34,270 nt of DNA from a virus. Made by a program: the position numbers and the translations under genes. This document shows, piece by piece, positions 1-34,270 of this stretch. The first letter of the stretch is position 1. Each line of letters opens with the position of its first letter. Under the pieces are notes generated by a model. It had not been told where the DNA came from. It searched no databases and saw nothing but the letters and a program-made list of their open reading frames with translations. Where the stretch lies: positions 1-34,270 of IMG/VR virus record IMGVR_UViG_3300050821_006405. The stretch is one strand, 5' to 3'.

Positions 1-564
1 GGTGTTTCATCCGTCACAGGCACAGCAAATCAAGTTTTGGCCACTCCAACAGTTGGAAATGTAGTCTTATCTTTGATCGGTCCCTACGCTCCTGCTACAT
101 ATACAGCTCACGGTCCTTTAGTTGGCGAGGGAACTGGATCAATAGTCGCTAGTTCCCCCGGTCTTGCTGGACAATTTTATATTTCCAATGGTGTATCTGT
201 TGATCCCACTTTTCAGACGGCTACTCCACAGTTAGTTGTCACGCCTGTTGCTGGAACTACTCAGGCTATGACATCTAATCACTCATATATAGCTAATAAT
301 GCATCCCTGACCACTTTTACCTTACCAACCACTTCAGCCGTAGGCGATATTCTGCAAATAGTTGGAAGCGCCCTCAATACCGGAGGATGGAAAATCACTT
401 ATACCACCGGGCAAATAATCTGGGGACCAGCAGGAGCATCCACTATAACGACAGGAAATGCCGCTTCATCAGCAGCAGCAGCACAATCAGTGACAATGAC
501 ATGTGTCGTAGCTAATACCACGTGGGTAATAACAGCTAATAGCGGAACAATCACATTAACCTAA
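1..564 (+). CDS. Tail fibre/structural protein, C-terminal part (5' end cut)
   Basis: The frame is open from the first base, so this is the C-terminal end of a longer protein; the first ATG (37) is internal. The visible start, GVSSVTGTANQVLA, and the Gly/Ser/Thr-rich beta-type composition are typical of repeats in phage tail fibres. Residues at about 57-76 (QFYISNGVSVDPTFQTA) closely match a linker in the fibre protein encoded at 901-2658. The C-terminal half (about 85-187) is a Thr/Ala-rich domain ending in TITLT. It is followed by two further tail genes in the same direction. Role is inferred as a virion appendage protein; no catalytic motif is seen. Confidence 0.75.
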   Translation, partial: GVSSVTGTANQVLATPTVGNVVLSLIGPYAPATYTAHGPLVGEGTGSIVASSPGLAGQFYISNGVSVDPTFQTATPQLVVTPVAGTTQAMTSNHSYIANNASLTTFTLPTTSAVGDILQIVGSALNTGGWKITYTTGQIIWGPAGASTITTGNAASSAAAAQSVTMTCVVANTTWVITANSGTITLT

Positions 565-574
565 CAGGTAACAA

Positions 575-904
575 ATGGCAGATTATATTTTATATCAGCA
601 GATGCTACCCGCTACTGAGTTGATTGTAGCTATGACAGGAAGTACCATTTTAATCGGAACTCTCCTGTACACACCCGTGAAACTGATTTTGGACAATCTA
701 AGCGCGGATCCGGTAGTTTTATTCATCTCATTAGATGGGGGTGAAAGTCTAATACAGTGGAAGACATTCGCAGCAAATGAAGCGATAGTTTTAGATGACG
801 ATCTATATACATTCCCTAAAGGGGCAATGTTTTATGGGAATGGCGCAGCCGATGGAAGTTTTTCAATAGCATATACATATATTAATTTTCCAGGTTATCC
901 ATGA
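575..904 (+). CDS. Small virion-associated protein, unknown
   Basis: A 109-residue protein lying between two tail fibre genes; its stop overlaps the next ATG (ATGA at 901). The sequence is alternating hydrophobic/polar, consistent with an all-beta fold, with an acidic stretch (LDDDLYTF) and a Pro-ending C-terminus (FPGYP). No signal peptide or enzymatic motif. The weak AGGTA upstream of ATG 575 is the only ribosome-binding candidate. Position suggests a small structural or assembly factor of the tail, but the family is not recognised. Confidence 0.65.
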   Translation: MADYILYQQMLPATELIVAMTGSTILIGTLLYTPVKLILDNLSADPVVLFISLDGGESLIQWKTFAANEAIVLDDDLYTFPKGAMFYGNGAADGSFSIAYTYINFPGYP

Positions 905-2658
905 GTCAAATTTATAAAAGCAATTCGGGTTCTGGACCATCTTCAGAAGATCTACACGTTGCAAGATATATCGTTAGTCCCACTCTAGGTAGCGGGGCAA
1001 ATTATACCACGATTGCATCAGCATATGCAGCGGCAGTAGCGGCAGGAGGAAAACAAACCGTAGCCATGCAACCGGGCACATATGTCGAGAATATTACTTT
1101 ATCTCCAGGTATCAATTTAACAGCATTTAATTGCGATGCTGCCACAGGTTCAGTAGTTATTTCAGGCACGTTGTCAGCATCATTTGCGGGCGATACTTCA
1201 ATTTCAGGTATAAATCTACAGACCAACGGAAATTATTGTGTTTCTGTTTCAGGATCATCGGCAACAATTGTTAATTTGATTAACTGCGATATAAACGCGA
1301 CAAATCACACTCCAATTTCTTTATCTTCATCTAATTCTTCGTCTCAAATATATGTACAAGATTGTTTTGGTAATCTTGGCACTACCGGTATTTCAATGAT
1401 CACAAATACGGGAAACGGGGCTATTTTTGAAGATGGATGTATTTATACAAATACTGGTAACTCTACAACACCGGATATTATTTCGTCCGGAGTAGCAAAT
1501 TATCTAAATTGTTTGCAAGAGCACCATATTATTGTTTCTGGCTCTGGGCAAATAGGTATGAATTATACCCTCGTGAATACATTTAATATCAATCAGATTT
1601 GCGTTACAAATAACTCTTCGATAGGTGGATTAGGTCTAAACTTTTGCGCTTTTACAACTGGATCAGTGGAAGCTATAACAATTGGATCTGGTGCTTCTTT
1701 TTTAATGTCTGAATGTATAGTTAACTCAAACGCGACGAATGTGATCACAGGCGCAGGAACATTAAGATATACCCCTATAAGCTTTATTGGAAACGGTAAA
1801 ACTGTCACTGTCTCAACACAAACACCATTGCCCATCGGGCCTAAAATTGGATGCACTTTTGCTAATGTCAACGGAACGATCTATTACGACGGAACAGAGC
1901 TCAATAGTGTCTCACCTGGCGCGGCAGCGCAAGTTTATACATCAAACGGAGCAGGTTCACCACCCTCTTTTCAAGCTGCATCTGCAGGGCTTCTAACACC
2001 CAATTCGATAGTGCAAATATCTGACGATTTTCTTCATAGTCTCTTTGCCACAGGTACTGCGGGGCAATTAAACTGGGTAACTCTTAATTCAATACAGCAA
2101 CAAGATACAACAGATCCCAATCATCCAGGAGTGTGGTCTATAGGCAATGCTGAATCTTCCGATGATGCGATCGAATTAGCAACAAATAAGGTATTCTTAG
2201 TGGGAGGTGGAGAGATAAATTATAGCACCACTCTACAGCTATCAGCTCTATCCGATTTAACAAATACCTATATACTTTACGTTGGAATGACGAATGAATT
2301 ACTCAATGCGACAATTACTGCATTGTCCGACGGAATTTATTTTAGCTATAACAATTTAGTAAATTCGGGAAATTGGGTTTTAAATTGCATGTCGTCAACT
2401 GTATTAACTTCTGTCAACACTTCGACTCCTGCGACTACTTCTTACGTGGCATTAGCAATGGTGATAGCAGCAGATGGTAGTTCAGTTGATTTTTACATTG
2501 ATAACGTTTTGCAAGGCAGCATAAGCACAAACATTCCTACTACTGGAATTATCCCGATGTATTACGACCAATTTGTAGCAGGAGTTCTGCCGAACATTAA
2601 CATTGATTTATTTATGTTATCAGAGACGTTGACTACGCCTAGACTAGGTTTCGCATGA
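901..2658 (+). CDS. Tail fibre/tailspike-like protein with beta-helix region
   Basis: A 585-residue protein. Residues about 25-310 start with a pectin-lyase-like opening (SGANYTTIASAYAAAV then AMQPGTYVENITL) and continue as short Gly/Asn/Ser-rich strands, as in right-handed parallel beta-helices of tailspikes. Residues about 341-360 (QVYTSNGAGSPPSFQAAS) form a linker also present in the truncated gene at 1-564. The C-terminal part (about 370-585) is a separate beta-rich domain beginning ISDDFLHS, which could be a lectin-like receptor-binding module. It starts by ATGA overlap with the previous gene. Probable role: host surface recognition. Enzymatic activity on polysaccharide cannot be judged from sequence alone. 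Confidence 0.8.
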   Translation: MSQIYKSNSGSGPSSEDLHVARYIVSPTLGSGANYTTIASAYAAAVAAGGKQTVAMQPGTYVENITLSPGINLTAFNCDAATGSVVISGTLSASFAGDTSISGINLQTNGNYCVSVSGSSATIVNLINCDINATNHTPISLSSSNSSSQIYVQDCFGNLGTTGISMITNTGNGAIFEDGCIYTNTGNSTTPDIISSGVANYLNCLQEHHIIVSGSGQIGMNYTLVNTFNINQICVTNNSSIGGLGLNFCAFTTGSVEAITIGSGASFLMSECIVNSNATNVITGAGTLRYTPISFIGNGKTVTVSTQTPLPIGPKIGCTFANVNGTIYYDGTELNSVSPGAAAQVYTSNGAGSPPSFQAASAGLLTPNSIVQISDDFLHSLFATGTAGQLNWVTLNSIQQQDTTDPNHPGVWSIGNAESSDDAIELATNKVFLVGGGEINYSTTLQLSALSDLTNTYILYVGMTNELLNATITALSDGIYFSYNNLVNSGNWVLNCMSSTVLTSVNTSTPATTSYVALAMVIAADGSSVDFYIDNVLQGSISTNIPTTGIIPMYYDQFVAGVLPNINIDLFMLSETLTTPRLGFA

Positions 2659-2855
2659 TGATCGTTCAATTAAATCCTCCATTGCCTCTCAATACTCCTA
2701 AAGGATCAGCTTACGCCCATTTTATGATAGATTATGGAATCGAGGAAAATTTATTTTGGGTTTGCTTTTTAGATGAAAATGGGGAATGTTGGACATTTAA
2801 GAATCAAGATATAAGAATGCAAAAAAATATTACAATAGGAAGGAATTATGGTTAA
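2655..2855 (+). CDS. Small conserved phage protein, unknown function
   Basis: A 66-residue protein starting in the ATGATGA that ends the fibre gene; either of two adjacent ATGs (2655, 2658) could be used. The sequence (MIVQLNPPLPLNTPKGSAYAH, then DYGIEENLFWVCFLDENGE and a C-terminal QKNITIGR) resembles a small protein often seen beside structural genes in short-tailed phages. This family memory is a recollection, not a search result. No membrane segment or zinc site. Function unknown. Confidence 0.7.
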   Translation: MMIVQLNPPLPLNTPKGSAYAHFMIDYGIEENLFWVCFLDENGECWTFKNQDIRMQKNITIGRNYG

Positions 2856-2976
2856 GGGATGTGGAATGGTAAAAAAAGAGCTTAAGGCTCATGAGAAGAA
2901 AGATGAAAAGCGCGAGAAGAAAATAGAGAAAACGATGAAGAAAGACGAAAAGATGATGCATAAAAATAAAAAATAA
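2848..2976 (+). CDS. Small Lys/Glu-rich charged protein
   Basis: A 42-residue ORF (MVKGCGMVKKELKAHEKK...) overlapping the previous gene by 8 bases, with a good ribosome-binding site (AGGAAGG at 2837-2843). After the first seven residues it is almost wholly Lys, Glu, Asp and Met, and should form one long charged helix. It is the last gene before the terminator at 3029-3058, so it closes the late operon. Small proteins of this composition occur next to tail genes in other phages, but no function is assigned. Confidence 0.65.
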   Translation: MVKGCGMVKKELKAHEKKDEKREKKIEKTMKKDEKMMHKNKK

Positions 2977-3028
2977 TGTAGTTTTTATTTGAGCCTATTC
3001 ATTTTTTCATGTTAAGTACCTTGTGTGG

Positions 3029-3058
3029 GGGAAGGAGAGTAATTTCCTTCCCTTTTTT
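3029..3058 (+). terminator. Rho-independent terminator of the late operon
   Basis: Perfect 8-bp stem GGGAAGGA / TCCTTCCC with an 8-base loop (GAGTAATT), followed by six T. It sits 52 bases after the last rightward late gene and just before the end of the leftward operon, so it separates converging transcripts. The T tract is on the + strand side only. Confidence 0.85.
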
Positions 3059-3059
3059 A

Positions 3060-3239
3060 TTATCTTACCTTCCATCCAAAATGTGCATCTCTCTTATAGA
3101 TTACTCCGTTTAGCTTATCGAATTTTGTGTCATCATTAATATACTCATACCTCGGAAAAAATAAATAAAACAGACACAGCATGAATATAGCGAATATCAG
3201 GCATTTAGCGACAGTATCTATACGCACGTTATTCTCCAT
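3060..3239 (-). CDS. Small single-pass membrane protein
   Basis: A 59-residue leftward ORF (MENNVRIDTVAKCLIFAIFM...) whose ATG lies 22 bases inside the 3' end of the exonuclease gene, implying translational coupling. Residues about 11-28 are strongly hydrophobic, giving one transmembrane segment; the following 30 residues are charged and end in FGWKVR. It is the last gene of the leftward recombination operon and stops at the base next to the convergent terminator. The membrane location is inferred from composition; function unknown. Confidence 0.6.
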   Translation of the reverse strand: MENNVRIDTVAKCLIFAIFMLCLFYLFFPRYEYINDDTKFDKLNGVIYKRDAHFGWKVR

Positions 3240-4084
3240 GAGTTTGTAGATGGTTTACGATATATTTCAAGATCGACTCCCTTGAGTTGGGGAATCTTAG
3301 TATAATCCACATTACCTTTGCGGTTGACTTGGCAAAGTGATATACCTGCACCCTTCGAGTTTGATTCTCCACTCAAAAAAATGAGTTGCTTTCTCAATTC
3401 TTCTTCTTGCTTTTCTAGAGATTTTATTTCGTCTGTAACACTTTTCCAAGCGTTGACGCATTGATTCCATACATCATCACTCCGTTCTATATAATCGCCT
3501 TCCTGCGGTTCGGGAGGCGTTTTATTAATTAGGCAATCATAAAACTTTTTTTCTTCTATGATCATTTTTTCGATATAATCATCATCGCGAGGCACTTCAA
3601 CGATGGCGCCATCTATGCCATCAAAGCTAAAGTAATATGCGAACTGTACGCCAGTAACGTATAGTTGATGTTGTAGCTGAGGGTAATAGTGATCTGGTAC
3701 TTTGCCCGATAAAGCAATAGAATGATCCTTTTCGCCCGGACATTTTATCTCGACGATATATTTTCCGCATATGCTCATTGCATCTAGTGATGCCATCGCC
3801 CAATCTTTAACAATTACCTTTGGATATGTTTCTAGGCCAGCTTTCATATCGAAAAGATCACGGGCTATGGGCTCAAGATCAATACCCCTCTGCATTCTTT
3901 CATTTATTGTCAAGTGCTCGGTGGGTGACAGTTTCTCGTGATAAAGCTGAATCCTAGTTTTCCAGTGAGAGGCGCCCATGATAGTACATGCATCAGTCGC
4001 AGTTATCTTTGTTTTTCTCAATGCATGCCATTCGGGTGTTCCCTGAATATATTCTCTATTTATCTCAATAGGTTCTGCTGACAT
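3218..4084 (-). CDS. YqaJ-like viral recombinase/exonuclease
   Basis: A 288-residue protein of the lambda-exonuclease/YqaJ (PD-(D/E)XK) group, expected to resect double-stranded DNA 5' to 3' and hand single strands to the annealing protein encoded upstream in the same operon. Visible motifs: GTPEWHALR (15-23), KITATDA (26-32), RGIDLEP with Glu71, SLDAM with Asp101, VEIKCPG with Glu112 and Lys114 (the catalytic D-ExK set), and HYYPQLQHQLYVTG (132-145). The C-terminus (about 220-245) is a charged coiled-coil-like helix. A strong site (AAAGGAG) precedes ATG 4084. Its start overlaps the 57-residue gene at 4065-4238 and its end overlaps the membrane peptide at 3060-3239. Confidence 0.9.
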   Translation of the reverse strand: MSAEPIEINREYIQGTPEWHALRKTKITATDACTIMGASHWKTRIQLYHEKLSPTEHLTINERMQRGIDLEPIARDLFDMKAGLETYPKVIVKDWAMASLDAMSICGKYIVEIKCPGEKDHSIALSGKVPDHYYPQLQHQLYVTGVQFAYYFSFDGIDGAIVEVPRDDDYIEKMIIEEKKFYDCLINKTPPEPQEGDYIERSDDVWNQCVNAWKSVTDEIKSLEKQEEELRKQLIFLSGESNSKGAGISLCQVNRKGNVDYTKIPQLKGVDLEIYRKPSTNSWRITCV

Positions 4085-4238
4085 AATTTAATCTCCTTTC
4101 TAAATATTCAATATGCTCATTTAATTTTACAATCTTATTGGCTAAGATACCCGCGACTAATGTCGCAGGATCTTCGCTCATTTCGAGCCATTCTATGGCC
4201 TTTTCTTTAACTTCGTTGATAACATCTTGAGCAGTCAT
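4065..4238 (-). CDS. Small helical protein between recT and exonuclease
   Basis: A 57-residue ORF (MTAQDVINEVKEKAIEWLEM...) starting by ATGA overlap with the end of the annealing-protein gene and ending 20 bases inside the exonuclease gene. It is Glu/Lys/Leu-rich and predicted all-helical. The exonuclease ribosome-binding site lies in its 3' end, so the three genes are translationally chained. Position suggests a small recombination partner, but the family is not recognised. Confidence 0.6.
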   Translation of the reverse strand: MTAQDVINEVKEKAIEWLEMSEDPATLVAGILANKIVKLNEHIEYLERRLNYVSRTY

Positions 4239-5041
4239 TGAACCTCTTGTGTAATCAGTTCAGGAGTTACTTGTTGCGCCCTTTGTTTAGCATGATTAGC
4301 TTCCATGTTTTTAACAGCAGATTCCTTAAATCTTGAATATACAGATAAAGGTAAATTAATTAAATTTTCTCTTTCAATCCCATATTGCATTTTCAGGTTG
4401 TTGAAAGCCCATTTTGTGTAATTTTCGTCACATTCTTCTAAAATCATATATAGTTCATCAGATTGTGATTGTGTGATTTTGTCACATGATTTACTTTCGA
4501 CAAGCTTTACATCATTTTTTATTTCTCCCGTATCCATATCAACAGCAATGGGTTTTGCATACGGAATCGATTCCACTTCAGATTCATCGGTCCATCCCAT
4601 CCCGGATATGCTAAGTGTTACTCTTCTTTTAGCTTTAGTTTCTGCTTTCATGATCGCATTAGCCTTAGCGTCGCCTTTTAAATGACCGAAACTTACTGCG
4701 CCTGTGGCCTCATCAGTACGACCGTCTTTAGTCCTAGCCGTTGCTTTAACTATATAGAGATCATCTACAACCTTAGACTCTAATTTTTCGATTGATATGC
4801 CATTCAGCTTTCTTAACTGCTCTGTAGCATCTTTCTTGGCATAAAGCGTAAGCTTTCCATTGAGCACGATATAGTCAAAGGGACGAGTAAAAGGATTAAG
4901 CCCTGAGCTTTCGCAGACTTTTCGATAGTACATTACGCGTTGTTCTGGGTTCAACTGAGAAAGATCGCCTTGCATGACGACTTTTTCGATCAAGGAATAA
5001 TCTTGTTCTTCATGGGGCACAAGTGCCGTAACTTTATTCAT
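4235..5041 (-). CDS. recT: RecT/Bet-family single-strand annealing protein
   Basis: A 268-residue protein. The block at about 45-85 (CESSGLNPFTRPFDYIV, then LTLYAKKDATEQLRKLNG) is the hallmark of the RecT/Bet annealing proteins, followed by the conserved KAETKAKRRVTLSISGMG (131-148) and an acidic WTDESEVES. These proteins bind single-stranded DNA and anneal it to complementary strands during phage recombination and replication. Together with the YqaJ-like nuclease it forms a complete two-component recombination system. Ribosome-binding site AAGGAG lies 4 bases before ATG 5041. The C-terminal about 100 residues are variable, as usual in the family. A terminator-like hairpin (5094-5132) lies just upstream and may attenuate expression. 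Confidence 0.9.
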   Translation of the reverse strand: MNKVTALVPHEEQDYSLIEKVVMQGDLSQLNPEQRVMYYRKVCESSGLNPFTRPFDYIVLNGKLTLYAKKDATEQLRKLNGISIEKLESKVVDDLYIVKATARTKDGRTDEATGAVSFGHLKGDAKANAIMKAETKAKRRVTLSISGMGWTDESEVESIPYAKPIAVDMDTGEIKNDVKLVESKSCDKITQSQSDELYMILEECDENYTKWAFNNLKMQYGIERENLINLPLSVYSRFKESAVKNMEANHAKQRAQQVTPELITQEVQ

Positions 5042-5093
5042 ATTGCTCCTTAAGAGTGTTATACAAGTTTTTTTAAATCAAATTCGTCTTGAT

Positions 5094-5132
5094 AAAAACC
5101 ACTCGCAGCAATATTATCTTCGCTGCGGTGGT
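5094..5132 (-). terminator. Hairpin with T tract upstream of recT (terminator or attenuator)
   Basis: Read on the minus strand: ACCAC-C-GCAGC, a 12-base loop, then GCTGC-G-A-GTGGT followed by TTTT and A. That is an 11-bp stem with one bulged base and a short T tract, 53 bases before the recT start. It would reduce transcription passing from the 5169-5646 genes into recT, so it is likelier an attenuator or partial terminator than a hard stop, since no clear promoter lies between it and recT. Confidence 0.6.
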
Positions 5133-5168
5133 TCGTAAGTCTTGCCGGACTATCATTCGTTCTGCCGC

Positions 5169-5357
5169 TTATTTATCAGTAAAATATGTCAAGTATTTCA
5201 TAGCGTCTCTAATATTAAAGAAATCTCTAGAAAATTCACCCATATATTCTAATCTATACCTATGACATAAATTTTCACCTAGATCAATTAAGTTATATCC
5301 CATTTTATTTGCAAAAGCGTTAAATTTTTCTAATCTTAATTTTTCATTTGTCTTCAT
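5169..5357 (-). CDS. Small hypothetical protein, leftward early operon
   Basis: I place the start at ATG 5357 (62 residues, MKTNEKLRLEKFNAFANKMG...) because GGAAGGAAG lies 8 bases upstream, while an earlier ATG at 5381 has no such site and would overlap the previous gene. The sequence is charged and aromatic (HRYRLEYMGEFSRDFF) without membrane or metal motifs. It is the second gene after the leftward promoter. Function not recognised; regulatory or accessory role is only a guess from position. Confidence 0.6.
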   Translation of the reverse strand: MKTNEKLRLEKFNAFANKMGYNLIDLGENLCHRYRLEYMGEFSRDFFNIRDAMKYLTYFTDK

Positions 5358-5361
5358 TTTT

Positions 5362-5646
5362 TTATCTTCCTTCCACTTCATGTTTCAAAAGGTTAGTTAA
5401 AATTTCAATGTAATCTTTGCATCCTTGTATTTTTTTTGCATCTGTATGCTTTGGCAAGGAAGATTCGAGTTTTAATAACATTTCTCTTACATCTAAAACT
5501 GTCATCATACGATTGAAAATATTTTTTTTATCTGTTGAAGTTTCGATAAACTTTCTGTGGGGATTATATCCTCCTTCACCTTCGTTGAATAAATCATTAT
5601 ATTTTTTCCATTCCGCATTCATTTTGCGTGACTTCCACTTTTCCAT
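5362..5646 (-). CDS. Hypothetical helical protein, first gene of leftward operon
   Basis: A 94-residue charged protein (MEKWKSRKMNAEWKKY...) directly downstream of the leftward promoter at 5678-5706, with a clear AAGGAG seven bases before ATG 5646. The middle carries GEGGYNPHRKFIET and the C-terminal half looks like two helices (VLDVREMLLKLESSL; YIEILTNLLKHEV). No domain recognised. As the promoter-proximal gene of the recombination operon it should be expressed early. Confidence 0.7.
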   Translation of the reverse strand: MEKWKSRKMNAEWKKYNDLFNEGEGGYNPHRKFIETSTDKKNIFNRMMTVLDVREMLLKLESSLPKHTDAKKIQGCKDYIEILTNLLKHEVEGR

Positions 5647-5677
5647 TTTACAACTCCTTGTGTATCGTTATGTCTAA

Positions 5678-5706
5678 AAGATAAACAATTGCGCAATTTA
5701 AGTCAA
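5678..5706 (-). promoter_or_regulatory. Leftward sigma70-like promoter with palindromic operator
   Basis: On the minus strand, TTGACT (5706-5701), a 17-base spacer, then TATCTT (5683-5678). The spacer contains AATTGCGCAATT (5687-5698), a perfect 12-bp palindrome, placed where a dimeric repressor would block RNA polymerase. The nearby HTH gene at 5798-6019 is the obvious candidate regulator. The transcript would start about 25 bases before the ribosome-binding site of the 5646 gene. Confidence 0.8.
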
Positions 5707-5797
5707 CACGGAAAATGAAAAATAATCACAAAAGATATATGTTGCTTAAAATGCGAAAGTGTATGTAGCATAGACGCAGAAAATAAGGAAGGTACAA

Positions 5798-6019
5798 ATG
5801 AAACTAAGAACATATCTAGCAGAAAATGACATCACGCTCAAAGAATTCAGCCAGAAGATCAATTGCGCATATTATTACTTATCCGCAATTTCGCATGGAA
5901 AGCGAATACCGGGCAAGCGTCTAGTCAAAGACATACAGGAAGCAACGGGGGGAGAGGTAAGTATGACAGAAGAGATTTCTCTTGCTAATCAAAGAGAATT
6001 TTTAAAACCGCTAAAATGA
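5798..6019 (+). CDS. Cro/CI-type (XRE) helix-turn-helix regulator
   Basis: A 73-residue protein, the size of small Cro-like proteins. Residues 1-50 give a helix-turn-helix pattern: TLKEFSQKINCAYYYLSAISHGKRIPGKRLVKDIQEATGG in two pieces, with the turn around INCA and the recognition helix YYYLSAISHGKR. Ribosome-binding site AAGGAAGG precedes ATG 5798. It diverges from the leftward recombination operon across a 151-base region holding the palindromic operator at 5687-5698, so it probably controls that promoter. Its own promoter is unclear (a weak TTGCTT, 18 bases, TAGCAT at 5742-5771). No peptidase or dimerisation domain, so it is not a full CI repressor. Confidence 0.8.
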   Translation: MKLRTYLAENDITLKEFSQKINCAYYYLSAISHGKRIPGKRLVKDIQEATGGEVSMTEEISLANQREFLKPLK

Positions 6020-6101
6020 TGCCTATAATCGGCACTGTTATCAAGAGATAAAACGCGAAATTGGATATGCCGTCCACAATTTCCTTCCACACTTCAAACA
6101 T
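5985..6101 (-). CDS. 38-residue leftward membrane peptide
   Basis: MFEVWKEIVDGISNFAFYLL then a hydrophobic run to ILFD: one transmembrane segment at about residues 14-36. GGGAG lies 7 bases before ATG 6101, and a promoter-like pair (TTGTCA, 17 bases, TATCTC at 6147-6119) lies just upstream. Its 3' end overlaps the end of the HTH gene by 35 bases on the opposite strand. Could be a small toxin-like, holin-like or immunity peptide; none of these is shown by sequence. Confidence 0.5.
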   Translation of the reverse strand: MFEVWKEIVDGISNFAFYLLITVPIIGIILAVLKILFD

Positions 6102-6118
6102 AATATTTCTCCCTTCCG

Positions 6119-6147
6119 GAGATACTCTACAGGAAATATATTGACAA
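6119..6147 (-). promoter_or_regulatory. Putative leftward promoter for the membrane peptide
   Basis: TTGTCA, 17-base spacer, TATCTC on the minus strand, ending 18 bases before ATG 6101. The -35 hexamer lies in the left arm of the inverted repeat 6134-6185. The -10 match is only moderate and the leader would be very short, so this is tentative. Confidence 0.35.
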
Positions 6148-6185
6148 GTAAAACTTTTAAATTAAAAATATGCTTGTCTATATTT
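6134..6185. promoter_or_regulatory. Inverted-repeat operator candidate
   Basis: Left arm AAATATA-TT-GACAAG (6134-6148) and right arm CTTGTC-TATATTT (6173-6185) are inverted copies apart from a 2-base insertion, separated by 24 A+T-rich bases. The left arm includes TTGACA (6141-6146) rightward and TTGTCA leftward, so a bound protein could affect transcription both ways. It lies between the leftward peptide gene and the rightward gene at 6229. Confidence 0.55.
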
Positions 6186-6228
6186 CCCTCTTAGATTAAA
6201 TAAGTTTCAAGTTTTGGAGTTTATCGCT

Positions 6229-6501
6229 ATGATGGTCCGGCAAGACTTTAACGAGCTACCTCCTAAAATGTATTTGACTCAAGTAATGGACACCACATCG
6301 AAAGCATATTGCTTTCTTTGGGATCGCAAAGACAAAAAAAATATGGTTACAATGACCTGGAAAGATTTAGCCATCCATTACCACAAACATACATTTAAGA
6401 GCGCATTACGTAAGCTTAATAACAAAGGGTTATTGAGTTACGATGAATCATTAGACGGCATCGCAATCGAACTGGTTGGTTGGGATGACATCGAAGGATA
6501 A
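6229..6501 (+). CDS. Small winged-helix-like protein, unknown
   Basis: Start chosen at ATG 6229 (90 residues) because GGAG at 6216-6219 is 9 bases upstream; an in-frame TTG at 6214 would include that site in the coding region. The middle (TWKDLAIHYHKHTFKSALRKLNNKGLLSY in two pieces) has the pattern of a winged helix-turn-helix: recognition-like helix then a beta wing. It precedes the replication initiator gene. Possible transcription regulator or replication accessory; no family named. Confidence 0.6.
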   Translation: MMVRQDFNELPPKMYLTQVMDTTSKAYCFLWDRKDKKNMVTMTWKDLAIHYHKHTFKSALRKLNNKGLLSYDESLDGIAIELVGWDDIEG

Positions 6502-6528
6502 AAAAAAAGCAGCGTTACTAGCGCTGCT
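6500..6528 (-). terminator. Leftward-facing intrinsic terminator
   Basis: 7-bp stem AGCAGCG / CGCTGCT with loop TTACTAG. On the minus strand it is followed by nine T (the A run at 6500-6508), whereas rightward it is followed only by TAAAAG. It should stop leftward transcription entering the control region; a weaker rightward effect is possible. Confidence 0.65.
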
Positions 6529-6622
6529 TAAAAGAGTCTGAATGAATATCTCAATATTATCTAATTGACATATTCCATTTCAAGCTCTTTTTAAATTAAA
6601 ATAATTAATTTATGGAGTAGGA

Positions 6623-7528
6623 ATGAACGTACCTTCTAGAGATTTTAAAGTACCTTCTAGAGATTTCAAAGGAATATGGATTCCCGCAAATGTATGGCTT
6701 GATAATCGGTTAACCTATTTCGAAAGATGTCTTCTTTCCGAAATTCATTCCCTCGATGGCGAAAAAGGTTGTTTTGCATCTAACGAATACTTATGTGAAT
6801 TTTTTAACGAACGAGAAAGAAAAATTCAGGAAGGTATAGCCAAGCTTAAAGAACTAGGTTATTTATACCAGGAATCTTTCGACGGCAGAATTCGAGTTTT
6901 GCGAACATGTTTAAACCCCAAAAATGACAAATCATTATTTAACACCTCTGAGGTGCGGAATTCCGCACCTCTGACCTGTCAAAATCCGCACCCCTCACAT
7001 ATTATATATAACAAAGGAGATAGCAAAGAACAGCAACACGATGCTGCTGCTTTTTCAAACTCATCACATCCGGAACAAAAGGACCATTCCAAGCCACAAA
7101 AAATACCCATTAGCAAATCAAAGCCAAAAGAAGAGCCAATTCACGAGATCCTCGAAAAAGTGCATATTCCACTCAAAGATAAAATTGAGATTACACGGAG
7201 ATATTCCGCTGATGCCGTTAAAAACGCAATAGAATGGGCCACAAGCCCGCAAACTAAAATTAAAGAGTCTTTGGTCCAGGCGATTAAATGGGCGTGTCAG
7301 AACAAGCCAGAAGTGCCAAAAAACAAAGGTGATGAAATTTCAGCGAATAAAGCCTATGCTAAAAAGTTTGATGGGAAGAAAAAGGGAAGTATTACTGTCA
7401 ATGTGTTAAATGATTGCGTCGAAATAGATTACGGTACTCCATATAAATTGCCATTGATCATCTCTTACGGAGACAAAGCTTTTAAAGAACAATTGGAAAG
7501 CGCCTTAAGAAAATGTCAGGTGTTTTAG
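6623..7528 (+). CDS. Replication initiator-like protein (winged-helix N-terminus)
   Basis: A 301-residue protein. Residues about 17-95 (GIWIPANVWLDNRLTYFERC, then FNERERKIQEGIAKLKELGYLYQ) match the winged-helix N-terminal domain of phage and plasmid replication initiators/organisers. A Lys/Pro/Ser-rich linker (about 125-175) follows, then a C-terminal region with SLVQAIKWACQNKPEVP, similar to the DnaT/DnaD-type tails of phage replication proteins. ATG 6623 has GGAGTAGG upstream, and a TTGACA (6565-6570) with a poor -10 lies in the leader. The N-terminus encodes VPSRDFK twice from a 21-bp tandem repeat. A palindrome and repeats inside the gene (6943-7019) suggest that it carries its own origin, as lambda O does. 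No helicase or polymerase is visible, so host replication proteins must be recruited. Confidence 0.7.
   Translation: MNVPSRDFKVPSRDFKGIWIPANVWLDNRLTYFERCLLSEIHSLDGEKGCFASNEYLCEFFNERERKIQEGIAKLKELGYLYQESFDGRIRVLRTCLNPKNDKSLFNTSEVRNSAPLTCQNPHPSHIIYNKGDSKEQQHDAAAFSNSSHPEQKDHSKPQKIPISKSKPKEEPIHEILEKVHIPLKDKIEITRRYSADAVKNAIEWATSPQTKIKESLVQAIKWACQNKPEVPKNKGDEISANKAYAKKFDGKKKGSITVNVLNDCVEIDYGTPYKLPLIISYGDKAFKEQLESALRKCQVF
6629..6670 (+). repeat. 21-bp in-frame tandem repeat
   Basis: Two adjacent 21-base copies (6629-6649, 6650-6670) differing at one base (GATTTTAAA versus GATTTCAAA), each encoding VPSRDFK at the N-terminus of the initiator. Likely a recent slippage duplication; being in frame it only lengthens the N-terminus. 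Confidence 0.85.
6943..7019. other. Candidate replication origin within the initiator gene
   Basis: A perfect 22-bp palindrome (6950-6971, centred on GGAATTCC) is preceded by CACCTC-T-GAGGTG (6943-6955). The heptamer CCGCACC occurs at 6963-6969 and 6986-6992 and inverted at 6952-6958. Immediately downstream is an A+T-only stretch (ATATTATATATAA, 6999-7011) suited to strand opening. Iterons plus an A+T-rich element in the middle of the initiator gene is the arrangement of lambdoid origins. Function is inferred. Confidence 0.55.
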
Positions 7529-7972
7529 ATGAAAATTGAACTGATATTGCCGATCAAGACAGTCAGCGAAGCTAATATTTCTGAGCATTGGACTAAAGCC
7601 AGCAAAAGGCATAGACAGCAACAGCAAATAGTAAGGCTAGCGTTCATTACCCATAAAACGCACATATCTTTGCCGTGCTGCGTTAAAATGACCAGGCTGG
7701 CACCTAACTACCTTGACGAAGATGACAACCTCAGAATGGCCTTAAAATGGGTAAAAGACGAAGTTAGCGAATGTATCTCGGACATGCCCAAAAGTTTTTA
7801 CTTTCAAAAGGGAAAACTTAGGCAACTGAAAGGAAGGCATGATGACGACAAGCGGATTAAATGGGAATACGCACAGGAAAAAAGCAATATTCGCAGGGTT
7901 AAGATTGAGATAACTTTTGAGGATGACAAATGTTGCGCTCAAGAATCTCAAGACGAGACTTTAAATCCATGA
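7529..7972 (+). CDS. rusA: RusA-like Holliday junction resolvase
   Basis: A 147-residue protein beginning directly after the initiator stop. Motifs fit the RusA family: the N-terminal strand LILPIKTVSEAN, the acidic DEDDNLRMALKWVKDEV (66-82), equivalent to the catalytic D-x-DN-x-KA-x-KD region, and a C-terminal DDDKRIKWEYAQEK (108-121), equivalent to the second acidic motif. RusA enzymes cut four-way junctions left by recombination and replication, matching the annealing and exonuclease genes in this genome. Residues after about 130 (FEDDKCCAQESQDETLNP) are a non-conserved tail. The 3' end overlaps the leftward gene at 7899-8117 by 74 bases. Confidence 0.8.
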   Translation: MKIELILPIKTVSEANISEHWTKASKRHRQQQQIVRLAFITHKTHISLPCCVKMTRLAPNYLDEDDNLRMALKWVKDEVSECISDMPKSFYFQKGKLRQLKGRHDDDKRIKWEYAQEKSNIRRVKIEITFEDDKCCAQESQDETLNP

Positions 7973-8117
7973 TTTCTTTGACCAATTTTCCGTTTTCGGC
8001 GAATAGCTTTTTACGGACTTTGTCATTAGAGAGCTTAACCTCTTGGATTTTCTTATGCATTGCTTCGATTTCGCTTTCTTCTTCAGTTTTGAAGAAATCA
8101 AGCTGTATTGCCATCAT
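7899..8117 (-). CDS. Small coiled-coil protein, leftward
   Basis: A 72-residue ORF with a strong GGAGG seven bases before ATG 8117. MAIQLDFFKTEEE is followed by a long Lys/Glu/Leu heptad-like helix (SNDKVRKKLFAENGKLVKEI; LKSRLEILERNIC), predicted coiled coil. This pattern recalls a small phage protein family of unknown function, which supports the strand choice over the alternative + strand frame. It lies antisense to the last 74 bases of the RusA-like gene and diverges from the gene at 8180. Confidence 0.65.
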   Translation of the reverse strand: MMAIQLDFFKTEEESEIEAMHKKIQEVKLSNDKVRKKLFAENGKLVKEIMDLKSRLEILERNICHPQKLSQS

Positions 8118-8179
8118 TTCGCCACCTCCGGCGAAGAGTGTGTAGATTATTTACGAAAAAAACAAGTAAAATAAAAACT

Positions 8180-8422
8180 ATGAAATGGTATAAGAAATTT
8201 ATGGAATATGAGATCGACGAAGAAAAACAATATAAAGACAGAATTCAAGAGCTAAAAAATCTTATAGATCAAGCATTAGAAAGTTATGCAATTCTCGACA
8301 TAATTTGCGAAAAATTACAAGTAGATTCTTTTCATAAAGCTTCAAAAAGAGAATTGCTCTTTTACATACACAAACGCATTGATGAAAACAGAATCTTATT
8401 AGCTGAACTAAGGGGGGAATGA
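8180..8422 (+). CDS. Hypothetical charged helical protein
   Basis: An 80-residue protein (MKWYKKFMEYEIDEEKQYKD...). The frame is open further upstream to an ATG at 8108, but that would overlap the leftward gene's start and its Arg-rich N-terminus looks non-native, so ATG 8180 is preferred; no clear ribosome-binding site is visible for either. Mostly helical with heptad-like Leu spacing. Ends by ATGA overlap with the next gene. Function unknown. Confidence 0.55.
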   Translation: MKWYKKFMEYEIDEEKQYKDRIQELKNLIDQALESYAILDIICEKLQVDSFHKASKRELLFYIHKRIDENRILLAELRGE

Positions 8423-8676
8423 TGGAATCTGATTTAGATGATCCAGAAAAATTCGATAAAATCGAATCAAAAGCAGGAATATGCTATAAGCCAAAAAATT
8501 ATCCTGGTCCCATTGCTATAGATATTAAACCATCCGAAGAATGCAAAGAATATCACGAAAATTCTACGGTAGAAGTTGAATGGTGTGGAATTTTAAGATC
8601 CAAAACTTCAGATGGAAGAACTGTTAACATAGCAGAGGAACTAAATCGTCTAGAAAGAGAAAAAAATAATGATTGA
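8419..8676 (+). CDS. Hypothetical acidic protein
   Basis: An 85-residue protein (MMESDLDDPEKFDKIESKAG...) starting by ATGA overlap with AGGGGGGA as ribosome-binding site. Acidic N-terminus, a central GPIAIDIKPSEECKEYHENS and WCGILRSKTSDGR, suggesting a small beta domain. Its last 8 bases overlap the ParB-like gene, so it is probably co-translated with it. Family not recognised. Confidence 0.6.
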   Translation: MMESDLDDPEKFDKIESKAGICYKPKNYPGPIAIDIKPSEECKEYHENSTVEVEWCGILRSKTSDGRTVNIAEELNRLEREKNND

Positions 8677-9145
8677 GTGGAAATTGCAAACGATACCGAT
8701 CAAGGATCTCAAGCCTCATCCCAAAAATCCTAGGCAGATCAATAAAGAGCAGCTTCAGCACTTGACTAACTTGATTGCTAAATTTGGGTTGATAGATAAG
8801 CCGATCATTAATTTAGATATGACCATTATTGGCGGCCATCAGCGCGTCAAGATCTTGAAGAAGATGAAGACAAAGGAAGTTGAATGCTGGGTTCCGAATC
8901 AACAGCTTTCGCAAGAAGATATAGACCATCTTTGCATCGGACTTAATCTTAATCGTGGAGAATTTGACTATGACATTCTTGCAAATGAGTGGAACGTATT
9001 AGATTTATTGAAATATGGATTTATGGAGGATCAGTTACTGGGATCAAACCAAGCTGATATTTTAGGGGATGCTTCAGAAGAAGATGAAGAGCAGAGTAAT
9101 AAAAAATGCGAGATGTGTGGGCAAAAAATAAAAAAGAAAGTATGA
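8669..9145 (+). CDS. ParB/sulfiredoxin-fold protein with C-terminal zinc-ribbon-like tail
   Basis: A 158-residue protein. Residues 5-95 carry the ParB/Srx N-terminal signatures: IPIKDLKPHPKNPRQI (9-24), LIAKFGLIDKPIINLD and IIGGHQRVKIL (53-63), the nucleotide-binding/nuclease-like GGHxR box. In many phages this domain is fused to a DNA methyltransferase; here no methyltransferase follows. The tail has CEMCGQKIKKK (147-157), a CxxC half-knuckle typical of the N-terminal end of some such modules, and it may be a truncated relic or a dimeric zinc site. Role could be DNA binding, modification or replication; not resolved. Confidence 0.75.
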   Translation: MIEWKLQTIPIKDLKPHPKNPRQINKEQLQHLTNLIAKFGLIDKPIINLDMTIIGGHQRVKILKKMKTKEVECWVPNQQLSQEDIDHLCIGLNLNRGEFDYDILANEWNVLDLLKYGFMEDQLLGSNQADILGDASEEDEEQSNKKCEMCGQKIKKKV

Positions 9146-9176
9146 ATGATCATGGAATAAATCAAAGGAGGCCCAT

Positions 9177-9650
9177 ATGTTAAGCTCAATCGGCAATGTA
9201 CGTCAGCATGTTGTTACTTTGGCTAATCATACTCTAAATCATCCTCACTTCCTCGGACGGATGATTTCGTGGGGAGTATTGTATGGAGCTCTCTATTATC
9301 TATCGAAGCGAATTTATACTTACGCATATCCAAAAATACAAGGGTATCTAAAAACAACAGCAGCAAAAGAAAGACAAGTTAAGGTTGTAGATGTAGCAAA
9401 AGAGGTGCTTTGCGCAAAATGCAATACCGAATTTACCAAAGCACTGAAAAAAGATGAAAATGCTGCGCCGTTAAAACCTGCTCCAGATATCATTGAGAAA
9501 GAAAAAACAGCAGAAAAGCCAGTTGAGCAAGACCATGACGAACAAGAAGAAACTAAAGAAAAGCCTGTTAAAGAAAACGATAAGCCTTTTGTAGATGCAC
9601 AGAAAGAAGATGCGAGTAAAAAAAAAACAGGTTATTGGCCCTTCACATAA
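9177..9650 (+). CDS. Membrane-anchored protein with charged C-terminal tail
   Basis: A 157-residue protein with a strong AAAGGAGG site before ATG 9177. Residues about 28-43 (RMISWGVLYGALYYLS) look like a transmembrane or membrane-associated helix, followed by a basic amphipathic stretch, a CAKC pair (79-82), and a long disordered tail rich in Glu, Lys and Pro with PVEQ/KPVKE repeats. First gene of the small-gene accessory cluster. It might localise phage DNA or proteins to the membrane; that is inference only. Confidence 0.6.
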   Translation: MLSSIGNVRQHVVTLANHTLNHPHFLGRMISWGVLYGALYYLSKRIYTYAYPKIQGYLKTTAAKERQVKVVDVAKEVLCAKCNTEFTKALKKDENAAPLKPAPDIIEKEKTAEKPVEQDHDEQEETKEKPVKENDKPFVDAQKEDASKKKTGYWPFT

Positions 9651-9723
9651 ATCAGAAATAGATAAGCCATGGGAATTTGTCTTCGGTGATGATCTAGGAT
9701 ATATCGACGAGGATTTTATTTAA
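9610..9723 (+). CDS. 37-residue acidic-tailed small protein
   Basis: ORF MRVKKKQVIGPSHKSEIDKP... ending LGYIDEDFI, in the +1 frame relative to the preceding gene and overlapping its last 41 bases. AGAAAGAAG immediately precedes the ATG as a weak ribosome-binding site. The basic start and acidic aromatic end (PWEFVFGDDLGYID) read like a real protein rather than a chance frame. Function unknown. Confidence 0.4.
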   Translation: MRVKKKQVIGPSHKSEIDKPWEFVFGDDLGYIDEDFI

Positions 9724-9726
9724 TAA

Positions 9727-9879
9727 ATGAAAATGAATCATAATTGGTTATTTCTATCGGTCATGTTTCTCATTATCTTGCCGCCGGGGATATATCGATT
9801 TAGGCATCCAGAAAAAACAGAGACAGAATTATTTTTAGATTTTTTCGAATCTTATAGGGAGTTTTTTAGCAGTTGGTAA
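9727..9879 (+). CDS. Small membrane protein
   Basis: 50 residues (MKMNHNWLFLSVMFLIILPP...) beginning three bases after the previous stop. Residues 7-21 are a short hydrophobic segment, followed by basic RFRHPEK and an acidic/aromatic tail ending FFSSW. Could be inner-membrane or a signal-anchor peptide. No strong ribosome-binding site, so translation may depend on the upstream gene. Confidence 0.45.
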   Translation: MKMNHNWLFLSVMFLIILPPGIYRFRHPEKTETELFLDFFESYREFFSSW

Positions 9880-9912
9880 CAAAACGTAACCGACTCAAAT
9901 GGATGCCATTGA

Positions 9913-10137
9913 ATGAAATTAGAAGATAGCGAAACTTGGATTCAAGTTGAAGATCGTTTACCGGATGTTTTTGCTGGCAAATTCAGAGTGAGAAAGAGGG
10001 ATGGAATTGAAATGGATGCTTTCTATTATGCGGACAAAATGGCTTGGACAGCTTTTTACGGATGCAAACTTAGCCACTGGTGGGATGCACACGGTACTCA
10101 TGATAGATTAGATGATGTAACGCATTGGAAAAGATGA
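9913..10137 (+). CDS. DUF551-like protein
   Basis: A 74-residue protein with the DUF551 pattern: N-terminal WIQVEDRLPD (9-18), a middle beta region (FRVRKRDGIEMDAFYYADK) and the C-terminal VTHWKR (69-74), matching the family's VTHWxPLP ending but stopping early. Such proteins are common in phage accessory regions; their function is unknown. Ends by ATGA overlap with the next gene. Confidence 0.7.
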   Translation: MKLEDSETWIQVEDRLPDVFAGKFRVRKRDGIEMDAFYYADKMAWTAFYGCKLSHWWDAHGTHDRLDDVTHWKR

Positions 10138-10403
10138 ATAAAGTAAAAGAATTTTCTTGTTGTAATGGTCATCAATTTAATAATAATGAAGTAAAAGAAT
10201 GGAAGGGAGGTGCTTCAGTATGCCCATTTTGCTGGTCAAATGGTTTTAGAAATAAAATGATGAATCCGATGATCCCAAATCCAAAACCATCATTTGAAGA
10301 AATTTCTAAGCAAATGCTTATTAATGCAGAAATTCTCATGAAGAAGATTTCTGAACATACCGATAAAGAGATTGAAAGATTGAAAAATTCCATGTCAAAT
10401 TAG
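10134..10403 (+). CDS. Small putative zinc-binding protein
   Basis: Start at ATG 10134 (89 residues), overlapping the previous stop as ATGA with GGAA upstream; an in-frame TTG at 10125 is less likely. SCCNGHQF near the N-terminus and CPFCWSNGF (residues about 31-39) suggest a zinc ribbon made of a Cys/His pair and a CxxC. The C-terminal half is helical (ISKQMLINAEILMKKISEHT). It closes this gene group before the promoter at 10482. Function unknown. Confidence 0.6.
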   Translation: MNKVKEFSCCNGHQFNNNEVKEWKGGASVCPFCWSNGFRNKMMNPMIPNPKPSFEEISKQMLINAEILMKKISEHTDKEIERLKNSMSN

Positions 10404-10481
10404 GGTACTCTCTCTTACGATAATATTACATTTTTTAAAACTTCGTGGATACCTGTTTATTTAAATTTGTTTTATTTCAGC

Positions 10482-10511
10482 TTGACACAAAGTTGATAAA
10501 TATCATATACT
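10482..10511 (+). promoter_or_regulatory. Strong sigma70-like promoter
   Basis: TTGACA (10482-10487), 18-base spacer, TATACT (10506-10511), in the 130-base gap before the gene at 10534. The transcript would start about 15 bases before the AAGGA ribosome-binding site. It should drive the accessory cluster 10534-16213 and perhaps rtcB. Confidence 0.75.
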
Positions 10512-10533
10512 CAGCGAAACAAGGATTCGAGAT

Positions 10534-10938
10534 ATGGATGAGGAAAAGATAAAAAGAGAATTTAGCGACCTGGTAGGAAAAGTGCTAACTAGCATTGAGG
10601 TCGACAAAGAAAGCAATGTGATAATATTTTCCACTGAATGTGGAAAGAATTATGTAATGTATCACGAGCAGGATTGTTGCGAATCGGCAGTCATCGAGGA
10701 TATCTGTGGGATACCTCTACAAGATCATGTTGGCAAACCAATTATCTTAGCAGAAGAAAGATCCGATTCAGCGACTAATAAAGATGATCCCGATGCTTAC
10801 TCTAGTGAATCTTTTACTTGTACATTCTACGAGCTCGCAACGCTCAGTGGAGCGACAACCATTCGGTGGTATGCATACTCCAATGGATATTATTCGGAAA
10901 GGATAGATTTTTGCGAGATATTAGCGCAACATGACTAA
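10534..10938 (+). CDS. DUF7448-like hypothetical protein
   Basis: A 134-residue protein, first after a strong promoter, with AAGGA upstream. The pattern IIFSTECGKNYVMYHEQDCC, then ESAVIEDICG, resembles a conserved phage/bacterial domain I recall as DUF7448 (H-x-Q-DCCE-x-V-x-IEDICG). The C-terminal YSNGYYSERIDF is also typical. The paired Cys and acidic residues could hold a metal, but no function is known. The family name is from memory and needs a profile search. Confidence 0.65.
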   Translation: MDEEKIKREFSDLVGKVLTSIEVDKESNVIIFSTECGKNYVMYHEQDCCESAVIEDICGIPLQDHVGKPIILAEERSDSATNKDDPDAYSSESFTCTFYELATLSGATTIRWYAYSNGYYSERIDFCEILAQHD

Positions 10939-11101
10939 AAAACTACTTAATGAAATAGAACATCCCTTTCCCAACAAAGAACTTATACTACTGCAAAAAT
11001 TACATAAAGAAGAAGTTTTGAGCAAAGAGGATATCCAAGCCATCTCAGATTTACTTCTTAAATATTTAGACCTTAGAGCGTATATTTTCCATGAAATCTA
11101 A
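10931..11101 (+). CDS. 56-residue helical protein
   Basis: MTKKLLNEIEHPFPNKELIL... overlaps the previous gene by 8 bases. Predicted all-helical with Leu/Lys/Glu (EEVLSKEDIQAISDLLLKYL). No motif recognised. Compact, co-translated small gene; function unknown. Confidence 0.5.
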   Translation: MTKKLLNEIEHPFPNKELILLQKLHKEEVLSKEDIQAISDLLLKYLDLRAYIFHEI

Positions 11102-11119
11102 CAAGAAGGAATAAAGAAC

Positions 11120-11455
11120 ATGAAAAAGATTTTATTTTTGTTATTTACCTGCTTTGTATCACTACAAGCATCTAATCTAAGAGATAAAATGTATATCTCT
11201 GAAAAGCAATTGACAGTATCAGCAGATGAATTTCACATCCACATCGGGCATAATATCTGGCTAGTATCTAATTCGATAGAGACAGACTCGTCAGGATTAT
11301 TTGTTTATGAAAACAATCTGCATCATGCTATTTCTGAATACCCGAAGGGAGTCAGATTAGAGTATGTGAAGAAATGGCAGTGTCCTTATTGTCATTACTA
11401 CTGGCCAGTAGGGAAGCCATGCGATAATGAAGATTGTCCGTCGAGGTATAAATAA
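11120..11455 (+). CDS. Secreted/periplasmic protein with C-terminal zinc ribbon
   Basis: 111 residues with a clear signal peptide (MKKILFLLFTCFVSLQA, cleavage expected near Ala17-Ser18; a lipobox is not evident) and GAAGGA upstream of ATG 11120. The mature part is beta-rich (FHIHIGHNIWLVSNSIETDS) and ends in a zinc-ribbon-like set Cys88, Cys91, Cys101 and Cys106 (CPYC and CDNEDC). Export makes it a candidate for altering the host envelope or excluding other phages; this is inference. Stop overlaps the next ATG by one base (TAATG). Confidence 0.65.
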   Translation: MKKILFLLFTCFVSLQASNLRDKMYISEKQLTVSADEFHIHIGHNIWLVSNSIETDSSGLFVYENNLHHAISEYPKGVRLEYVKKWQCPYCHYYWPVGKPCDNEDCPSRYK

Positions 11456-11856
11456 TGCAAATAGATGGATGGAATGTCAGAACTGACAAAAATGGGAATT
11501 TTCTTAGACAAAGCCGAGAAAATCCAAACGAATATATTATTACAATTTTAAATAGATATGCGATAGACATTGAACTTTTAAAAGAAGAAATAGATAAGAT
11601 TCCTAAAGAAGACCTTGAAAAAACTTTAATAGGAATTATAAAAGATTCAATATATAAAGCACCAAAAATGCCATTGGGAACAATGAAATCACATCCACAG
11701 CCACAAAAAAAACTTACTGTAGAACAAGTTAAAGAGTTAATATTCTTATTGGATGCAAACCACAACATGATGAAAAAATGCTTTGATATTTATTTGGAAG
11801 GTCATTCTAAATACATGCAGAAACTCACTGAGCACTTTTTAGATGAAAGATTTTAA
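11455..11856 (+). CDS. Hypothetical protein
   Basis: 133 residues starting in the TAATG junction. MQIDGWNVRTDKNGNFLRQS begins a small beta-like part; the rest is helical and charged (IELLKEEIDKIPKEDLEKTL; LTVEQVKELIFLLDANHNMM). No Cys cluster, signal peptide or known motif. Function not recognised. Confidence 0.6.
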   Translation: MQIDGWNVRTDKNGNFLRQSRENPNEYIITILNRYAIDIELLKEEIDKIPKEDLEKTLIGIIKDSIYKAPKMPLGTMKSHPQPQKKLTVEQVKELIFLLDANHNMMKKCFDIYLEGHSKYMQKLTEHFLDERF

Positions 11857-11857
11857 T

Positions 11858-12013
11858 ATGATAGATAACATTGAAAAACACCTTATATATTTAGCGATAT
11901 CATTATTAATTATTGCATATCGTTTTGAAATTGATATTTTAGCTGGCATATCGGCAGGAATTTTTTTGGGATTGAGCATGCCTAAATTAAATTATTTCAA
12001 GAAATATAAATGA
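11858..12013 (+). CDS. Small membrane protein (two hydrophobic segments)
   Basis: 51 residues (MIDNIEKHLIYLAISLLIIA...). Hydrophobic segments at about 8-20 and 27-41 with a Lys/Tyr-rich end (YFKKYK). Begins two bases after the previous stop and overlaps the next gene as ATGA. A hairpin membrane peptide of this size could be holin-like, but there is no neighbouring endolysin, so no role is assigned. Confidence 0.5.
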   Translation: MIDNIEKHLIYLAISLLIIAYRFEIDILAGISAGIFLGLSMPKLNYFKKYK

Positions 12014-12255
12014 AAGAAAAATCAAAATCTCTCACATGTTTTTATTGCGGGATTTATCATCCACATGTCGAGGCTCAAGGAATGTTATATTGCCCTAACG
12101 CATTGTGTAGTGGGCCCGGTGGCTCGTGGTTTCGTAGCAAACTAGATAGCTATGAAGAGATAAACTCTAGTGAGCATACTGTCAAAGAGGATGAATGGCT
12201 AAAAAAAGGGATAATTAATAACAAAAATAATGGTATAGAAAGGGACTATTTTTAA
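12010..12255 (+). CDS. Small zinc-ribbon protein
   Basis: 81 residues with Cys10-x2-Cys13 (CFYC) and Cys28-x4-Cys33 (CPNALC), consistent with one zinc ribbon in the first 40 residues, followed by a charged tail. ATGA overlap with the preceding gene, TAATG junction with the next. Function unknown; may bind nucleic acid or protein. Confidence 0.6.
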   Translation: MKEKSKSLTCFYCGIYHPHVEAQGMLYCPNALCSGPGGSWFRSKLDSYEEINSSEHTVKEDEWLKKGIINNKNNGIERDYF

Positions 12256-12413
12256 TGACAAAATTTAGCTGGTCAATATTTTTGCTAATTATTATTTCTA
12301 CACTTCAATTTTTTTGCGGTAATATAGAACATTCTTTTTTTATGTTATATATCGCTATTTTACTTAATTTAATTGGAATATTCGAATATGTGAGGAGGAT
12401 TTATCTAAAATGA
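12255..12413 (+). CDS. Small membrane protein (two hydrophobic segments)
   Basis: 52 residues (MTKFSWSIFLLIIISTLQFF...) with hydrophobic segments at about 5-21 and 29-45 and a basic end (YVRRIYLK). It starts in a TAATG junction and its end carries the AGGAGG ribosome-binding site of the next gene. Similar in plan to the peptide at 11858-12013, though the sequences do not look homologous. Function unknown. Confidence 0.5.
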   Translation: MTKFSWSIFLLIIISTLQFFCGNIEHSFFMLYIAILLNLIGIFEYVRRIYLK

Positions 12414-12643
12414 AATTTGCAATGCCATATGGCGAAACGATGGAGATTCGTCCCTCTAAACCTATCGATGAAGATGAAGTGGGGATAGACGAAGAAGTCG
12501 AAGGTGTAGTTTATCAAATATTCTGGAATGAAAAACCCTTACCCTGGTGCACAAATACCAGATTGCAAGCAACAGCTATCGCTTTAGGTTGCCAATGGGG
12601 AGCACTAGAAATATATAATCGGAAAAAAAATAATGGATGGTGA
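12410..12643 (+). CDS. Hypothetical protein
   Basis: 77 residues, strong GAGGAGG upstream, ATGA overlap. Acidic middle (IDEDEVGIDEEVEGVV) then VYQIFWNEKPLPWCTNTR and a C-terminal alpha part (LQATAIALGCQWGALEIYNR). Reads as a compact alpha/beta protein. Overlaps the next gene by 11 bases. No family recognised. Confidence 0.6.
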   Translation: MKFAMPYGETMEIRPSKPIDEDEVGIDEEVEGVVYQIFWNEKPLPWCTNTRLQATAIALGCQWGALEIYNRKKNNGW

Positions 12644-12944
12644 AAAAATTGAATATTCTATTGAAGAGCTTATTAATCTACCTCTTATCGATAAAATAAA
12701 GGACATGCATAAAGCAATATTAGCCAACATCGAAATAATTTTAAAAGATTCGGAAAATTGTCCTTACCCTGTCGAATATTCGCGAATGAATGGAATGGTA
12801 TATGCTTATGCTCATTGTAAGGTAATGATGGAATCTATATTGCGTTTTGAAGAACAAAGATGCGGATGTGGTTCGTGGATTGATCAAGAAAATAAGTCTA
12901 CGAGTAGTACATGTATAGATTGTAAAAGGAAGACATTAGGATGA
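12633..12944 (+). CDS. Hypothetical protein with C-terminal zinc ribbon
   Basis: 103 residues. Helical N-terminal part with a YSRMNGMVYAYAHCK segment, then Cys77-x-Cys79 (CGCGSW) and Cys94-x2-Cys97 (CIDC), a likely zinc ribbon. Overlaps both neighbours, so part of the translationally coupled small-gene series. Function unknown. Confidence 0.6.
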   Translation: MDGEKIEYSIEELINLPLIDKIKDMHKAILANIEIILKDSENCPYPVEYSRMNGMVYAYAHCKVMMESILRFEEQRCGCGSWIDQENKSTSSTCIDCKRKTLG

Positions 12945-13312
12945 GTAATGGAAAAAGATACTTTAATATGGAAGAAGCTATTAAAAATGGCAAACAATTT
13001 TATTGGGACAACTATGCACTAGATGAAGGGAGATCTGGGGGTGTAAAGTGTCCAAAATGTTTGATATGGATAGAATTTCCTAGAAAAAGAAAAAATCATC
13101 TTATGACTTGGATAAAGGATTGCGAAAATTGTGAAATAAAAGATCCATTTAGAAGAATGTGGCATCAGTTTAATAGCTGCTGTGATGATGATCAAAGAGA
13201 AATTTATAATGCTTGGCTAAGAAAGCTAAGATCTTTATCTTCAGAGTTCTCTATTGATATCCTAAGACATATTCAAGATCTTCCTTTTTTTGAAGGAGTA
13301 TCAAATGAGTAG
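12941..13312 (+). CDS. Hypothetical protein with zinc ribbon
   Basis: 123 residues. CPKC (37-40) and CENC (61-64) frame a basic loop (FPRKRKNHLMTWIK), a classical zinc-ribbon layout. The C-terminal half is helical and Arg/Glu-rich (REIYNAWLRKLRSLSSEF). Its last 8 bases overlap the resolvase gene. Possibly nucleic-acid-binding; not assigned to a family. Confidence 0.6.
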   Translation: MSNGKRYFNMEEAIKNGKQFYWDNYALDEGRSGGVKCPKCLIWIEFPRKRKNHLMTWIKDCENCEIKDPFRRMWHQFNSCCDDDQREIYNAWLRKLRSLSSEFSIDILRHIQDLPFFEGVSNE

Positions 13313-13877
13313 TGGAAAAAAAATAGGATATAAACGAGTCAGCACAAACGAGCAAAATCCTGAAAGCCAACTCATCGGTATAGAACTAGATAAGACTTTT
13401 GTAGACATCGAATCGGGCTATTCAACAAAAAACAGACAGCAACTACAAGACCTCAAAGAGTATGTAAGAGATGATGATATCGTATATGTAGAGTGTATGG
13501 ATAGGCTAGGAAGAAACGGATATGATTTAGATAACATCGTCGAATTTTTGCTAGCAAAGGGTGTAGAGATACACTTTGTTCGAGAAGGTATCATACTGGG
13601 AAAAAAGAATGATTTTATGTCTAAGTTAGCATACGACATGATGAAGTCATTCATCCATTTTTTTTCCCAACTGTTCAAAGAGCGGCAACGCATCGGTATT
13701 GAGAAAGCTAAGAAAGATGGGAAATACAAAGGCGCAAAAAAGAAATTGGATGCTTATAAAATTGAATTGCTTAAGCAAAGAATGCAATCTCGCGATAGCA
13801 AAAACAAAATTGCAAAAGAGTTCGGAATATCACGATTCACTCTTTACAAATATTTAGCAAAGATAAATTTAAATTAG
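13305..13877 (+). CDS. Small serine recombinase (resolvase/invertase family)
   Basis: Start at ATG 13305 (190 residues) because AAGGAG is 6 bases upstream. The N-terminal catalytic domain has GYKRVSTNEQN (8-18) with the nucleophile Ser13, Arg11, DRLGRNG (66-72) carrying the conserved Arg pair, and an E-helix region FKERQRIGIEKAKKDGKYKG (124-143). The C-terminal HTH is at about 165-185 (SKNKIAKEFGISRFTLYKYL). This is the Tn3-resolvase/Gin-Hin size class, not the large phage integrase class. It may resolve genome multimers, invert a fibre segment, or be a moron; no crossover site was identified beside it. Confidence 0.85.
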   Translation: MSSGKKIGYKRVSTNEQNPESQLIGIELDKTFVDIESGYSTKNRQQLQDLKEYVRDDDIVYVECMDRLGRNGYDLDNIVEFLLAKGVEIHFVREGIILGKKNDFMSKLAYDMMKSFIHFFSQLFKERQRIGIEKAKKDGKYKGAKKKLDAYKIELLKQRMQSRDSKNKIAKEFGISRFTLYKYLAKINLN

Positions 13878-13886
13878 GAGGACAGC

Positions 13887-14090
13887 ATGGAAAAAGATAC
13901 AATCACGCGATTACCAGAGCTCAGAAGACGAGTTTCGAGTGTAGTCGGTAAGGATATTGACGAACCAGTAGAGATATATTTTCAGGATGGCGTCATCAGC
14001 CCGAAATATAAAATCACAATCGAGATGATCGAAGATGATTATTTTATAGATGCTAAAGGTCGAAAATGGCTGAGGGCAAAAGATGAATGA
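13887..14090 (+). CDS. Hypothetical small protein
   Basis: 67 residues, strong AGGAGG upstream of ATG 13887. Composition suggests a small beta domain: PELRRRVSSVVGKD, VEIYFQDGVISPKYK, ITIEMIEDDYFIDAKGRKW. Overlaps the next gene by 8 bases. No family recognised. Confidence 0.55.
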   Translation: MEKDTITRLPELRRRVSSVVGKDIDEPVEIYFQDGVISPKYKITIEMIEDDYFIDAKGRKWLRAKDE

Positions 14091-14613
14091 GATTCGACTG
14101 ATTAGATTTTTACCAGACGATAAAGCGAAATGGTGGGGAGAAGGAGAATGGGTAAATGAGCCTGATCTTGTCAAATTCGAACATCAGGGGATTGGCTGCA
14201 TGGTTCTACGAATGGCCATGGAAGAACCTGATACTAAAGAATTTCATATGTTTGGTGGCTATTTGAATGGTTACGTAACTATTCCTCCAGATCATCCATA
14301 TTATCAAAAAACCTATGAAGAGATACCGATTGTTTGTCATGGCGGTTTGACATTCGGGGAATGTTCTAGCACACATTTAATAGGTTTCGATTGTTCTCAT
14401 TGTAACGATTTTGTTCCCTCTACGGAACATATGAAAAAAACAGCTGTATATATGCAAGAATATAGAGATTCGATGGAAAAGCTAAAGAAAAACTTTAACT
14501 TAGAAAATAGTCCTATATTTAGAAATACATATAAAAATATCGAATTTTGCATCAATGAATGTAAGTCAATGGCAGAACAATTAATCGAATTGAGAGTAGA
14601 ACATGAAAGTTGA
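14083..14613 (+). CDS. Conserved phage protein with HGGLTF / GFDCSHxxD motifs
   Basis: 176 residues. The stretch MFGGYLNGYVTIPPDHPYYQ, then HGGLTFGEC and IGFDCSHCNDFVPS, matches a family common in phage and plasmid accessory regions, from memory; its function is unknown. Conserved His, Cys and Asp residues could bind a metal. The C-terminal third is helical. Overlaps the genes on both sides. Confidence 0.65.
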   Translation: MNEIRLIRFLPDDKAKWWGEGEWVNEPDLVKFEHQGIGCMVLRMAMEEPDTKEFHMFGGYLNGYVTIPPDHPYYQKTYEEIPIVCHGGLTFGECSSTHLIGFDCSHCNDFVPSTEHMKKTAVYMQEYRDSMEKLKKNFNLENSPIFRNTYKNIEFCINECKSMAEQLIELRVEHES

Positions 14614-14773
14614 AATTAACGAAGAAGAAAGAGTACTGCTTGAAAGGATGTGCAAAAGAGCAGTTGATTTTGTAGAGATGATTCTCCCTCACCCACCTAA
14701 AATTTTAGTAGAAATTGAAAAAGATATAGGATTGTTAAAAAATCTAATAAAGAAGTTAGCTAAAGAGGATTAA
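14603..14773 (+). CDS. 56-residue helical protein
   Basis: MKVEINEEERVLLERMCKRA... overlapping the previous gene by 11 bases. Predicted helices at both ends separated by a Pro-rich turn (LPHPPKI). Lys/Glu-rich, no motif recognised. Confidence 0.5.
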   Translation: MKVEINEEERVLLERMCKRAVDFVEMILPHPPKILVEIEKDIGLLKNLIKKLAKED

Positions 14774-14776
14774 ATA

Positions 14777-15004
14777 ATGGAAAGAAGACCTATAAAGGAA
14801 ACAGATCAAGAAGTAGTACAAAGAGCTTACAATCTGTTAAAAGGTTATATGGCTCAACATCCCGAAATAGAGCCTACCTTATGGGCGGCAGCTTTTTGGA
14901 GTGTTTTAGTGGATGGATACAGTAGTTCAGGTATGTCTTATGAAAAATTTACTGAAGAATGGGATAGGGTGAAACATCACTATAAGCCATGGTTTGATTC
15001 ATGA
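14777..15004 (+). CDS. Hypothetical small protein
   Basis: 75 residues (MERRPIKETDQEVVQRAYNL...), helical, Trp-rich in the middle (LWAAAFWSVLVDGYSS) and ending HHYKPWFDS. Ends by ATGA overlap with the phosphoesterase gene, so it is probably co-translated. Function unknown. Confidence 0.55.
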   Translation: MERRPIKETDQEVVQRAYNLLKGYMAQHPEIEPTLWAAAFWSVLVDGYSSSGMSYEKFTEEWDRVKHHYKPWFDS

Positions 15005-15666
15005 AAATTGATTGCATAGGATGCTTGCACGATAATTACCCAGAACTAGAAGGCGGTGACTTGCTCATTGTAACTGGTGACATAACCGCTACAGATCAAG
15101 CATACGAATACATAAAATTTTTACTTTGGCTAGAAAAACAGAAATACTCTAAAAAGATATTTATAGCCGGAAATCATGATATGATTTTGGAAAAGATTCC
15201 TCCTATAAAAGAAACCTTACCTGATAATGTTGAATATCTTTGCGATTCAGGAACAGAATTCGAAGGGCTAAAGATATGGGGGTCGCCTTGGTCTCATAGA
15301 TTTATAGGAATTAACCCAAAATGTACAGCATTTACTTATTTCGATGAAATTTTCTATTATGAAAAAAAGGTAGTTACGATGCCTACCGACATTGATATAC
15401 TTATAACACACGAGCCAGCATACGGGATACTGGACTCCATTCCTATGCAGGATGGATCTCTTTTTCATGTGGGAAGTAAAGGACTATCCGGATGGCTTAA
15501 ATATGTTTGTAGACCTAAGTTGCATGTATTCAGCCATATCCATGAGGCATACGGACAAGAAGAATATTTTGCAACATATAATGATAAAATGATGATCTCG
15601 GTGAATTGCAGCCATGTGAACGAACGATACAAACCGATTAATAAACCCATTAGGATTGATTTATGA
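15001..15666 (+). CDS. Calcineurin-like metallophosphoesterase (MPPED/UPF0046 type)
   Basis: 221 residues with the metallophosphoesterase order of motifs: GDLLIVTGD (19-27), GNHD (57-60), THEPAYG (136-142) and the terminal HIH (179-181). The segment LKIWGSPWSHRF (90-101) is typical of the MPPED/UPF0046 subgroup. The first motif, normally D-x-H, reads Cys8-Leu9-His10, so one metal-ligand Asp is replaced. Family members hydrolyse phosphomono- or diesters, including cyclic nucleotides; substrate here is unknown. Possible roles in nucleotide signalling or RNA end repair near RtcB are inference. ATGA overlaps at both ends. Confidence 0.8.
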   Translation: MKIDCIGCLHDNYPELEGGDLLIVTGDITATDQAYEYIKFLLWLEKQKYSKKIFIAGNHDMILEKIPPIKETLPDNVEYLCDSGTEFEGLKIWGSPWSHRFIGINPKCTAFTYFDEIFYYEKKVVTMPTDIDILITHEPAYGILDSIPMQDGSLFHVGSKGLSGWLKYVCRPKLHVFSHIHEAYGQEEYFATYNDKMMISVNCSHVNERYKPINKPIRIDL

Positions 15667-16046
15667 AAGAATGGATGAAAGAACTACAGAAAATAGAGAA
15701 TAACAAATATTTTTCCGAATTGGTCCATGAATATTATAAATTGGCGAACATGAGAATCATGCAAAAAATGAGGGAAAAATTCAACATTCCTTCAGAAGAT
15801 ATAGCGCCTTTTATGATCTCTGTATTTGCACGAATGCTAAACGAAAGCTGCTATTCATTGGGCTCCCACATAAGAGAGGATTATCCTATCACAAATATAT
15901 ATTCAAAAGATCATCTATTGAATTTGCTAAAAGTTTTGAATGGAGAATCTCTTTCACAGTTTGAAAGGACAGATATTGATATGGATATCGATGTGCGCCT
16001 TCAAAAGTTTAAAAAATTTGTGATGGAAAACGGAAAAGATTTATGA
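15663..16046 (+). CDS. Hypothetical helical protein
   Basis: 127 residues coupled to the phosphoesterase by ATGA overlap. Mostly helical (YYKLANMRIMQKMREKFNIP; LLNLLKVLNGESLSQFERTD) with an acidic DIDMDIDVR near the C-terminus. No motif or family recognised. Confidence 0.55.
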   Translation: MKEWMKELQKIENNKYFSELVHEYYKLANMRIMQKMREKFNIPSEDIAPFMISVFARMLNESCYSLGSHIREDYPITNIYSKDHLLNLLKVLNGESLSQFERTDIDMDIDVRLQKFKKFVMENGKDL

Positions 16047-16213
16047 ATAAAGAGGAATTTTTGTTTAGATTGCGAGAAATTATTAACGAAGTTAGACGCA
16101 TGAATCAGGAGACATTCGAGGATAGATTTAAAGATGGAAATATAAGATTTCATCAATTCGACTGGGATGGAAATGCCAGGATTCGCATATTTATATCGAT
16201 GAATGAGGAATAA
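16043..16213 (+). CDS. 56-residue small protein
   Basis: MNKEEFLFRLREIINEVRRM... beginning by ATGA overlap. N-terminal helix then a short beta part (IRFHQFDWDGNARIRIFISM). Last of the small genes before rtcB. Function unknown. Confidence 0.5.
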   Translation: MNKEEFLFRLREIINEVRRMNQETFEDRFKDGNIRFHQFDWDGNARIRIFISMNEE

Positions 16214-16227
16214 AAAGGTTTAAAACA

Positions 16228-17406
16228 ATGAAAATGATTGAAAATATCACAGTATGGGGAGATCCACTTCCAGAGGCAGTAGCACAAATGAAGGAGGCTA
16301 TGAAGTATGACGCATTTTATGGTGCGCTTATGGCTGATCATCATATTGGATACAGCGTTCCTGTCGGTGGCGTTATCGCCTATGAAGGAAAAATCTGTGT
16401 TAATGGGGTTGGCTTTGATATTGCTTGCGGTAATAAAGCTGTACTTGTCGATGCGGATGCTGAGGCAATAAAATCTAATATTTATAGAACAATGAATGAA
16501 GTACAGAAACATATTTCCTTTGGAATGGGTAGAAAGAATAATGAACGAGTCGAGCATGAGATTTTTGATGACCCCACTTGGGATGAGCTTGATGTACTTT
16601 CTGCGCTCAAAAACAAAGCTAGAGACCAGTTGGGAACAGTTGGTAGTGGAAATCATTATGTGGATATTTTTGTCGATGAGTCCAATAGAGTTTGGATTGG
16701 CGTACATTTTGGCTCTCGTGGGTTGGGCCATAGCATATGCACTCATTTTATAAAACAAGCAGGGGGTAAAGATGGAATCCACGCAATTCCGGTCGTTCTT
16801 GATGAAAATTCAGACCTCGGAGCCCAATATATCAAATGCATGGAACTTGCTGGTCGCTATGCGTACGCTGGAAGAGATTGGGTATGTCAAAAGGTTGCGG
16901 GGATTCTTCGCGCCTCGATTCTGGAAGAAGTGCACAACCATCACAACTTTGCCTGGAAAGAACGCCATTTTGATAAAGATCTATGGGTCGTCAGAAAAGG
17001 TGCCACACCAGCTTTTAAAGGCCAAAGAGGGTTTGTTGGGGGAAGTATGGGCGATATTTCAGTTATCCTCGAAGGAGTTGAATCCACTGAATCAGCAGCT
17101 TCTCTCTTCTCGACTGTTCACGGTGCAGGACGTCTTCTTGGAAGAACTGAAGCCAAGGGAAAGCAAGACAGAAAAACAGGAAAGCAACTTACCGAAGGAG
17201 TGGTCAAACGAGACGAACATGATGCATGGATTAAACGAGTTGGCGTCGAAGTAAGAGGAGGCGCTCTCGATGAATCCCCTTATGCCTATAAAAGAATTGA
17301 GCAAGTAATTGAAGCACATGGAAATACAATAAAGATTCTTCACACTTTAAAACCCATAGGCGTTTGCATGGCCGACGATAGAGCATTCGATCCCTACAAA
17401 GATTAA
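16228..17406 (+). CDS. rtcB: RtcB-type RNA ligase
   Basis: 392 residues covering the RtcB fold. Active-site features are present: VGFDIACG (61-68) with Asp64 and Cys67; GSGNHY (139-144) with Asn142 and His143; HFGSRGLG (160-167) with His160; NHHNF (237-241); a basic RKGATPAFKGQRG (256-268); and VHGAGR (297-302), whose His298 corresponds to the histidine that accepts GMP. RtcB joins 2',3'-cyclic phosphate or 3'-phosphate ends to 5'-OH ends of RNA using GTP and Mn2+. In a phage it may repair tRNAs cut by host anticodon nucleases; this is inference. Slightly shorter than bacterial RtcB (about 400). Ribosome-binding site AAAAGG is weak. No archease or RtcR neighbour is seen. Confidence 0.92.
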   Translation: MKMIENITVWGDPLPEAVAQMKEAMKYDAFYGALMADHHIGYSVPVGGVIAYEGKICVNGVGFDIACGNKAVLVDADAEAIKSNIYRTMNEVQKHISFGMGRKNNERVEHEIFDDPTWDELDVLSALKNKARDQLGTVGSGNHYVDIFVDESNRVWIGVHFGSRGLGHSICTHFIKQAGGKDGIHAIPVVLDENSDLGAQYIKCMELAGRYAYAGRDWVCQKVAGILRASILEEVHNHHNFAWKERHFDKDLWVVRKGATPAFKGQRGFVGGSMGDISVILEGVESTESAASLFSTVHGAGRLLGRTEAKGKQDRKTGKQLTEGVVKRDEHDAWIKRVGVEVRGGALDESPYAYKRIEQVIEAHGNTIKILHTLKPIGVCMADDRAFDPYKD

Positions 17407-17408
17407 AT

Positions 17409-17594
17409 ATGAGTGATAATTCGTATCAATATAAAACGATAAATGGTGTCAAAAAGAAAATCCATCGTCACATCATGGAAGAGCATTTAGGCAGGCTCCT
17501 AGAGCATCACGAGCACGTATATCACCTGAACGGCGATTCATTAGACAATAGAATTGAGAATCTCGTTGTCATTTCAAAAAAATACAAATCATAA
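17409..17594 (+). CDS. Minimal HNH-type endonuclease domain protein
   Basis: 61 residues beginning two bases after rtcB. HRHIMEEHLGR (19-29), VYHLNGDSLDNRIENLVVI (37-55) match the HNH_3-type core found in phage homing endonucleases: His21/His39, Asn47 and the conserved N-x3-NL ending at Leu52. It lacks the DNA-binding NUMOD repeats of full-size homing enzymes. Could be a free-standing nicking enzyme or a relic; a role in packaging (HNH proteins often sit next to terminase genes) is also possible given its place just before terS. Confidence 0.7.
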   Translation: MSDNSYQYKTINGVKKKIHRHIMEEHLGRLLEHHEHVYHLNGDSLDNRIENLVVISKKYKS

Positions 17595-17601
17595 TAATAT
17601 C

Positions 17602-17630
17602 TTGAAAAATTACGTATCTTGGGGTATTTA
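17602..17630 (+). promoter_or_regulatory. Putative promoter of the packaging/head operon
   Basis: TTGAAA (17602-17607), 17-base spacer, TATTTA (17625-17630), 25 bases upstream of the terS start in the only gap between the accessory and late gene blocks. Moderate match to sigma70 consensus. Confidence 0.5.
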
Positions 17631-17654
17631 TTTTAGATAAAACCTAGTGAGTAT

Positions 17655-18035
17655 ATGGCATTTAAGAAAGAAATTGATTGGGAACTCGTAGAATTATATA
17701 TAAAAGCTGGAAGTACACAAGTAAATATAGCCAATAGATTTTGCATCGACAGAGACACTCTAAGAGATAGAGTTAAGGAAAAATATGGTATGGATTACTC
17801 CGCATTTTCCGCAGCGCTAATAAGCGAAGGTGAGATGCTCATTGAGGCTAAGCAGTTTGATAAAGCCATGAAAGGTTGTTGGCCTGCTCTGCATTGGTTA
17901 GGAAAAATTAGATGCAGACAAAAAGAGCCTGAGAATACAACTACAGTGGCTATAAACCAAACACAATTAGACCAAACACATCGCATAATGCAGCTAGAGC
18001 ACGAATTACAGGAATTAAAGAATGAAAATAAATAA
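17655..18035 (+). CDS. terS: Terminase small subunit-like protein
   Basis: 126 residues directly before the large terminase. The N-terminal part (WELVELYIKAGSTQVNIANR, then IDRDTLRDRVKEKYG) is a helix-turn-helix as in phage small terminases, followed by ALHWLGKIRCRQKEPEN, a signature seen in many TerS-like proteins, and a C-terminal coiled-coil helix (MQLEHELQELKNENK). TerS recognises the packaging site and recruits the TerL motor. Its ATG lacks a normal GGAGG; AGTGAG lies 4 bases upstream, as at 22741. Assignment is by context and fold pattern. Confidence 0.75.
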   Translation: MAFKKEIDWELVELYIKAGSTQVNIANRFCIDRDTLRDRVKEKYGMDYSAFSAALISEGEMLIEAKQFDKAMKGCWPALHWLGKIRCRQKEPENTTTVAINQTQLDQTHRIMQLEHELQELKNENK

Positions 18036-18195
18036 AGAGATGGCAGAACACTTGATAAGGTTTCACACGGAATATGAAAATGTAAGATCAAACGATAGAG
18101 ATAAAAACCAGATTTTTGATTTATTAAAATATTTAATGGATGAAATAGAAATCTTAAAAAATATGATAGATGCCAACAAGCCCAAAACAGAATAA
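18022..18195 (+). CDS. 57-residue helical protein nested between terS and terL
   Basis: MKINKEMAEHLIRFHTEYEN... overlaps the end of terS by 14 bases and the start of terL by 26 bases in another frame. Almost entirely charged helix (IFDLLKYLMDEIEILKNMID). The overlap at both ends gives continuous translation from terS to terL, which has little ribosome-binding site of its own. Function unknown. Confidence 0.5.
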   Translation: MKINKEMAEHLIRFHTEYENVRSNDRDKNQIFDLLKYLMDEIEILKNMIDANKPKTE

Positions 18196-19459
18196 AAGCT
18201 TTTGCGAAGCAACCCACCGCTTCAACATATGGGTCGGGGCTGTTAGCTCAGGCAAAACATATTCCAGCATCGAAAGATTAATCTACGATCTAAAAAATGG
18301 ACCACGCAACGAAGAGGGCGGTGGTGATGCGATGATCATAGGTGTTAATCGCACATCGATTCAGAGAAATATACTCACACATTTATACAGAAGGTTAGGT
18401 TTCCCATGCCCGACGGAGAAAGCACAGATGAGCCGACTATATGGCAGGGATGTTTGGTTTGTGGGCGCACCAGATGTTTCGGCAGTATCCACGATCCAGG
18501 GATCAACTCTCGCCCTTGCATATGTGGACGAAGCTACAAACTTACCGGAGCCTTTCTGGAAAATGCTGGAATCTCGTTTGCGTGTACCAGGAGCGAAGCT
18601 ATTGGCTACTTGCAACCCTGAAGGACCAGCACATTGGTTAAAGAAAGATTATATAGATAAGCGTGGTTTAGATCTCATTCACTGGAATTTCTCTTTAGAA
18701 GATAATCCCATTCTAGATTCAAAATACAAGGAACAGCTCAAAGCTTCCTATTCGGGAATGTGGTACAATCGATATATCTTAGGTGAGTGGGCATTAGCGC
18801 ACGGAGCGATTTATGACAACTATGACAAAGATAACGAATATACAAACCCGTTCCCTAATCCATCATACTATGTTGTTGGGATTGATTACGGGACCACTAA
18901 TGCAACTGCTGCGGTATTATGCGCTATCACTCCAAACAAATGGCCACAAATACGAGTGGAAGCAGAATATTACTATGACTCAGCCAAGAAAGGCCGTTCA
19001 AAGACGGATCAAGAATTGGTTCGAGACATCAAAGATTTTATTGGATATAAAAACGTCTCAGCTACATACGTTGACCCAGCAGCAGCAAGCCTCAAGATTG
19101 CGTTACGCCAAGCTGAGCTTCCTGTTCTGGATGCTAACAACGATGTTCTTCTGGGTATTAAAATCTGCTCAAAATTCATAGGCGGAAAGAATATAGTTAT
19201 CCAAAAGGGTTGCACGATCCTAAGAGAACAAATTCAATCCTACGCATGGGATAGCAAGGCAGCAGATAGGGGAGAGGATAAGCCTGTGAAGAAAGATGAT
19301 CATTGTGTAGACGCATTACGCTATGCAGTATGTTCAGCATTTCCAAAGGGTGAATTTAGCCATCCGGATGAAAACATTTCTTACGATCAATATCGTAAGA
19401 AAATATTCGAAGATGATGCATGGGGGCCATTAGGGCCGATATCAGGAGTATATATTTGA
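18170..19459 (+). CDS. terL: Terminase large subunit
   Basis: 429 residues, normal for the family. ATPase domain: Walker A GAVSSGKT (23-30), Walker B LALAYVDE (114-121) and the coupling motif ATCNPEG (146-152). Nuclease domain of the RNase H-like fold: VVGIDYGTTNAT (235-246) with Asp239, ATYVDPAAAS (298-307) with Asp302, and DDHCVDALRYA (376-386) with Asp381 as third metal ligand. It drives DNA into the portal and cuts the concatemer. The motor class is Terminase_3/PBSX-like by motif order. The start at 18170 has no clear Shine-Dalgarno, so coupling to the overlapping gene is likely. Confidence 0.95.
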   Translation: MPTSPKQNKSFCEATHRFNIWVGAVSSGKTYSSIERLIYDLKNGPRNEEGGGDAMIIGVNRTSIQRNILTHLYRRLGFPCPTEKAQMSRLYGRDVWFVGAPDVSAVSTIQGSTLALAYVDEATNLPEPFWKMLESRLRVPGAKLLATCNPEGPAHWLKKDYIDKRGLDLIHWNFSLEDNPILDSKYKEQLKASYSGMWYNRYILGEWALAHGAIYDNYDKDNEYTNPFPNPSYYVVGIDYGTTNATAAVLCAITPNKWPQIRVEAEYYYDSAKKGRSKTDQELVRDIKDFIGYKNVSATYVDPAAASLKIALRQAELPVLDANNDVLLGIKICSKFIGGKNIVIQKGCTILREQIQSYAWDSKAADRGEDKPVKKDDHCVDALRYAVCSAFPKGEFSHPDENISYDQYRKKIFEDDAWGPLGPISGVYI

Positions 19460-19668
19460 ATAATTTAAACGATTTATTAAAAAAAGATTATCAAATAATG
19501 GGTACAACATCCACCGCCGACGATGCAGTCGAAATGATGAATCACTGTAAAAAGTATGAAAATTTTGTAGATGTTCAAATATGTAGATATAAAAATCGTC
19601 CAGGTTATGAAGATGCATACGCTATTTTGTGTTTACATATTTTTAAGTTATGGGAAAAAGAAGAATGA
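19456..19668 (+). CDS. Small protein with TTG start after terL
   Basis: Start is TTG 19456 (70 residues, MNNLNDLLKKDYQIMGTT...), chosen because AGGAG lies 6 bases upstream and TTGA overlaps the terL stop; a more upstream ATG would lie deep inside terL. Helical with HCKKYENFVDVQICRYKNRP in the middle. Overlaps the next gene as ATGA. Function unknown. Confidence 0.55.
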   Translation: MNNLNDLLKKDYQIMGTTSTADDAVEMMNHCKKYENFVDVQICRYKNRPGYEDAYAILCLHIFKLWEKEE

Positions 19669-19820
19669 AAGAAAAGATCGATAAATTCATATTATATTTT
19701 ACCACGATCACAAAAGAAGAGTGCGATTTTATCGAATCGATATTGAAATGGGATGATGAAACTAAAGCTGCTTTTAAATTAGCGAAGAGGATTTTCGAGG
19801 AGAAAGAACATAATGGCTAA
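19665..19820 (+). CDS. 51-residue small protein
   Basis: MKEKIDKFILYFTTITKEEC... begins by ATGA overlap and overlaps the next gene by 8 bases. Helical, Lys/Glu-rich. No motif recognised. Confidence 0.5.
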   Translation: MKEKIDKFILYFTTITKEECDFIESILKWDDETKAAFKLAKRIFEEKEHNG

Positions 19821-20088
19821 ATTGACATGCCAGTGTGAAAATTCACTGTCAAACTCATCATTTCAAAACACCATCGAAGGACACATTAAAGTCATTTATG
19901 AATATGTATATAAAGATGTTTGGGAACGCGATGAACGTGGTCGTTTATCTGTCGACATGAAAGATGAAAAAGTATTAACTATTTCGAAATGGTATAATCC
20001 AGAAGATGGAAAAACGGGCAATTTATTCGATGAACTTCGTCAAGAAATAGAAGATGAGATTAAAAGGTTAAAAAATGAAAACAAATAA
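19813..20088 (+). CDS. Hypothetical protein between terL and portal
   Basis: 91 residues. Cys6/Cys8 (CQCENS) near the start, then a beta-like part (HIKVIYEYVYKDVWERDERG) and a C-terminal helix (ELRQEIEDEIKRLKNENK). The last residues KNENK are also the end of the terS-like protein (KNENK), probably chance. Overlaps the next gene by 14 bases. Function unknown. Confidence 0.55.
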   Translation: MAKLTCQCENSLSNSSFQNTIEGHIKVIYEYVYKDVWERDERGRLSVDMKDEKVLTISKWYNPEDGKTGNLFDELRQEIEDEIKRLKNENK

Positions 20089-20323
20089 GGAAGTTGTCGA
20101 AGCGTTGACGAAATATTACCTAGAACAAGATCCTATTTTAGTTGCTCGTGCCCTAGCATCCATGCTTATAGATATGAACCGAATTCAAAATATTAAACTA
20201 CTTTCTAAATCAGAAAAAGAGAATCTATTTATCCGACTTAGGTTGAATGTTGCTCAACTACATGATTTTATAGAGAATGGTCCAGCAGATGAATTTAAAT
20301 TATTTACAATGAATTCTTCCTGA
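20075..20323 (+). CDS. Hypothetical helical protein before portal
   Basis: 82 residues (MKTNKEVVEALTKYYLEQDP...), helical throughout (LVARALASMLIDMNRIQNIK; IRLRLNVAQLHDFIENG). Last gene before the 77-base leader of the portal. No family recognised. Confidence 0.55.
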   Translation: MKTNKEVVEALTKYYLEQDPILVARALASMLIDMNRIQNIKLLSKSEKENLFIRLRLNVAQLHDFIENGPADEFKLFTMNSS

Positions 20324-20328
20324 TGATT

Positions 20329-20356
20329 TTCAAATAATTTTTATTGGATCTATACT
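20329..20356 (+). promoter_or_regulatory. Possible promoter before the portal gene
   Basis: TTCAAA (20329-20334), 16-base spacer, TATACT (20351-20356). The -10 is good and the -35 weak. A transcript from here would start close to the inverted repeat 20359-20396. Confidence 0.3.
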
Positions 20357-20358
20357 CC

Positions 20359-20396
20359 TAGCTATGGTAATTTAAATTTTAAATTTACCAAAGCTA
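20359..20396 (+). promoter_or_regulatory. Inverted repeat in the portal leader
   Basis: Arms 20359-20376 (starting TAGCTATGGTAA) and 20378-20396 (ending TACCAAAGCTA) are complementary over about 18 bases with one mismatch and one bulge. The structure ends 4 bases before ATG 20401, and no Shine-Dalgarno is visible there. It may be an RNA hairpin controlling portal translation, or an operator. Confidence 0.55.
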
Positions 20397-20400
20397 TCAC

Positions 20401-22437
20401 ATGGGCTCATACGAGTCGGGCAATTATTCACTTGGCTATATCGATCCATCCGATGTTCAAGCCAAAGATCTAAAGCAAATGAAAGACTGGTTTTACCAGT
20501 CAAATTATCCTACGAATTCGTGTTATTGGCTTCAAGGAGCTATTGACAAGCGATTTAAAGTAGGCGATCAGCAGCTATATAATCAAGTATATGGCCAGAA
20601 TTCTCAAAACGTCCAGAAGTTCTTTTTCAATTTAGTCCGCCGTCATATCAATATGATATGCGGGTTTCAGCGCAAGAACCGTAAATCTACTGTTACATTA
20701 CCAAACGATAATAATGATGATCCGCTTTCGGATGACTACAACAAAGTCATGCGCTGGTGTGATGATAGAGATGGGTTTCAAGAATATATCTCACAAGCAT
20801 TTGAAGGGGCATGCGACACAGGAGAAACTCTTCTACACCTATACCCGGACTACACATTCGATCCTATATCTGGTGATTTATTTACGGATGCGGTCCAGTG
20901 GAATAATTATTTGATTGATCAATATACTAGGAAGCAGGATCTTAGCGATTGTAACGGGATCTGGAGGAGAAGGTGGACGTCTAAGACAATGGCTAAATTG
21001 CTTTTGCCTGGTTATGCAGAAGAAATCGATAAGATGAGACCGGGAGGGATGAAAGATGGACGTTTCCCTCTTCAAGCAGAATTGCAGAATGTTGCTACAA
21101 GCAATTTATTCACCTACGACGAATTCTACTATCGCACGACACGGCCCGGCAAGATGATACTCGATACGATGAGTGGGGAAGCGGTTGAATGGGAAGAAGA
21201 CGAGACAGAAGAAGAAGGAATGATGGAAAGGGTGCTCTATGAGCAGCCATGGTTAAAAGTTCAAGATGTACAAATACCGACAGTAAAGCTAATTATAAGC
21301 TTATCAGACAAGAATGTATATCACGGTAAGAACCTTCTTTCAATTGACGAATATCCTTTTGTCCCCCTGCAAATTTATGTAGAACAAGACATCCAAGCAT
21401 ATGCGTGGAAGAAGCAGGGCATCATAAGAAATCTTAGAGATGCTCAATTCCTTTACAATATGCGCAAAGTCATTGAGCTTCAGCTACTTCAATCTAGTTT
21501 GAATGCTGGTTGGATATACCCCGTTGATGTTGTTCCTGATGCAAAATGCTTTAGGCAAACAAGCGGCGGTGATGGTTTCCTTATACCACTTAAAGCGGGA
21601 CGTTTACCCAATGAGATTCAAAGAATTGAGCCAGTTGCTATACCTCAATCTTTACTTGAGCTTTCTAATAGCCTTGCGGAAGATATCACAAAAATTTCGG
21701 GTGTAAATGAAGAGCTCTTGGGAAGCGCGACAGACGATAAATCCGGGATACTCTCTATGCTTAGACAAGGAGCTGGACTTACTACTTTACAAACTATCTT
21801 CGATAAGCTTGATTACAGTCAGCGCTTATATGGAAAAATACGGCTTCAAGGGATACGTAAAAACTTTTCTAAAGGCAAAATCCGCAATATACTTGGGCAT
21901 GAGGCGGATCCGAGATTCTGGACAAGCCATAGCCAAAAATATGCAATTACAGTTGAAGAAGGTAACTATTCAGCTACGCAACGACAAATGGAACTCCAAC
22001 AACTCTTACACTTTAAACAATTAGGCATGCAAATCGCCGATAAATCTATTTTAAGAGCTGCGTTTATCACTAATAAGCGACAAGTCATTGCAGATATGGA
22101 AGAGCAAATGGAGCAGCAAAATCAACAGCAGCAAGCACAATCCCAACAGCAAGAAAAAATGGACAATGCTAAGATAATGGGTATGTTTGCCAAGGCTAAA
22201 GCTGATATAGCCAAAGAACAGGACTTGCAAGCCTCTACACAAGAGAGATTCGCCAAGATCGAGGATTTACATGCTGGTGCATTACATAAGCAAACACAAG
22301 CAGATCTAGACACCGTCAAAGCGATGATCGAATTAGAGGATTTAGATTTAGCTAACTTCCGACAAAATCTCGAATTAGCTGAATACATCAAAGGCGTCAA
22401 TAAAGCTACACAACAAATCCCTGCAATGGCAGGATAG
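20401..22437 (+). CDS. P22-like portal protein
   Basis: 678 residues, near the size of P22 portal (about 725). N-terminal region: FYQSNYPTNSCYWLQGAIDK, RFKVGDQQLYNQVYG, FFNLVRRHINMICGFQRKNR (about 75-100), the typical start of P22_portal proteins. The middle contains YHGKNLLSIDEYPFVPLQIY and ISGVNEELLGSATDDKSGI (stem/crown region). From about 555 on, a Gln-rich helix (QQQQAQSQQQEK) and a long coiled coil resemble the P22 C-terminal barrel. It forms the dodecameric ring for packaging and ejection. No in-frame start lies upstream because of a stop at 20380. Ribosome-binding site absent; see the leader repeat. Confidence 0.9.
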   Translation: MGSYESGNYSLGYIDPSDVQAKDLKQMKDWFYQSNYPTNSCYWLQGAIDKRFKVGDQQLYNQVYGQNSQNVQKFFFNLVRRHINMICGFQRKNRKSTVTLPNDNNDDPLSDDYNKVMRWCDDRDGFQEYISQAFEGACDTGETLLHLYPDYTFDPISGDLFTDAVQWNNYLIDQYTRKQDLSDCNGIWRRRWTSKTMAKLLLPGYAEEIDKMRPGGMKDGRFPLQAELQNVATSNLFTYDEFYYRTTRPGKMILDTMSGEAVEWEEDETEEEGMMERVLYEQPWLKVQDVQIPTVKLIISLSDKNVYHGKNLLSIDEYPFVPLQIYVEQDIQAYAWKKQGIIRNLRDAQFLYNMRKVIELQLLQSSLNAGWIYPVDVVPDAKCFRQTSGGDGFLIPLKAGRLPNEIQRIEPVAIPQSLLELSNSLAEDITKISGVNEELLGSATDDKSGILSMLRQGAGLTTLQTIFDKLDYSQRLYGKIRLQGIRKNFSKGKIRNILGHEADPRFWTSHSQKYAITVEEGNYSATQRQMELQQLLHFKQLGMQIADKSILRAAFITNKRQVIADMEEQMEQQNQQQQAQSQQQEKMDNAKIMGMFAKAKADIAKEQDLQASTQERFAKIEDLHAGALHKQTQADLDTVKAMIELEDLDLANFRQNLELAEYIKGVNKATQQIPAMAG

Positions 22438-22446
22438 GAGACAATT

Positions 22447-22641
22447 ATGGCACATAGCCGAGAAGCACATGCAAAAATGCCAGCAATGGCAAAATTCAAT
22501 GAAGGTCATTGGTCAAAGAAAATGGAAATGGTCGATTCAGCCGATGGAAAATATTCTTCCGAGATGAATCAAGCCGAAGAATATAAGAAATCTGCGGATG
22601 CTCTTGCATCATATGCAAAAAAGCATCGTGAAAAGCGTTAA
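22447..22641 (+). CDS. Small basic protein after portal
   Basis: 64 residues with TAGGAGA upstream of ATG 22447. Met/Lys/Ala/His-rich (MAHSREAHAKMPAMAKFNEG) then a charged helix (QAEEYKKSADALASYAKKHR). Last gene before a terminator. Its place suggests a minor head component or assembly helper; no family assigned. Confidence 0.6.
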   Translation: MAHSREAHAKMPAMAKFNEGHWSKKMEMVDSADGKYSSEMNQAEEYKKSADALASYAKKHREKR

Positions 22642-22646
22642 TTTTC

Positions 22647-22701
22647 GAGATAGGTAGGCTTAAATATTTAGACCGGCGATTGTAGCCGCCTATCTCTTTT
22701 T
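22647..22701 (+). terminator. Intrinsic terminator after the portal gene group
   Basis: Outer stem GAGATAGG / CCTATCTC (22647-22654, 22689-22696), inner GGCT / AGCC, about 25-base loop, then TTTTT. The large loop makes it less typical, but the 8-bp outer stem and T run are clear. Confidence 0.7.
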
Positions 22702-22730
22702 ATATCCTAGAAAGAGTATAACCCTGTATA

Positions 22731-22750
22731 AGTGAGTATAAGTGAGTATA
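22731..22750 (+). repeat. 10-bp tandem duplication before a start codon
   Basis: AGTGAGTATA twice in a row, the second running into ATG 22750. The 12-mer AGTGAGTATATG is also found at the terS start (17646-17657). Both sites lack a usual GGAGG, so GTGAG may act as the ribosome-binding site by pairing with the 5' part of the anti-Shine-Dalgarno region. Confidence 0.7.
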
Positions 22751-22962
22751 TGAAGAAAACACATCATAATCCCGATTATGCCAAAGACAAAACAGCGGAC
22801 GTAATCAAGAAAGGCAGCGGTGGGGCTGTTCCTAATGAGCAATGGCAAGTGAATATGGATTTAACTCCCAAAGGTGCAGATAATGCATGGGGAGCTTTTT
22901 TGCCGCGACCCGGTAAAGATAGACCAACACCACATACAAAAACAAATGAGTGTGACTTTTGA
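22750..22962 (+). CDS. Hypothetical small protein
   Basis: Start set at ATG 22750 (70 residues, MKKTHHNPDYAKDKTADVIK...); an in-frame GTG at 22732 falls in the tandem repeat. Composition is polar and Gly/Pro-rich (GSGGAVPNEQWQVNMDLTPK; AFLPRPGKDRPTPHTK), suggesting little regular fold. First gene after the terminator. Ends as TTGA overlap with the next gene. Function unknown. Confidence 0.55.
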   Translation: MKKTHHNPDYAKDKTADVIKKGSGGAVPNEQWQVNMDLTPKGADNAWGAFLPRPGKDRPTPHTKTNECDF

Positions 22963-23312
22963 ATATATATAATACATATATTGATGATGGAGAAATTCAC
23001 GCTCTATCAAAAGAGTATGGTTATGCTCTTAAATTTTTTTTAGATAATTATTCTATTCAAGAAAATTACCAGATAATAGCTGAGATTCAGCGTGATTTCA
23101 CCCAGAAATATGCTGATTATTTAATGGAATTCAATAAAGAAAAAGTCATGAAAGTTCTAATGGAGCATTTAATAAAAGGATATGATGAGGATTTTAAATT
23201 CATATTTAGACCAGCGTATATTGTTAACAATATAGGTGACAAAGCAACCTTTTCATTAAAGTTTAAACGTGCAGAAAAAGATAATTTGGATGAAAAAGAT
23301 GACCAAGTTTGA
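22959..23312 (+). CDS. Hypothetical protein with TTG start
   Basis: 117 residues. TTG 22959 overlaps the preceding stop (TTGA), like the gene at 19456; the next in-frame ATG would remove half the protein. Sequence MNIYNTYIDDGEIHALSKEY, FLDNYSIQENYQIIAEIQRD, and an acidic end DEKDDQV. Predicted alpha with a late beta part (TFSLKFKRAEK). No motif recognised. Confidence 0.55.
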   Translation: MNIYNTYIDDGEIHALSKEYGYALKFFLDNYSIQENYQIIAEIQRDFTQKYADYLMEFNKEKVMKVLMEHLIKGYDEDFKFIFRPAYIVNNIGDKATFSLKFKRAEKDNLDEKDDQV

Positions 23313-23571
23313 GAGATATCACATTCAAGATCCTCCTCGGGAGAGAGAGGAAAAGAGAGAGAAATCGCCCGAAGATTATTATGCTACATCGACAGAATTT
23401 ATTTATAAGCCACCATGGATAGAGAAGTTTGATGAATCGACCATTACAGGTAAAAAATATAAACTCGCTAAAGAAATATGCGAAAATACACAGGTCATAG
23501 ATACAAATGAGAAAAGTAAGAGTAAAATCCCTAAGAGAAAATCTAAAAAAAATTCTACCAAAGCCCACTAA
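23290..23571 (+). CDS. Hypothetical basic/charged protein
   Basis: Start at ATG 23290 (93 residues); ATG 23299 is an alternative with GGA upstream, and neither has a strong site. Charged, disordered-looking (DPPREREEKREKSPEDYYAT) with a central WIEKFDESTITGKKYKLAKE and a Lys/Ser-rich end. Overlaps the previous gene by 23 bases. Function unknown. Confidence 0.5.
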   Translation: MKKMTKFERYHIQDPPREREEKREKSPEDYYATSTEFIYKPPWIEKFDESTITGKKYKLAKEICENTQVIDTNEKSKSKIPKRKSKKNSTKAH

Positions 23572-23623
23572 ACAGCAGTGGAGAGCATATAAAAGAAATT
23601 ATATGATGGGATTGATCGAATGA
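23507..23623 (+). CDS. 38-residue basic protein in overlapping frame
   Basis: MRKVRVKSLRENLKKILPKP then TKQQWRAYKRNYMMGLIE. It lies in another frame across the 3' end of the previous gene (65-base overlap) and stops as ATGA onto the next gene. The pattern basic-Leu, PTKQQWRxxKR resembles very small basic proteins I recall from other phages. Probably real and used for translational coupling; function unknown. Confidence 0.5.
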   Translation: MRKVRVKSLRENLKKILPKPTKQQWRAYKRNYMMGLIE

Positions 23624-24294
23624 CAACAGATAATTGGAAAAAGATAGAGCGTATTACTGCGGGAGAACTATCAAAAAAGGCATTATCTGATAAAACGAAA
23701 TATGATGCCTTAGAAGTCGGTCATGCTCTATCGGACGAAATAGCTCCTCAGCTCAGAATATGTATCGAGAATCACAAGAATATCATCAATGAAAATGAAT
23801 TTTGCATTGTGATGCTAATTTCTAAAGACCCCCTTATATCCAATCTTCAGCGACGAAAGTTTTATGCTTGGCCTTACCTGCCTAAGCCAAGGCCAAATCA
23901 AAGCGTATTTCTCTACAATAAGGGCAAAGATTTAATTACTCATCGTCTATGGATATTGCCTTCAGATATGGTTATGGCCGAACTTCATTCAATGGCTATC
24001 GTCGACAAGCGTTATCAAACGATGAAAGCATGGTCGGATGCATTTTACAAGGGTTGGAAATTAGATAAAAAGACCAAACAATTTTACAATTCCGATCCTT
24101 GTCATTTCTGGAACTTTGTCAGAAAAGATCAAAAGATCGATATGCTTTCAGAGCATGAATATTTTCTAAAGCATCGCGATGAACTTATCCAAGCTGGCGG
24201 TAAGATCCCCAATTCTACGGACACCGAGCCCTTTGACTTTAGCAAAATCGCAATCAAAGAGGTGGTAGACACGATGACACCCGTGAGCGATTAA
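23620..24294 (+). CDS. Conserved phage protein before scaffold, unknown
   Basis: 224 residues starting by ATGA overlap. Recognisable segments: RRKFYAWPYLPKPRPNQSVF (about 78-97), LYNKGKDLITHRLWILPSDM, MKAWSDAFYKGWKLDKK and DMLSEHEYFLKHRDELI. This pattern occurs between portal and capsid genes in related phages, from memory, without known function. Its 3' 129 bases are antisense to the leftward gene at 24166-24483. No enzyme motif is visible. Confidence 0.65.
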   Translation: MTTDNWKKIERITAGELSKKALSDKTKYDALEVGHALSDEIAPQLRICIENHKNIINENEFCIVMLISKDPLISNLQRRKFYAWPYLPKPRPNQSVFLYNKGKDLITHRLWILPSDMVMAELHSMAIVDKRYQTMKAWSDAFYKGWKLDKKTKQFYNSDPCHFWNFVRKDQKIDMLSEHEYFLKHRDELIQAGGKIPNSTDTEPFDFSKIAIKEVVDTMTPVSD

Positions 24295-24483
24295 AGCATT
24301 CTCAATTACTTTAGGTAAACAAAGCACTCCTATAGGCGCATCAGCAGCCATTTGATTCAATGTATTTCTATATTCCTCGAATTTCTTAAGTACTTCTTCT
24401 CTAATCTTTTTCATTCTTTCTTCATATTCAAAATTTTGCTTTACAGTCTCAGGGTTTTCAATTAATTTGTTTTCTTCAGACAT
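24166..24483 (-). CDS. Leftward protein with RNAP alpha-CTD-like HhH domain
   Basis: 105 residues from ATG 24483 (GGGA six bases upstream). N-terminal half is a charged helix (NFEYEERMKKIREEVLKKFE). Residues about 58-105 (LCLPKVIENALIAHGCHRVY, HLFDCDFAKVKGLGVRRIGD, LTASLDKFIAML) fit the helix-hairpin-helix fold of the RNA polymerase alpha C-terminal domain: LPxxIENAL, xHRVYxLxxxD, VKGLGxRRI. Such a domain could bind DNA or mimic alpha-CTD to alter transcription; this is inference. It is the only leftward gene in the late region, 14 bases head-to-head with the scaffold gene and antisense to 129 bases of the gene at 23620. Confidence 0.65.
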   Translation of the reverse strand: MSEENKLIENPETVKQNFEYEERMKKIREEVLKKFEEYRNTLNQMAADAPIGVLCLPKVIENALIAHGCHRVYHLFDCDFAKVKGLGVRRIGDLTASLDKFIAML

Positions 24484-24497
24484 AGGAGATCCCAATT

Positions 24498-25301
24498 ATG
24501 ACAGATGTTATTGCCCAAGATAATAAAGAAAAAATTATACCGCAAGAAGTTGCTGCTATTCAGCGACAAGAACAACAACAAACTAAGCAAAATGTACCAG
24601 AGCAAATTTCTCAAGTTAATACAGAAACCAACGTTGAAACACAAGAAGATCCGAATTGGCATGCTCTTAGAGAATCTAGGAAAAAAGAACGCGCTGAGAG
24701 ACAGGCTGCGGAACGCAAAGCAGCGGAAAAAGAGGCGGAGGCTCAAGCTCTTAAAGCAGCGATGGAAGCACTTATTTCAAAATCATCTCCTTCCTCGCAA
24801 GCATATCAGCAATATTATTCAATGAATGGCCCAAATGAAGGCGAAGAAACAGAAGATCAACGCATTGAAAAGAAAGTAAATGCCGCTATTGCGATCAGAG
24901 AAGCAGCAGCAGAAAAAGCGCGCATAGAAAGAGAAAGAGCAGATTTACCCCATAGGTTAAGAAAACAATTTCCCGATTATGATCAAGTGGTAAACGAGGA
25001 GAATGGCGATTATTTAGAATATCATCATCCGGAAGTATATAGAGCACTATTAAGACAACCAGAAACCTTCGAAAGCCTCTCAGATGTATATAACGTAGTA
25101 AAAAAATATATTCCCAATGCCAAAAATGCAAAGAAAGATGCAGCGAAAGCAGAAGCTAACTTAAATAAGCCAAAGTCCATTTCTAGCACAGGCATAACAC
25201 AGCCTGGAGAAGCAACACAAAGAAGCAGTATGCAAGATATTGAAGCTAGAAGAGCTGCAAGATATGCTGAGATGCAACGAATTATGAAAGGGATGGGATG
25301 A
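24498..25301 (+). CDS. Head scaffolding protein
   Basis: 267 residues directly before the capsid gene. Composition is typical: disordered Gln/Glu-rich N-terminus, long coiled coil (about 60-95, RKKERAERQAAERKAAEKEA), a second Ala/Arg/Glu helix (about 130-155), a small folded part (LRKQFPDYDQVVNEENGDYL; VYRALLRQPETFESLSDVYN) and a basic C-terminus (ARRAARYAEMQRIMKGMG) for capsid binding. GGAGAT precedes ATG 24498. Scaffold directs capsid shell assembly and is lost before packaging. Assigned from position and composition. Confidence 0.75.
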   Translation: MTDVIAQDNKEKIIPQEVAAIQRQEQQQTKQNVPEQISQVNTETNVETQEDPNWHALRESRKKERAERQAAERKAAEKEAEAQALKAAMEALISKSSPSSQAYQQYYSMNGPNEGEETEDQRIEKKVNAAIAIREAAAEKARIERERADLPHRLRKQFPDYDQVVNEENGDYLEYHHPEVYRALLRQPETFESLSDVYNVVKKYIPNAKNAKKDAAKAEANLNKPKSISSTGITQPGEATQRSSMQDIEARRAARYAEMQRIMKGMG

Positions 25302-25486
25302 TGGAAGAATGGCCACTCAAAAAATATAAAGAACTTTTAGAAACATATGACAGATCGAGAATGATTTCATATGGATCACCAGATCAATTTCAGTATAGGC
25401 AAAATCAACTATTGCAGGCATTGGCCGAATTTATCCTTGAACATTATTACAAGTGTCAGGAAGAAGAGGAAAAAAATAATGTTTGA
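25298..25486 (+). CDS. Small helical protein between scaffold and capsid
   Basis: 62 residues (MMEEWPLKKYKELLETYDRS...) beginning in ATGATGG at the scaffold stop. Helical, aromatic-rich C-terminus (LAEFILEHYYKCQEEEEK). Possibly a minor assembly partner; not recognised. Confidence 0.55.
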   Translation: MMEEWPLKKYKELLETYDRSRMISYGSPDQFQYRQNQLLQALAEFILEHYYKCQEEEEKNNV

Positions 25487-25524
25487 ATTAAATAAATTAT
25501 TTGATACTGTGAATTTAGCGAAAA

Positions 25525-25543
25525 GATAGGGTTGCGCCCTATC
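25525..25543 (+). promoter_or_regulatory. Hairpin in the capsid gene leader
   Basis: Perfect 7-bp stem GATAGGG / CCCTATC with loop TTGCG, no T tract. A second A+T-rich hairpin (TAAG-A-TAAAAA / TTTTTA-A-CTTA, about 25568-25591) lies between it and ATG 25607. The 120-base leader holds only a doubtful 16-codon ORF (25479-25529). Structured leaders could stabilise capsid mRNA. Confidence 0.5.
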
Positions 25544-25606
25544 AAAGAGCCTACGCCTCTACAACGTAAGATAAAAAGCAATTTTTAACTTATTTTGTGA
25601 GGCTAT

Positions 25607-26575
25607 ATGACATTTTCTACCGGGATAACCGGTATCAATAATATGGCTCCTGAGCTACCTGTACAGGCTAGCGAGGACCTTTTATCCACACCAATGTTTA
25701 ACCTGATCCACTCCTTTGGAGTAGATCTACATCATGCCGAATCTTATATCGGCAAGACCACACGCATGTCCCGTTTTGAAAGATTGTCAACGGATGGAGG
25801 ACAACTGGATGGTTCAGGGATTGATCCAGCATCAGAAGTTCCCGTCCGCACTGACATCGATGCTACCATGGAGATTTATGCAAAATCTATCGTTACAAAC
25901 GAGCAGGTCGTTTTGTTTGAGAATTCTAAGACCCTAACCAAGTTCACAGCATTGCTAGGAGGCTGGGTCAGGGAAAAGGAAGATCTTTTGATGCGTGACC
26001 TTTTTAGCTCAAGTGTCAGTTACATAAACGCCACTGGGGGCTTAAACGCAGATCAACCAAGTAACCTCTCCTTGAACGATGTAAACAACATCGAAACCAT
26101 TCTTCTTGGAAATGATGCCCTTAGCATGCTTACAAGCTTAGAAGCGACTCTAAAGTTTGCTACAGGTGGCGTGAGAGACGCTTTTATTGCTCTTGCAAAT
26201 ACAAACTTAACTGCCGATCTTCAAAAAGTTCAAGGAGTATTGCTTAAATCAGCATACCCAACACAAGAGGGAATTAGGCCAGAAGAGTATTGCTCTATTT
26301 CTCGATTCCGTTTCTTTGTTTCTTCTAAAGCTGCAAGGACACCCGGAATTTCGTTGAAGGGAAATACTGTCTATACAATCCCTATGTATGGCCTTGAAGC
26401 AGCTGCAAAGATCGAGCAGAACAACTATACAGCCGTCATTGGATATAGACCTCCTTGGGTCGTTTCATCCGTGGCACAAAACAGCCAATTGTATGCCAAG
26501 TTTGCAATCGCTCGTGCGATCACAAACCAAAACTGGATCTCCGGTTTGAACGTAACGACATTCCAACCATCATAA
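25607..26575 (+). CDS. Major capsid protein (N4-gp56/HK97-fold type)
   Basis: 322 residues after the scaffold gene; GTGAGG precedes ATG 25607. Features of the N4-gp56-like capsid family: N-terminal TPMFNLIHSFGVDLHHAESY, IGKTTRMSRFERLSTDGGQL, the P-x-G-x4 loop (PVRTDIDATMEIYAKSIVTN, about 80-100), LREKEDLLMRDLF-type helix (GGWVREKEDLLMRDLFSSS), and late strands NNYTAVIGYRPPWVVSSVAQ, followed by a C-terminal NQNWISGLNV. It should form the icosahedral shell. The order scaffold, capsid, decoration supports the call. Confidence 0.85.
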   Translation: MTFSTGITGINNMAPELPVQASEDLLSTPMFNLIHSFGVDLHHAESYIGKTTRMSRFERLSTDGGQLDGSGIDPASEVPVRTDIDATMEIYAKSIVTNEQVVLFENSKTLTKFTALLGGWVREKEDLLMRDLFSSSVSYINATGGLNADQPSNLSLNDVNNIETILLGNDALSMLTSLEATLKFATGGVRDAFIALANTNLTADLQKVQGVLLKSAYPTQEGIRPEEYCSISRFRFFVSSKAARTPGISLKGNTVYTIPMYGLEAAAKIEQNNYTAVIGYRPPWVVSSVAQNSQLYAKFAIARAITNQNWISGLNVTTFQPS

Positions 26576-26588
26576 AGGAGGTTTTAGT

Positions 26589-27635
26589 ATGGCTTTTACG
26601 ATCGTAACGCAAGGCACATTTAAACAGCCTGCAACTGCTGTTAATCAAATAATCCCACTTCCTAGCGGAGCTGATTATTTTGTCACTACTAATTTAACCA
26701 AAATGGCCTCCGCTTCGACGACTGGATGCGTGAGAGGTGAATGGTTCGGCGGTGGTGAGACTACGACTGGATTTTTATCAAAAAATGATGGGCTGCAATG
26801 GTCAAAATCATCAGGCAATGCAATTTTGATTGAATCCTTTTCTGTTGCTGGCGTTGCTGGATTTACTTACGTCAATAAGTACCCAGATCCAGAAGCAGCG
26901 TTGACAGGTACTACAATCACAAATGCTAGTCCTGCCGTTGCTACAGTAACTAATACGTATTCAGAGGGTGACACAGTCATCATTTATAATGCGGTAGGAA
27001 TGCAGCAAATTAGCGGAATGGCCTTTACCATTTCTAGTGTATCTGGCTCCGGATTTACCCTTTTAGGATTAAATACTCCCGGATCAGCAGCGACATCTTT
27101 TAAAGTTCGTAGGATCGCTCCTTTTGCTAGAGTTGAACCGCAATACTTATATGTAACTGCGATCACTCAAGCAGTCGGCGCACAAGTAACGGTTTCTCAA
27201 GCGAATCTTGTATATCTAGGGCAAAAACTTGGGTTTACTATCCCCGCTTCTTACGGCATGGTTCAGCTCAATAACTTCTATTTGCCTCAAAACTTGCCAG
27301 TGGTCGTTACCAGCATTGTGGATGCATACAATTTCACAATTAACGTAGATACCACCGGATTTACTGCGTTTGCTTTACCAGCAAGCTCAGGCTCTCCGAC
27401 AACTCAATTGTTTGCCACTGTTGCACCTGCGGGTCAATCTACTCAGTATAACCCAATTACTGGGGTTCAAACCGGATATAACTTCAATCAGATCCCGTTT
27501 CACACTGGTCAGTTTATTCCGTACATGTATTTGCCTGCTGGCGTGGGCTCACCTGCTGGTCAAGCAAACGAAACGATCATGTGGCAAGCTTACAAAATGG
27601 AAACAGGAACTATTAACGCACCTGTCCCCAGTTAG
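26589..27635 (+). CDS. Capsid-associated protein (decoration/head fibre-like) with two beta modules
   Basis: 348 residues right after the capsid gene (AAGGAGG before ATG 26589), in the usual place of a decoration protein. Two beta modules can be seen: 109-162 (TITNASPAVATVTNTYSEGD, VGMQQISGMAFTISSV, SGFTLLGLN), which is FCCH-like as often annotated in phages, and 188-265 (YVTAITQAVGAQVTVSQANL, LPVVVTSIVDAYNFTINVDT). The second is clearly related to the whole protein at 27909-28298. Likely binds the capsid surface. Adhesive function is a guess. The name FCCH is recalled, not searched. Confidence 0.7.
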   Translation: MAFTIVTQGTFKQPATAVNQIIPLPSGADYFVTTNLTKMASASTTGCVRGEWFGGGETTTGFLSKNDGLQWSKSSGNAILIESFSVAGVAGFTYVNKYPDPEAALTGTTITNASPAVATVTNTYSEGDTVIIYNAVGMQQISGMAFTISSVSGSGFTLLGLNTPGSAATSFKVRRIAPFARVEPQYLYVTAITQAVGAQVTVSQANLVYLGQKLGFTIPASYGMVQLNNFYLPQNLPVVVTSIVDAYNFTINVDTTGFTAFALPASSGSPTTQLFATVAPAGQSTQYNPITGVQTGYNFNQIPFHTGQFIPYMYLPAGVGSPAGQANETIMWQAYKMETGTINAPVPS

Positions 27636-27642
27636 TCTGTAG

Positions 27643-27670
27643 ATCATATTCCCGGATCCGGGAATATGAT
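27643..27670. repeat. Perfect 28-bp palindrome
   Basis: Perfect dyad centred on CCCGGATCCGGG, with arms starting ATCATATT, 7 bases after the decoration gene stop. No T tract follows on either strand, so it is not a standard terminator; it may be an mRNA 3'-stabilising hairpin, an RNA processing site or a protein-binding site. Confidence 0.85.
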
Positions 27671-27688
27671 TGTCATCTATATGTGGTG

Positions 27689-27717
27689 GGGTGGGGATAA
27701 TGTGTCCCCATCCTTTT
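27689..27717 (+). terminator. Probable terminator or partial terminator
   Basis: Nine-pair stem (GGGTGGGGA with TCCCCATCC, one G-U pair), 7-base loop TAATGTG, then TTTT. The short T tract and the ribosome-binding site (AAAAGGAG) right after it suggest partial termination, lowering expression of the genes after the capsid block. Confidence 0.55.
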
Positions 27718-27729
27718 AAAAGGAGATAT

Positions 27730-27909
27730 ATGGCTGATAAATGGATACAGAAGGCTATTACAAAACCGGGATCATTAAGAAAATCTTTACATGTAAAGAA
27801 AGGTAAAGATATTCCCGAATCCAAGTTAAAAAAAGCCGAACATTCAAAAAATCCAAAGACTAAAAAAAGAGCGGTTTTAGCTGAGACGCTCAAACATTTA
27901 AAAAAATAA
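27730..27909 (+). CDS. Small basic protein of the head region
   Basis: 59 residues (MADKWIQKAITKPGSLRKSL...) from ATG 27730 with AAAAGGAG upstream; an in-frame upstream start in the terminator is unlikely. Lys-rich: HVKKGKDIPESKLKKAEHSK, KNPKTKKRAVLAETLKHLKK. Resembles the small basic KWIQKAI-x-x-PG-x-LRK proteins found near head genes of many phages. May bind DNA; function is not established. Junction TAATG with the next gene. Confidence 0.7.
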   Translation: MADKWIQKAITKPGSLRKSLHVKKGKDIPESKLKKAEHSKNPKTKKRAVLAETLKHLKK

Positions 27910-28298
27910 TGGCCAATCAATATTTGCCTCCAGTTATCCAAATTCCGAGTTCGTTGCAGATCACGGCAATCACTCAATCCTCTCCGATGGTTGTAAGCGT
28001 AGAGATAGCCAATCCAACGACAGAAGCAAATACCTATATCGTCGGCATGGCTGTAAAGCTAATGGTTCCTGTGACCTACGTGATGATTCAAGCAAATAAT
28101 TTGGTCGGAACAATCATAGCAATAAATGGATCTGATTTTAGCTTGAACATAGATTCATCACTTTTCGATCCATTTGTCATTCCTTCGGGAAATGTCGAAC
28201 AGCCCGCAACAATAGCGCCAAATGGCTCGCGAAATCTTCAATATAACAATTTTACAGATCAGGTTCCGTTTCAGAGCCTGAATAACATAGGAAATTAA
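27909..28298 (+). CDS. Structural beta-module protein, paralogue of decoration C-terminus
   Basis: 129 residues forming one module: LQITAITQSSPMVVSVEIAN, MAVKLMVPVTYVMIQANNLV, GTIIAINGSDFSLNIDSSLF, then an N/Q-rich end (NLQYNNFTDQVPFQSLNN). This aligns over most of its length with residues 188-305 of the protein at 26589-27635, including TAITQ and the FNQIPF/FTDQVPF end. Probably a second capsid- or tail-associated protein arising by gene duplication. Confidence 0.65.
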   Translation: MANQYLPPVIQIPSSLQITAITQSSPMVVSVEIANPTTEANTYIVGMAVKLMVPVTYVMIQANNLVGTIIAINGSDFSLNIDSSLFDPFVIPSGNVEQPATIAPNGSRNLQYNNFTDQVPFQSLNNIGN

Positions 28299-28300
28299 AT

Positions 28301-28735
28301 ATGACACAACAACTCATGATGTCTACAGCAGGCGGCGAACTGCATGGCTTAATCAACACTCTTACTAATAGCGTACCTTTTGACGAGTTTAAAGGATTTA
28401 AGCCTGAACACAAAAAAGAACTTGAAAGACAGAGGAAGGAAGATGCCCGAATTGTAAAAGCTGAATATTTGAATTCAAGGGGAAGGCACGAACGTCTAAC
28501 AAAACCCTATTGTAAATATGCAGGCGATCCTATTCAAATTTGGCATTTTATCCCAGGGAAGGTTTACGAAGTCCCCTTAGGTCTAGTCAATGAAGTTAAT
28601 GATAAAAATAAGGCGATGCCGAAGAGAGCAGGCTTAGTAAGCCTCGACGGAAACCCCGTTAAGAAAGATGAATCGCCCCTAGAGCGGGATGAAGAAGGGG
28701 ATTGGTTACATAAATTTATTGCGGTCGGCTTCTAA
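28301..28735 (+). CDS. Virion region protein, unknown
   Basis: 144 residues. N-terminal QQLMMSTAGGELHGLINTLT, a helix KPEHKKELERQRKEDARIVK, then YCKYAGDPIQIWHFIPGKVY and EVPLGLVNEVND, a pattern seen in unknown proteins of short-tailed phages. Two bases after the previous stop; the hairpin at 28736 follows. Perhaps a head completion or minor structural protein. Confidence 0.6.
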   Translation: MTQQLMMSTAGGELHGLINTLTNSVPFDEFKGFKPEHKKELERQRKEDARIVKAEYLNSRGRHERLTKPYCKYAGDPIQIWHFIPGKVYEVPLGLVNEVNDKNKAMPKRAGLVSLDGNPVKKDESPLERDEEGDWLHKFIAVGF

Positions 28736-28752
28736 TGTAAATCGGCTTTACA
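28736..28752 (+). promoter_or_regulatory. Short hairpin TGTAAA-TCGGC-TTTACA upstream of the connector gene
   Basis: 6-bp stem and 5-base loop, 9 bases before ATG 28762; AAGG follows immediately as ribosome-binding site. A near copy (TGTAAA-GCGGA-TTTACA) lies at 33108-33124. No T tract. Confidence 0.55.
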
Positions 28753-28761
28753 AGGTTCACT

Positions 28762-30204
28762 ATGACTCCCGTTGTTCAAGCAGATACCACTTACGTGGCG
28801 ATTGAAAAAAAAGTAAGAAGGCTCACAGCATCAGCTAGTGAATCGTCATTATCAAGTGCTGATATACAACGGGCTGTAAATTTATTTTATGATACTGATT
28901 TTCCCTATGCGATCAAGATAGATCAGCAAAGATCAGTATATAAGTTTCTAACCATACCTAACGTTGATCGCTACCCAGTTGACGTTAATAATATGCAGGG
29001 GTTTCGTGCCCCTGTCTATTTTCAAGGCATACAAGGCAATTTTTTCAAGAATCGCGACCTACTTTTTAATCTATATCCACGATATCCCACCCAATTTCAA
29101 ATTGGAGTGAAAACAATTTCTGGAGTCATCACAGGTATAGAACAGCCGTCAAATCCTACACAAATAACTTCGCCTAATCATCAATTAGATACTGGAGCAA
29201 TGATAACCATTTCAAACGTGGGCGGAATGGTTCAGTTAAACGGAAATAATTACACGATTACGGTTATTGATCCTAATACATTCACACTAAATGGGATTGA
29301 TAATACATCATTTGGTGCGTATACATCCGGCGGTACATGGATATCAAGCAATCGTACTACATCTTTTACCTTGTTCGGAAACAATGTAAACCCGTTTCCT
29401 CAACCCAATTTTGGCATATTAAGCACACAGGTTGTAATAGGAGGAATAGACATAAATGGAAATCCTATTCGAATTATTGACGATGGGGGTGCAGTTGTCA
29501 ACGGAAACGGAATTGGCTCCAACACTACCACCGGACAACTCTTATACGTTCAACAGAATACTGTTGGAGATAATGTCTATCTTGATACAAACAATATACA
29601 GCAACCTGCCATTCCAAATTTAGCCCCCTTGGGCGGACAGGTTAACGCAAATTCGATACCGCCCCCTAATCAATATTCTACTCCTCCCCTTCCCTCATCT
29701 TATCAGCCTTACCCTCCTTCGCCATTGACCCCTCAATATTGCGGTACTGTTAACTATGTCACCACCGAATTTTCAATCAATTTTCCTGTTGCTCCGGCGC
29801 CTGGAACTATGATCAATGTATGGGCAGCGACATACCAAGTAGGACGACCCTACAATCTATTATTTTGGAATAACGAATTAACTATCCGGCCAGTTCCCGA
29901 CAATGTTTATCTCTGTGAAGTTGAAGTTTTTCAGACACCATCGCAATTTTTGAATACTAGCGATAGCCCAATATTGAATCAATGGAGTCAATACATAGCG
30001 TATGGCGCAGCGTGTGAAATATTACGCGATCGTCAAGACATGGAGGGCGTGCAAAATCTCATGGAAGGATTCAAGCGCCAAGAAGGAATGGTGTTAGAAA
30101 GGCAAGCGGTAGAAGAGATCGGACAACCTAATTATACCCTATTTAACGATACCCAAGGCGGTTTTGGCAGTGGCATCGGGTGGGGAATAGGTCAGGGCTT
30201 TTAA
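28762..30204 (+). CDS. Head-tail connector/adaptor-like protein with inserted beta module
   Basis: 480 residues. The ends (VAIEKKVRRLTASASESSLS, SADIQRAVNLFYDTDFPYAI; and ILNQWSQYIAYGAACEILRD, VQNLMEGFKRQEGMVLERQA) look like the helical parts of connector/adaptor proteins. Between them sits a module at about 125-193 (PTQITSPNHQLDTGAMITIS, VTVID/TVIDPNTFTLNGID) shared with the 30204 protein, and a long Pro/Asn-rich loop (about 285-330, PPPNQYSTPPLPSSYQPY). It probably sits under the portal. Based on position and pattern; P22 gp4 is a plausible functional analogue. Confidence 0.6.
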   Translation: MTPVVQADTTYVAIEKKVRRLTASASESSLSSADIQRAVNLFYDTDFPYAIKIDQQRSVYKFLTIPNVDRYPVDVNNMQGFRAPVYFQGIQGNFFKNRDLLFNLYPRYPTQFQIGVKTISGVITGIEQPSNPTQITSPNHQLDTGAMITISNVGGMVQLNGNNYTITVIDPNTFTLNGIDNTSFGAYTSGGTWISSNRTTSFTLFGNNVNPFPQPNFGILSTQVVIGGIDINGNPIRIIDDGGAVVNGNGIGSNTTTGQLLYVQQNTVGDNVYLDTNNIQQPAIPNLAPLGGQVNANSIPPPNQYSTPPLPSSYQPYPPSPLTPQYCGTVNYVTTEFSINFPVAPAPGTMINVWAATYQVGRPYNLLFWNNELTIRPVPDNVYLCEVEVFQTPSQFLNTSDSPILNQWSQYIAYGAACEILRDRQDMEGVQNLMEGFKRQEGMVLERQAVEEIGQPNYTLFNDTQGGFGSGIGWGIGQGF

Positions 30205-32507
30205 TGGCAGGCTATAGCCCCTTAAAAATTACAGGAAACGCGACAGGACTCATACAAGAACGAGAAAACTTCCTCTTGCCAGATGATGCATATCCTGTTT
30301 TACAAAATGCTTATGTCTGGCGCGAAAGAATTTTAAGAAAACAAGGATACAAATTACTTGGAAGGCTACAAAGAAACATTGGTACGACTGACGGTTCTGG
30401 GAATGCTACAATTACTATCGCTCCTTTGCCTATACAGATTGGCATTGCTTCTTTCGTTATAGGAACAAATCTATTTAACGATCCAGGCGGTTCAAGTCCA
30501 GTCACATTATTAACTAGCGGCCCAGGTACAGCCACTCTAAATAGATCTACTGGCGTTTTGACAATCACAGGATCTATTCCAACAACGGCTGTTCAGTATT
30601 TTCCCGGCCTTCCCGTGATGGGAATAAGGACGCAAGAACTTCAAAATAGCGCCAATGATCAGACGATCTTTTTCGATCAAAATTACGCATATATATTCAA
30701 TGGAACTACTTTTCAGTTTCAAGAATTTATTCCCGGCGTCACATGGAATGCCGCTGGATTAGGTGTTTCGGGCAATGATTTTTTTTGGTCAACAAACTAT
30801 TGGATAAGTAGCAATCCTCCTTTTACAACATCGGGTAAAAAGCTTTTTTGGGTTACAAATGGAAGCGGTGCAGAAGCTAACGGAGGGGATCCACCCAGAA
30901 TAACCGATGGTATGACATGGATTGATTTTACCTCTAGTAGTTGGAATCAGATTGATGCAACGACATCGTTATTTAACTGGCTTTGCAACCTACCATACCG
31001 CGGTCGTATGGTTGTCTTCAACACCTATGAAGGCAATACGATGGCAGGCGCTACAAGTGCCCAAAACTTTTCCAATCGTATTAGATGGTCCACTATTGGC
31101 AATCCCTTCATTCCTTATGCAGCAGGACCGCCAGCAACTGGATCATGGCGGGATGATATTAGAGGTCAAGGTGGGTTTTTAGATATACCGACATCCGAAG
31201 ATATCATTTCGATTGGATTCGTCAGGGACAATCTAGTTATTTATTGCGAACGTTCCACGTGGCAACTTCGCTATACTGGCAGATCAATTGCGCCATTTCA
31301 AATAGAAAGAGTCAATAGCGAACTGGGTGCAGAAAGCACATTCTCGGCCGTTCAATTTGATACGTCTCTAGTAGGAATAGGGGACAAAGGCATCGTCGAA
31401 TGCGATAGCTACAAAGCTGAGCGTATTGATATCAAGATTCCAGATTTTGTTTTTCAATTTAACTCAATGAATAACGGAGTTGAAAGAGTCCAAGGGATAA
31501 GAGATTTTCCGAATCGGCTTGCTTTTTGGACAATTCCTTTAGTTCAATTTTACGGATCAGTAGGCAATACAAATTGGATTTTCCCAACAGCTAGGTTGCT
31601 TTACAATTATGAAAATGACTCATGGGCAATATTCAACGATTCTTTGACCGCGTTAGGCACATTTCAGATCCAAACTAGCCCTACATGGCTTCAAATACCA
31701 CAGACCTGGCAAGAATATAATAAAACCTGGCTAGATGATGACGCAGCAGACCCATTTATTATGGGAGGCAATCAGCAAGGTTTTGTTGAGTATCTCGATC
31801 AAAATACAGTCAATGATGCAAGTCTATTCATTTCAAATATCTCCGGTCAAGTAATCACAAGCCCTAATCACAATATGCAAAATGGCTTTGTGATTGGAAT
31901 AAGTGGAATCCCTGCAACCACTCCTTACTCAAGTCTAGATGGAGGGGTATTTGGCGTAGAATTGATCGATCAAAATACATTCATGCTTCTTCAATACAAC
32001 CCTGTGTCAAATGATTTTGATATTCCGGTCACGGGTACGCCTTCAGGGACTTATGTTGGCGGTGGATTAATCAATATTAGAGAAAATTTCTATGTGACTA
32101 GTAAGAAATTTAATTTCCTCGACGAAGGCCAAAATATTCAGTTAGGTTACATAGATGTGCTTATGCAAGCAATTCAGGGAGGGGAAATATCCTTAAATGT
32201 TTATCTGAATTACGACGATGAGACTCCTTCTAATACCCTTTACAATAATCAAATCGTTGGAGTTTATCCCGAAGTCCCCGACACGTTTTTCAATTCCATT
32301 ATTCCTACATCTCCTTCCAACTATGCAGTAGCTCCACAAGGAACCAAGTTTTGGCAACGTGTATTTTGTCCAACTAGAGCCAATTTCATCACACTTCAAT
32401 ACACATTTTCAAATTTACAAATGTCTGGGCCACAACAGCAATTAGATGTCCAGATCGATGCTCAAATTTTATGGATACGTAAAGCGGGTCGAGTTACCCA
32501 GCTATAG
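30204..32507 (+). CDS. Tail hub/DNA stabilisation protein (P22 gp10-like)
   Basis: 767 residues. ATG 30204 is used since TAATG links it to the previous stop and AGGG lies upstream; an in-frame GTG at 30180 would overlap the adaptor gene. The N-terminus MAGYSPLKITGNATGLIQER, FLLPDDAYPVLQNAYVWRER is typical of phage stabilisation/hub proteins. Central segments SEDIISIGFVRDNLVIYCER, STWQLRYTGRSIAPFQIERV, GIGDKGIVECDSYKAERIDI suggest a beta-propeller-like repeat fold. Residues about 541-615 hold the shared ITSPNH module. It should close the portal channel and carry the tail needle or fibres. Confidence 0.7.
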   Translation: MAGYSPLKITGNATGLIQERENFLLPDDAYPVLQNAYVWRERILRKQGYKLLGRLQRNIGTTDGSGNATITIAPLPIQIGIASFVIGTNLFNDPGGSSPVTLLTSGPGTATLNRSTGVLTITGSIPTTAVQYFPGLPVMGIRTQELQNSANDQTIFFDQNYAYIFNGTTFQFQEFIPGVTWNAAGLGVSGNDFFWSTNYWISSNPPFTTSGKKLFWVTNGSGAEANGGDPPRITDGMTWIDFTSSSWNQIDATTSLFNWLCNLPYRGRMVVFNTYEGNTMAGATSAQNFSNRIRWSTIGNPFIPYAAGPPATGSWRDDIRGQGGFLDIPTSEDIISIGFVRDNLVIYCERSTWQLRYTGRSIAPFQIERVNSELGAESTFSAVQFDTSLVGIGDKGIVECDSYKAERIDIKIPDFVFQFNSMNNGVERVQGIRDFPNRLAFWTIPLVQFYGSVGNTNWIFPTARLLYNYENDSWAIFNDSLTALGTFQIQTSPTWLQIPQTWQEYNKTWLDDDAADPFIMGGNQQGFVEYLDQNTVNDASLFISNISGQVITSPNHNMQNGFVIGISGIPATTPYSSLDGGVFGVELIDQNTFMLLQYNPVSNDFDIPVTGTPSGTYVGGGLINIRENFYVTSKKFNFLDEGQNIQLGYIDVLMQAIQGGEISLNVYLNYDDETPSNTLYNNQIVGVYPEVPDTFFNSIIPTSPSNYAVAPQGTKFWQRVFCPTRANFITLQYTFSNLQMSGPQQQLDVQIDAQILWIRKAGRVTQL

Positions 32508-32516
32508 GAGATTTTT

Positions 32517-33104
32517 ATGGCTTACCAACCAGGTATACCAACGGGGACCGTGCCCCTGAATCAAGATTACGTGAATATTCAGAATAATTTCAATGAACTG
32601 AATAATCAATTTCTTGTAGATCACGTGCCATTAACAGAAACATCTATGAGCCCTCCGAATGGTTTTCATACTGATATTCATCTTGTGACACAGTCAGGCG
32701 ATCCATCATCTTCTAGCGCAGCTCAACTTTATTCTAGAGTGGCCTCGATCCCCTCCGGTGGGGACACTCAATTATTTTATAAAAGTGTCATGGATACAGG
32801 AACGGCGCAAATTTCAGGCAATCATGGTGCAAATAATGGTTTTGGCTGGTTCTCCGGAATACTTATACAATGGGGACAACTAACATCAACTAGTAATACG
32901 TTTCAGACTTTGTTATTCAGCCCTGCTTTTCCAACGAATTGCTTTGCAATATTTACTCAGCCATACGGATCTAGTAGTGTTCCCGGCAGTCAAGCTACAG
33001 TTGAAATAAGAAAATCGACCATATCAAAGACTTCTTTTGAATGGGTATTTGTTACTAATTCAGCTGATTATACCGGATTTTTCTGGGTAGCAATCGGCAA
33101 TTAA
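32517..33104 (+). CDS. Tail fibre/needle-like protein with gp53-like knob
   Basis: 195 residues, TAGGAGA before ATG 32517. N-terminal GIPTGTVPLNQDYVNIQNNF, NELNNQFLVDHVPL attaches to the tail in many short-tailed phages. The C-terminal 85 residues (WFSGILIQWGQLTSTSNTFQ, LLFSPAFPTNCFAIFTQPYG, FEWVFVTNSADYTGFFWVAIGN) match the gp53-like knob of phage fibres: G-x-L-x-QWG start and F-x-W-x-AIG end. Probably a trimeric tip for cell contact. Length suits a short fibre. Confidence 0.7.
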   Translation: MAYQPGIPTGTVPLNQDYVNIQNNFNELNNQFLVDHVPLTETSMSPPNGFHTDIHLVTQSGDPSSSSAAQLYSRVASIPSGGDTQLFYKSVMDTGTAQISGNHGANNGFGWFSGILIQWGQLTSTSNTFQTLLFSPAFPTNCFAIFTQPYGSSSVPGSQATVEIRKSTISKTSFEWVFVTNSADYTGFFWVAIGN

Positions 33105-33107
33105 CAA

Positions 33108-33124
33108 TGTAAAGCGGATTTACA
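33108..33124 (+). promoter_or_regulatory. Short hairpin TGTAAA-GCGGA-TTTACA covering a start
   Basis: 6-bp stem, 5-base loop; the last stem base is the A of ATG 33124, which has no Shine-Dalgarno site. Near copy of the element at 28736-28752. Confidence 0.55.
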
Positions 33125-33612
33125 TGATACCGTTAGATAGTCAAAACCTTGAGAGTTATGTTCCCGTTTATGACGCTGCTCCTAAGACTTGGGAAGAGGG
33201 AATGCCTTTCATCGTAGAGCAGTTGAAGAAATTGGCGAATGCGGTAAATGTAAGAGAAATTGGATTTTACTTAGATCAAGAATTGCTATCGGGTAAAGCT
33301 TTTATACCTGGATTGAATCAAGGATTAGATGGGGGGTCATCGCAGCAATTTAGGACGATACTTAGAAAAGTGATTATCGTTGGGCCTATTAGCGCTGGAG
33401 GGAATCCGAATACGATACCGCATGGAATCAGTGTAGATGCCAATTTTACATTGATACAACTATGGGCTTCAGCGACAAATTCGACCACTTTTAGATCTGT
33501 GACTTTTTCAAATCCGGACACGATTTGGATGGATGCAACAAATATTTATATAGATTCAGATAATACTTATGATAGGTGTTATGCATATTGTGAATACATA
33601 CAGGAGCCTTAA
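33124..33612 (+). CDS. Tail-associated structural protein
   Basis: 162 residues. Segments WEEGMPFIVEQLKKLANAVN, VREIGFYLDQELLSGKAFIP, RTILRKVIIVGPISAG, NTIPHGISVDANFTLIQLWA, and the final YAYCEYIQEP match a phage family with a conserved ELLSGKxFxP and PHGI motif, commonly next to tail genes. Function unknown, likely virion component. Translation start overlaps the hairpin at 33108-33124. Confidence 0.65.
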   Translation: MIPLDSQNLESYVPVYDAAPKTWEEGMPFIVEQLKKLANAVNVREIGFYLDQELLSGKAFIPGLNQGLDGGSSQQFRTILRKVIIVGPISAGGNPNTIPHGISVDANFTLIQLWASATNSTTFRSVTFSNPDTIWMDATNIYIDSDNTYDRCYAYCEYIQEP

Positions 33613-33614
33613 CT

Positions 33615-34270
33615 ATGGCAAGTTTTTTTGACAGAATCAATCCTTTTTCGAATAAAAGTTACTTACTTCCAATAGCAAATAAAGACTTCAGAAAAGGAGC
33701 GATGGATTTATTAACTGGAACACCAGAAATAAGAGAAAACGTTTCTACGCTAAGGCCTGAACAAGAACCATTATATGAGCAGGCTGTCAATGCTGGATTG
33801 AAACCGGGAGCAGGCGGAGCATTCGGTGATGCAGCAGATTATTACCGAAGCAATTTAAGTAACAATCCTCAAGATTTCAATGCCTTTGCAGCTCCTCAAT
33901 TGCGTCAATACAATGAGGATATTATCCCTGGATTATCTGAACAATTTGCAGGCATGGGAGCTGGTGGCTTATCAAGTTCGGGTTTTAGAAATGCTCAAAT
34001 TCAAGGAGCAACCGATCTATCCGAAAGGCTTGGAGCAATACGGGCTAATTTACGCCAGGCATCGGCTCAGGGATTGCAAAATATTGGAGAGGTAGGATTA
34101 CGCAACTATAGTCAAAACATGGTCACACAACCAGGATCTGAGGGTTTGCTATCGAACTTAGCACCTGCAATAGGAACGGCAGCAGGAGCATTTTTTGGAG
34201 GACCAGCAGGAGCAGCAGCAGGCGCAGCGGCAGGAAATTGGTTCAAGAATTCGTTCGGTGGAAATAAAGT
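33615..34270 (+). CDS. Probable DNA ejection/internal virion protein, N-terminal part (3' end cut)
   Basis: Open from ATG 33615 to the window end (218 codons plus two bases). N-terminal MASFFDRINPFSNKSYLLPI, then a Gly/Ala/Gln-rich region: EQFAGMGAGGLSSSGFRNAQ, LGAIRANLRQASAQGLQN, and an Ala/Gly hydrophobic stretch (LAPAIGTAAGAFFGGPAGAA). The Ala/Gly-rich segment with a helical core is typical of ejection (pilot) proteins that form the channel into the host membrane. Last gene in the window; the rest is missing. Confidence 0.6.
   Translation, partial: MASFFDRINPFSNKSYLLPIANKDFRKGAMDLLTGTPEIRENVSTLRPEQEPLYEQAVNAGLKPGAGGAFGDAADYYRSNLSNNPQDFNAFAAPQLRQYNEDIIPGLSEQFAGMGAGGLSSSGFRNAQIQGATDLSERLGAIRANLRQASAQGLQNIGEVGLRNYSQNMVTQPGSEGLLSNLAPAIGTAAGAFFGGPAGAAAGAAAGNWFKNSFGGNK

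Follow-up and report, generated by a model that had tools for sequence, protein, structure and literature searches.

The window, i.e. the complete stretch of DNA that was analysed, is a virus record of 34,270 bases. On its minus strand, an open reading frame extends from an ATG at position 24483 to a stop codon at position 24166 and encodes a protein of 105 residues with the predicted fold of the C-terminal domain of the RNA polymerase alpha subunit (alpha-CTD). This gene (24166..24483, minus strand), which was assigned on the basis of the open frame, its conservation, and purifying selection, is named anti in the following. Four plus-strand genes form its context: a P22-like portal gene (20401..22437; PF16510, E 1.6e-65), the universal partner gene g23620 (23620..24294), a putative scaffold gene that is the head-to-head neighbour of anti (24498..25301), and the gene of the major head protein (25607..26575; phrog_1357, E 3e-6). 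A family search with the gene at 24498..25301 gave no match; the label "scaffold" is therefore putative and was derived from its position between the portal and major capsid genes and from its conservation beside anti.

The genes anti and g23620 share 129 nt (24166..24294), which include both stop codons, and their phase is such that second codon positions lie opposite each other. On the other side, the start codons of anti and of the scaffold gene are separated by 14 nt (24484..24497), which contain two back-to-back Shine-Dalgarno sites, AGGAG for the scaffold gene and a weaker GGGA for anti in the window. The sequence-only reading had given the same 14-base gap to the scaffold gene and the same 129-base overlap with g23620, and its coordinates are all correct. 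Its description of anti as the lone leftward gene of the packaging/head region was also borne out: between 17.6 and 34 kb, relatives keep only one minus-strand frame open, that of anti (166 of 168 loci), and the next most widely matched one reaches at most 34 of 113.

Conservation of the antisense frame

Homology scans were performed in IMG/VR plus two binned contigs. With anti as a query, seven relatives were detected in IMG/VR; an alignment of these led to 122 stretches encoding anti, 80 of which were taken for analysis. The tested genes beside anti in relatives are all on the opposite strand. For the first scans, anti, g23620, and the capsid protein served as queries, the last of them in bacterial genomes. 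Among the resulting 169 loci, 166 contain g23620, and in each of these 166 the antisense frame is present in the same phase. The overlap varies between 111 and 252 nt and is exactly 129 nt long in 100 loci. The frame was likewise kept in all 75 loci with g23620 of a second set, and in 121 of 121 loci of a third set that was collected with the major capsid protein as the only query. As a capsid-protein query says nothing on the overlap, the third scan is free of a bias toward it. Many contigs are common to several locus sets; the first set corresponds to 107 distinct region sequences. In phage records of 34-39 kb, anti occurs as a single copy (19 of 19).

A broken antisense frame beside an intact g23620, the finding that the sequence-only reading had named as evidence against its proposal, was sought with the anti, g23620, and capsid queries, and no case was found. 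Judged by these sequences, anti is universally kept in a clade of uncultured phages with a P22-type portal. Homologues of anti in cultured phages were not found by tblastn at E<=1, and a search with the capsid protein found no cultured relatives either. That anti is a real gene is virtually certain.

Selection on the two frames

Selection was assessed with 21 independent close pairs and uncorrected counts, which makes the absolute pN/pS ratios rough. Outside the overlap, anti has a pN/pS value of 0.36 (21 pairs), indicative of purifying selection, and changes at the three codon positions amount to 0.23, 0.16, and 0.39 per codon, i.e. third positions change most. For g23620, the corresponding pN/pS value is 0.13. 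The synonymous divergence of g23620 drops from 0.59 outside to 0.33 inside the overlap and is lower inside in all 21 independent pairs. Within the overlap, rough and uncorrected pN/pS values are 0.39 for anti and 0.37 for g23620, and second codon positions, with 0.055 changes per codon, vary least, compared to 0.22-0.23 at the other two. Both frames are thus always open and both are under selection in the shared bases, which are the properties of antisense dual coding.

Predicted structure of anti

An AlphaFold2 model based on 100 relatives has a mean pLDDT of 85, and 48 residues reach a value of at least 90. Residues 11-48 (24340..24453, minus strand) form a long N-terminal helix, which is followed by four short helices. 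Residues 48-103 (24175..24342, minus strand) were assigned as an alpha-CTD-like helix-hairpin-helix (HhH) domain by means of Foldseek and VIA-align (range in the model, 44-103). The sequence-only reading had proposed such a structure prediction as a check on its view that the C-terminal domain of anti resembles alpha-CTD. Each of the 50 best matches of a Foldseek comparison with the PDB is an RNA polymerase alpha subunit or its CTD (best E 6.7e-3). VIA-align superimposed 59 residues on the Synechococcus alpha-CTD with an rmsd of 1.1 Å (Z 10.2); RAD51-type HhH domains came next (Z 8.7). The protein shares with alpha-CTD (PF03118) the four-helix HhH fold and the landmarks P(I/V)xxLxL and GxG, which align. 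It differs by its own long helix, by an unconserved R265 position, and by the lack of the alpha N-terminal assembly domain; anti is a stand-alone frame.

At the level of sequence, the resemblance is only borderline. A profile search of PDB sequences with anti yielded RNA polymerase alpha as 12 of 14 hits (best E 0.022). The protein of the window has no match to PF03118, and the Pfam scores of its relatives are below the cut-off; at E<1, four of 100 relatives match (best 0.011). With hhalign, the anti profile scored a probability of 45-56 for RuvA-type HhH (HHH_5) and of 7-13 for alpha-CTD, whereas HMM scores favour alpha-CTD. Because Pfam scores are sub-cut-off and hhalign favours the RuvA-type HhH, descent of anti from rpoA is not established. 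The proposed likeness to alpha-CTD thus holds for the fold, which the model very probably renders correctly, but for the sequence only marginally.

In the alpha-CTD of E. coli, R265 is the main DNA contact. A residue alignment anchored on the landmarks P256 and G296 was used for comparison with 100 relatives of anti. The position of R265 is variable (V 25%, T 16%, A 14%) and that of N268 is occupied by Lys (38%) or Asn (27%). Position 296 is Gly in 87%, position 298 is variable, and position 299 is Arg in 85%. The E. coli DNA-contact set (R265, N268, G296, K298, S299) is therefore not reproduced in anti. Conserved are the GxG hairpin and R90, which belong to the HhH motif K[VI]KGLGxxR at residues 82-90 (24214..24240, minus strand; G85 98%, G87 87%, R90 85%, n=100), and a separate set consisting of C55, E61, R71, and D74. 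The protein of 12 kDa is near neutral (pI 6.3), which does not clearly speak for DNA binding.

Two BFVD entries, both uncharacterised and from uncultured phages, are close relatives of anti (identities of 77 and 58%). The predicted fold is shared, at about 21-23% identity, by several small phage proteins that carry the annotation "RNA polymerase, alpha subunit, C-terminal", e.g. A0A6J5MNY7 and, from Mycobacterium phage Mithril, A0A5Q2WLP1. No function was found for the phage proteins annotated in this way, and our search for literature on stand-alone phage alpha-CTD proteins yielded none.

The partner gene g23620

The gene g23620 encodes approximately 210 residues and is located between the portal and scaffold genes. 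Its AlphaFold model has a pLDDT of 88; Pfam and PHROG gave no match, and no PDB chain exceeded Z 3.4 among those compared. The model possibly represents a new phage structural fold. On the anti side, the overlap corresponds to residues 64-105, which are folded in the model and carry the classical HhH hairpin. On the g23620 side, a short helix merges into coil and the pLDDT value falls from 93 to 55; the last approximately 33 residues are coil. The conserved PFDFSK motif of g23620 is the complement of the DFxKxKGL hairpin of anti. As anti is folded in the overlap and g23620 is mostly coil there, the models suggest that g23620 was extended over an older HhH gene.

Start region and transcription signals

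The start codons of anti and the scaffold gene are 1-16 nt apart in 100 of 105 relatives, and 14 nt is the most common distance. At least four Shine-Dalgarno bases precede anti in 87 and the scaffold gene in 98 of 100 relatives, compared to 9.5% of random 12-mers; the start codons were picked partly by this signal, which makes these figures somewhat favourable but does not affect the constancy of the gap. Since start codons and Shine-Dalgarno sites abut, the leader of each gene must lie inside the other gene; transcription of both genes would give mRNAs with complementary 5' ends. The abutting sites alone yield GGAG-N-CTCC; a special palindromic operator in the gap is therefore unneeded as an explanation.

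Upstream of anti, sigma-70 promoters are not enriched (score 5.49, compared to 5.46 ± 0.02 in dinucleotide shuffles). A lone TATAAT approximately 56 nt upstream in the window is present in just two of 100 relatives. Enriched 7-mers in this region were rejected as a promoter, because they appear traceable to conserved or repeated segments of the scaffold protein. A search for an intrinsic terminator of anti found none.

The N-terminus of the scaffold protein, whose coding region is upstream of anti, contains tandem repeats (e.g. in the relatives L024, L032, and L045) with a DNA unit around AAAGTTGACACAAATTT. The repeats are KVDTNL-like in the protein, and their copy number varies among relatives.

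A model for the function of anti

In a noncontiguous operon, a gene on the opposite strand lies inside an operon, and both repress each other by collision of polymerases or by double-stranded RNA (PMC7154746). The arrangement of an opposite-strand gene nested in an operon is found in the window and in all relatives. As anti begins next to the scaffold start and ends inside g23620, a transcript of anti would be antisense to the late mRNA throughout. The reading that we prefer, with a probability of roughly 40%, is that anti and the late genes constitute a phage-borne noncontiguous operon with a regulator. The anti protein would be made while the late operon is off, i.e. early or in the prophage state, and rightward late transcription would silence anti via polymerase collision and/or double-stranded RNA. 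By means of its alpha-CTD-like domain, the protein would contact DNA and/or RNA polymerase or a partner factor and would help to set the timing of late-gene onset. Given the alpha-CTD fold, contact with DNA, RNA polymerase, or an activator would be the likeliest work of anti, and it is plausible to assume that anti controls transcription. Several observations speak against the preferred reading: neither an enriched sigma-70 promoter nor a terminator was found for anti, the position of R265 is variable and that of N268 mixed, hhalign prefers RuvA-type HhH, the protein is near neutral, and it lacks the alpha N-terminal domain by which it could join RNA polymerase. It is rather unlikely that the stand-alone protein binds to the RNA polymerase of the host, to sigma, or to a phage activator as part of a two-state switch, with anti on and the late genes off or the reverse; such a switch would be self-contained, because anti and the late operon are oriented in opposite directions and have bases in common.

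Related arrangements have been described. In S. aureus phage 80alpha, the noncontiguous-operon arrangement of ith-1/tha-1 ties their switching to the life cycle (PMC11087260). In Pseudomonas phage Fc02, the antisense genes olg1 and olg2 are tied to lysogeny and encode exclusion proteins (PMC9936078). With the excludons menE-menC-MW1733-ytkD of S. aureus and ith-1/tha-1 of 80alpha, anti has in common the nested opposite-strand gene and, as predicted from the layout, mutually antisense mRNAs. In contrast to these excludons, anti overlaps the coding sequence of an operon gene, has a start codon and a Shine-Dalgarno site directly next to the corresponding signals of the neighbouring gene, and sits in the capsid cluster. 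The genes olg1/olg2 are, like anti, protein genes antisense to an operon gene, but they are located in the lysogeny region and have a putative promoter known from sequence and RNA-seq.

Tha/Ith of S. aureus phages and the exclusion genes of Fc02 are also precedents for a different role: anti could serve host takeover, exclusion, or defence as an accessory protein that is expressed outside the late phase, and its antisense site would only keep it off during virion building, without any regulation of late genes. HhH and alpha-CTD folds also serve protein contact, and residues C55, E61, R71, and D74 of anti do not coincide with the DNA-contact set of alpha-CTD. However, accessory genes are usually patchy, whereas no member that could be examined lacks anti, and we regard this role as unlikely.

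An invariable position between g23620 and the scaffold gene, a single copy, and an occurrence as universal as that of structural genes would also fit an assembly or packaging helper, i.e. a DNA-binding HhH protein that acts with portal, scaffold, or g23620 and is expressed from a weak leftward promoter, the overlap being a by-product of genome compaction. This is improbable: antisense transcription would shut anti down just at assembly, and the remaining head genes are all on the plus strand. The chances are slim that the leftward transcript is mainly an antisense RNA that tunes g23620 or late mRNA, with the protein being incidental. With this layout, transcription of both strands would inevitably produce complementary RNAs, but coding selection outside the overlap, conserved ribosome sites, and a conserved fold speak for the protein. 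That the frame is due to chance, or is a coding shadow of g23620 from which no protein is made, can practically be dismissed, although the phase with facing second positions favours long mirror frames, because over half of anti lies outside g23620, is conserved there with codon-position periodicity and under selection, and no other mirror frame stays open.

As anti is kept in all cases and its predicted fold is that of the RNA polymerase tail which contacts DNA and activators in bacteria, it is a good candidate for built-in timing control of phage gene expression. A stand-alone protein with an alpha-CTD fold that is kept clade-wide points to an undescribed handling of host transcription. Moreover, only few antisense dual-coding genes of prokaryotes and their phages are well supported; anti/g23620, for which there are more than 100 distinct variants in nature, a predicted fold, and a constant layout, allows overlapping-gene evolution as well as antisense switching to be studied.

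Phage clade and further genes

One of the two binned contigs with the locus belongs to a Bacteroidetes bin and the other to a Nitrospiraceae bin, which is weak evidence for the hosts. Further genes of the window code for a Cro-like repressor and for a DNA invertase, a small serine recombinase of family phrog_125 (13290..13877); no clear integrase was identified among the window proteins tested.

For the capsid protein (25607..26575), identities among many relatives are as high as 88-97%, which is unusual for a capsid; the proteins encoded next to it often show values of 40-80%. In the relatives L007, L017, L018, L021, L036, L046, L063, L080, and L084, the major capsid gene is broken by inserts of approximately 200-850 bp. 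These are located at few recurring positions of the protein, near residues 30, 101, 119, and 137, which suggests mobile introns or inteins; none of the Rfam intron families attained its gathering score in the six loci tested. In L021, a match to the int-alpA RNA family (RF02996, 42 bits) was found at 2202-2266 on the minus strand, near the start of the region between the scaffold and capsid genes.
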